A stretch of 64,000 nucleotides of DNA. Origin: Lineus longissimus (lineage: Eukaryota; Nemertea; Pilidiophora; Heteronemertea; Lineidae). This document shows, in pieces, positions 1-64,000 of this stretch. Below the pieces are notes generated by a model, which searched no databases, was not told the origin of the DNA, and saw nothing but the letters and a program-made list of their open reading frames with translations. Both the position numbers and the translations under genes were made by a program. Position 1 is the first letter of the stretch; the number at the start of each line of letters is the position of its first letter. The stretch covers positions 496,001 through 560,000 of the forward strand of contig NC_088317.1 of assembly GCF_910592395.1 (NCBI RefSeq). Direction: 5' to 3'.

Positions 1-192
1 TAGGGCCTACTTGTGGCACCAGCTCGAAAGCTTGTACACACTTTTACTATTATCGTAATGGTTATGGTGAATCGAATCATCTGATGCCACTTTTTCTCGT
101 GACATGAGCGTCCCTCTACAAACCCTCTTTCTTCTTCCGCCCTTCTGACGTCATCTGTGTGATAATATGCATGTGCTTTTTGCTCGATATAG

Positions 193-321
193 CTATCCCC
201 GAGGAGATTAACATGGCGGCACGGCGCATGTCCGTCGCGCCGTCCCGCGCCTCAAATTTCCAAATCCGTAGCCTCTCCTGGCGGAATGGCAGCATGCACT
301 GGGCCAGATCACCACTCGAAG
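193..321 (+). other. UNC80: First visible UNC80 exon (RRMS/RSLSW segment)
   Basis: This 129-nt exon is much richer in GC than its surroundings. It lies between a pyrimidine-rich acceptor ending at 192 and a GT donor at 322. It encodes a basic segment with RRMSV and IRSLSW, which look like kinase or 14-3-3 type sites (inference). Entry and exit phases are both 1, so it joins the exon at 2422 without a shift. The ATG inside it at 211 sits in a good initiation context but is more probably an internal methionine. Assignment to UNC80 rests on phase, strand and residue style, not on a clear family match. Confidence 0.65.
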
Positions 322-3300
322 GTATCCCATCATTCATGATCACATGATTGTTTAAAGCATCAAATATTAGTGCATGGTTTGGATTGGTTGCTAGGCGACT
401 AGAGTAGTTGCCGTAGAGACACATCCTGTGTAGGGGTCGGTAAAGACACAAATTATTCAAATTATGCTACATCATAATCGTATTCTTTTTTTTATCAAAG
501 TAAGAATATCACTCTGAGCATGGTACAAATTGGTGCTAATATACGCTAAATTATGTGACTTTATGCAAATTTAACTTGAATTATGCTAATTTATGCTAAT
601 TTATGCTATATTTCTGATCATGAACACTGAATAAGGGAGATTGAACGTGGAGATTCTGAAACCCAGAAACACCCCATGTCATGCAAATTGTGAATGTTGT
701 ACTAAGTCTCTCCCCTCGTTGTTGTGGATCTTTTATGCAAAATGTAGCAGCTCTGTGTCTAGTGCCGCTATGACGAAACAGTTGACCCCAACACTGGATG
801 GCTAGGCTATTTTTATTAGCTCGTAGAGCATGTAGGGAACGCTTCTCGAACCAAGCCAGATTCAACTTAAACATCTGTACCCTAACAGGTAACATGTACC
901 CTAACAGGTAACATGTTATATACTGCATTTTCATTGAAATCATTCCATTTGCTTTAATTTACGTGTGTATTGTCATGGTACAATAGCCATCAGCTGCACG
1001 ACTTAGATAAGAATTGTCTCTGCCATAATGAGTAAAAAGAAGGGAACGTGAATGGAGAAGGAGTTTGGTGATCAGTTTTCAGTATACAAACAAGAAGGTT
1101 TAGACTTTAAGACTGATCGTGCTTTCAGGCTCTTGTTTTCAAATTGGAATGTACCCCAAGCGTATCACCTGAAAGGCATGGTCGTAAGATAAAATGTATC
1201 TTACGCAGCAAAAAAAATTGTATCTCAAGAAAAATTGATTTTGGCCAACAAATTCATTATTGCCTTAATCATCAGATTACCTGTTTATATTTGTTTTGTG
1301 TTTTATTTAGCTCTCGGTGTGCATGTTTTGGTATTTGATTTTTCCCATTTAAAGAAATAAAAGAAGTCTTAATAAGGAAGTGGTCTAAACTTGAAAACGA
1401 AATCTGGATGTTGGGTGAAATGCTTTGTTCAAATGACTTGAAGATACTTCATTCGTAACTAACCCGTTTGAAGAATGATCTTGCATGTACTTGCCACAAG
1501 CTATACCATGAGGAATACTTTCAAGGTTGCGGGCGTGGAAGGACTTTCCAGTCACAATGTCTGTGTCCTTTTACCATTGAATACTTAGACAACGGTTTCA
1601 ATCTTTGACTAACTAGACTTTTAGACAGCCTTTACCGATATCAGTTCTCAACATATTTTCTTCCACTACATCTTTAGAGTCGTACTACACCTTCGCAGAT
1701 AATGTTAGATTAACAGTCTCTATCACATCTTCACTGCCGTTTAAGCGTTTCATTTTGTTCTATTTCTGTTCTATCTACACGTTGTATTTCACAACGGTTT
1801 GGTGAAGGGAACACTTCCATTTCTCTGTTAGTTTCACTAGATGCGCCAACAATATCTCGACAGTCTTCAATTTAAAATGGAATCTAAAATTTCTGAGCAC
1901 TTTTTGAGAATATGTCCATCTTCAATGGTGCTTTTGAAATTTGCCTGATTATGCTAAACATTGGGCTGCTTGGTGGAGATCATTTTCATTAGTTATGTTA
2001 GTTTCTAGAAATGTTAGGTGTGGGTTCCTTTTGCATGGTCGTCCGAACTGTCATGGTTGTTGTATCTTTTAAATAGAGAATCAAAATATCATTAGATAGC
2101 GAATGATGACCAAATAGGATGTTATACGCCCCGGCGAGATGCCACCATGGCATGCTCACGCTGACAATTCTAGGATTGCCCCTGTGCAGGAATGTAGCAA
2201 GTTATTCACGAGATTATGAATGAGTTTACCTGGGTGGGTCGAACTTGGTAAATTCGTTAGAGATTCGTTCTAAAACAATCAATACCGGAAGCTCCATTCT
2301 TCTACTATTTGATATGCAGAAGATTTTATGAAAGTTCAGAAACACATTAGCGGTTCCTGTCCAAAGCTCAATGAGGATTCATTATAGATCGTGCTCTTGT
2401 TTCCTCTTTCCCGCCAACCAGACGAGGAGCAAGTCGAGCGAGCTCACACGCAGCCGATGCAGCTAGCGCAGCCGACGTTTCCATCTTGTATCTGTGCTGC
2501 TGTCTTACCCATAATTCACCTTCTCGATGACCTGGAGGTCAATCAAGATGGTATATCTGGTAAGCACTTCAATGACAGTAACAAGTTTAACACATTGGCA
2601 AGAAACGTAAGAAACCTTTTCCTGGTGGATAACGTTCATTGCTTTTATTCAGCTATCCAGATGTTAATACGAGAGCGAGCTACTGACATTCGAGAGAACA
2701 AAATGTACAATACAGTTGTTGATATGATTGGGCCAATGATCACGAATTAGGAACACCAGCTGATGGGGCTTTCGTCTCAAGTTGTGATGAATATGATTAC
2801 TGTCCCAACAACATAAGCTTGCTACTCGCCTTGGTATCGAGGCGAAATCCGGTTTTCCCTGAATGTCACTCCTATCAAGATCTAAGTTACTTTTCTAATG
2901 TCTTCTACAAACGTATGTTTGGACCTTTAACATTCTATTTCAGTGTCTGAGGTGGCTGAAAAGATCATCTGGTGGTGTCTAGTTGAGGATCCTCCACTAT
3001 TCTTCCGCCATTTCCTGGAGAAGTTGACAAAGAAGGAAAGTCAGGACGAACTGTTCTTTGTACTGCGAAGACTCATGATACGGATGCCTACACTACCAGC
3101 ACAGACGGCTCATACCATATTTAACTATATTGTAAGTTAAGGACCAGAATGAATTAGATATGTAGTTATTGCAACGATTTCGAGCTGAACTGGGTCTTTC
3201 TTCAAAAAGCCATTCTGCTTCACAGTCCCGGGCAAAGAGTAAGTTAAAGTCGCGAACCCACGATTTAGACCAGTCGAACAATCTTCTCTCTCATTTAGGC

Positions 3301-6300
3301 CTCCACTTCTTCTAGGGCGTGCGTAATGCAACAAGTTCTCCATCTTATATCGAAGAGTCTGATTCTCCTGGACGGGAATCAACATTTATCTTGTTACTTG
3401 AGATGTTTTGTTCTTCTAGATTGGCTTCGTGATGTTTTATGTGCGGAGCCCGTGTGAAGGCAGCCAGGAGGCCATCGGAGGCGCACTTTCAATGCTTTGG
3501 ATGGTAAGCCAGAACCTATTTAAGAGAATGCTGAGTTGCCAACAGAGAGAAGATCTCCAATATTGTGATTACGCGATGCGGCGGGCCAAGGGGCATACTT
3601 GTTAGGGAAAAGGTATAGACACCATTTGACGTGCATACATCATGACATACAGATTTGCAAAACCATCGATTGACAACGCAGTCGTGTTCGACTGTCATTT
3701 GTGTATCACAAATTGACTTACCTTTTGCTATTTTCAGATTGTTCCCAGCGTTCAAGGTATTTACTTCAAAGATTTGAAGCAAACTCTGAGGAAAGAACAA
3801 TGTGATGTAAGTAATGGTGCAGCTTCATTTTCCCCGATATGTTGGAGCTTTAGAAAGTCATTGCATTCCTTCTTTCGGACTTTGTGTGGACTTACTGCTA
3901 CTCGCCTTGGTATCGAGACGAAATCCGGTTTTCACTGAAGGTCTCTGCTATAAAGATCGAAGTTACTTTTCTAATGTCATCTACAAACGTATGTTTGGAC
4001 CTTTAACAGATTCTTTATATTTCAGCCTACACTTCTGGTAACGGCCAATGTACCAAGTGCGAAGAAAGTGGTCGTTCATGGTACAGACTTGACTAGCATA
4101 CCATCTCAGTTTCCGATTCATGAGGTAAGCATATATTGAAACTGCACCTTCTTGCACTTTTCGAAACTAAGAACTTATAATCTCCGGTCACGAAAGAGGA
4201 TTGGACCAGTCTACCATTGTTGATATTTGCTGCATTTTTTCAGGACACACAGTTTTCGATGATCCTTGAAGATAGCATTGATTTCTTCAACATCCCAGAC
4301 AATGAGAAAAACACGTGTTTCCTTGTCGATACAAAGTCCAGTAAGTACCGATATCGTTTCATGTTGAAATGAACCCAAGTGTGCATGTTCTAAGGCAAGC
4401 ATCTTCTGGCGGAACGAACAAGACAAGAACGTAGAGTTGCCCTTTCTGTTTTCGTGGACGCTGTATAAGTACAGTGGGAAAGGAAGTTTGGGGCAGTTAA
4501 GGTAACTAGTGTTGCCTTTCTATGAGACAAGGTTGACATAAAGGTTTTGCTTTCTTTTCCAGACCAAATGCACAACCTCAACTCCTACGTGCGAGACCTC
4601 TACTTCTTCCGCCGAAATTTCTACCCTCAATTGTCATTGGTCAATATGGATCCACAAGATGCTTTCAACACACTGCAGAAACAAGCATTCACAATGAAGT
4701 TTGTAGAAATCGGCAAGGTCATGTTTGCCACAGAAGTCTTGCAGAGCACAGCCCCACACCAGGTAAACCAGTATTTCCATTAACAAGACGTGATCAGATG
4801 AGATTGTCACAAATGGTGGGCACTTTGCTGGCGCCCTGCGTCTCGGTTGAGGTGGATGAATTCCTTGTCCTCTCTCTCAAATAATCTGGCGTTCCGGAAA
4901 ACAGATTGTGGCTATTAGTCGAGTAGCAGCTTCTTTCAAACTATCCTTTCATTGGTTTCAGATGCAGACCCACGTCAATTTCCTCCACGAAGAGTTGACC
5001 AAGTTACCTTCATTTCCAAGGAAGGCACTAGAGGCGGAGTTCAACCTGTATAAGGGCGAGATGGGCAAGGAATTGTACGGCCTCGACATGCTACACAAGT
5101 TTGCCTGGGCAAGAGTACGTTGTCTGCTACCATGTTAGATTTCCCTATTCAAGAACGTGACTGACCTTTTCTGCACAATCTTTTCAGTTGATTACCTCTG
5201 AACGTGTGTTTTGCGAACGGCATCATCAGTATCCTTCTCAGCCTCTTAAGCCTTCTGCAAACAGTTCGGCCGCAGTACAAATCAATAAGCAATGTTTAAC
5301 CACTATTGCGCTGAACGGAAGTGACATCGATTTGATTCATTAAACTCGTCTGATTTGTCTGCCAAACAATGTCCTAGTAATGGAAGAAGTTGCTGATACA
5401 ATGTAGATGAAACTTCAAACCTTTTATTTTCTAGATGGTGAACTCGCTGTTCCATTCCATGACCTCAACTTTCAACTGGATGGGGGACATCCCTCTCTTC
5501 CTGAACGTCATTAATGGAACCTTTCTGCTCCATTGCGATGACATCGCCATGCTCAGATTCTGCCTGTCCTCATACATCAGTACATCGAGACATTTCAAAC
5601 ACGTTTTTGCCACCAATGGGTAAGTCATAACAGTAAAAATGGTTTAGGGCCGTGGCCGACTGTTCAAATCAAGTTAGTCACTATACATTGATGCTTACTA
5701 TATTTTGGTGTTAGTAGTATCTCGGTCGGTTTAAGAAGATATATCACAAAGTTAGGTCGGTTGTTAGGTAGATAGGTAGATATAACACAACGTTAGGTCG
5801 GTTGTTAGGTAGATAGGTAGATATAACACAACGTTAGGTAGGTTGTTAGGTAGATAGGTAGATATAACACAAAGTTAGGTTGGTTGTTAGGTAGATAGGT
5901 AGATATAACACAACGTTAGGTCGGTTGTCAGGTAGATAGGTAGATATAACACAAAGTTAGAGTAAACATCAAGTTAGTGACTAGTAACTTCAACAGCTCA
6001 TAATCATTGCTTGCTTTAAAAAAAGGATGGGAAGCATTGGGTCAGATTTCCTCCATCTATTTGTGACTCTTATAGAGAATGGGTAAGAATGGGTCGTGGC
6101 AAACTTGTAATCAAATCTCTGCAGAGAGTGTTCATCATCCGTATCATTTTATCTCTTTCCAGCTTTATGTATGTTATTCCCACCGTCGTGCGAGTGTACG
6201 CAAACCACCAGAACAACCCAGTCCTTTGCCAGGCCATAGAGTTTACTTGTAAACAGTTCTACATTCTCCATAGGAAGCCATTTATTCTACAGGTTAGTAT

Positions 6301-9300
6301 TGTCAGAACAACCCAGTCCTTTGCCAGGCCATAGAGTTTACTTGTAAGCAGTTCTACATTCTCCATAGAAAGCCATTTATTCTACAGGTTAGTATTGTCA
6401 GAACAACCCAGTCCTTTGCCAGGCCATAGAGTTTACTTGTAAACAGTTCTACATTCTCCATAGGAAGCCATTTATTCTACAGGTTAGTATTGGCAGAACA
6501 ACCCAGTCCTTTGCCAGGCCATAGAGTTTACTCGTAAACAGTTCTACATTCTCCATAGGAAGCCATTTATTCTACAGGTTAGTATTGGCGCTGTTGACAA
6601 CACATGTTATCAGCATCCACAAAGGTGCCAAAGTTTCAGTTACCTGCAGGTTTGAAGTCAGTTTTGCAGTAAGAGTTCTCTTCTTTCAGATGTTTGGTAG
6701 CCTTGCTTCGATCTTGGACAGCGACGAGAACAGCGACCTCATTGACTGTAACAAGGTAAGTAGAGATAGAAGTAAAGTGTCCTTAAGGAGAAGTGTGTGT
6801 GTCTTTGGTAGCCTTACTGGCGGCCACACCATCTGCTCGCTGATGCCAATGGTGTGGTCCGTTAAAGTGGCATGTTCATCAACATGACTTCACTCACAGT
6901 AGTTCATTCTGTCACAGACTTAGAAACACCTGTGGTTGAGTGTTCTGTGATAGCCTACAATTCATCCAGGTTCCAACGCTCTCTGTCGCCAAGCCCATTG
7001 CACGCAAATCAGTTCCCTGTTGCTACGTTTATATGTTGTAGGGTCAGGTAGTTTTGTTGTGTGTGAGCGAATTCAGGGTCTGCATGATCGGAATATGATA
7101 TCAATACTTATCTAAAATTGTGGAAATGGTGTTGTCACTTAAGAATGGTAGAAGTGGCTGGTGAAATGGTTCATCATGTGCATGTTTCTTTTCTTCCACA
7201 ATGTTTATAAGGGCAGGCTATTTAAGGTCTAATTCTCTTCTCGGGGTCCATGCAATGCTATGTAATGCTTTTTAATGTAATTGTTGTGGTGGGTCTGTCA
7301 CTATCTTCACCTTGTTCTTGCAGAGCTATGAGTACGATGTAGCTGTTGATGTGAACAAGGTCAGTCGTACTCACCGACAATCATCGACAACATATCGATG
7401 TGTATTCTTAATTCATTTTGTTTGATTATCATACATTGTGAGACCACCCATGTTTAAGATAATGATGTCACCTTTGACATAAAGATACATTCGTGAACAT
7501 GTGGTAGGTTATTTTAGATATGGGTGGTTCGTGGTTAGTGCTTTTAATGTCCTTGTTTTGTCTTTGTTTGCAGCAGACGATTGTTGTTGGACGTCTACTT
7601 CATTTTGAAGGCGATTCTACCGTGGTCTTGTCCCACTCTTAATCATCCGATTGTCGTGAGGCCTTGATATACGAATTTACGACATCTTCCCTCCTTACAA
7701 ATCTTATTGGTGTTGAATTCTTTTCTGACCAGCGACAGTTGATGTCAACTTAGTTTTGATATATGTTATGCAATAGAGTAGTAGGAATTTAAGTCAGTTT
7801 CGTGAAGTTCTAGAATACGAGTATGTGAGTCTGGTTTTGCCTTCTAGAATAGAAATTAGACTGTATGAACGTCAATTGGTGGTAACTGAAGTCAAGGGTT
7901 TAGTTGTGTGAGGTCTTCATGTACCATGTTCTGGTAGAATCAAAGCCAAAGATGGTTGCTGCTGGTACTCCCGTGCACCGTTTTGTTTCCGTATGTTTAA
8001 GAGGGTCGTCCATGACAACCCTTGGATTTATAAACAACTTTTTCAACAGTAGAACCAAAGGTTTTTATTCATTGATTGTCTCACAGGGAATCCCTTCTCC
8101 TGTGTCTGTATGATAACTTTCGATTGTAGGTTTATTGCCAGCATAAACAAATATCGACCACTAAATTATAAAAGAAGTTTGTACCGATAATATTTGGTGA
8201 ACCTTGGCAGCACATTATCTTTTCAGGAGAAAGAGATTTAGAAGATGACTTGAAGGCTGTGCCTTGTTTAAATCTTCCGTTTACATTATCTTCTCCAGGT
8301 TCCTCCTAAATGCCTGTTCAACCTGCTGATGTCACTGGAATCACAATCACGGGATAATCTACTGATCCTGGACATGGTTCATGGGGACATGCCGCTTAAA
8401 GCTCTGGTAAGGTCCAGGGATCAACCTTATGAATACTCCAGTTGGTAGTTCGTAGACAGTTATGAACAGAAATTGTACGAAGTCCTTGCATAAGTTGTGT
8501 TAACGTTATTAGCTAAAATTGTTGGGTCGAATTCGGAAAATTCGATACGGTGCCTTTCTTGATTTTCACTGGCGATTATCAGTGGGGTGAAGCATAGTTT
8601 TCCGCGGCAGCAACCACAGTGGGAAAACAGACTAAGTGGCCAAATAGATTAGCCTCTTTATAAGTCTTTACCATTTTTCCAGGACTTCTGCTACGAGATG
8701 GATCCCGACACATTCTCCATGATCGACGCCATCAACGTGTGTGTGGCTGTGGTCGCTTATGCCTCTGACTCCTACAGGGGTATGCAGATGCTGGTAAGTA
8801 TGAAAGACAAAGTGTGGATCTGATGCAGCTCTTTATGTGAATTGTGGTCTCATACCTCTTCTTATTGTCTCGATAACGGACCTTAACACGATTCGGCCAT
8901 CTATCTTCAACTTTCGTGGAGGGTGGGCTCTGTGTCTGCACATTGGATTTCTCCAAGGTGATCGGTGCAGCTGAACTTACCTCTCCCCTTTTTGATTCAG
9001 TTGCAAACCACTGTCAGCTCTCTTCTGTGTCTTTGTTTCTCTTCTCAAAAGAGTTTCAAATGTGCTTTGATAACGATGTAAACTGATCGCCAATGACCAT
9101 GCAAAAACAGCTGAGTTCTAGCGCTAGGTAGGTTGATGTTCGCTTTCCATTTCAATTTCAGACAATTTTAGAAGCCATCGTTCCGTTCTACCTCAGAAAG
9201 ATGAAAACTGAGACAAATAAACTGCAAACCCCAATTGCTGCTCGTCAAGAAATCAATACCATATCGAACATGGCAGTCTCCATGAGGGCTTTAATCAACA

Positions 9301-12300
9301 GTTGTGAGGCCCTGACTAGGTTGGTCAAGTATGTAGCGCTTTTACAAACACTCATCATGACGTCGCTTCGCCCTCGGTCTGCTATGGTATGATGTGTGCC
9401 AGTGTTGTCTCGAGTAAAATGGCTTAATAACCATGCTAACTGTCTTGAGGTTTGTGTATTATCAAAAAAATGAAGGTACATGTGACTGTGTCGTGTGGCT
9501 ATTGACTGGTGTGAAGAAAGCTGAGCTATGTGTGTTGACTGTTTTCTCGGTCTGTTGCTGTGGTATTTAATTGACTCATCGTTAGGAGCAGCAGTAAACC
9601 TATTGTTGTCTGAGATCACAATGATTTTAGTATCGGTTCATCAAGTAAACATTTTTAGAGATCAAATACAATGTTAGATGTCCATACCGTGCTCAAGAAG
9701 AATACATTGCTATGTTGTTCCAGATCTGATATTATTTCCTTGCTTGATGATGGTACTACAACTGTTTAGTATGATACTTTCAGAAACATCAGTGGCCCAC
9801 AGCGCCACATAGAAAACGTCAATGCGAATGTGAATAAACCCTGTGCAAACCACAGTTCTGCTGTCTACTATGATGATAGGGAGGACTCGGTCTTCAAGTA
9901 AGTTCTCTCTGACTGTCACACACACGATATCAATCCAACTCTCGATCATAGTTTCTTAAGTTTAGTTCTTTTTCCGTGATGGTAAACATTTGTATAGTCT
10001 AGCACTCCTGGTGAATCGTAATAGTGTCTCCTCTGGCATATCTGGCCTTCTCATTCTTCAGGAAGCCTCTCTCTCTCTCCTGAAACAAAGAATTCCTCAA
10101 GGGCTTGGTAAGAGTTCTCTCAAGACTGGCCACGAGATATTCGGGTGTAGTCACCTCAATGGTAGTTGCCCGACAAACTGTTCTTGTTCTTAGCTGATAC
10201 GTACAATCAGCTCTCAGTGACCAAAAAAATCACGATAGACTTTGTAAGATATCGTCTCTTTGTCAGGTACATGGAAGAGGGTCGACATAACCAGTATAAT
10301 TACGCTGCCCACGATGAAGACGATGAGATTCGTAGTGAATATCGCAAACCTCGGGATTCTTTGCTCAACATCACCGCCGAGTTCTTTGCTACTTGTCTTC
10401 CAAGGCTGAAGGAACTACGAAAGATGCTCGCTGACCCATCGTTCAAGTTTCCTGAACTGCTGGACTATAAGGCACACATTGTAAGTAACAATTAAAGGTT
10501 GTGGTGTGGGCGCTCAGTTCTAACGAAGGGGAAGACTTGTTGTCATCCTTCGAACGCCTGATGAGTTCAGAGAGGGGACCATGTGTGGAGAAGAAGGTAA
10601 AATGGCTGGGTTGCCAGTCATACGCTGGTAACGCATCTGATGATATCTTTCTTTTTTTCCAGCGCCTTGCTGATATTGCTCACACACTGTTGAAGATCGC
10701 GCCATATGATCCTCTCGTCATGGGTAGCAGAGGGTTACAGAGGTAAGATGCACGTCCTCGGCTAATACCCTCCTATTGTCCTGGCTCGATGATTCTGATG
10801 ATTACCCTGCATGCTTTATCTGATCTTTTGTTGCAGGTACATCACGGAAATATTGCCAATCACAGATTGGTCCATAGAGGCAGTACGGCCAGCCCTTAAC
10901 CTCATTCTCCGCCGACTTGACAGACTTTTCAATAAGATCTACAAGAAAACCTCACTCAGGGTAAGTGAATGTACCAAAAACTACGATCCCTAGAAATCTA
11001 ATGTTGAATTCTAATAGTCTATTCGTACTTTTCAGAGTTGAATGAAATTCCATTTGAATATCTAATCACTTTTAAGCAATTGGCATATTGCTGGATTATT
11101 GTTTTCAATACTAAACTGAAACATTTCTTTAATCGCAGAGACATCTCAACTGGGACTGTGCCGCCAATCTGCTGAAGGGCGTCTATCTGACCCTCACCAA
11201 GTACCAGTACATTGCTCATTTGCCCCACCTCAAGGTAGGAAACTTGGACTTAACAATCTTGCACTAAAATCAGTGGTTATCTCCTACTCAATTTGATATA
11301 AGAACACCGACCTTGGGCATAACATTGAAAAGGAGGTTACGATGTCTTGGTGACTTCATCCTCGAAGTCACTCAGATAGCACTGATTTTTACGGACTGAG
11401 TGTCCCTGCCTACCATTATGACAAAAACCAGAAACTCCTTTATTTACTTGGTGCTTTATCATTGCAGACTGTGATCAACATGTGTTTGAACATCATCCTG
11501 TCTGACGTTGGTTCCTCTAGCATCTACGACAGTCTCCACAATGTTCACTATGGCAACCGGAATGAGCAGGTCAACAATCACCTTGCAGCGCCACCTAGAT
11601 TCTGTTCAGCTGTTGTCAAGCTCATGGCCACTCAGATGCAGTGTCTTGGAGTAAGTTCCTAGAGAAGACAAACAAGTGATAAGCCAGGTGCTCTTATGTC
11701 CTCGTGACACCTGTTTGCCTCAAGCCTTGTTCCTCCGCTTGAAAACAAGAACATGAACATTTTCGGCTATTACGTACTGTAAGTTTTTCACTTAGTGCTA
11801 TGCAATATCTTTTCACACCAAGATGCTGTAACTATCTTTATCCTCTTGTCTAGGAGCAGTTTTCTGTGGAGCACATCTGTGGCGGCATGTCTGTCTTCCC
11901 AAGTCCTGAGAAGACCCAGAACATGCTGGTCAATCTGATCCTGCCACTGTGTATCAGGGTGGGATGTGGCAGAAGAGGTGAGCTGCCATGTTTTGGTTGA
12001 TATTTGAAACCATACGCATTTAAGGAACTTTGCTGTAGAATCACGTATACATTTGCATTTTGAAATTTGAAGCCCTAATCACGCTTGCACAGAGTTGCCA
12101 ATCGAGAGGGCTTCAGGTACGAATCTGGGCTTGCACAGAGTTAATACTCGAGAGGGCTGCAGGTACGAATCTGGGCTTGCACAGAGTTACTACTCGAGAG
12201 GGCTTCAGGTACGAATCGATGTGCTCTAAGCTTTATCTATGCTCTTGTATCTACCTCATCAATATTGTTATTGTTGAAATTTCAGATGCCCCCAAAGTGC

Positions 12301-15300
12301 GTCCTGCCGACATCTCCTTCATCCTGACCGTGGTCCTCAATGCCATACTACCTCCAACACACATGCCTCAGAATCCCAAAAACCAGCTTCTATCGGTTGG
12401 GGAGATTGGGCGACTTGGCAGCTCATCCGGATCAGACAGGTCATCGAACAAGGTGGTACGAGATGCTGTCATGCAGACTGCTTTCTTAGGTAAGCAACAC
12501 TCACTTTCATTATAACTATATAGAACTTACTAGCGGTGTGAAAAGTTACTTACAGTAAGATTGACCGCAATTATCGCCAAGCCATAGTAATTCTTCCCTT
12601 CCTGTAGGTCTCAAGATCATCATGGTTTGTTTCCAAAACAAACTTTCCTCAGAGTGGCATCGTATCGCCAAATGTGTTCAGGAAATGGCATCAGTCACTG
12701 GGCGACATGCCGGCGGGGTCCACATGTGGCAGTTTATTGACTTTGTGGTGACCATCAGACCACCGTTGTTCGTCATACTCTATCCGTTCATACAGTACAA
12801 AGTAAGTAACATCAGTTATCTTGACTTCTGCAAGTTTGACCTTCATGAAAGCCATTCTGCGCTGGTCATTGAAATGACCAACCCCATTGTATCCGAATTG
12901 CTACCTTGAAGAGGCCATCATTCCCCATCACTGAATTTGGAATCGCTGCCCAAATTCAGTAATGCTCCATTACTGATTTTTCGCCGGGATCTCTGAAACA
13001 TCAAATCAATTTCATTCATATCCTGCAGCTGATGAAGTTGACTTGTGAGTCGGAACACGAATACTACCTCCAGCAGTTGATTGGTCAGCGCCTGAAGGGC
13101 CACCTGCTCCCAGCTCCAAAGAGCAGCGGAAGTACGCTGATCGAGCTGGCAAATGAACTCCGGGTGATCAAAGATGACATGACAGTTAGAGGCCCGGGAG
13201 GTAGGGCGAATCTTCTTTATTAGCTTGACTGTTTGAACTGTACATATTATTCAAGAACTGTCATTTCTGAATGGTGTTAACTTGACGGACTGTGCGGTAC
13301 ATTAAGTATCTGTTTTGTCATATCCTGCAAAACTGTGCCTTATAACACAGATGGTACCATAGAATCAAGTACCAGAACAACAACCCTCCGACGATATGTC
13401 ATGTCAATGTCAATATAGCTTTTGACGATTCATTACTTTTGGGGCGATTCCTCTGTCCCACTCTGCCACTCGTGCTTTAAAAGTTGATACCATTCAGAGA
13501 CAATCCATTTTTGCTTTGCATTTTTGAGTTTGAGCGTGAAGGTATCAGTAGGAGTATGATTTTTGGAAGGTTGTAAATAGTAACTAGACAAATAGAAGGA
13601 AAGGTGGAATATGGTGATCATCCTTGTATCTATTAGCCTATACGCTTGCATTATATAGCTTTAAAATCTTGACAACATATACCTAGTAGCTTCTTTGAGT
13701 TAGTTGGGAAGCAAATGGCATGAGGTAGAATCTTGTTAGAACAGTTTCGAATGATAGTCCTGAAATGTTTCTCATCCTCACGCCACTGATTCCTATTCAT
13801 CACGTGTGATTCTTTGAAGCATTTGATACACACAGAGCACCGCAGCATGAACTTGAGTGGCTTCCTATCTATCATGTTTGCTTCCAGACGACATCCGCCC
13901 ACGAACCAACACAAACGAGACAACAACTCGCATTGACATCCCTAAAGAGAACGCGTCACAGAACGCTCGCCCGCGCCATTTGCCGCGCCCGAGTATCGCG
14001 GACCTCATGGACCCATCATTTGGCGTCCGTGTGCTGCCGTTACCGACAGAAAAACGGAGTAGTAAAGGCATGGATTCCTTACTTTCCTCTTTCCCATCTC
14101 TCACCTCTATTTGTACTTACTACAGTTTTAACGACTTTGAAAAAGGTTAGTTCTTGTTCATGTCGCAGCGTCGGTCGGTGGATTCGTGGGTGTTTTGATC
14201 GTGCAGTAAGTTTTCCAGTGGAGTTATGTAAGTGAAATGATCAATAAATGCCCATTTGCAACCCGTGGTTTGATATATGAATGGTGATTTGCTTTGCAGG
14301 TGATTATTACGTTCCCGTAACTCATCAATAGAGTTATTATGTTGCGACGTTCCGAGATACAGTAACGTTGTGATACGAATCATGATGGGGTCACCCGAAA
14401 ACTGTTTGTATGTAAATGCACATGACTGCTGATGGCGGTCTACCCAAAACGATAACTTAACTCTGAACATCGTCATCTCTCCTCAGGAGCTGGGCTTTCC
14501 CCCATCACCCCCGTGCCGTATGTCCCCCCGTCACAGACTGCGCCCCCACCCCCTGACGCCGTGGAGGAAGAGAAGATAGAAGCTACAGAGGTCACTGGTG
14601 TGGAGGCGGCGCCAGATGAAGATGAACCTCACTTGTTGCTAAGACGACACTCGAGCAGACGCATCACTGCCGACGAAGGAAATCGAATCCTGGAGAAGTA
14701 CACCTCCAAGCCAGAGGCTCAAACGGAGGCAGAGTTCTTGGGTAAGTTTATAAGGGCGACACAAATGTTCATTTCATTTTTTTGGGAGCAAAGTAGGCAT
14801 TTTGTTTCATTCAAAGACTGTGCCAGGGCGGTTATAGGTCAGTGTGTTATTTCCTTCACCATATCTATGGTTTTGCTCCTTTGTTAACGCATTAACATGA
14901 GAGATAACTACTAAGACTGGAATACTAAACGTTGGTCATGTTTGGGGCAAGATGCATGATTCTTCACCATCATTCGCCGCACTGTCCTCAAGAAGAGCTT
15001 TGGAACTTGTTCAGGTATTGGCCAATCATACGCCTGGTAAGCCGCATGGCCTATGCATTCTGAGCCGAACAAGATTGAAAGGTGTCTCCTGATTGGTCAA
15101 TAAGGGAACATCATCGGCAGTCTAACGCTTCTGCTTGAGGAAAATGGTGAACGCCTTGTGCACTCTCTGTTCTTTTCTTCATATTGGCCTATTCATGGTA
15201 TGGCACTGACTAGCAGTACAAACCTCTCACTATTTTTCCCAGGAACTGTAGTGGTGATAGGGTTAAGTTTTAGTTAGCAGATAGCAAGCTTAACTCTGCT

Positions 15301-18300
15301 TTCTCCCTGTGCAGACAATAAGATTGTCGGTGAGTGATGACAGACTAGGTACTCAGGTACTTTACAGTGCTCTCCATGTTAAATGCTTGCCCTGGGAACT
15401 GCACGAAATAGTACGACGAAAAAACTGATTGCCTGTGCCATCAGCATGTTGGAACAGCTGATCAAGTCTGATACTAGTAGCTTGTATCCTGTTGACATGA
15501 GTCCCATTATAGCTAAGGAGGGAAGATTGTCCCCGAGATATGTACAGTCAGGACTAAGTTGTACATACATGTATCTCAGAGACTTACCCAATCATCTCAC
15601 CACCTTAGCCACAATGGTAGGAAAACAGGTTTCCAAGCTTCCAACTGCTGCAGCCAAATGTCTTCCATACGCAGCTAATCAGCAGCCTCAGGAAGACTCT
15701 TGGTCTCAGGCATTCTTGGTGATCTTATGTAACTAATCGATGGATGGATGTCAGTACTAGCTCCTGGTAGACTAAACTAGGCTGACATGAACTGTGAATC
15801 ATGTGGCAATTTTGCTGTGTGACCATTTGGAAGATTCCTAATATCTTACACTCCTGCTGAGTGAGCTACCATGGAGAGTACTTGTTTGCTGTGATGTGAT
15901 GAAGGTCTGTGATCACAATTCTAGGGGGTCATGCCGACATGAGACAAGTCTCCAATGAGATTGATTGCAAAGATGCAGCATTTGAAGTAAGGAGGGAGGG
16001 GTCTATTTTGGTTAAGAAGAGAGGGTGAATATTCTCATTTCTCTAATATCATTCGTATTAGTATTGGTCTAGTCTTTTGTTTTTGGTGAAGTTATTCCAT
16101 AATGTGGCCTCGTCCTGGTCGGAGAAAGTAATTCCTTGATAAGAGTATTTAAAGGAAATCGTGACTCCCTCTCATATCGACATGTGAACCCCCTAGAATT
16201 CACCTGGTTAATGCACGTGTACTAACACCGTAATAACAATAGTTTGGTGCAGATACACGCACTGCTTTCAGGTCAGATGCCGGGGTCATTCCTATCTCGT
16301 GTCTCATGTGCATTCAAAAGATCATCAAGTCCGAGACCAGTAGGCCCTATCGTCTTCCCAAATACGTCCCGCGTCTCATTCACTGGATTAGCACCTTATC
16401 ACTACTGAGTAAGAAGAAGGGAATGTGTATGGAAAAACCGCTATAACCTTATTTACGATTCAAGTGTGCTTCAAAGAAGGGTAGCTAGAGGCTACATACT
16501 GCAGGCTCGGCTGTGATAGATCATTTCAGAGCGACACATGCGACTCTTCAAGCATTTGGTTCTCCATCATATGTTTTGAATGCACCTATGACGGCATGTT
16601 GATGATGGATGACCCCTGGTCAGATTTTCACTATTTGATCATCTCACTTCACTTTTAGCCTCCCTACACTGTCCCACATCCCGCACGCTCCAGCGTCAAG
16701 CCAGTATATATTATAGTAGACGCGGTTATATAAGTAAACAGCACAATGTCTTTGAGTCAACGGATGAATATTCGTTAAATCCAATCCCTGATCTCGATGA
16801 CGATAATCCAATCCGCCATATTGACGATGATGATTATCACGTGACAAGCCTCGACTTCGATGGTGACGCGGAAGGTAAAATGACCACCAGGCGGCGTACC
16901 CATACCCACGGCATACATTCCTATTCATGGCATTTTAACAAATAGATGCTCTTTTGTTCGTTCTGTACGATTTTGTGATATGCAGTTTAAACTTCTCCTA
17001 AATTTTCGATTTTGTCAACTTCGTGCGAACCATCCCAAAATTGTTCAATTTTGTCAAAACTTTGTGAATTTTTTATTTCCATCCCACCAAGTTCGTTACT
17101 AACCAACCTGCCTTATCTATCAATAAATGCTCATTTTCACTTGGATTGTGTGCACTTGTGTCCCCAAAACGATCCTTAAATCCTACGTAAATTCTCATGT
17201 GATAACTCCACCCAACTATCAACTTTTACTTCAAAGTCCTCCACGTTCTTTCACTAAAACCTTCATTAGAGTATGGTTTCGATTTGTTATTGTTCACTGG
17301 ACACGTTGGAGCTTTGTTGCTAACTTAATTGTCTAAAATGACACATGTGTCTTCTCCTAAATACCAAACTCCATTGAAATATCTGTGAAATATTTGTCAT
17401 TATTTGTATACGTAATGAACTTATAAATATTCAAAAGTGAAAAATGGCACATGTGTCAGTCCAATCTACATTATGTTTGCTAAAAGAGTAAATTCAAAGT
17501 CTCGTCATTACCTTTGAAAATAGATTACAACGCCTGGCCATTTCCAACCTTAAATTCTCTTTTATAACATTTTCATGTACTTCTTTATAATTAATAGTAT
17601 TTTCCTTCTTTTCCTTTAAACTTTTAAATTTCCGTCATTTCAATCTCTATGATGTTTTAAAATAGCCTGAAATTGCATGTGCTTGTGAAACAGTGGAGTA
17701 TTGTATAAATTTGCTAATATTTTGTTTGTACGATTCCACACCTCCTTTCTCAAAATGCATGCTGTAAAATGTAAAAGGTGTCCGGGGCCATGCACATGTC
17801 TAAGTCAACAATACATGTACGTCAAGCCAAACATAATGGAGGTTCAGTTTAAGGTGACACTCATCGATACAACTTGTCAAAACCAAACTCGACATTTTAC
17901 TGTTCGTCCCCATAAATAAACTGGAGAAATGTCGTGTTACTCATAGTATTTGCGAGTATTATATCTCTGGTGTTGACATGATGTAACAATTATAGCTCTC
18001 AAAAAGTTCTAAAAGCAACCAAAGATAAACTAGTTTGTGTGATCTTTTTAGCAATGCATGTGTCTAAAATGACCCTTTCAATGAATGTGCACATGAATTC
18101 AAAGGGTTTAAGTTGTACGTAGGAGGTGTGGTATCTAATATCACTATATCATATAGAGTGGAATCAATGTTATATTCCTTGAAAGAAAGGCCAGTTGATC
18201 TATTAAGCCGTTACTTACAGCGCCCGATCAGAGACAAAATCATTTATTTTGACGCGATATTGATCGTGCATAAGTAATTTTGGTTGTCGTATTCGCAGTT

Positions 18301-21300
18301 AATCTGGCAAATTGAAGGGGTGACAGGTGATTACATCATACGCTGTTACCCCTGCTGCCTGCCTCAACAACTGCAAAAGTAATCACCACGATTAGTTATG
18401 CATGAACGGAATCGCGTACGAATGAAATAATTTTGGCTTTGATTGGAGACCGTGGTAGACTTTGTTTACCCAACAAAGTCATAGATTCTACTGTGAAGTT
18501 GATGATTATCAAGTTATAAAGAAACTTCATTGTGGAATGAGTAATTGTCAGGTGAATTAATCACCACATTTGCTTTTGAATCACAACCGTTTGTGAATTC
18601 TCCATAATTCAGTTTAAAAGTTTGTCAGTCAATTTACGTGAGTGAATTATCTTAGATTTCTTGTATTTTGGTAATATCTTCCGCACTATATGATAACCAC
18701 CAGGAAGCCCTTCATTGATTCATACCCCAATGAAAGACTTCCATAAAATGTCTTTTTGAGCTAATTGCATGTTTTGTTCATATTCCTTCATTGCCTGATT
18801 AAAATCAAAGGTGGATCTGCGAGATTTAACTGCATAAATAGTCGAGGGAGCTAAGTATCATCCTCGGGTTTCTCGTCATGCGAGGTTAATCCAACCTAAT
18901 CCACCTTACACCTTTAACCAGACAATGAAACCAACACACGCAACGTTACTAAAGTCATCGCTCTATCATTCTCCGTGGCAAACGAAGGAGCTAGACAACG
19001 ATTATTTGACACCTTCAGCGCCGAACCACGTAGATCGACGTGGCCCAAATCCCCTCCCCTTTGAGCTGGTTATCGGAGTCTCATCGACTTCCTGAAAGAA
19101 CTACGCCATCACCATCTTCAGGAATAGGTAGGAACTGAAAAGAAGGTCTTTCAGTTTCTACCTTGCCCTGAAGATGGCGATAGCGTAGTTCTTTCATGAA
19201 GTCATTTAAAGTTCTGAACTCCGCCATCGCCATCTCCAGGGCACGGTATGGTCTTTTCAGTTCCTACCTTGCCCGGAAGATGGCGATGGCGTAGTTCTTT
19301 CATGAAGCCCATGAGACTCCGATAACCAGCTCAAAGAGGGGGATTTGGGCCACGTCGATCCACGTGGTTCGGCGCTGAAGGTGTTAATGAGTACCTTTTA
19401 CTGACTCAATGGGTTGTAGCGTTTTCAGCAGACATCAAAGTATTCCAAAGCTTGATAACTAACTGTGTGTGTTGCCTTACTAACTGGTTTAGTAAAGTGA
19501 GCAGGTTCAAGGTGTTCTTAACTGATAATAACTGTTCTTAACTGATTAAACGCCTTAAATGGTCGCAACTTATAATCTTGTCTTTTCCTCTTCGGGAGAG
19601 CACCTCTTGAAACAAAACAAATAACTTTCAATGCATAGTTTAAATTGGCTTAACTTAGTCTCACTGGCAGTTTTAAAGTTAAGGCAAGACTATGCAACAA
19701 AATAGTATTTGAACATGTATTTCGTATAAAAGAGACTATCCACGTTTCTGTAAGGGCACATGCAATAAAATGTCTGGTTAGTATCGACACCATGATGATA
19801 CAGGAAGTCAGTTTTACTGCTAAAATCAGAAGTTACTCGTTGAAATGATATTTCCGAGCAATACACATTGGATGGGTATGTTTACCTTTAGGGCTCATGA
19901 ATTCAACTGCAACTTTCCAGCAGTTTGAAGAGCGCCCTAGCGGATTCAAGATTATGTGCAAAGTTGTGTTATTTTTTGGTGGTAGCACTTGCTGTATGTG
20001 TTCCGTTGTAATGGGCAGGTGTGCTGTGGGTACGGGTGGCTAAGTTATGCCATCTTTTGACGATACTTTTCATTAAATTCTATATGGTTGAGTTACGAAG
20101 TTTTGGCTGCTCTTATGAATACCATGTATATGTTCAGTTCCTAAAAAGGTTTTGTTTTCAAAATAGTTTCAATGTTTGAATTTTAAAACTTGCACCAAAT
20201 CTCTTCAAACTTGTACTTTCTGTCTCGGTAAAATGATCTTCCAGTTGACTGCAATAGACTCTCTCGAAGTGATGCCAGCCAGTGTTTGATTGTGCCATAG
20301 CCACGATAAAAATAACTATATCTCAGATCTGGTATTATTGAGATCGTTACTCCATTAGTTCCATGTATAAACTGGTATCAGCGAGTAAAGAGCTTGTGGA
20401 TTTCAGTAGGTCGATGCATGCCGGAAGGTGCAGCACTAATCAGGGCTGGCATCACTGCAGCATGACTAACTTTTCTTTTTCAGTCCGACTGCTCTTCAAT
20501 TAGATAATCATTGAGATAGTGCTTCAAGTCTTGAATGCTTGTGCATGTTAGCCGCCTTGTTATGATATCATTCAGAATGAAATTGCCTTAGATTTGTTTT
20601 ACCAAAAGCATAAACCGAAACATATACTTATCATTTGGGTTTATATCTTCTGCTGAGTGAAAATGGCATTGAGGGGCTTACAACCTGATTCTGTTTAGCG
20701 TCGTATAGAACGATTCCACAACCTATCCCTGCCTTGGCGAATTGGGCAAGTCAGCCCTGGGAGACCTATTACTCAGTATGCTCAACAACATGTGGACCAC
20801 AGATGATATTGGCCAAGTTCATACTTCTGTTTTAAAATGCTTGTTTCACCTTTATCAGGTTCTTCCTTTTGTACTTTACTATATCACCAGACCTGAGGAT
20901 TCTTGTATCAGTAATGAGGAGAAATGATAAGATTGTTACATGATGTATGTTTACTGCTTAACCTCAAGTGTAATATCTTCCTACTTGTTCATTGAAGCCC
21001 TACCAGATCAAAGCCTGAATTGACTATCAGAAGTTCATGAAATCACAAATCGTTCTCTATAATCTATGGGAATCGGTAAACGCCATGGCTGTGTATAAAG
21101 TAGGTCTATATCAGTTTTGTCATTGCAACAGGTTTTATAACATCATCTAACAAACCATTCAGAATCTCTCCCACCAAAACCGCATGATGAAAGACTGGAA
21201 GAAGACCAACCGATTGGATCCGCATCGCCTGATATGTCAGGTTATGACCCAAGATCACACCGTCTACAGCGCGCTGATGCAAAGAGCCGCAAGACCTTCA

Positions 21301-24300
21301 AGATAAAACGAGCAAAGACGAGTATTCGCAAGCAGCCGGCAACCAGGACGGTCAGTGCTGGTTTCGGCATACGACCTGATGAGATGCTGCAGCCGTCACA
21401 GGACGAGCAAGATTCGTTGGCATCAAAGGTGAGAAAACAACTTGCTCTCAGTATCTATGAATACTGGTTACTCTACTTTAAGTCGGAAAGATATGTATAC
21501 ATCTTGTCTTATAGTGGTGCTAGTTCAGCTAATGTGGATGAAAGTTTGAAAAATATCCATGTCCAGTGTCTCCTGATGTTAGTGATGGTCATTACCCTTG
21601 TTCAGATGGCTTTAAAAGCTGAATTTTGTGTATCAGAATGTAGCGCATGACATCATCAAGTCACATGATGATATATATAATAGATGAATGGTATAGTGAA
21701 CGGTAGCTTGACAGAGTGTGCATTTGATGTGCTTTTTGTATGTCAGGGTAGACTTTAGCATGAATGTTATCATTTCCTTCACCATAATAAGTTACTAGAG
21801 ATCGATCAATGCACAGCTATAGTTGTTGAATTCAGGAGCTCCCTAACCACTTCAAGTGAGGTGACCTGCTGCATTGTTGTATGATCAGCATATGTTTTAA
21901 TTTGAGTTGCTTCCACCTTTCAGAAGGCAGCAAAGGTAACTTACCTTTATCATCAACCTACTTCTCATTTCCTTTAACTCTTCAGACAGCTTCGGTAGTT
22001 ATCTGACAATCCTGCAACACAAATCCCACTATCTCTCTACTTGATGTTTTATCAACACCCATGCATGATTAAATTACGAAAAGGGAGAATGTAGTTTTAT
22101 TTAGTGAAATACAGTAACCCAGGATAAGGACAACCAAAAGGACAATAAAACCACTTCGAATCTCTGTTTTTTAGGTTCTTCGCTAGATCATCCTGGCACC
22201 AGTTGTTTTCAATAATGCTCCGCCACTCGATATTGTTTTGTATATGACGTAGGAGTGGTAAAAAGCCTGATCTCAGGATGTGGCTAGGGGTGCATGTCGC
22301 ATTGAAAGCAATTGTTTGACAAACCTAAAACAGAGGTTTGGCCTGATCGAATTGCCCTGTACCGTGTTCTGATGTTTGACTATGCATGGTAGATAGTACC
22401 GATCACTGAACCCATTATACTTTCCTTTCATATTCCATGAGGAAAACTATCAGCATTTCTTACCAATCATCTCGATTGCATGGAGTTTTTTCTATTTGGA
22501 CCCAATTTCAGAAGTATGTGAACTGGTAAACCCTGTTTTCTCAGGTTGACGTTAGCAACTCAATCTGAGTGTTTTGTATCATATCTTCTAGACATACCAA
22601 TTCTCTAACATGTCTAAAGATACTGAAGGTTGATATATATATGTGCCTTGAGTGAAAGCTGGCCAATTCATGCACGTGTGAGACCTTGAAGCATCTTTCT
22701 ATCGGTTCATACCACAAAGTATTTTGAATCACTATGCCATTAACTTTTCAGATTAAACATGTAGTTTCAGAATGGGACTTGGTGAGTGGGACAAGCATCT
22801 GTGTCACACATCAATGGTCACATCACCCCACTACGATGCAATCCTTAGTATCTGTTTCTTGGTCACCTTCGTAATTACCCTTGTTCCAACTGATCATATT
22901 AAGCTTGTGTGGTGTCACTTTGCAGTCCTATTTGCACGTAAATGTATACTAATACGCTGGTACACTCCATGCAACTTTTATTCGTCTGATTAATGGTGAG
23001 TTACAGCCAGTCTCTCGCTAGCAAAAGCAGAAAGAGAAAGAGAATCCCATCAAGCCCTAGAGACACGTGAGGACTTCCTCGACTTTGGAATACAACTGTG
23101 TTTGTCAGTTATGGCACCTATCGAGGTTCCTTCCGAATGATTTCAGCTAAGATCTGTTTTCAAAATATCTCAAATCTGGGTGTGAGATGTCTGAGCTTCT
23201 GAGGGCTCTTAAAGGGACTCTATAGGCGGCAGCCAAGTAGGCAAGATGAGGTTACCTGAAGGTCTCTCCCATCTCACAGTGCATCAAAACTATTCTCGCT
23301 TATACGAGGAATATATACTTAGTGGTGAATCAAACTCGACCCAGTCCTCTAACTGGGCATTTTAGTCACCTAAAGATGGCCATCTTAATCCCCTGCTCCT
23401 GCCTGTAGTACCCCTTTAATGAGTCTAAATATACTTGTATCACCTTGTCTAGGCAAAGCCTCAATTAACCGCATGAATTTAACGATGACCCCCACTATTC
23501 GTTTGAGGCTACAGCGTTGTTGCAGCTGTGGTGGTCTCATCTCACTGCTTGTATGAATTGGTCACTTCGTCAAGCAACAAACCAAACCTGGATCGAAGGA
23601 TGCCAAGCTGGGGCTCTCATGGATGGTTGCATTTTGACTCTGGGGGTAAAGTGGTTGCTTGAGCACAAGTCACCACATTTTGAACTGGACATTCTGCTGC
23701 ACTAACACTTTGTGGGGTGACAGTCCTATGAGGCTAATTCACGTAACATCCCAACACCCTTCAATATCATTGTTGGTTTGTAGCCTGTTTGTTTGTTAGT
23801 TTCACTTATGGCATGTCACTCTCACGTTGCATCTCTTAAAAGCTGAAACGAGCCAAGACAAGCTATATCCGTAAGGGAGCATCTATTCGTGATGTTGCAC
23901 CTGTCCCTGTCGATGCAGAGCACTTACCACAGTTGCAAGAGGAGTCCGAATTGCAGGCAAGTAGCTTGGTATGTGGCCCAGGGTATATAGGCTGTACTTG
24001 GCCAGGACTAGTAAGATTGCAGCGGAATTGTGCAACCGCTTTTTTCGGAGCTCATCATCTCTCGTGAGTGAAATATGACTGTCTCAGTTGCTCAATCGGG
24101 CGCATCCAGGAGAAGACAGTTGCCCTATGTATTCCTAATCTGTTGTTCCATTTGAAGATTTATTCCATTATACGTCAACTCACATGACTTTAGTTAGCGA
24201 TATTTTTTCAAACGCAGTAACAATTTGTTTTTCATTAGATTCTGTTGAGTTTGTAAGGCATGTTGACTTGGCCATGGGTTGCTGCATGATATGCATGAAT

Positions 24301-25007
24301 CGCGGCATGAAGCATGAGCAGGTTCTCGAGTTAAAGAGCAACAAACCAAGCACGTCTCCTGGGTCCCAGGTATGGTACTGAGACAGCTGTGGTCCAGTCA
24401 GTTGTTGAGCCAGTGGTTGATCCCACAGAAAATGAACTACATGCTAGTGAATTGATTAAAATCGAAAATTAGTGAGAATGAGCTGGATTCGTTTTATACC
24501 CGATATTACTGCTGACCACAGCTGTCTCATCAGCTCTAACAGGCTAGAGATAGTTTACCTTCAGGTAACCATTTAAGCTAAATGTGCTGTGCTGCAAGAG
24601 CATCACAACCTGATACCTGGCACTGACTACATGTTAGTTTATTCTCCATCTCTTTATAGCGTCACTATATACCCAAATCGAAATCCAACGAGGATGGTCC
24701 GTTTGAAACGCACCATGCGGCTGGTACGGCTCGCGCTCGTATCGCCCGTCAGGGAGGCCGCATCATTAGGTCAAGGTCCCCATCGACAAGTCCGGTCCGC
24801 CATGCTCGATCACCAGCAACGAGTCCGACACGTGAACCTGAACTAGAACGAGTACAACAACAAACTTACATGTCAAGGACAGACTCGGTCGAGTCCATCA
24901 CGACAAGTGAGAACTCCGCACTGCTCAAACAAGATGAGAAAACCAAATCGCAGAGTTCACTGTGTATTTATTTTGACGCCAACGATGTACAAGACACGTG
25001 TGTATGA
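193..25007 (+). CDS. UNC80: UNC80, NALCN channel complex scaffold (3' part of gene)
   Basis: UNC80 is a very large alpha-helical scaffold that, with UNC79 and FAM155, supports the NALCN sodium-leak channel at the neuronal plasma membrane. I recognise the family from blocks such as PSCICAAVLPIIHL, HFLEKLT, QAIEFTCKQFYILHRKPF, ITDWSIEAVRPALNLILRR and DFVVTIRPPLFVIL. Exons consistent in phase: 193-321, 2422-2559, 2944-3131, 3420-3503, 3738-3806, 4026-4124, 4244-4340, 4563-4762, 4962-5114, 5435-5619, 6163-6292, 6690-6755, 7324-7359, 8299-8406, 8683-8793, 9162-9328, 9784-9897, 10267-10480, 10663-10742, 10837-10960, 11139-11234, 11468-11650, 11854-11977, 12286-12489, 12608-12801, 13029-13200, 13888-14058, 14487-14741, 16659-16874, 21163-21428, 23843-23968, 24660-25007 (TGA). 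That gives about 1,614 codons, roughly the C-terminal half. The protein is conserved up to about 13200; after that it is Pro/Ser/Arg-rich and acidic, as in the family's disordered tail. Donor choice at 14058 and 23968 is uncertain. The 5' end lies outside the window. Confidence 0.95.
322..2421 (+). other. UNC80: UNC80 intron, no gene seen
   Basis: This is a 2.1-kb AT-rich intron. I see short direct repeats only: a TTTATGCTAA-like run near 540-610 and a 20-bp repeat at about 878-915. The open frames on either strand lack splice sites, codon bias or recognisable motifs. Confidence 0.6.
2821..2943 (+). repeat. Intronic repeat copy 1, abutting a 3' splice site
   Basis: About 123 bp at the 3' end of the intron before exon 2944 are close to identical to 3897-4025, which ends another UNC80 intron. 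The shared stretch starts at GCTACTCGCCTTGGTATCGA and runs to the acceptor AG. The flanking exons are unrelated. Confidence 0.85.
3897..4025 (+). repeat. Intronic repeat copy 2, abutting a 3' splice site
   Basis: This is the second copy of the element at 2821-2943, with a few substitutions and a small insertion near the acceptor. It supplies the branch region and polypyrimidine tract for exon 4026. Confidence 0.85.
5752..5960 (+). repeat. 41-bp tandem repeat x about 5 in UNC80 intron
   Basis: The repeated unit includes TTGTTAGGTAGATAGGTAGA followed by TATAACACAA. Copies start at 5761, 5802, 5843, 5884 and 5925, exactly 41 bp apart, with few substitutions. It is a non-coding minisatellite. 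Confidence 0.95.
6209..6588 (+). repeat. Tandem duplication (95 bp x 4) of an UNC80 exon end and its splice donor
   Basis: Copies start at 6209, 6304, 6399 and 6494. Copy 1 is the last 84 nt of coding exon 6163-6292 plus its GTTAGT donor. Copies 2-4 repeat the same exon end and donor downstream with very few changes. The unit is not a multiple of three, and reading through into copy 2 meets a TAG, so only the first donor gives the conserved protein. Confidence 0.95.
7574..7642 (+). other. Possible alternative terminal exon of UNC80
   Basis: A strong acceptor (TTGTCTTTGTTTGCAG) ends at 7573. It is followed in phase 0, the phase left by exon 7324-7359, by 22 sense codons (QTIVVGRLLHFEGDSTVVLS and two more) and TAA. 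No good donor follows. It could give a truncated isoform or be a chance acceptor. Exon 8299 joins in phase without it. Confidence 0.25.
12084..12221 (+). repeat. 46-bp tandem repeat x 3 in UNC80 intron
   Basis: Copies start at 12084, 12130 and 12176, with the core CTTGCACAGAGTT and GAGAGGGCTTCAGGTACGAA. It lies in the intron between exons 11854-11977 and 12286-12489. Confidence 0.9.
14742..16658 (+). other. UNC80: UNC80 intron with microexon and one candidate exon
   Basis: Besides the 15-nt candidate at 15315, the stretch 16272-16408 has a good acceptor (ACTGCTTTCAG) and a GTAAGA donor. In phase 1 it reads a Ser/Arg/Pro-rich peptide ending in TGA exactly at the donor; in phase 2 it is open throughout. 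It may be an alternative last exon. A 117-codon open frame at 15383-15736 has no supporting splice sites. Confidence 0.35.
15315..15329 (+). other. UNC80: Candidate 15-nt UNC80 microexon
   Basis: The acceptor (TTTCTCCCTGTGCAG) and donor (G then GTGAGT) are both strong and lie 15 nt apart. Entry and exit phases are 1, matching exons 14487-14741 and 16659-16874. Inclusion would insert five residues (DNKIV) in the acidic, disordered region of UNC80 without a shift. Neural channel genes often carry such cassette microexons; that parallel is inference. Confidence 0.45.
16659..16874 (+). other. UNC80: UNC80 exon, acidic segment
   Basis: A 216-nt open exon between an acceptor at 16658 and a donor GTAAAA, with phases 1 and 1. 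It encodes RQASIYYSRRGYISK and then an Asp-rich tail with DLDDDNPI and HIDDDDYHVTSLDF. It joins 14741 and 21163 in frame, so I place it in UNC80. The sequence belongs to the poorly conserved tail, so homology was not judged. Confidence 0.6.
16875..21162 (+). other. UNC80: UNC80 4.3-kb intron
   Basis: Strongly AT-rich, with no exon I can support. It holds the foldback element at 19009-19384. It also has an imperfect inverted repeat around 18250-18420, with the small hairpin GGGGTGACA / TGTTACCCC at about 18318-18352. Confidence 0.6.
19009..19384 (+). mobile_element. Foldback element with about 90-bp inverted arms
   Basis: The left arm begins ACACCTTCAGCGCCGAACCA and the right arm ends with its reverse complement. 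Arms of about 90 bp match almost fully (19009-19098 with 19295-19384). Between them lie four alternating-orientation copies of a roughly 50-bp unit containing GTAGTTCTTTCATGAAG and GAAGATGGCGAT, so the centre forms further nested hairpins. There is no coding capacity. I found no clear target-site duplication. Confidence 0.8.
21163..21428 (+). other. UNC80: UNC80 basic-tail exon copy 1 (KRAKTSIRK)
   Basis: The acceptor ends at 21162, the GTGAGA donor is at 21429, and 89 codons are in phase. It includes a basic block KIKRAKTSIRKQPATRTV followed by an acidic/Gln-rich end (LQPSQDEQDSLASK). A later exon at 23843 starts with a similar block, so the two look like an old exon duplication. Confidence 0.75.
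21429..23842 (+). other. UNC80: UNC80 intron, no gene seen
   Basis: AT-rich intron of 2.4 kb. Several short open frames occur, but none has both splice sites and a plausible peptide. Confidence 0.55.
23843..23968 (+). other. UNC80: UNC80 basic-tail exon copy 2 (LKRAKTSYIRK)
   Basis: The acceptor AAAAG ends at 23842. The peptide starts LKRAKTSYIRKGASIRD and ends in EESELQASSL. Two donors are possible, both in phase 0: GTATGT after 23968, or a consensus GC donor (CAG then GCAAGT) after 23956. The choice changes the product by four residues. Confidence 0.7.
24660..25007 (+). other. UNC80: UNC80 last coding exon
   Basis: Acceptor TCTCTTTATAG ends at 24659. 115 sense codons then TGA at 25005-25007. 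The peptide is Arg/Ser-rich (RARIARQGGRIIRSRSPSTS, then SPVRHARSPATSPTREPE) and ends FDANDVQDTCV. Proline-directed and basophilic phosphorylation sites are dense. The reading frame differs from the longer ATG-started frame in the same stretch, which breaks the phase of the gene. Confidence 0.75.
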
Positions 25008-28000
25008 TGTTCAGATAACAAGAGCTTGCAGCAACAAAGAATTTGCGCTCTCAGGACCGAGGGTAATATCTGAGAAAACCTTTCATAAAGGGTTTTTTCA
25101 TATCTTATAAGTTGCACTGGTCTTCATATTCTTGGAGTGCCCATCTGAAAGTTGGTGCAATGGTTGATAAGGTGACGTAGTTATCACGTGACCTGAACTT
25201 GTTGCTGGGCTTGCTCTTGTTACAAATTACAGTCAAATGTTATAGAAAACTGCTGTTGTTACTACCTACACTGAAATGGTTGCTAAGAACATTGTGTTCT
25301 TGTTGCTATTGGGGTTGCTATGAACATTGTTCTTGTTGCTATGATAGAATGGTTGCTAAGGATCATTATGTTGAATTATTTCCAGAGTGGTTGGACAGAA
25401 GTGATAACCACTCATGCTACAGGCATGGTAATGGAGAGATGTTTTTGCTTTGAAAGAATTCGGTGACTTTGATGAAGATATCCAATCGCTGGAATGATGA
25501 TAACACCGTAGAAAGTTTGGTCGCTAAGGAGAACATTCTTGTTGCTGAGTTTCAAACTGTTGTTTTGCTGGTAATTGCTCATTATTTTAAGGATTTATGT
25601 ATGTTATCATGAACTTTAGTGTTAAACAAATAGTTGATATTATAAGTTATTTATTAATTGGTGTACATTGACCGAGGGGTCTTGGTTATTGGACTAATTG
25701 ATAAAAACCGTCACTAATTTGAACACCGTGGCTTTATAGGATGTAGGTAATGCAGTGATGCATCCACATTTTGATGGGATCTTCGGGTACATCCAGAGTA
25801 GTAGCTAACTATATGAGTGACAGCCGTCAGTAGACTCGGCTTTAAAGTTAATTAGAATATCTACTTGTTTTTGGATAGTCTGGCTCTTCCAGAAGACGAG
25901 AGCTGAAGTAAACTCTCCCTCTAACGGGGCATGTGATTCCTAGAGTAACTTTAGGTTTGTATATCAAGTTATATTTGAGACGAGATGTTTAAATAAATGT
26001 TAGGACCACTTGTTGAACTGGTAAGCACTAGATATATCCATGTTTATAGATTTGATGTCAAAGATGGGTTATTTTCGACATATACTAAATGTGATGCCTC
26101 AATACTCTATGTGATCAGACAGTGTTAAATGTGATCAGATAATTTCAATATCGTGTGTGTGTTCAGTGATGACATAGTGGACTCAAAACATTTTGATATT
26201 GTTTTGATCTTTAAGTTAAATATCGACAGAGTGTTAGTACATTCAATCCAGCGTTAGATATCATGGCAAGAAATGAACGGTATAAGCTGACAGATATATT
26301 GAGCCTTACTCTCAAACCAAAATAAGCTTGAGGCGTATTGATACGAATTGGCGTTTGGTGCTAATACTGCTCGAGATGAAGCAAGTGTCTGACCATGACA
26401 ACCTTGACATCGTTGTTTAAAACCAGTTATTCGCCAGCCACATGTACAAGATGAACCAAGAAGCGGGCCTGCTCGGCCAATAAAGCGGGCAATATTCATT
26501 TCCGTACCTGCACATGCAACAAAAACATCATCATAATCTTTAGGTAAGCGTATATTATATAGCCAAACTAAATGTAACTACTGACAATCCAGTTTGTAAA
26601 TAGTTTTAAATTTACTGAGCTGTTTGCATATACACACAGGGATAATAGTGTGATGTTTGGACATCTAAGTTGATGACGATTTGAAATCTATTATATACCT
26701 ATTGGACATCAAGTGTAAAAATATTCAAAAAAGTTTTTATAGTTTTTTATAATGAAATGAGAACAAAAGAAGAAAAACAATTTCCAAAAGAAATCTTAAT
26801 TGCTAAAAGATTTATAAGACGTCTTTTAGATATCTGAGAGATATCACAAGATTTTCTCTTTGAATCAAACGATCATTTTATAAGTGTTTGTACAAGATAA
26901 ATGGATCCGTAGATCTTAAGCTAGTCAGTGTTAACCATTGAGTGAATAGGCAGATACAATGTACTTGGTATTGTTACGACTCCGTGTTCATCTATGACTG
27001 TTGTATATATATCATGTCAGCGGATCGAGATAAATACGTCTGCGAAATCTGACACCGAATGACTTAGAACAAGATTATATTGAGGAGTGTCTGTCGAGGA
27101 CAATTATGATGTTGTTGATGTTAAAAACAGAGCCACTTAGCCAGATGATAGCCAGTAGTTGCTCGGAGGACAATATATTTTTGGTGATTAATCCCCATTG
27201 CAAAATTGCAAAAAAAACAAATAGGCCTGTGTAGCTGCATTGCTACATACATGTACTTTCAAACTTGTTATGAATTATGGTAATTCAGTGTGGTAATTCC
27301 GTGACAGAGCACGGAAACTTTGATATTGAGGTGATTTCGGTCAGCTGACGCATTCGCGTACTGGATTTGTTCTTTATCTGAACGACTTGTTAATTGTATC
27401 CTCTTTGTAAGATAATGTATAAACTGTAAATATAGAGAGTAAGTTATTTTGTTGTAAATATGAACGTAAACTCATGACATTATGTAGAACAGCCCATGAC
27501 AGAAGTGTTAGGTAGAGTAATATTAGAGATAGACGCTAGTCTCAATCTTCGGTGCTTGTGATATGTAGTTAGATACAGACAGCGAGATAGACCATGACTT
27601 TTAATTTGACGGAAACAGCAAAAAACGCGTCAGCCTCTTTTTCTGCGGAAACACTCGAGCACGTTACACCGGGACGACGGCTCCTGACTGATTTCGCAGT
27701 ATAGTTTTTGTTTTGAAGTGAGTTCGTCTAAAATGAGTTCGGGTAGTTTCTTGGGGAGTACAAAATTGCGTAATACTCCTGTTTTGGAACATGTTAATTT
27801 GAGTGCCACTCCTTTCTGAATTGAGCTTCATTCCGTGAGTTTATAATGTTGATTAAGGAGGAGAATGAAAGTGCGTCACATCAGGTCTGCAGCAGCAGCT
27901 TTGACGGAGGCGTTCTTCCATGCACTTCCTCTCCCCTCCTTGATGAACTCGTCCGTGACTGTATACATTTACTGCTGACTGAAATTAGATTGTTCAAGAC

Positions 28001-29604
28001 TCAGAGCTTCCACTGTAAAGGGCCTACCCACATAGACATTTACCGCTGTAGTTTACCACTGCGCCGCTATAGATGTATTCTGTCAACCGAGAGCATTTTA
28101 TAGGCGTAAGACGTAAGCATTCATATCACTGCATACCGTATCAACAAGAATATAGGCCTGCAGTCTAACTATTATCTCAAGTCCGATGCCTGCTCTTCTT
28201 CAGTGTTCAGACTTTCGTAAACTTCGTGTCCTTGGATGTGCGCTGCGACTGGAATGGCTGATTTGCAGGTCTTCCGCGCCAGTTCCCAGTTGCTTCGTCT
28301 TCAGCGATGCTGGCTCCGGTCAACGGCCCAGTCTTCTTTTCATCATCAGGGGATAGTTCCGCAGAATGCGCCTTGGTTTTTAGTTGCCAAGTCCACGTTC
28401 GCAGGAAGCAGTTTTGTGGAGCCCCATGGGCCACTTCAATTGAACCACCTGTTCAAACCGAGAGTCCAATTTCACGTCGTGACGACTGATGCTTATGTGG
28501 CCCGGCATGGACCTTAAGAATTAAACTTGTGAATTCTCCTAGTTGTGTCAAACACCACTTAGCTCGTCAGTACAGTTCGTAGTTATCAGAAAATGCTATT
28601 TTAATTACTCCATCTTTGAAAACCTTAAAGATGCTTTTGGCACGATATTTCTTTCAAAAGAGATAAACTTTGGTGATCGTCCATGATACATGGAGAGAAC
28701 TATGTATTTCAGAAGTTTGTATTGATTGAGTTAGCCATGTCAACGTTGTAGGCGTCAGTCGTTCATGGCAGGGAAACCTTTACTTAGTAGTTTTGCCATA
28801 ACCTCATTTGTTAAACATACATTTGCAACGAGACAGTAACCTCGGACAATAATAAAGTGTACCTGGTTGTTTTCTTAACATATTTTCTGACTTCCTTATT
28901 GACAATCTCTTCCGAGTGGTAATCTGTCCAATCGACCAAGACCAAGTATCTGATTGATAATAGGGGCCTATATGTAGACTAGGCCTGTGGTCTGCTGGTA
29001 TCACACATATTTTGGGTAATGTAAAATTGTTATGACAAATATATAAAAAAAGCACTTGCATTAGAATATTAATTAGTTCTCAGATGCGTTTCCCAAGTGC
29101 ACCGGTTAAAACATGTCGGAGACTGGGGCCTTGGGGGCTCCCCCATTCAACAGTTGTGTGAGTTCACTAGAGCTTGCATTTCACATAATCAGCTGATGAG
29201 AGTCTTTTGTTCCGATATTGGATCAATTTCATGGTTAGATCTAATTCTAAGCTCCTTGTCGGCAACAGGATGTTTGCTATCTGTGCATGTGTCGTTGGCA
29301 ACATGATGGAGATCAATGTCAGGCCTGATTCTGCCTTCTTGTGGATTGTGAATGTCTTGTCCCCCTGCTGACCGTGTCGGGAACCCACCATGGACTGGGA
29401 CAGCGGGGACGCCTTATATTGGCGTATATTGCATTGTCTTCGGCAACACCGCTCGGGACGGGACGCGGGACCTCTGAAATTTCTAACGACAACTACAACA
29501 TCGACGGCACAGCCACGGCCGATGTAGATTTCATCAACAAATAAAATGTAGAAACGAACAAAATCCTAATTTTTTTGAGCGGTCGATCTCCTGAAATCGC
29601 CATC
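25008..29604. other. Spacer between UNC80 and TSTD3
   Basis: 4.6 kb, AT-rich. The UNC80 3' UTR probably fills its first part; an AATAAA is near 25993. At 25200-25560 there is a degenerate repeat of GTTGCTA and GAACATTGTTCTTG. A higher-GC island at 28230-28517 holds the only open frame worth noting, and another GC-rich patch at 29390-29530 lies just before TSTD3. Confidence 0.6.
28254..28517 (+). CDS. Doubtful small ORF, 87 aa
   Basis: I do not recognise it. The ATG has G at -3 and +4. The first 30 residues are Arg/Ser/Leu-rich with one acidic residue, like a mitochondrial presequence, and the ORF ends ARHGP then TAA. Base composition is well above the surroundings. A second overlapping frame (28307-28489) is also open, which weakens the case. 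It could be a small single-exon gene, an untranslated exon or chance. Confidence 0.25.
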   Translation: MADLQVFRASSQLLRLQRCWLRSTAQSSFHHQGIVPQNAPWFLVAKSTFAGSSFVEPHGPLQLNHLFKPRVQFHVVTTDAYVARHGP

Positions 29605-32600
29605 ATGTTTCGTTTTGTAATTAGCCGGCAAACGACCCGATGCATTTCTCGGTTGATGAGAAAATGCCCCGAGGTCAATTCAAATACTCTCGCGGTGATG
29701 CCACACTATTTTAGCTCAGTATCTGCTCAAAATCGGCACAAACTCCCAGGCACTTTTCATGAGGTTCAATTTCAAGGACAACAAGGTCAGTTTTTACTGT
29801 ACATTGTGTACACTGCTACATGTATGATGTACATCACAGATGTCAAAGTTGTTTATGTCTTGATATTTTGTCTGATTTTGGGAGTTAATTTATGTCATGG
29901 CACACTCCAGTCGCGTGTGGAATAAGCAAGATGAATATATTATTTCCAAATAATACCCTTGTTTGTAGCTGTATTATTAGTGGACCGTATTTGTAAACCT
30001 ACCTACCTACCTACCTATCCCGTCCTCAAATCCTGATAAATTCACATATTGATGGTTTTCTTTTCAGTGCGAACATATTCTAGCAGCTACACTGATCTTT
30101 CATACGAACAGTTCCTCTCGCTGCTGGAGAGCAAAGATATTCAGTTATTCGATGTGCGGGAGCCTGAGGAGTGTCGGACGACTGGCGTCATACCATCTGC
30201 TGTCAATATCCCGTGTGAGTAGTCGTCATCTGGTTGTATCATTGACCACTATTGAAACGCCAGTTTTACAATGGTATATTGATCAAAGTTCATTTCTTAG
30301 TCATGTCCTCCAACATTTGACTACTATGTCAAGTAACTTGTAGGCAAGTTGCGGGCAGCTGATTGCACTTCGTTTAAATTTGAAACAATTTCAGGTTCAG
30401 TCAGCAATGGTCGAGCGTTCTATTGCACATATACCCTACTAGCCCTCAAGTATTGTTGAGTTGTGTTTTGTCAGAGTCTATATCTATTGCACATGTTCCC
30501 AACCAGCCTTCAACAAGTATTGTTGAGTTGAGTCTAGATTTGGATACAAGTACCATAGTCTTGTCACAGCAGATCACACACCTTTTGGCATTCCCACACG
30601 TGACACTTCACAGTGGTGTTTTCAAAGTTGTCGATTTCACCTTTTTTTTACTACCATCTATTTGGCCTTTGGTACTTTGGCAAGTAGTTTGAAAACAAAG
30701 CAAATTGCATACTCAATTCTATAATTCCAAAATTGGCAAAATCAATGTTGCCTGCTAAACAGATAAACTCATTGGTGTGTCCTTCGGTTTGATTGTCAGG
30801 TTTTATCTGTGGAATGTGTCAGTCATGTCATAATCTGACAATCAATCGATTTATTCTCTTTCCAATTCCAGTGGGCGAGGTGAAAAAGGCATTCTCAATG
30901 AGCGAAAGCGAGTTCGTACAAAAATATAGGGTCAATATGCCATCAAAAATGGATCGCAATGTTGTCTTTTATGGGCTTGGCCCAATTAAGAGCACAGCTG
31001 CATTAGAGCTTGTTCACAAAGTGGGATATAAAAAGTAAGTGCCTTTTGGTCTTTGTGGCTTCCTGGTTTTAGTTCGTGCTTGAGTCTTAGAGTTAGGTCA
31101 AGTGGGTCATGCGATGGTTGGTTGTGACTTACAAGGAGGGCACTGGATGATACCATTGCTTGCAACTTGGCCCATTGAGTGGTCATGGTCCAGTGTCTCA
31201 GTCTAGGATTGTTTGTGCTCATGATCCCATTGTTATTTGGAGCTGCACGTAAGTTTCCTCCAGCCGGGTACTAACACCATGCAATACTAGGTACAAATTC
31301 CTGGACCAAACTTTTCAGTTGCAACTGAGGCAATTATGCATGCTGTCGTAATGGCTTTATTAAGGCTTCAATCATCGCATCTCTGTACCGGCAACTACCA
31401 GCATGATACTTGTACTCCTTCCTCCTACTCTAGCCGGCACTATCCTACAAACGTCCTGACGTCACTTCTCACTGATTCTGGCAGTTCAACCCTCAGTTTC
31501 GAAATATCTTGTATCCCACTGTATGTTTATCTGATCCTGTGTGAGCCTCACCTTCAAACTTTGGTGTATGTCTTTGCTTCTCCTCTCTATCTGTACATTG
31601 GCCTATTCCCCATCTGACTCTAAACACTGCGCAAACATAATACTAACAGTCCAAGATGGGTAACAAGTGTCAATACTCAAGGCAGTTGGGTAATGTGCAA
31701 TAAGACGATTATCATAATCTATATATAGGGCTTCATCAGCGGCGATATAGTGATCTCTTGTAAATTGAACAATTATACACATTATGTTCCTTCAGTGGGT
31801 ACCGTACCAGAGGCGTTTCAAAAACCGCCCGAGGAATTTAGAGAATCGTATGGAGTGGAAAAGCCAGGAAAAGATGATGCCAATATTGTCTTCAGTTGTT
31901 TAGGTGGGGTGCGGAGTCGGAGAGCCCTCAATGCAGTTACAGAGCTTGGATTTAAAAAGTACATTGATATCTTTTGTTTATGCTTTGTTATTTTGAAATT
32001 GGTTGAATGGATGTCCTGGTACTTATGGGATGTTTTGCCGAGGCAAGGAGGGACATTGGCAACTCCTGTCAAGGCCATTGAGTGATTACAGGACTTGGAT
32101 TTACAAAGTAAAATTTGTCGTCAGTCTAACCAAGCCTGCTACCCTACAAACAGCTCCTGTCTTGCCAGTCTAACCAAGCCTGCTACCCTACAAACAGCTC
32201 CTGTCTTGCCAGTCTAACCACGCCTGCTACCCTACAAACAGCTCCTGTCTTGCCAGTCTAACCAAGCCTGCTATCTTACAAACAGCTCCTGTCTTGCCAG
32301 TCTAACCACGCCTGCTACCCTACAAACAGCTCCTGTCTTGCAAGTCTAACCAAGCCTGCTACCCTACACACAGCTCCTGTCTTGCAAGTCTAACCAAGCC
32401 TGCTACCCTACAAACAGCTCCTGTCTTGCCAGTCTAACCAAGCCTGCTACCCTACAAACAGCTCCTGTCTTGCCAGTCTAACCACGCCTGCTACCCTACA
32501 AACAGCTCCTGTCTTGCCAGTCTAACCAAGCCTGCTACCCTACACACAGCTCCTGTCTTGCAAGTCTAACCAAGCTTGCTACCCTACAAACAGCTCCTGT

Positions 32601-33281
32601 CTTGCCAGTCTAACCAAGCCTGCTACCCTACAAACAGCTCCTGTCTTGCCAGTCTAACCAAGCCTGCTACCCTACAAACAGCTCCTGTCTTGCCAGTCTA
32701 ACCATGCCTGCTACCTTACAAACAGCTCCTGTCTTGCAAGTCTAACCAAGCCTGCTACCCTACACACAGCTCCTGTCTTGCCAGTCTAACCACGCCTGCT
32801 ACCCTACAAACAGCTCCTGTCTTGCCAGTCTAACCAAGCCTGCTACCTTACAAACAGCTCCTGTCTTGCCAGTCTAACCACGCCTGCTACCCTACAAACA
32901 GCTCCTGTCTTGCAAGTCTAACCAAGCCTGCTACCTTACAAACAGCTCCTGTCTTGCCAGTCTAACCAAGCCTGCTACCTTACAAACAGCTCCTGTCTTG
33001 CAAGTCTAACCAAGCCTGCTACCTTACAAATAGCTCCTGTCTTACAAGTCTAACCGAGCCTGCTCCCTGCTACATTATTAACAAAGTTCCTTTGTTTTTG
33101 GAGAAGATATGAATTGGTAGTGTATGAATTGGTATATGTACACTGTAATTACTTTTTAAAACTGTCACAATTTCAATTTATTATCTAAGAATGATTACGA
33201 CTATATCTTGTTTGTTTCAGTGCACGTCATTACATTGGAGGTTGGGAGGAATGGCAGATGAGGCAGAAATCACAACACTAG
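29605..33281 (+). CDS. TSTD3: Mitochondrial single-domain rhodanese, TSTD3 type
   Basis: Rhodanese-like sulfurtransferase. Exons: 29605-29785, 30068-30214, then one of two alternatives (30872-31034 or 31796-31958), then 33221-33281 (TAG); 183 aa either way. Residues 1-20 hold five Arg or Lys and no acid, then Ser and Thr, as in a mitochondrial presequence. The domain starts at YTDLSYEQFLSLLES, has the CH2A-like LFDVREPEE, and ends with ARHYIGGWEEW, the usual rhodanese C-terminal tail. The second alternative exon gives the active loop SCLGGVRS (CxxGxR), which closely resembles vertebrate TSTD3. All junction phases agree (1, 1, 2). Splicing both middle exons in series shifts the frame and meets a stop, so they must be used one at a time. 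Confidence 0.9.
30872..31034 (+). other. TSTD3: TSTD3 alternative exon 3a, catalytic cysteine lost
   Basis: 163 nt, phases 1 in and 2 out, acceptor TCTTTCCAATTCCAG, strong GTAAGT donor. It encodes LGEVKKAFSMSESEF through VVFYGLGPIKSTAAL. Aligned with exon 3b, the loop CLGGVR becomes GLGPIK, so the nucleophile Cys is Gly and the Arg is Lys. About 40 percent of residues match 3b, including the hydrophobic core, and there is no stop or shift. It therefore looks like a maintained pseudoenzyme version, not a dead copy. Confidence 0.85.
31796..31958 (+). other. TSTD3: TSTD3 alternative exon 3b, active site intact
   Basis: 163 nt, same phases and the same length as 3a. Acceptor ATGTTCCTTCAG; donor GTACAT, weaker than that of 3a. 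It encodes LGTVPEAFQKPPEEF, then NIVFSCLGGVRSRRAL with the catalytic Cys and Arg. The weak donor may make its inclusion regulated (inference). Confidence 0.9.
32123..33070 (+). repeat. 44-bp minisatellite, 21 copies plus a part
   Basis: The unit starts AGTCTAACCAAGCCTGCTAC and ends CAGCTCCTGTCTTGCC (or TTGCA). The first AGTCTAACC is at 32123 and the last at 33047, exactly 21 x 44 bp, so there are no indels. Copies differ at a few fixed sites (C/A before AGTC, AAG/ACG/ATG/GAG, CCC/CCT, AAA/ACA). It lies in the last intron of TSTD3, about 165 bp after exon 3b and 150 bp before the last exon. Confidence 0.97.
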
Positions 33282-34697
33282 GCATTTCAGCAGCGTTCCA
33301 CCAGGGGGCAGTAGCATCATTATTATCAATGGCCTTTTAGGCTCTAATGAATTTAATGGGTAAACCAGATGGGTTCAGTTATTGTTAGGGGACAAAAATT
33401 ATGCTCATGTTGAAATGCAACTAAAGCATGCATTGCCGTTTTGCTCATAGCTTTAGTTCTTTGATCAAGTTCTTCCGTGTTAAGTGGGTGGTTGTTTGTG
33501 CTTTAAATCACTTGCGAGACTGGTGCTCGGGAGGATTGATTATATCATCTGACATTATTGCAGGGAACACTGTGTTGTATGTGTTTTAGACAATCCTCAG
33601 CAGATTGTGCACTTTTCATATGCCTGTTTGCCTGTTATGTGATTCTCACATTCAAAGTGACATGGTCATAGCTCTTATCATCATACAGCCTTGAGCGTAA
33701 ACTATGTAAAGCAGTTTTTGCGGTGTTACCCTTTAAGAGTTTAATGAACAATAACTTGGCGATCGTGTTAGCCATGAAGAATGTTGACCTGTTCCCTTTA
33801 CTTGTCAAGTTGTGCTTATCCAGTTCTTGTTGAAAAGAATCCCCGTTGATTCCTCATCAGTTGTTATAAATCTGTACCCGGCTTGAAATGGTCTTCTCCA
33901 AATTATTGTCATTAGTGATGTTAATGAAATTAACATGGTCACCATGTAATATATTTAGGTAAATAATGTAGAAGTAATCATTTCAATAAGACAGCTTCCT
34001 GAGAATATGAAATTGTTGTTCTTTTTTTTCTGGTGCAGAGACAGCCCATACATGCTACATGTCTTTCTGGTACAGAGGTTTGCCTAAGGAATGGAAACTT
34101 CCCATTACCCTGTATGGATTCCATAAAGCTTTGCCTCTTACAACTTGTACCAGTCGGTGTACAGGGTGAGACTGGGGACTGAGTCAGAGTTGCCCCCACC
34201 CCTTGTCTGAAATGGAAAAATGCCTGAAGCAAGAAGGCAGAATTACTGACTCTGAACACTGGACATTCTTCACCAAGCTGAAGGATCAGAACTACATGTT
34301 ATTCAGATGACTTACGACAGCCTGGACTGATTCCTGTCCAGTGAACTGCAGGGATGTTGAGACATTGTCACAACAAGGACTCTATCCAAGCTATGTCATT
34401 GGACTTCTATGTTGACGCAGATGAGGTAGTGTTTACCTGCAGCTGGGGGCTGATCCTTTTAACCTGATTGTGACATTGTCACGGAGATGGTTGTCGCACC
34501 CCCCTGCAGCCAACTGGCCTGGCTAGGGTTTGTTGATCCAGACCCCCCCCACCCCAGGCTCTCCCAGGACTAACTTATAGTTGTCACCTCCTATTGCTTA
34601 CCGAGTAAACTCCCTTTGTTTGCCCAGTTTCACCACGAAATATTCCCCTGGCCTGGTTGTGACTTTGTCTCTGATTAGTGTACGACTTTAACGAGAG
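33282..34697. other. TSTD3 3' UTR and spacer before GTF2F2
   Basis: No gene found. The first part is probably the TSTD3 3' UTR. At 34530-34555 there is a run of C and A. The stretch just before 34698 should hold the GTF2F2 promoter; I see no TATA box. Confidence 0.5.
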
Positions 34698-37385
34698 ATG
34701 GCAGCAGGTAATGCAGAAATTTGGAGCTCAGCTAAATTATATGTACATGAAGTACCATGTACATTTTGTGTACACCTTCATCAAAAGAGCTGAATCGGCA
34801 AGTTGAGGAGAGAAGGAAGTTTCACATTATCCGTGTTTATCTCACATTTGCTATTCTGATGGCTTCATCTTCCACACAAGCTTCTATAGATCAAGCCCAT
34901 GAAAGTAAGGAGGTTGATACAGGCACTGCTGGAAGAGGAGTCTGGCTGGTAAAAGTAAGAAATTCAACAGACATTTCATTTTCCTCTTTTTAATAATTTT
35001 TAATTGTAAGTTGTTGCACTTTTTGCCTCAAATCCCTGTCTGTGGTTGTGTATGTGTGACTGACTGTCACTGTGTGTGTTGGTATTCATGATTGATAGGC
35101 CTACCATGCATGTATAGGGCCCACAAGTTATGAAAGAGAAACTGAGAATTAGGAAAATACTATGCCTAGTACTGGTACCTACTTAATGAAATCAGTGAAG
35201 GATTTGTGGAAGCTGCTTTTTCAAGGCAAGTGTGGTGAGCCCTCCTGGTGATGCATTTCAATTCAAATCCTTGTTGAAATAGTTTTGAATTCTGGCCCTA
35301 GAGAAGATTCAAAGTGTTGACTGTGTCAGAGCTAACTTTACCAGGTGGGTGGGACCGTAAAGAGGGTCTACATTGACCGCTTTGATTAAATACGATGTAA
35401 GAGCGGAAACCAGATTGCGACAACATTTTGTTTAACCTCTTCATGAACCTGAACTATTGGCCAACATTTTTCAGGTGCCCAAGTATCTGGCTGAGTCCTG
35501 GCAAAGGACAGATGGGAAATGTGAAGTGGGCAAACTACGCATTGCAAAACCCAAGTAAGTAACTCACGAAGCATCAGTGAGTAAAGATGGGGTAAATACC
35601 AGGAAGAAGTTTAGTATTCAATGGGACACCACCTCATTGAAAAGTATGGGCAAACTTTTCCTTAGGGAGGCCACAATGACCTTGCTCTCATTGTGTATTA
35701 CTGATTACAGATTCCAAGGAGGTAAACCCGAGGTTGTGTTCACGATCGATGATAAACTCCTAGAGAAGGAGAAAGATTCATCCGGTGACGTGCTGCCCAC
35801 CGTACCAAAGGACCACAAGTTTGTCCTGACAGGGATCGCCGACCAGAATCTAGCCATCTTGGGACAGGATGCAGATAGTAGGTTTAATCACTAAGACGGG
35901 GAGGGGGACTCTTAAAACTATCGACCGTTAAGGAGGCTTGTCCAACTTGTTCTAAGTGAAGCTCATACAGGTTCAGGTCTTGTGAAGAAATTAGTTTATA
36001 AAACCAGCGAAGTTGAAGAACATTTTTAAAGTTGACTGTCTACTTGAATGGAAAGTGCTTGTCCCTTTGTAGAGCAGCCTAGGTTACATCATATTCCTTT
36101 TGATGTTCATGGGAGCCATGATTCTGGCAGTCGAGTGGACCTGATTACTTCATTGTTTTGTTGTGAATGTGAGTTTTCATTTGTCATTTCAGATCGTGTC
36201 AGTATTGCTGGGAAAGTTATACAGCGGGCAGAATGTCGACCGATCGTCGATTCAAATTATATGAAACTAAAAAAGTAAGTACCATTTAGGGTGGAACATG
36301 TTATTGAGTTCCCTATCTGTGCATAAGTCATATTGAGATTACCAGTTTGACTCCCTAACTCCTGCCTATAGTCCCCCTTTAAGTCAGTTGACTTTGAATG
36401 TTACCATTTAGGGTAGAACATGTTATTGAGTTCCCTATCTGTGCATAAGTCATATTGAGATTACCAGTTTGACTCCCTAACTCCTGCCTATAGTCCCCCT
36501 TTAAGTCAGTTGACTTTGAATGTTACATGATGTGAATGTCTAAATTGTTGCTTTCAGGTCTCACATTGATATAGCAAACCGTCCTGTCAACGAAGTCATC
36601 AAGCTTGACCAAGTACAAGTGAAATATAAACCAGTCATGGATCACCAGTTTAATGTTAGTATGACAATGGTATTAAGTTGTATCAAGTGGAGATTATACT
36701 TGATTATATTGGAACACTGGTATTCTTTGTTATAATAGCCTGAATACGGTCTGTAGTGATTCTTTGTTTACAGACCATTTATGTTTGGCAGACCTTGTAG
36801 TACATTGAACTGTACAGACCCACCCAGTGACTCTGGCTTTGGCCAAAATTATATGGAATCCAAAGAAGGCCTCTTGGATAAAGGAAAATTTAGTTACTAA
36901 GGTATCCGTTTCATTTCAGATTGAGCATCGTAAAAAGAAGAAGGACGAGGGCAAGCGATCGCGAGCTGAGAAAGATCAGGTCATGGAAATGTTGTTCTCT
37001 GCATTCGAGAAACATCAGTACTATAACCTGAAGGATTTGGTGACAATAACAAAACAACCTGTGGTAGGTTTTCAATTCACTGATTTCCCCTCCTTCCCCT
37101 ATCGGAGAGTAGAGGCCTGTATTACACACTGTTTCTGTAGAAATCACTTTGAACCTCACTCTGGCTGTCACTTCTATGGTATTTCATTATAATTCGCATT
37201 CATCAAGAGTCGGTGTTAAGAGGACAAAGTCATAGCCACAAGGTTTAATTAAAAGTTGCTGCTTTCTGTTTCAGACGTATCTGAAGGAAATCCTCAAAGA
37301 GTTCTGTACGTACAACACAAAGGCACCACACAAGAACATGTGGGAGTTGAAGCCTGAATACAGACATTATAAGGAGGACAAATGA
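34698..37385 (+). CDS. GTF2F2: Transcription factor IIF small subunit (RAP30)
   Basis: RAP30 pairs with RAP74 (GTF2F1) and brings RNA polymerase II to the preinitiation complex in the nucleus. Preferred exons: 34698-34707, 34890-34954, 35475-35554, 35711-35877, 36193-36274, 36558-36654, 36920-37063, 37275-37385 (TGA), 251 aa against 249 in human. The N-terminal dimerisation barrel starts GVWLVKVPKYL, with VGKLRIAKPK and QRAECRPIVDSNYMKLKK. A linker with the VKYKPVMDHQFN motif follows, then the winged-helix domain with FSAFEKHQYYNLKDLV, TKQPVVG replaced by the spliced TKQPV-TYLKEIL, and WELKPEYRHY. All junctions are in phase. Alternative start: ATG at 34859 in an extended exon ending 34954 (258 aa); I prefer the short first exon because the DNA before 34890 looks like a pyrimidine-rich intron end. 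Confidence 0.95.
36281..36524 (+). repeat. 122-bp direct duplication in GTF2F2 intron
   Basis: Two nearly identical copies (36281-36402 and 36403-36524) beginning ACCATTTAGGGT. Copy 1 starts immediately after the GTAAGT donor of exon 36193-36274. Confidence 0.95.
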
Positions 37386-39118
37386 TATCAGAGGATTTGT
37401 GGATAATCATGATCTCATATGGTGCTCTGAAGGACTTCAGCTGTTTATGCATGTTCAAGGCCATGAAGAGTGTGTTGCAGTGAGTGCTCCTCGGAGGTAA
37501 TGGCAAATGACTTGATGTCACTTGTTCCTGAAGTGCCATAGCATGTGTTGGGCTACATTGTACCACCAACAAGTGGAAATGGGATGTTTTAATAATTGGT
37601 TTGGATATTGGTGGTTTGGCCTGAATTCATAGAAGGCGTTTTTCATGACTGGCAGTTTCCATTGTTCGAAATTGCTACCATGGCATAATCCACATGAGCT
37701 GAAATATCTGTGGCTGAAGGACTATTTGATCGCTCGGTCTGAAGTATTGTGGTTTGTAGCTGGGTTGGGGTACTGATAATTGCCTTCAACGGAAGCAAGT
37801 TGGAAAATGGTGGTCTAGTTCTGATGAATAGACATAGCACCACACAGTAAAGTGCTAGGTTTGACCTCTTTCAGGTATTTGATGAGAACCTTACTGTAAA
37901 GGGATAATGTTATTGTCGTTTCCTCACTGTTTTATCGTTCCATGTAAGTAATGAAATATCCACTCATTACGGGTCTTTGAGCAAATGTTTTGTACTGGGA
38001 AATAAATGATGCTAAACTGATTTCCTCTTTGTTATCGTTTTCTGTTAGGACAGTCTCCTCCGAGTTGGGACTCCTTGTAGACATCCGTCTCCAATGTGCG
38101 GATGACATCTCTTCCCCCAAGGACTCCTGTCCTCTACTTCGAGCACACAACCAACCCAGCACTGAGTGTGAACCTGCTTCCCTTGATAAGGCCTCCTGCC
38201 ACATCTTCACATACACACAATCAAAGCGGTCTCGGTCAGAGAAACGCCTGAGGGTTATCATACTGTCTTCCCTTTGAGTGTTGTGGCACAACCTACAGAG
38301 ATAAATCTGAGCCTGTTGGTTATCATTGTGAATATGTCCTCCCCCCATTCATGTCCTGGAACAACCTGTGCACATGAAGACAGTTCGCACTGTCTGCCAG
38401 TGAACACTCTGTAGGTTGTCAATGTGACGTTGTCTTCCCGAATTGTCCAGGCACATCCTGTAAGGACACATCTGTGCTGTCTCAGCCAAAGAACAATAGC
38501 TTTGTGTAGTATGCATGCAGTCGACCCGACATCAAGGTGGGACCCGACATGTGTATAGCAGGACCAGCACGGAACATTGCAGGACTGGGTAGGCCTTCCA
38601 ATTCCAGAGGTCTTGTCCCATCTGAACCTCTGCTGATGATGAAGGTTCGCCAATCGTTGGTCCTCGATCATCCGAACTCGATCATTCTGTCGAGGTTCGT
38701 AAATCGTAGGCAGTTCGTTCGCATTCTTCTTCGCAGTTCGTAGAACTCGATATCGAGGGTGGGATCGGGTGCCCGAGGTGCTGTCTTCACCCCGTCCCAA
38801 CACCAGGTCCTCGCATTTAAACCTCTTTCAAACCAGTCTCCAATCAATCAGGCGTCTCTGCACAAACTGGGCTACGATTGTGGCGTCAGCTTGAACATGA
38901 ACTGGGGGGCGAAAGTGACAGATGACAGGTTGTGGGAATAAAAGAAATAAACACTTTTTATGAACTCGATTCCGCATAAACTGACTGTATACATAGGAAG
39001 GGAACACAACCAAATCTTCTTATTTCTACATTTTTATCATTTTTAGTCAGAAACTACCTTTATTTCAGTTTTTCAAACAAATGTCAATCGACCAAAGTTA
39101 GTTTACATCTTCCCACGA

Positions 39119-39371
39119 TGCCAACATGGTTTGTTGGTTTATCTTTTTGTCACCAGACAGCAGCACCTTATCCAGGACGAATTGTCTTTCGTTAGCAAGC
39201 TAAGGGTGGTTGTGACTTGAGGTGTCTAATAATCAGAGCAAGGAGGCCAACATGGTTTGTTGGTTTATCTTTTTGTCACCAGACAGCAGCACCTTATCCA
39301 GGACGAATTGTCTTTCGTTAGCAAGCTGAAGGGTGGTTGTGACTTGAGGTGTCTAATAATCAGAGCTAGGA
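39119..39371 (+). repeat. 126-bp direct duplication
   Basis: Two copies starting GCCAACATGGTTTGTTGG at about 39119 and 39245, almost identical, with one single-base insertion in copy 2. Confidence 0.95.
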
Positions 39372-39599
39372 GGCTTGTTGATACCTCCAAATGCAAGCGC
39401 CAACAGTAGGCAGCAAATCTATACCAGTTGTTCCCTGTCCTAAAGTTTGCAGGTTGTCTTTTAGCCGGGATACCTCTATCAGTATCATCAGATCCCTACT
39501 AAAAAAAATCAAAAAATACCTTACAAACTACCTTTCAAAATACCTTTCAGTTTTACCCCTCAACATATGAAGGGTAATCCTTGGAGTAAATTGGTCACT

Positions 39600-39800
39600 T
39601 TTCAGAGGTAATCTCTGAGGTATCTGTAGGGTAATTCTCAGGTAATGTAGGGTATCTCTGAGGTTCTGAAGGGTATCTTAAAGGGTAATAATTAGGTATT
39701 TCTAGGGTATCTTGAAGGATAGCAGCTGAGGTACTGTAGGGTATCTTGAAGGGTACCATACCTCTGAGGTACTCAGAGGTATTTTGAAGGGTACCTCTGA
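39600..39800 (+). repeat. Degenerate short repeat rich in GGGTATCT and GAGGTA
   Basis: Irregular repetition of AGGGTATCTTGAAGGGTA and CTCTGAGGTA motifs over 200 bp. The open frames here read as repetitive peptide and are not credible genes. Confidence 0.8.
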
Positions 39801-40375
39801 GATAATGTAAATACAATAACACATAAAGGAAGTAGCACACCCAAAAGGTCTTTGGTCTGGTCTTGTTGAATGCTGTAATGTCAACCAGGGGCCGTCGGCC
39901 GCGACTTCAAAATACCAGGAAAGACCTAGTCTCTTAACTTGGTCTTGGTCGCGTTCCGACGCATGCAGCTTTTAAAAATGGACTGCGCCACGAAGCAAAC
40001 TATATACATTCAGTTCTTCATGGCTTTTCAGTCGTTTCAATTGACCAATGGTGAATGATCAATCATCGACTAATCGCATGAAGTCATGAAATGTCTGTGT
40101 CGCATACCAAAACCCATATACCATGTCTGTTAGCTGGTTCTTACGCTCCCTAGAGAAATAACGTGCCTCATAATTAGATATAATCGTGAATGCAAGTATT
40201 CATCAAACGAGCGTTAATGAGAATGTTCCGCCAGCATGAACCAGAAAAGAAAGGGAGCTCCCAAATTCCAGGCGCTGGAAATTGATCGACTTGTCTCTCC
40301 TCCCAGCCTCAAATCAGAAAAAATATATTTTGGTCATATTTTTCAAAAAACCTAAAAAGAAAAAAAAGAAAAAGA

Positions 40376-40446
40376 TGTAACGGGAGACGAACCCTTGACC
40401 CCCCCGTACCGAAGTCAACACTCTTGCCGCTGAGGGCATCAAGGCT
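40376..40446 (-). repeat. tRNA-derived pol III remnant (SINE or tRNA pseudogene)
   Basis: On the minus strand, TGCCCTCAGCGG resembles an A box, and GGGTTCGTCTCCC about 40 nt later resembles a B box (GGTTCGANTCC with one mismatch). The acceptor stem does not pair, so it is not a working tRNA. A second A-box-like string, TAGCTCAGTGGT, is at 40665 on the plus strand without a matching B box. Confidence 0.35.
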
Positions 40447-40776
40447 TTCATGATTGGGTGGCGATGTTCAACCTTGTTATAAGGCAATGCGCCTATGAGC
40501 TGGGCTGGGATGTCCCTCTAATATCATTCAGATCGTCGCCATTTTGAAAACGCGCCACAATTGTGACTAGGTCGCGCAAGTGGCAGAGTGATTGGCCGAA
40601 ATAGTTCCAAGTAACCGTATATTTCTAAAGTTGTACCGATTTTTCTCAATCTACCGTATTCATATAGCTCAGTGGTATAATGGATAATGTTTGCAGTTGA
40701 TTTTAAAGTTGAATGGCCTCTTTGAAAAGGTTTTTAGCCTCGAGGTCAACCAGGTCAAAAGAAATAGTTTTTAGCG

Positions 40777-40788
40777 CCAATGACGTCA
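40777..40788 (+). promoter_or_regulatory. CCAAT box overlapping a CRE
   Basis: CCAAT at 40777-40781 runs into a perfect TGACGTCA at 40781-40788, about 435 bp before the ATG at 41223. This pairing is typical of housekeeping promoters; function here is inferred. Confidence 0.4.
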
Positions 40789-41222
40789 GCAATGGCGGAT
40801 TTTTACCACAGTTCGAGTCGATTCTCTCGGAATCGAGCCTGTAGACTTAGATTATCGCATTTCCGACGTCAGTTTGTCAGTAACTCAGTAAGTTCAGAGG
40901 AAGCGCCGATGAAAATGATTACCGTTCCGTTCCGAAATACATACGAATGTATAGTGAGGTTTTTCAACTTATACAGCGAAATAATCCAAAAAGCCAATCC
41001 TGGTTCCACTGTCATATCTTTGATAAAAAGGCTAAAGTACACAATATTCCAGGGTTTATAAGTGTCAATGATACATAGCCACGAGGTTGCTAGGCACTCC
41101 TGCGCATGAGCGTATCGATTGGCAAAGCAGTGAGCGGTGTAGTGTTGCTAGCTAGTCAATAGGATAGCAGGCCTTTAGAGATAGACATTGTAAACGCTTA
41201 CTGCTGACAACAAGGATTTAAC

Positions 41223-44200
41223 ATGTCGGTTTTACTGGGTGCAGTCCGAGATAAACAGAAGATGAAAAAGAAATTAAAAGCTGAGAAAATGAAGAAGAGG
41301 TAAGTCGATATAATTGTTAGATATCATCTATGAGTGTGTGCCATGTGGTAATGGAACGCCGATAGCGTCCTTAGTTGCAACCCGGGAAAGCTCTCTATTA
41401 CCGCTGTCGCAGATGTATTGACTTAAATCATTGCTATGAGCGTGTATCAGTGCTGTACCACAGCAAGGCGATCAGGTTTGAACAGTGTGTGGAACTAGAG
41501 AGTTGGCATTATTATTGTTTGATGAGACTTTAACCCTCCGATGTCGACTGCCATGTCATGCTGCCACACGTAGCCAGCGCGTTGCCATTGAAACGCTTCA
41601 AATTAAAGATCACGTGTGGCTTTGGCTTTCAAGGTAAGAGTTTGCATTCGATCACAAACGAAATTATAAAACGACCACCTGTGCTGGCTTCATGCGTCAG
41701 ACCAAGATGAAAGCAACTGGTAGTGCAGTGCCATGTACCTTTTAATATGCTATACATCGTCGGACTTCGAGACCCTCCATTCAGCAGTCAGTATGTCTAT
41801 CTATGTACTGAACAGCGGAGTACAGAACATGTACAGCACCAGTCCACATCGGTTATCCCGTCGCAATCCTGTGGCATGGAGATGCGTTGGCGACTGACGT
41901 ATCAGATATTGCAATATGATTCACAACAGCTGCTAGCGTTTGTGCTGAAGTACGCAATACTGGTGACCCTGTGAACACCTCCAAATGCCCGTATCAATGG
42001 GTAAACTAATGTCCACACCATGTGTACACCGGGGACGGCAATGATCTACAATGTGCCACGGCAATGATGGGCTGCCTCCTGATGATAATAAACCGTCCCG
42101 TTTCCTCCCGTTACCGCTATACAATGATGAGTATCAGATCAACTGCCTTACCCATGTTTTAGTATAAATTGATCAGTCCTTCCCATTGTCTACTATATAG
42201 TTTTACATTGTAGCCAGATAGCAAACCCCATTCATGTACCTGTCAGCGCAAGGTCGATCATCATCAATGCTCAGCAGGGAGCGCGCCAAAGCATTAATTT
42301 CAATTTTCATGCAAGTTGATGTTCATACGCATTACGCTGGTCGCGTCAGGGGTGAAAAATAAATGTCTGACAAATTGATGTCCTTCTTGGACACGTGTCA
42401 ATGTTTAGGTGTCCTGTGTAGAGAGGTGTCCTTCTAAGAGAGGTGTCCGTTAATAAAGATTCTGGTGGTCATTTTTCAAAGACACAGCTAATAAAAGTAC
42501 AGGACGCGCAATGCTGGGTACATTTAAAGGTTTCGATTTTATTCCCGGGGACGAAATATGTGAAATGCATCTTTATTGATATAAATCCGCCATTGAACAA
42601 CGAGGCCTGTTACATCGGCCTCTTCAGTCGGTAAACCCCATGTTTACTGGCGCACTACAAATAGCCGCAGCATAATTAGAGGAAATTTCTAATGAATAAC
42701 TGAGTGGCGACCGTCAATATATGATATCGTGAGCCACAGTGCTACTCTCGTGTTGTGTTCGATTGAGGCCCAGTAGGTTTTTAGGTAGACGCTGCTAAAT
42801 GACATTAGCAAACAGGGATGTTGAGTTACCTTGGTTTATCAAGAGTGAAACCCATTGAATTATTCGGTGACATCAATATTTTGGATATTCATAGCAGTAC
42901 AGTATTCTATCAAGATGCGGGGAGGGGGGAGGTGATGTTATATGGAAGGAAGTGGCCAAATGTTCTTTTTTTCAATTCGTGGGAATGAAAAGCATAGGTA
43001 AAGAGGCTAATAGAATAAAAAGTGCTTGACCAGTCAAGGTTCACGTGTCGTGGCGGAAGAAGTTTGATTAGAGTCCGAGATTTTCCCTTGTGGGTGATGG
43101 GACGGTTGAGCAAGAATGCATCTTGACCCTCGGCAATATAATACAGATCGTAAACAACACTTGGTAGCAACTGACACAAATCGTTATAAAACATTTGGTC
43201 GACTCCATATCGGCAGAAGTCTGTTGGACCACACCGTCCTTCGGGAAATTAAGAAGACATTTATTTGAGTTCATTTCGTGATTGATGTCGCATTGCTCGA
43301 CTGGGCTTGGATGTTGATTAAACTTCGAACAATTACATGATATCGTATACATGCATATATACTTGCTCTAATCTGTAACTCACTTAGCAAGCTCAGTTCA
43401 GATTGCCCATATAGTCCTTCGAGTGAGACTTTAAACCGAGGTCATTCAGCCTTTGAGGAAGGAGGAAGGAGGAACACGCTGTGGAGGAGCATCCACAGAC
43501 GAAGAAGAAGGCGATTGCTTATTATGTGCCAAGTTTTATCTCAACCATCCGGCAATCGTCTTCCCCATCGTACATATTCCGCGCTCTATCTCCTTCCTTT
43601 ACGAGTCAGCATAACATTCAGTTAAACCTGTAATAAAAACAGATGTAATCACTTTATTTCTTGTTCTCATAGTTTGTGATGCGCTGGGACTAACATGGTA
43701 ATCGCAAACGAATTTATCACATTCAAGGCGAAAGGCGGTTTATTCACTGGAGAGCTGTATAAATGTTACATCTTTCTATCCCATTATCTCTGCAGCGGCT
43801 GTTTGGCAAGTTTTTACCAGTAACCCGTTTTATTTGAAAGCCGGGAAGGTTTTACACCATGAACACTCAATAAAGTGGCTTTTTTACGCTGTTTTATAGT
43901 GCTTGCAACTTGATGAGAGTTGCAGCATACCGCACCACAATCGGATATATGCTCGCCTGAAAAAAGTCATTTGCGACTAAAGAACTCCATGTTGCGCTTG
44001 TATAAGGAAAGAAGACAATGTCAACACAATGGGTGACATGAATAAAGACTAGCAAATGCTTTTATCTAAAACTCCATGTACATTTACACTAGGCCTTTCT
44101 GTACAAAATTGAAGCAAATGCTTTTATCTAAAACTCCATGTACATTTACACTAGGCCTTTCTGTACAAAATTGAAGTAAAAACATTTGCTAGTCTTTATT

Positions 44201-47200
44201 CATATCACCCACTGACCTCATTATCGGTTAGCAGTGCTACGTTACAAAGTAAAAATAATCATGGTTTTTCGAGAGGGAAATAAAAACATCAGCAGACACT
44301 CGTATAGAAATGATATATAAATGCTATTTGTATCTCCTGAATACGTAGTGGCTGTGTATAACGTTGCACTCCATGGAATGTATAAGGCAATGACAAGAAC
44401 CGTAAAAAACAAGGAAACAACTCGCCTCTATTACGTTGTGGTGTTTATTTAATAGCGATTCATGACAAGTTGATTGGTGATTGGATGGGAGGAGAGACGC
44501 AGTGAGACCACAGGAAGATAATGTGGTCGGTTATCGACTCTGTAACTAAACGGTACATTTGTCATCGCTGAGAGTCACGTCGTATTGCTGTCGTACCGTG
44601 CACTTCAGGCTAAGTCATTCATAGTAAAGATTCCATTCTTGATTTATGTAATGGTATAAGAAAGATATACATTTAAACAGTCCGCATCAAACGCCAAAAT
44701 TAATGAGCCTGCTTCAACATAAGTATTTCAAACTCGTTTAGGCCTCGCACAAGGCCTTGCTCTTTTACGCGTCGGTGCTAAAGTTAAGAACAATGTCTTG
44801 AGAGTGAAACGCTTGTGTGGAAGCCGACCCTTATTATGGTCCGAGAGTTGTTAACGCTGTATCAAATGATACGTTCGTGGTGTGGTTGTGTTTGTGCAAA
44901 TATCGTATTCACATACGTGAGTCGCTTAAAGCACATTCTATATTGTAATATTTTTGAGAGCTGAGTGTAATTCGATAGGCGTGTACCAATTCTCCGCCCT
45001 AGCAAAGTGCTAATCATGAAATATTTAGACTTTACCGTGTTCATCCAGGCACTTCATGTCTACTCCATCTCGAATGGGAGTCGATGTTTCCCCTTTTCAG
45101 AACCTGTAACTATTCCTCTTCCCCAGAACCTGATCAATATTTAAAAAACAACGACAACCGCGAAACAAACCTGGCCTACATTTCAATTTTTTAGCGTAGG
45201 GTACATGTGCTGAAAAATTGGGTGAATGACGCCAAAATAACAGCCTTCGCTTTTAGGTTTCAGACAATGGAACTCGTACCTAAAATATTAATTTGGACAC
45301 TACGGAAGACGCATGTCGTTGTTTGCGAACCAGTGTTGTGTTGAAACCGAGGTTGAATCCAATGGATGGGGCCATTGATACGCTCTACAAATATCACAGA
45401 AAAACACAAATACGTCAATTCATATTAATAAATAAACCTATAATTTTCCAGTCTTCACTTCCCATGGTCCGTTCATTTCTTTCCGTGATCGTTGAATAGA
45501 AATCGTGCACAAAAAACCGGAAATTCTCCCGCGGGCAGTTTGTATTGCTGGTGACGTCACCAAACTTAGAGTTCCGGAGCCGTCGAGTTGCTCGGAAACA
45601 AGTTCCGATGGCTGATTGTGCGGATTTCATTACAAGATTAGTCTCTAAGTAATATGGAAATCGATATCAAATATTTATTGAACCAAAACCACAGTGTAAC
45701 AATAGCAGTCATAGTGGTCTGTGTGACACATGCAAGGCTTTCAGGAGCTGTGAACCATGTAACCCGGCCCACAAAATACACAACAAGAACAGTTAAAAAT
45801 ACGACCTCTTTGTATTGAGCGCAATTCAGAACGTTCCGTTTTGAGACAGCAACTCTGTTTTCGCGGCAAATCGTGTTGTAACCATAAGGTGTCTGACGGT
45901 AATGATGTCAGCCATCACGGGCTGATCGGAGTGGCACGTCCATTGTTTCAAAGAGGGAGAACATGGCGGCTTCTCGCATGATGCTGTCGAGAGAAGAGAA
46001 GCGCGCTTTGGTATCATCTTGACCCTCATTGCTCAGCTTGAGGACTACTGAGGCAACTGGTGGAAGTTCAGTATGTTTGGTATATATGATCGTACCAGAT
46101 GGTATATACCGTATTTTGCTATAACCCAGTCCCCAGACATGCCGAATTGAATCTCTCATCAGTTTGATGTTCACATGAACTAACGTGATTATTTCAACTG
46201 AGTAAATCTCAATCAAGCGACTACTGGATCCATTATGAACCCCGTACCAACAATTACACCAGTTGATCGCTTCATTCTATTTGCAAGAATTGTCGGCCAT
46301 AAAATAAGAATGAGTGATGATCCAGTGGCCCAGTTATCGTGGGATAGCCTACCATCTTGGAAAAAGGAAACCATATAAGCAAGTATGCATGTACAGAGCG
46401 CCGCGATCGCTCAGAGCTCCTTAAACGAGCCACCGGGCGAACATTAGTTGTAGCTCAATCTCACTGGGGGATCCACTCTGGAAGTTAGATAGAAGAGATG
46501 GACTCAGTAATGGACAAGGAAAGGTTTTTGCGCAGTATGAATGATGACCGGGAAGAATTATTTAACCAGCATTGTCCCTCACTTCCGTTGCCGATCTTTT
46601 CAGAATTTCTACCAGCTAAATTGTAAACAAGTTCATTCTGTCTGTGCAGGTGCGTGTGAATCGCCAAGAAAGTTTTGTTTTTCTGCGCATATCTCGTCTT
46701 GGTAGTGGTTACTCCCCTAACCTTCCCTAATCTAACGCTGTGTACATGGTTACTGCAGCAACATCTCCTGATTCCTATTTCAAACCACATTAGTTCGTCT
46801 TCTTCGATTTCAAATTTTTGAAAAATTTGGCACCAACTGCAAAGTGTATATGGAGTACACTTTTAATTGCGACGCAAGATTGGAAGTGGGTGTTCAAACT
46901 CCACTAGCAACAATAAATTATGGATGAAGAGGTTCGTGCGTTCGCCATATTTAATATTTTCATATGAGGGTATATTTCGTAGTTGGCTCACACGCAAACA
47001 CGGGGATTTCGCCGAGCTAAGACCGTTTTTGAATATTCAAGCCCACGAAGCGATGCCCCAAAATGTGCACATAGTCATTTGATGCCATTCAACATGTTCA
47101 ACTTGGACAAACAGTGGTTTGACGATGTCAATTTGTCCAATTGTCAAAGTGTCCCATAGATCGGTAAACTGGAGCAGGCGAAGCGGCTCGCCGGTCGTAA

Positions 47201-50200
47201 GGCAGACAAAGGAATCCCACCAGCCATACAAAAGTAATGTTATGTAACAAATATAACAATGAGCGGCCGACCACTCATTACTTCTGGTTTGACGGTTCCT
47301 GTATCGTTAATTGCCGTACAGACAATGATGTCCACGAATACGTATGTTTTGTTGACAAGGACGTCAATAATCAGTAAATCCTGGAGGTCAACATGACCAG
47401 ACTGTTAAATTATGTTGGCGCCCACTGATCATCGGTAGTCCAGAATCCAGGACAATCCGCCCGTCTCCTGGCCTCAGCCTTTAAGAAGCCACTCACGTTC
47501 TGCGAGAGCCGTGTCTGCGCCTGACCACTTGCGCAAGTGGCCGCGGGAGGCTCAACGTTGTCCTGTAAGCCAGATTCTACTGGTAAATGCAAGAGCGTCC
47601 GGCCATTTTCTGTGTTTGATTGATCCGTTTCCTCCAATACACCATCAGATGGTATCAGCCAACAATATTGCAAATAGAGAGTGGTTTTCCTTCAATTTAT
47701 CATTTATTGATAAAAACTTTACAGTATGCTGGATTCGAGAACAGCAATTACGTTCCCACTGGCAACTAGTCAAGTGGTTTATTGCTGGTTATAACACTGC
47801 TAATTTTAATATTAAGGCAATCAAACTACATGTATGTATATCTTAAAGAAACTAACGGGGGAAAGCATCCAACTCGACATCGACAAACAATAATTCTCTG
47901 ATTTGAATCACAACAAAATTCTTTTCGCGTACAGCTTTCCAAAACATTCAAGGTCTTACCTGCAAAGAAAATGTTTACACTATTCTGTACATGAGTATTT
48001 TGATCCTTGTTATGGTGAAGTATACGATTCTACAGGTGCACAAAACGAATATTGACTTACCAATTGAACACTTTCATTTTATATTTCAGTATCGTGTATA
48101 TAAACATCCGCTCGATACCTCGAGGAACCTAATGGCCTGATGGTAGACATTGAGAAAAATGGTGTTTTGTTTTATATCCGAGAGAAAAAATAATGGTAGA
48201 GAGGGTGAACTTGATAAGCCAATACTACATATCGTAAGCTTGTTTAACAAATCAACTGCAATAATTTTCTCAAAGCAGGATATTGAAGTGGTGCACTGTT
48301 TACCCAGCCCCTGGCTTATAATCATCTGCTGAAAACATGCCACTCACTCAATCGATATCCGAGTCAACGGAACGACGCAAAACACGCGGTCATTCTTATC
48401 GGGGAGGTGTAATAGAGTGGTTTCACGTGACATCATCATCATCTGCCTTGTTTGAGAGACAGACAGGTCAGGTACGACAAATCATTGTTCTGCCCTCCAA
48501 TATGGCTGACCGTCTGTGAAAACACTCTACACAGATGACACAGACAAATCATTGTTCTGCCGTCCAATATGGCTGACCGTCCTCTACACAGACGACAACT
48601 CCCTCAGCTGAACTGACCACCGAAACTCGCCGGCATATAACGGATAGATCTCTCATGTCTCAAGTGAAAGACAAGTGTGTTGGTGAGGTTGTCAGGCGAA
48701 TTTCAAACAACCAGGGAGGTGTAATAACGCACTGTTCATCTAAAACACCGCCCCCAGTCCTGATTGTACAGGCGATGGTCCCTTCATACCTTATTGGCTC
48801 AAACAGTGGTTGGAATTGGCATTCGAAATGAACTGATCACTTGTTACCTAACCACTATGTACCTCTATCAGAGGTTATTGTGTGGCTGGCCATGTGCGAA
48901 TACTAGTATACGGCTCGGTTGGAAGCCGAAAAACACCGAGTTTTCGAGCGTATTCTGGCTTTAATTGAGCTTGTATGACAAGCGGTAGCGCCAACCCCCC
49001 ACATCTTGCAAATGGACAAGAGCGGACCACACGTTGTCAGACACGCAATATGAGTAGAGCAACTGGGACTGTACATGTACTACGTACATCAGACGCCCAG
49101 CGTCTCCGTCCATATTGCTAAATCACAGCGCGTATGAAACCGAGTACATGTATTGCTGTACAGTACAATGCTATTAGGGAATTACCAATTAATGCTTTAT
49201 TGTTATCCACCGTTTCCGATAAAAAGCCCTAGTGATCGATATTACTATGGCAGTGATTACTTGGTTTCTACAGATTGGTATTTGTACGAGGCTGGGTAAT
49301 AGATATAGCGCTTTTAGAATGTTTTGTGATATAAAGTGCTTTATGAGAATTCAAGAATTTGGTCCTTGGCACACACTACGATACCCCCCCCCCCCCCATA
49401 GTGCGACTGGCCACTTGCGCCCTCAACACAGAGATAGCATCCCCTTTCACTGTTCTATATCGAATTTGCTCCTGTAACACTGCATTTTTATTGCTCTCCC
49501 TGCTGATAGATCTATTGTCTTCTTGGCACGACATTCCGATTAAAAGCCCCGTAGCATCCGCTCATTCATTCATGTGATGCCCCCATGGTGGGTGACTTAC
49601 AGCAATATTTTTTTCTACGAGTTTGTCATGTGGTTCGTGAGGCCATATTTCAGCTTTAATATTCTGGAAGTGCGTTCAAACGGGAGGGAACTAAGAATGG
49701 CTTCTAGTCTGACAGAGCGGACGTTGTCAAGGAGCAAATTAGAAAGCTTCGGATTTATTTCTGTAGCACTTTTGGCAGGAACTGTTTTTACGTCGATTCT
49801 ACAGAGTAAACACATAACAGCACTAAGGGAAATGTCAAAGCAAATCACAACGAATGTAATGGGAAATTCTCAAATTCAAGTTCAAATTTCAAATGTTGAG
49901 CAAGCGAACCTACATGACCTTTAAATCCTTAGGCTAACCGGTTCACGGAGAACACAACATTACTTGTGTTAAACATTGATGATATCGCATTGATGGCTAT
50001 TGACACTGATACCCCGCACTACAATATTCATTTCAAAGTAATCTGTTTCATCGTACTTACTTTGTACGGAAGCGTGAAACTGGCGAATATGAATGCGAAG
50101 TGCACTTGAATAAGAAGTACACTGATGAACTTGGAACGTGATGAAATCATTGGGAGGGTGTTCTCTGGGAAGCAAAGAACAGACTCCCTTGAAATAGGTA

Positions 50201-53200
50201 TTCAGGTCGTTCTGAATGTGTTCTAATTAGAGTTATGATAAGTTTTCGCCAAAATAGTGGTGCCTTTGGTCGACCCTTAACGCTAGCCTTATAGATGGCA
50301 GCTTATTTTCTGACAATGACGGAAAGCAGTTGATAGAAGTGTCTCGACTAACACCAACTCGTCTAATGTAAACCTATCGATTTCCTTCACGGCCGTGTAA
50401 TTGACATTGTGCACCGAACAACGTAGATAAGCTAGGAATGCAATCATTTGAAGAAAGTGATCTATAACAAATCAATCATGTTGAGCTGTAGCGATCTAAA
50501 TAACGGACTTAAGTCTTTGTTCGATTATTTGAGGGACAGCTTGAGAGTCTTGTTGAAACAATGGAAATCGATTCCCTTTTGCGGCTCGGACCCGGATATT
50601 CAAAATGGCGGCTATAGCCGCCGCCATCTTGAACTCGTTGCAGCAGTCGACTATGCATCTCTAACCAAAATACTTGGTGCGCAACTTTTACGGTGAGACC
50701 GATAAAAAAGTGGGTTCTTCTTAATTAACAAAGACAGTGGGTGATTGTTGACAAACTATAATCAGACGGTGCTATCAGTACCCATGTCATTCATGCCAGT
50801 AAACCATTCCTCCCAGCAATCGGATATTGGGCCAAGAGCCGCCCTTAACACTGCGTTAAAATCGAATACATATTTCATTTATTAGTCCGGCATTGCATGT
50901 AATCTTCAACTAGATGGTATGGAATATTTGATCAAGTTTAACGGACCGTTTCTATGTGGCGTTCAGCAAATATGAATAAATGCATATTTTGACTCGAAAG
51001 CTAAGTCAATAACAACCCAGTTAATTCGAGGCCCGGAAAAGCTCACGAACGTCGCTATATGAACTTAATGGATTGGGTTGCACAATGTTGCATTCGGATG
51101 GATGATAGATGAGGACGATTCTCCGCGCCTACCCCACAGCGCTCGCATTGAGGTTGTTGTTACTTACCGTCAAGTTGACAGTCACAAGCTCTGACCTACA
51201 ATTCTATTGGTGTACTCAGTCAGAAGAGAGAGCACTGCAGTTTCGGCAACAAATGCGTTTTGCATCAATATTTTAAAAATGCATTGTACTTATACGTGTA
51301 CATGTACAGTTTTGCACTGCGTTCTCTCGTTAGCAAGATCATTACCAAAACTACGGAACTGCCTTTCAAACTTGAAAGCTTTTCGAAACATAAGCAAGCT
51401 TGTCAATTCACCAAGAAACATCCTCTGATGAAATGCACTCAGACGAAGTATAATTCCGTGATGGGCCATATTTACTCACGTCCACAAAAAGCGCTCCAAT
51501 TCTATGTAACAGCCTCCATAGGAGCAATATAAACACACAATTATTGGATGTTTAAGTACTGTTGCGGAGATAATGCAATCAAGAGTGTCGATAAGTCGTG
51601 GGCTGGGGACTGGCCCCACTTGTAGCACGAGGAACGCCATTCGCTTTAGATGGTGGTTGTCACGACATCACACCGAAATGACCAGCTCTATGTTTTATTT
51701 GTTCACACTTGAAGCGCGGGAGCTAAAAGGATGGAAAAGGAAGCGAAAAAGCCAGTTAGTTCGTCAGTGTTATCGTGATAGGTGCATAGCACGCGGCAAT
51801 CAATAATTGAAACGCCCGTGAACTCCATAAAGGAATTGCTCCCAGACATTTGAAAGCCAGATATCATTTACACAATGCCATTAGCTAGGCTTTCACCAAC
51901 TACGAATGATTTTGTGCTTTGGGGCAGAACTAATATCACCATGGCGAGATCTATGGGTCGATGCATTTTTCCATTTAAGCTACTATTTACAGTTGGACCA
52001 CAAACCTTGCTTTTGATCTGTGAATTGTAATAAAGCGGAGATTAGCCAAATGCCATCTATGTTTTCAAATCATATGGTCTTTACTTTTGACAATAGCGAT
52101 ATGATTGATACGTTTTTTAGCATGGACTGAAGGCCATCATCCTTCTCCTTCTACTATGGACGAACAATCAGTTTGAATATTCATGATTGATAATGTCTAG
52201 TGTTGTTACTGCAATCGCTACCTCCATTTGTTTGATATTGACGGCTCTACATAAAAGGCTTCGATAGTCTGTCTAGTACCAGGACCCGCGGTCTTCAACT
52301 ACATCTTATTTACAACTAATGAACGGGGACGCAGGTAATCAAACAACTCCACGCTTAGTAAGATTTTCTTTTGACGCCAAGCCGACGCTGATGATTGAAA
52401 GGATATTTATACAACTGTTGATCGAATCTACAGGAATATCATATCGAGTGGAATAACACCAAAGACATTTTATTTGATCCTGATATTATTAATTCCCGCT
52501 TTCATGAATCATTTTTTTGTCATAGACACATCAGTTAATCGACAAATACGGCCGTCTAGCAGTTTTTATTGCACTTTACGCTGGCGGGATTTCTAAAGAT
52601 CTGATACAGAATTTGTTTTGCAATCTGGCAGTTTTTGTATAGCGGATGTTTATGACGACAGCATATAATTTTGTTCCAATGATTGGTTGGCAAATATCCT
52701 GTTATGACAGATATCTAAAACTCATAACATTTTTAATTACAAATAGAAACTCAAACAGACATGCGAGATGTAAATAGGCCAATAGCAATTTACAGAACTC
52801 AAATTTTCATTACTTCTAAATTGTAGATCAAACACGCTTTGTAGAAATTTGAACAACGACATCGTGGAGCAACAGTTTTGTATCCATTCCGTTTGACATC
52901 TCCATCCTCCAACATTGCACGCATCTCCTTGACAAGATTGCATGCCTCTATGCCCCCGCCGGAAGATGAACGAGCCCCAGTCGTTATCGTCAACTTGTAG
53001 CTGTCTCCGAGTAACATAAACCATGAACCCACCCACTCTGTCATCGGAAATCTTGAAAAAAATATCGATGTTCAATTAGCAAGGGATAATTCGAGAGCCG
53101 ATCAAACTATTTGAGATGAGTCAATATATACCAGCTGTCTGGTAATGCACAAGCTCTGCCACTGACTAGAGAAACTGGGTATGGGCTCATTTTGGCAATT

Positions 53201-54380
53201 TTGACCGCGTCCTGAATGATTCTGTCGTTTATATATAGCTGAGGATGTATCCTGGTTTCTCTTTCCAGTAAATCCTCGGGTGCTACATCTCCTAGTCCGA
53301 CCACAAGTCAGAGTTACATCCCATCAGCCACAACTAAGGTGTGGAACTGGGAACTCAATGGGTCAGCTGTTAGCATAGCCTTGCGTAAGTACCAGCGTGT
53401 TTCATCCAACTGTCGTCTTCAGCGTTCGATTTCTCTTTGGTGACGATTCAATGATGTCTTCAATTGATGGTCATGGAGCGGATTGTCTTCACGCGTTGTT
53501 TACAGAGTAGGGTCTCTCCAACTGGAGCACCAAGTCGATAATGACAGCAGCTAGCCAAACACTGGCTCTCTTTAGAGAATTCCCGCCAGATCGAAAAAAA
53601 TCTGAAAGTCTGTAGTTAACTTAGCAACTTATCTTGTCGCATGGGTGAGGGTATGCACTGCTCGAATGCAATGTCGGGGCCAGGTTGATCCAAACAAGAG
53701 ACGAGTAAGTCATTACTTGGCATCAATCTCAACTTGGTATTCAGTGTATTGGTTAACTTCAGTAACTAGATTAGTTTCTAACTTGATTTGAACAGCCAGA
53801 CCCTGTGTAGCTGAAGTCACATCTGTAATGGTAAGATAACTTTGCAGGTCATTATTGGTTCTTGTTTCAGAGAAGGACACGATGGACGTTTGGTGCAACG
53901 ACGAACTTATGGATGTGACTGTAAGTTAGATTTCGAGTAAACAAATTCTGACACTGCAAAACACTGAGATGGATCTGAAACTGTTAAGAGTATCGCGCGT
54001 TTAACACCCTAAACCAATTCATTATACGAGTGTTTCGCATATTATCTTCTGAGGTAACGTGTGTGAGTGTGTGGAGGAGGAGAGGAGGGTCTTCAGGCAT
54101 TGTTCCTCTTTTCGCCAGGAGAAGACTATGCTCATGCAGCTTACCTGTGAATGTACATAACATCATTGTGTGCTCAGTCTCTGCTTGCCAAGTAACCACA
54201 GCACATATTCTTCTTCTCTTTCAGAGCAACTTTTCAGATGAAGGCTCGGAGCTTGATTTCTGCCTGTTTGAACACAAAGCTAGAATTAGAATTTGTAGCG
54301 GTGGAAGTAGTAAGGATGGAATGTCTCATACTCTCACGGTAGATGGCGCTGTAATACCGGAAGCCAAGGCGAAGCATTAA
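41223..54380 (+). CDS. FAIM: FAIM-type protein with the C-terminal beta-sandwich only
   Basis: FAIM proteins protect cells from death-receptor signalling and stress. Exons: 41223-41299, 53269-53384, 53871-53920, 54225-54380 (TAA); phases 2, 1 and 0 agree at every junction, giving 132 aa. The last three exons match FAIM: TKVWNWELNGSAVSIAL, KDTMDVWCND, FCLFEHKARIRICS and SHTLTVDGAVIPEA. FAIM has two beta-sandwich halves; only the C-terminal half is here. In place of the N-terminal half is a Lys-rich leader (MSVLLGAVRDKQKMKKKLKA) and a Ser/Thr/Pro linker (GATSPSPTTSQSYIPS). The C-terminal three exons are secure. That the Lys-rich exon is exon 1 of this gene, across a 12-kb intron, rests on phase and strand; N-domain exons could have been missed. 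Confidence 0.75.
44031..44210. mobile_element. MITE with 28-bp terminal inverted repeats
   Basis: The left end GGGTGACATGAATAAAGACT (28 bp to 44058) matches the reverse complement of the right end (44183-44210) at 27 of 28 positions. The inside is a 62-bp unit repeated twice (44051 and 44113). There is no coding sequence, and I found no certain target-site duplication. Confidence 0.85.
48476..48600 (+). repeat. 67-bp direct duplication
   Basis: GACAAATCATTGTTCTGCC and the following CCAATATGGCTGACCGT occur at 48476 and again at 48543, with minor differences. Confidence 0.85.
49697..49924 (+). CDS. Doubtful small ORF, 75 aa, one membrane segment
   Basis: I do not recognise it. ATG with A at -3 and G at +4. 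Residues about 18-35 (FGFISVALLAGTVFTSIL) are hydrophobic, flanked by a Ser/Arg-rich N-terminus and a polar C-terminus (QIQVQISNVEQANLHDL). It lies in the long intron of the FAIM-type gene. Composition is protein-like, but there is no homologue I can name. Confidence 0.3.
   Translation: MASSLTERTLSRSKLESFGFISVALLAGTVFTSILQSKHITALREMSKQITTNVMGNSQIQVQISNVEQANLHDL
50599..50633. promoter_or_regulatory. Palindromic pair of YY1-like sites
   Basis: TTCAAAATGGCGGC and, reversed, CAAGATGGCGGC face each other around CTATAG. CAAGATGGCGGC is the YY1 consensus. No gene start could be tied to it. Confidence 0.4.
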
Positions 54381-55026
54381 GGAGGGCCCAACGTGACCCA
54401 TATTGACTTTTGTACAGTTTCTTGGATTAATGATTATTAATTAATAGGACTTTTGGATAATTTTTCACGGTGTAGGAGAATGATCCATCGATTGGCTGTG
54501 CTCTTCCCGGCGGCTGCATTTTTTCTTTGCCATCATGATACACTGGGATGAACGTATATACGTGTAGTATAATCTATGGGAAAAGGTCTACTCGTGGCTT
54601 AGAGGGAAACATTCCAGAGATAATTTGGATCATGGAAACTAAAAATCAGGCTGGTACGATTCTCAAAAGAAGAAAGATGCAAAGGGAATTCTCATTGGTT
54701 GGTTCCACATGTTACCACCGACCCAATATATAAATGTACTAACTTGACTTCACCTCTTCACAGGAGTTGTCTGTATCATGTCTGTACGAAAGAAGAATGG
54801 CACTTTGAGGCTAAAAGCTGAAGTAAATGTAGATATATCATTCTGCGAAAGATACCATAGCTTTGGAGAGAGAGGGTATGAGGGCGGGAAGCATGACCGT
54901 ACATACAGCCACATGCTAAAGGCTAGGCTACTTGCAATTAAATTCAGGCATTTTTTCGGGGCATGAATGAAATCGAACCTTTTACAATATGAGATGTCTT
55001 GCTGTCATAACCCGCTTACATCGGCA

Positions 55027-55105
55027 TCTTCATCATCATCATCATCATCATCGACCTCCTCCTCATCATCAGCATCATCATCGTCGTCGTTATCGTTATC
55101 AGCAT
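55027..55105 (+). repeat. TCA/TCG trinucleotide microsatellite
   Basis: Runs of CATCATCATC interrupted by CTC, CAG and CGT units. Confidence 0.95.
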
Positions 55106-56527
55106 CAATATCTTTTAGCGTGAGCTAAACTCACCCCATTTCGCCAATCTACCACCAAAAATTATTTTCCCCTACCAGCGGTAACCAACAGTAATGGTGC
55201 TCCACTTACTGGGAACATTTCTGTTTTCAAGAAGCACTCTAACTGGAACTGAGTTTGAATTATTTACTCTTCTGTGCTATTGATTTAATCTTGGGAGATT
55301 TCTCGGCCCAAGTGCCAAACGAATGCAGGCCAACTCCCATGGGTTATACTCACGAGAGCTGTCCATAATGATAGCTAATTAACAGAGCGCCTGCCATTCT
55401 GAAAAACAGCTCATAACGGATTTAGAATATTTAGGCAAAGAGTGACTGAGAATTCAGATATTTGTCACTAACCAGTTCGACTTAATAGTTCTTTAAATCA
55501 TGAATTAGTAATGAATAATGTAATGAATCTCTTATGCCGGAATCATAAATGCAGGGAAAAATACAACTTACAGTGGAACCCTGGTAACATGACCACTCAT
55601 GGGACCGAGGTTGAATGGTTCATTTTGAGCAGAACGAAAAAAAAAGTGAAAAAATATTTGGACTTGAAAAAAAATTTTCATCTGTAGCATGACAGATTTG
55701 CCGCAATCAATTTCTTAACAGAAGTCATGGCAGCATTCGTTTCTTCAGTCCCATCTTTCCTCATTTTAGAATGCTCCAATGTGTTCGGTGATAAACGCTG
55801 CCTGACTTAATGTTAATCACATGATTTTTTTGCTGTCGGTACCCACCATGTCTGACACTGACAGGGTTGAATGATGAAAAAAACCGGGATAAATTGATTC
55901 AAATAACGTCAAATTGAATACAAAGGACCAATTTGGGACCAAAACTGGTGTCCTTAATAGAGAGGTTGTCCTTAAATAGAGAGGTGTCCACCTCTATTAT
56001 AATTTGAACTTGACCTTTGTCATAATCTTCACCTCTACCCGTCCACGAAGGGAGTTTTCGCAAAGCCCGCGAAACGCTAATGCGAATGCCTATCATACTG
56101 TTCGAAGTCGAGATCAGGAGGTGGAACAAAGAGTGTTGGCGTTGGCCTTTCTGGAGGCCATTTGGACCCGTGGGCGAATTAGTAGGTGTAATTTGAAACA
56201 CTTCAATTAATTCACCAAGCCTCTAAAATATTTATGAGTTTTTAAAAATCATTATTAATCATGAAACATTGTGTCGCCATGCATGCCTAAATGACTCATT
56301 CATTTCGCGGGGAGATTTATTTGTTATGTTTTATGATATATTGCACATTTCAGTCTGTCTGGTTTATAATCCTCTACTACTTGCGATTAGACGACGGTTA
56401 ATGGGAGGCCCAGAGGTCGGGATTACCAACATACCCACGTTAATTAGTGCTTGTTACTGTTTGGTGGAGGGATGGCGTAGAATCTTTAATACCATATTTT
56501 GATCCAGCCCATCTAAATCATGCAGTG

Positions 56528-57000
56528 ACTATTATTATTATTATTAATTATTACTAAAACATATTTTTAGGTGCCTTTATCAACAAATTGCTCAAAGGCA
56601 CCTTACAATCTAAGAAACAATGTGCTCAAAGTACTAAAATACAGCAATAAAACAATAAAACAATTTAGGACCACATGATTAAAAACGGATTTAAAAATAG
56701 GCTAATTTAAAAAGATAGGTTTTCAATGCCTTCTTGAAGATGCCAAGGTCAGCTGTCGATCGGATGGACAGAGGAAGTTCATTCCACAGCCTTGGGGCCG
56801 AAGCCCCAAAAGATCTCCCTCCACAGACCGTCCTATGGCGGGGGACCTTGATACTCCCCCGCAGAGCGGAGTGCTCTGCCAGGCCTGCGGAAGGAAACCA
56901 ACTCCGAGATGTAAGGAGGGGCTGTGGAATGAAGGGCTCGACGTGGTACTCATGTACCCTTAAGTGATACATCGGAGACAAGCGTTCGCTCTGATCTGAT
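56528..57000 (-). mobile_element. 5'-truncated LINE (CR1/L2-like) 3' end
   Basis: The minus-strand frame 56981-56691 encodes the well-known ORF2 tail of CR1/L2-type retrotransposons: RSFGASAPRLWNELPLSIRS, then LGIFKKALKTYLFK. The 3' UTR follows with the GTAAGGTGCCTTTGAGC type motif and ends in an ATT-repeat tail at about 56530-56550. Only the last 100 codons of the reverse transcriptase ORF remain. Confidence 0.85.
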
Positions 57001-58851
57001 TAATAACTTGGGCACCAATAGGGCACCTAGGTGTGTAAACACGCTAGCATTAGATTTTGGTTAATATTGAGCCGAAAAACATTTCGTGTTTTTTTGTTCC
57101 CGGTTTGGGTAACAATTAACTTTATCTAGCAAGCTGGAAACTCTGTAAATACTATAGGTCGCCATCTCTTCAGTCAAGCTACATCGCAACAGTGGATTAA
57201 CTCTACGGTATGGGGAGCATCGTCTCACCACGGAATGCTGACAAGAGCAGGAAGAGGGCGGTCTGAGTCATGAGCGAAGAGCAGTTATGAGGGCAAGGAA
57301 TAGAACCCATGGGGGGGGGGGGGTACCTGTAAATTGATGTAGATAAACATATGTGCAAGTTTTATTCCTTACTTTATATTTGGAATCATTTTCGATTTTC
57401 TTACCATATTCACTTTTATCTTGTCATGGATTTTTTTATATATCCATTAATTCAATTGTAAATAGCAATATTGACTGCGAATTTTGGCATTTTATGAAAG
57501 CTGCTTGATGATAACTCCTTTTGGGTAAGTTTAACGGTCTCCTAAATGCCCATTCTTAGCGTCCTCTATAGGTCATTATCCTAACCATCACCAGAAACAG
57601 ATAGTGAGTGAGCAAGAAATAGCCACCTGCTCTTCCAAGAAACCGCCCGGCCGATATTTGATGTTTCGATGTTATCTGCTTCAAAGACCTAGTGAGGGAA
57701 CCACCCAAAACAACATCTTATTTGAAAGAATGCCTTTTTCTCAGCAATGCATGAGCATAATGGCTGATTCAGAGATGGCATTTACTCGCCTCTCCCAGGC
57801 TAGCTACTTGCGTCTGGGTCTTGGTACATTGTACATGTACTTACCTCCCTAATGGTGAAGGGGTCAGAGTATACAGTATTGATCCTGGTGAGAGATGATG
57901 ACAGGAGTAGTTTATCATCTATAAATTAAACATGAAAACTCAAATAATGCGGGTGTATAGTGAAGATGATTTAACAAAGACAAGATCGGCCTATGCGAGG
58001 AAGGTGCTGGAACTCTAAATGTGACGGTTCCAGATACAGGCAATGAAGGGACGATCCGTGCGAGATCGGAGCGCCAGGCGAACAAACGAGGTGGTGGTAG
58101 TTATCAAAACGCCAATAAAAAGTAATCAGAGCGGTCCAGAATACCCCAGGAAGGTAGCTGACGAACCGATGCCAATGTCTGAGACCTTGAAAGTGACGAA
58201 AGATAAGTGTAAATGTTGATGTTTATGAGCAAGAGCCAAAGTTCACGCTTTCATTGCATATCCACCCACATCCTGAGATTCAGGATTTTTTCACTCCTTC
58301 GTCATTACGAAATGAAATATCGAGAGGCGGAGTATAAGCCACTTGTTTACCAGAAAGGTCCGCACAGTGCATAGGCAAGATCTCACACCACGTGCCAGTG
58401 CAGTTCACTCATCCCTCAGCTGCAGCCAGGCGTTTCTGAACCTCTCTATTTGCCACACCACAATCTTTTATTCACATCTCGGTCAAACCTTCAGTTTTCT
58501 AGTTAGATGTATGTGTATAAATAATGCACTTTGTTATAATGATGAAACCGTTGAAATATTTATTCGTGAAATATTAAACTGTAATTAAGAAAAACTGTTA
58601 ATAAACCATTCCACATAAATGCGATGACTTTATTGTTTCATTGGTTGACTTCCCGTTCAACTTCGACAGTTTTCTGTTCCTAAAATGTCCATACCTAGTG
58701 CCTACTTCGGTTCTGAAATTCTTGCAACAGTATTTGCTTTTGATGTGCCAACCTACCTCGGTTTTTGAACAAGCCGACGGTCTTCAACTGAATCGAATAT
58801 CAAAGGCAAGGCCACCGCAGACTTTACATAAAAAAGGTTGCAGGCAGATGG

Positions 58852-58961
58852 CCCGGATGCATCTGATGGGGTCAGACTCTTCAGCGATCACAGCCGTCGG
58901 TCAGTACCCGGATGCATCTGATGGGGTCAGACTCTTCAGCGATCACAGCCGTCGGTCAGTA
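58852..58961 (+). repeat. 55-bp tandem duplication
   Basis: CCGGATGCATCTGATGGGG through CGGTCAGTAC is repeated twice in tandem with a 55-bp period, essentially identical. Confidence 0.95.
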
Positions 58962-59472
58962 CCTTTTCTCGAAAGAACAGGCGAGCTGCTCGTCCTCTGT
59001 AGGTTATTGGTGACCAGTCGAGGGGAGAGTGATGTCAGTTCAGAGAAACGACCGGTTCAGCACTGATGACCTTAGTTGGGTTTCCATTCCAGGTGGCCGG
59101 GCCGGCGCGACGAAAATTTCCGAAAATGCGGACGTTCTTGGGGGTTTATTTCAGCAAAGTTGATTCCACGGATTGGTCACGCTGACAAACAAAATGGCGC
59201 AATCGGATGTGTGTTTCTCTTCGAAGGGCATTTTCAATGGACGCCACGTCAGAATAGTTTAGTTATTGGAGTTGGGCGATGCTGCACCCATCAGATAACG
59301 GAAGGATACACCATGATGGTAGAGGCGACTGTTCCAACTGTTTGTTCTGCTTTAAAATTATGACGGTGATTGTGGGATGAAAAATGTGTAATGAATGAAA
59401 CTTCGGCATCTTCCCAAAACGGCAAAAATGAATTCCATTTTTTATGAATAACAAATATAGCCGGGCACTTAC

Positions 59473-61521
59473 TTGTCGTCGTTGTTGTCGTTGTTATTGT
59501 CGTAGTTGGAATTATTGTGGTGGTGGTTGTTGTCGTCGGCAAGGACTTCGCCAGCTTCTTGCAAATCACATTGGCGACAGGGGGCGCTTTCATTGTCATT
59601 TGAGGAAACTTGTCAACAATGAAAGAATGGCTTTTCGTCGGCTTAGAAGCGATTTGAGCAATCTGTGCTCTCGCACGGCGCGGAGCCTGAGCTGCGACGC
59701 AGAATATCTCTATCCCGGCAGCTTTGCAACGAGCTGCTTCTTGCAGTGTTCTGGTCATACTGTTAGGACTTCCGTCAGATATTAGGATGCCAATCTTGGG
59801 AACACCAGCCCTTGCACCATTCCTCCCTGTAAATCCACTGAAAACAATAGGCACATAAATTACAGAAAGCTGATGTCGAGGATAACGGTACCATTTCAAA
59901 AACGTGGTATCCGCCAAGATCCGCCTGACTACAACCGCGGGTCGCTGCCATATTGTATGGCCCCCCGGAAGGACGATTGCCCACAGACACTGGCTTCTCC
60001 CTTCGCTTGCTCTTGTAAAAGAAGACTTTCGACAGAAGTTGTAGAAGTCTTTTTGATTTTGAGCTTCAGAACGGAAATGTCTATAGTATAGAAAACACGT
60101 ACACGGTTCTCATGTTATTGAGGACTGAAGAGGTAGCAGTGCCACCGCTGATGTAAGGGATGTATCGCACAGCCTGCCTCAGTGCCGCCTTGTTGTAGTA
60201 ACGGTTCAGAGGGATGTGAAGCTGAACGCGGGAACTAAACCTGAAGAGAAAAAAAACTTTGGAGCTAATCCCAAACATTTCTTGCGAAGACCATTAAAGG
60301 GAGGCTGAAGACAGGATCGATGGGCCAAATTAAATCACACGAAGTTCTATTACGTTCCCTATTCTATATCTCAATACATTATTTACGCATGAGCCACTTG
60401 CTATTGCATGTGGATGTACATCTGTCACCCTACCACAAACGGGACACAAATCATTCCTTCAAGTAAGCATACAATTACCTTATTAATCCGACGCGGACCC
60501 GATGCATACCGATTGCCAGATTGTTGATGAGGGAGTTGACAAACCGAAGGAGATGCACATAGTTGTAGGTTCCCACACTCCCCGAGGAGTCCACCAGGAA
60601 GTAGATGTCGGCCTTGGTACGGTTGTCACAGGCTACGAAATCAAAGGACATGGAGACATTGGGGCGGTGGTCACACATTTAGTAATTAAGGAGCATGGAG
60701 ACTGGGTACGGAGGTTACACTCTCAGCAATCAAGGAGCATGGTAACTGGGTACGGGGTATACACTTAGAAGTCAAGGAGTATTCGATTACAGTCGTGCTC
60801 TCATAAGTGTTATACTTACCGCTTTTCGTGGCTGGTCCAATGGTCGGTGGTGTTGGAGGTGGTGTACACTTGTACTTAATTTCGATGTATTTGCTAACAC
60901 CCTTACAAGGTTCACCAAAGAGTGCTGTTGTTGCGGACAACCTGCAGGTCGTCTTAGCGTTGCACAACCGTTTTACCGTTGCAGTCGCTTTAACAGTCTC
61001 CCTACAGCCGGTTTTTCGGTAATTACCAGTACGACAGGTCCAAAGAGACATTCTTCCCCACATGGCGCTGACGATCTGCATCGTACCACCTCCATAACAC
61101 ATGATACCCAGGCGATAACGGGAGTTTTCGCAGGACCTGGTGGTACGTACACGTTGAGCTGAAATAAGAACATCAAAACATTGTTGTCCTAACTGTTTTG
61201 GTAGCTGGTCCGATGATCGGGGTGTTGGCGGCGGTTTACACTTTACACCCACACATGGGTCACCAAAGACGGCAGTACTGTTGTTGGTTTAAAGCTGCTG
61301 ATGTCATGAGCGATGGGCCGCCATTTTAACTGTAAAATGGCTCAAAGGTTTACTGCAGGTGCGTGACCCTGCATTGCCTCGGTGTACATCGTATGAGTAC
61401 GGCTGTTTACACTTGAAATTTATCACTTACCTTCGACTTGACATAAGCTAACCCCCAGTAGAAGAACAGCTAACAATAAAGGCACCTTTCCTGACATATC
61501 CAGCCTTTGGTCCATTTTCAT
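59473..61521 (-). CDS. Secreted SUEL-lectin / von Willebrand A domain protein (3' end missing)
   Basis: Exons on the minus strand: 61521-61431, 61158-60820, 60632-60479, 60240-60103, 59837-59473; phases 1, 1, 2, 2 fit. Exon 1 is a signal peptide (core VPLLLAVLLLGVSL, end CQVEG). Exon 2 is a galactose/rhamnose-binding SUEL domain with eight cysteines, MQIVSAMWGR for the usual YGR region, and ALFGEPCKGVSKYIEIKYKC. Exons 3-5 form a vWA domain with a complete MIDAS: DSSGS, the GGTAT threonine, and ISDGSP. A Thr-rich linker (TTTTTTTIIPTTTITTTTTT) follows, likely O-glycosylated. The last exon leaves phase 1 at a GTAAGT donor, so more protein follows that I could not find. Predicted role: extracellular carbohydrate and matrix binding, such as innate immunity or egg/mucus coat (inference). 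Confidence 0.85.
61192..61290 (-). pseudogene. Fossil copy of the SUEL exon end inside intron 1
   Basis: Reading minus, NNSTAVFGDPCVGVKCKPPP and then a stretch close to CCGACCATTGGACCAGCCAC match the 3' half of the real lectin exon. The segment for SKYIEIKY is deleted, the frame has shifted near the end, and the donor GT has become TT. A TAA lies just upstream. It keeps the canonical DPC motif where the active exon has EPC. Confidence 0.75.
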
Positions 61522-62774
61522 TGGGTATCTGAAAGGAGCGGTTATGTGTAAAGGCTTTCGTGAATTCCCGAATACATGTATATGTATAGTGATCTTTTGA
61601 ACGCATTATGGTCTAGCGGTTGTGACTTTCTCCTCGGCTCTCGAGGCCCACAATTTGGGATGAATGATCATTATCAAACAACATGGAATCTCTCCTGGTG
61701 CACCTCGACAGCAATGAGACATGCAAAACGATCGATGTTTTCTTTTGTAATTCCATGACAAGACGTCGGTTTAGAAGGATGATGAATGTTATATAATGTA
61801 TTATTTAGGCTACAGCCCGCGAAAACGGACATTTGTTAGACATTTCATGGCGGGAAAGACACTTTCACTTTGATTTGATGAACTTCACCATACCTCCCAC
61901 GTTCTTGAGCAAAAGCTATATCTGTCTGTAGAATTACGACTACCTAATCCTATACATCATGATGAGCGTTCCTCCCGCCTTGTCGTTGGTTTGAAGACTC
62001 CTGGATGTCGACCTTCCTCTTGTGGAAATTTACTATGATGTGAAAGTATGGGAGACTATAGGCAGGACCAGCCAGGTAACACGAAGTTGACAGAAGGTGT
62101 CTCTCCTATTTCATACGTCCAACTAGAATATCGCGCTTTCAACTCCCAAACGATGCGCCCACAACTTTTTCCGAAGTGACTATAGTCACCAGATCACAGT
62201 CAATTTGCCGCAAAACTCCTGCTTAGCCCCCCTTTAATGTAAATAAGACAAACAAACAAATGCTGTTTCTATGGGAGTTAATGGATGAGCGGCCTTCTAC
62301 TTGAAGCCGAGGCAGATTATCCCCAAACCATTATCCTGTTTGGAAAAGAGATTTCCTACTGTGAATAGTAGGCCTAGTAAATGACTTAAACCCAACGTTG
62401 CTTAACGCGAATTTAGCAATCTAGTTGCATAGTTTGATGCGAAGATCCACAAACTCCTGGTCATGTTCCGGGATTTTGACGCTTAATTTCAAATGTTCTT
62501 TAATAACGTGACTGCACTCCAAAAATTAAATGGTGAAAACTAACTATTAATAGTTAAATGGTAACTACTTTGGGGCTTAGTATTGCACCGACTGATAAGT
62601 GGTTAGTTTAACTATTTCAAAATAGTTAATAAAATAACTACCATAAGTAGTTGATTTTTAACCATTTTATAGTTTCAATTTTAACCATTTTGATAGTGAT
62701 CCTTACTACTTTATCCATCCAGATTAACTATTATGTACTTGTGGCTCCTTTTTTGGCGGATGGGCTAGTTAGGG

Positions 62775-62880
62775 TCATAATGAGGAAATCCGGGCTGTAA
62801 CTGCTACTGTTTCTCTCAAGCCGACACCTGTTCGTCTACTTGAGATCGGCAGCAAGGAGGCCCGGATTTCCTCATTATGA
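62775..62880. repeat. Perfect 21-bp inverted repeat with 64-nt loop
   Basis: TCATAATGAGGAAATCCGGG plus C at 62775-62795 is perfectly complementary to 62860-62880. The loop contains a further GCCGA/TCGGC pair. Confidence 0.95.
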
Positions 62881-62974
62881 GGGGTCCAAAATAATGAATT
62901 CAGTGTGGACATTCCAAAGCCTTTAGGCCTATGGTGGCCAGGCTTCACCACTAACAGGGCTATAATGTACATTG

Positions 62975-63006
62975 CATGTAGGGCCTAGCATGCTAGGCCC
63001 TACATG
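62975..63006. repeat. Perfect 32-bp palindrome
   Basis: CATGTAGGGCCTAGCA followed directly by its reverse complement, without spacer. It lies inside a wider run of TACATGTACATATGTACATG. Confidence 0.97.
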
Positions 63007-63968
63007 TACATATGTACATGTATTGTAGCCTATACACTGTAGGTGGTGGGTCAGTGCATGCAAATCATGAATGAATGAATGAATCATCATCTGTTCTGAA
63101 TGAAGCGTCTGTGTCCGAAGCATTTTTCAGCAAGACATTTCACGCAATATGCGTGAATTTGACACTCTGCTATAATGAGACAACAATTTCTGCTCGCAAG
63201 TATTTGGAAAAGGAACATTTGGCAGAATGAGGTCGAAATCGATCGCATTTTAGATCAGTATAAAACGTCAACAGTCCCGGCGACTTCCGCCATCGATTTT
63301 GAGCTCGATCCGAGTGCACCCTCTCGGAAATACTTCACACTTGCGTCAACTTTTTCGGCGGGAATATTCAAACTAACGAGTATCTCATTAAATGCATGTA
63401 ATGCGCGAATGCTCTACTAATACTTCGGAACAAATTTTCAATAATGTTCATATAAAATTTAGCACTAAAATCGAATAAAACTGTTTGAAACTGTTCTTAA
63501 ATCGAGAGTGCGACACTTTGCTTCATGGCGCGCATCGCATTATCACAAGAGCGCTGACGGGCGCGCACTTTCGCGGGCCTTTTTAAGTTGTCTTTTACTT
63601 ATCACATCGCCTACAAACTTCTTCTTTTTCCAGTTTAGTGCATTCTTCATTAATAGAGTAGCGTACAGGCCTATCGAACTGGTGATAAAAATGTTTTGTG
63701 CATGCGTCGTGAGAACTGAAGAAAAAAGAGAACTAAAAACAGGTTTCGAATGGTGCGCGTTTTCTTTTTTGCCTTAGGCCTTTACAAAATTGTCAAAAAA
63801 AATGTCTTTTGTGCTGTCGGAAACATGAAAAAAAGAATATCTACAAAAGCTATATCTTACCCTTGAACACTTTAACTAGTTCTCCCATCCCCCATGAGGC
63901 CAACGTTTCCTCGACGTCCATTTCAAAGATCAGCGAAAACGAAGTTTGGCTTTTGAAGCGGGTTAAAA

Positions 63969-64000
63969 ATGGCGGCGATCGACGCTGGACGTCTGCTGTC
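63969..64000 (+). CDS. Possible gene start, cut by window end
   Basis: AAAATGGCGGCGATCGACGC has a strong initiation context and stays open for MAAIDAGRLL to the last base. ATGGCGGC in this setting is typical of animal first exons. The product cannot be named from ten codons. Confidence 0.35.
   Translation, partial: MAAIDAGRLL

Follow-up and report, generated by a model that had tools for sequence, protein, structure and literature searches.

Two homologous active-site exons, one without the catalytic cysteine, in a rhodanese gene of Lineus longissimus: a probable case of mutually exclusive splicing

Inactive forms and exchanged exons in described systems

Rhodanese domains are characterised by a CxxGxR motif and are divided into active and inactive ones by the catalytic cysteine, the inactive domains being considered mediators of interaction (PMC10135228, in its available portion). 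The N-terminal domain of MPST, for example, has the rhodanese fold without the catalytic cysteine, and the inactive domains listed in the available text of the same source reside in two-domain or fused proteins (PMC10135228). Alternative splicing has been described there as a further route to forms without activity. Human TSTD1, a gene of four exons, yields splice forms that were inactive under the conditions reported; in the account given in the available sections, these forms lack exon 2, or lack exon 4 while keeping intron 3, and do not make use of a second homologous active-site exon (PMC10135228).

In other enzymes, neighbouring homologous exons are known to replace each other, as in KHK, PKM and ACOX1. 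A human survey of 236 mutually exclusive tandem exon events, as far as its available sections extend, found that such events are mostly ancient and that 80.6% of the predicted binding residues within the exchanged region are retained (PMC9741552). The same sections describe the catalytic arginine of KHK and five flavin-binding residues of ACOX1 as being kept in both exons, and name three genes, ACTN1, ACTN4 and ACAN, in which one of the two exons is devoid of most or all of these residues, the lost sites being calcium sites (PMC9741552). An inactive isoform of DNMT3B that is devoid of part of the catalytic domain has also been reported, and the available part of that report does not describe an exon swap (PMC11135424).

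Here we describe a gene within a 64-kb window (the whole stretch of DNA that was analysed; 42% GC, recognisably eukaryotic from the division of its genes by introns) that has four exon positions, as human TSTD1 has four exons, and whose third exon exists in two homologous versions, 3a and 3b, which would give rise to forms A and B, respectively. Form B resembles human TSTD1 (6bev) in that its DxR motif and its CxxGxR loop occupy corresponding positions, form A resembles the N-terminal domain of MPST in having no catalytic cysteine, and the gene differs from TSTD1 by an added leader-like N-terminus. In contrast to the inactive domains listed in the available text of PMC10135228, form A would be a splice alternative within a single-domain protein. 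Splicing that turns activity off has a precedent in this enzyme class in TSTD1, as far as that source describes it, albeit one of different anatomy, and tandem duplicated, mutually exclusive exons are, as such, a known kind of arrangement. Measured against the residue retention seen in the human-only survey, in its available sections (PMC9741552), it is unusual for an exon swap to take away the catalytic nucleophile together with its loop. By title and start of the abstract, and within the open-licence PMC literature only, we found no report of a swapped active-site rhodanese exon.

Layout of the gene and of the two versions of its third exon

All internal exon borders of the gene read AG/GT, and exons 3a and 3b are in the same phase (Table 1). 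Splicing of either copy between exons 2 and 4 (1-2-3a-4 or 1-2-3b-4) yields an open protein of 183 residues in each case. Joining the two copies (1-2-3a-3b-4) shifts the frame and runs into a TAG 15 codons on, the junction codon counted, which lies within 3b, before the last junction; skipping both (1-2-4) likewise shifts the frame and leads to an early stop. The frame itself thus enforces the presence of a single copy, so that a productive message carries one exon 3. Mutually exclusive tandem exons are adjacent, homologous, equal in phase and similar in length, and the frame is lost when both are included or both are skipped; the pair described here has each of these properties. The initial annotation of this locus had given the borders of both exons, their 163-nt lengths, common phase and open frames, as well as the loops CLGGVR and GLGPIK, and had predicted that a join of 3a to 3b would meet a TAG after about 15 codons, and our analysis agrees with it in all of these respects. 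Our conclusions on exons 3a and 3b are drawn from one sequence, that of this locus.

Table 1. Positions of the rhodanese gene and of features within it, numbered from the first nucleotide of the window
Feature	Position	Strand	Description
Rhodanese gene	29605-33281	+	Four exon positions, exon 3 in two versions
Exon 1, coding part	29605..29785	+	Start codon, basic N-terminus; donor GTCAGT
Exon 2	30068..30214	+	First half of rhodanese domain with DxR motif (DVR); common to both forms
Candidate stem arm, intron 2	30416..30455	+	Would loop out 3a; weak statistics
Second (direct) repeat copy, intron 2	~30482-30532	+	Copy of the candidate stem arm
Exon 3a	30872..31034	+	163 nt; second half of rhodanese fold, non-catalytic loop; donor GTAAGT
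Loop GLGPIK in exon 3a	30973..30990	+	C to G, G to P and R to K relative to 3b
Candidate stem arm, intron 3	31671..31708	+	Would pair with the intron 2 arm
Exon 3b	31796..31958	+	163 nt; counterpart of 3a in the fold, with the catalytic loop; donor GTACAT, weak
Loop CLGGVR in exon 3b	31897..31914	+	Fits the CxxGxR rhodanese motif
Exon 4, coding part	33221..33281	+	Includes stop codon; common to both forms

The acceptors of the two copies had been annotated as good. This holds for both, but an amendment is needed with regard to the donors, which are unequal: when scored with a consensus matrix, the donor of 3a reaches 9.6 bits, the highest value among the four donors of the gene, as opposed to 2.9 bits for that of 3b. 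If the 3b donor is left unused, the frame continues for 41 codons into intron 4 (31959-32082) before it stops, and the extension, which includes the hydrophobic stretch YIDIFCLCFVILKLVEWMSWYLW, may represent a retained-intron form; read-through at the 3a donor meets an immediate in-frame TAA. At the other end of the protein, six of the first 20 residues encoded by exon 1 are R or K and none is D or E, and this basic N-terminus looks like a mitochondrial leader.

The surroundings of the gene contain several other features. The intron that separates 3b from exon 4 is largely taken up by a 44-bp minisatellite (32122-33068; 21.5 copies, 95% match). Two ORFs on the plus strand (2388-2747 and 10166-10492) have Pfam matches to the C-terminal region of UNC80 and indicate a UNC80-like gene upstream of the rhodanese gene. 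On the downstream side, a plus-strand ORF (36809-37189) encodes an HTH domain of the TFIIF beta subunit, which makes it probable that the neighbouring gene is GTF2F2-like; judged by eye only, the ATG at 34859 may be its start. On the minus strand, two ORFs within 59294-61288 have a von Willebrand A domain and a SUEL-type lectin domain and perhaps belong to one gene, and the end of another ORF (56694-56999) resembles the C-terminal part of a reverse transcriptase from a non-LTR retrotransposon.

Both splice forms cover positions 2-101 of the 102 positions of the Pfam rhodanese profile (PF00581) and score 59.5 bits (form A) and 66.3 bits (form B) against a cut-off of 22.2. In the PDB, the top match for either form is human TSTD1 (2e-15 for form A, 1e-18 for form B), followed by yeast RDL2 (6k6r), with YOR285W (3d1p) ranking third for form B and fourth for form A; TSTD3, the type to which the initial annotation had assigned the gene, is absent among the PDB matches of both forms. 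RDL2, which is named mitochondrial in the PDB, and YOR285W have the same domain as the gene described here, and RDL2 possesses the loop Cys, Gly and Arg, unlike form A. We know of no splice alternative for either yeast gene. The eukaryotic relatives that entered the comparison were taken from the PDB, TSTD1 and RDL2 among them, and two scans of viral contigs returned no relative of the gene.

The two forms part ways at the catalytic loop, where form B has the CxxGxR signature and form A does not; indeed, there is no cysteine anywhere in exon 3a. That the loop of 3a has lost the Cys and the Arg had been recognised at the outset, but the loss goes further and includes the Gly, which is replaced by Pro. 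Compared with 3b, the three replaced codons (Cys, Gly, Arg) differ by 2, 3 and 2 bases, so that single read errors cannot account for the loop of 3a. We aligned form B with the best 80 of 370 confirmed bacterial and archaeal relatives and with the TSTD1 and RDL2 segments. The loop C, G and R are kept in 82, 81 and 82 of these 82 relatives, and the D and R of the DxR motif, which reads DVR in the shared exon 2, in 82 of 82, counts that overstate conservation because the rows were picked by similarity to the catalytic form.

Origin and maintenance of exon 3a

Exons 3a and 3b encode identical residues at 22 of 53 codon-aligned positions (23 of 54 if one adds the residue formed where exon 2 is joined), close to the 40 percent estimated previously, and they are identical at 80 of 163 nucleotides without differing in length. 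Conceivably, 3a might be nothing but an open stretch of intron that resembles 3b by chance. Stop-free stretches are frequent enough for this to be considered, as any given frame is free of stops in 7.4% of all 159-nt stretches on the plus strand of the window, and in 9-13% of those in the two introns flanking 3a; the open frame of 3a alone thus means little. The case for 3a is carried instead by homology, saturation and preserved length. When the exon peptides are compared with the window by tblastn, 3a and 3b find each other at 1.4e-10, and the exon-3 segment of human TSTD1 matches 3a at 7e-4; none of 20000 residue shuffles reached the 22 identities, the best attaining 11. Chance similarity of 3a to 3b is excluded in practice by tblastn and shuffles, and the probability that we would assign to it is vanishingly small. 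Identity amounts to 43, 60 and 40% at codon positions 1, 2 and 3 (composition expectation 26-29%), and 13 of the 22 residues that are identical between the copies are encoded by different codons.

How far did the duplication extend? Tandem gene copies are common, and 3a could be what remains of a whole-gene copy that has lost its exons 1, 2 and 4, or it could be part of a second gene. However, no duplicates of exons 1, 2 and 4 were found in the 64 kb by tblastn (E up to 10), the best other matches being chance-like (1.9, 0.66 and 0.45, respectively), and 3a sits inside the gene with phases that match on both sides, which makes a remnant of this sort very unlikely. A third copy of exon 3 was not detected in the 64 kb by tblastn either, the best other match of 3b being chance-like (E 0.088). 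With no further copies turning up, the duplication appears, within the bounds of the window, to have been confined to exon 3.

Has exon 3a been maintained since then? Between 3a and 3b, synonymous differences are close to saturated, with a pS of 0.745 as opposed to a pN of 0.46; dN/dS is 0.71/3.8 (NG86), 0.75/1.5 (LWL85) or 0.63/18 (ML), with dS being unreliable at such a distance. We simulated neutral drift in 4000 runs, starting from 3b, taken as the ancestor, and proceeding to the nucleotide identity observed between 3a and 3b. A stop was gained in 3708 of the 4000 runs; none matched the profile score of 3a (89.4, compared with 85.3 for the best simulated sequence and 114.6 for 3b), and none reached its 23 of 54 identities (best 19). 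On the basis of this simulation (0 of 4000), we reject the notion that 3a has been decaying neutrally ever since the duplication.

Since the selection tests compare only 3a with 3b, they leave room for a short and recent neutral period. Exon 3a might accordingly be a former alternative exon that has recently fallen into disuse, a fossil that is open by luck in a gene that now makes the 3b enzyme only. Its active-site residues are gone, and, when drift is run forward from 3a, the exon stays intact in 29% (with indels, at 0.1 per change) to 56% (without) of simulations at 0.05 changes per site, in 9-35% at 0.1 and in 1-14% at 0.2, so that 0.05-0.1 neutral changes per site would leave it intact in 9-56% of cases. 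Such disuse is at odds with the top-scoring donor, the good acceptor and the unchanged length of 3a, and also with the placement of its substitutions. At the 11 exon-3 columns that are invariant in 3b, TSTD1 and RDL2, 3a keeps seven of the eight non-catalytic residues and none of the three catalytic ones (one-sided p 0.024, for a split picked after the alignment was seen). TSTD1 is matched by 3b alone at eight sites and by 3a alone at four; without the three catalytic columns the numbers are 5 and 4, and 3a appears to be about as near to human TSTD1 as 3b is. Of 13 mostly hydrophobic columns, Cys being counted as hydrophobic, each copy keeps 12, the Cys column being missed by 3a and column 83 by 3b. 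By these column and TSTD1 comparisons, 3a seems unlike a copy that generally decays faster, its losses being concentrated, on small counts, in the catalytic loop, and we regard recent disuse as unlikely.

Alternatively, 3a might serve mainly to control the amount of product, with many transcripts including both copies, shifting frame and being destroyed, and with the 3a protein mattering little. The TAG that such transcripts reach upstream of the last junction would suit this role, as would the donor score, by which 3a is the stronger exon. A poison exon, however, needs no conserved rhodanese frame, whereas 3a is conserved well beyond neutral simulation, and 3a spliced to exon 4 produces a full in-frame domain; we therefore give this explanation little credence. 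On the evidence of the sequence, we consider it likely that an ancient tandem exon duplication, in combination with mutually exclusive splicing, allows one gene to produce an active and a Cys-less rhodanese. The initial annotation had spoken of an enzyme and a pseudoenzyme from one locus; the part of this that frame logic, homology and selection tests support is the existence of two maintained, interchangeable exons, one of which has no cysteine.

How might the two forms be chosen and used?

We envision a eukaryotic gene for a single-domain rhodanese of the TSTD1/RDL2 type. An old tandem duplication would have given this gene a further copy of the exon that encodes the latter half of the domain. 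Form B, with its CxxGxR loop, is predicted to transfer sulfur, and form A would retain the N-terminus, the DxR motif and the fold residues while having lost the nucleophilic cysteine and the rest of the loop signature. One copy of exon 3 would be taken per transcript. Given its stronger donor (GTAAGT versus GTACAT), 3a is a possible default exon, and 3b, the catalytic one, may be the regulated exon that depends on assistance, possibly by an intronic stem in which 3a is looped out. Transcripts that include both copies, and thereby have a premature stop ahead of a junction, would presumably be targets of nonsense-mediated decay.

A candidate for such a stem is formed by the arms in introns 2 and 3 (Table 1), and it lies near chance. 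The inverted repeat has an alignment score of 21, which was reached by 10 of 500 paired shuffles, and it is one of three inverted intron pairs that were aligned, another pair scoring 19; the duplex energy was reached by 5 of 60 shuffles. The two repeat copies in intron 2, when considered singly, were equalled in 0 and 5 of 1000 shuffles, having been picked after the match was seen. A pairing between intron 3 (around 31165) and intron 4 (around 32039), which would loop out 3b, has an energy reached by 3 of 80 shuffles and no alignment support (score 12), and the energy of an intron 2/intron 4 duplex was reached by 19 of 60; the intron 4 minisatellite was omitted from the duplex-energy tests. 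Together, the intron 2/3 and intron 3/4 pairings would resemble the competing-structure splicing schemes set out in the available part of PMC6071210. An RBFOX-type TGCATG at 31337, between 3a and 3b, carries no weight, because the strand contains 38 such words. A scan of the window with Rfam at gathering thresholds and a tRNA scan returned nothing.

What might a rhodanese without its cysteine be good for? The common basic N-terminus suggests that both forms would be found in the same compartment, probably mitochondria. There, form A might occupy the same partners, or the same persulfide or anion ligands, without turnover, and the splice ratio would then set the catalytic share of the pool. A more specific scenario, which we put forward as tentative and somewhat doubtful, is that of a long-conserved switch that exchanges only the catalytic-loop half of a mitochondrial rhodanese and by which cells would adjust how much enzyme they make relative to its Cys-less twin of intact fold. 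This twin, with its Gly-rich, Lys-bearing loop, would act as a sensor or brake by binding the same partner or a sulfur or anion ligand, and competing stems would choose between 3a and 3b.

What is exchanged in this gene is the catalytic loop itself, and in one copy the three residues of the signature are all replaced while those of the fold are kept. If transcripts confirm the use of both exons, the gene would represent a compact natural pair of enzyme and pseudoenzyme, derived from one locus and identical in the rest of the protein, and it would provide a ready-made control for the role of inactive rhodanese domains.
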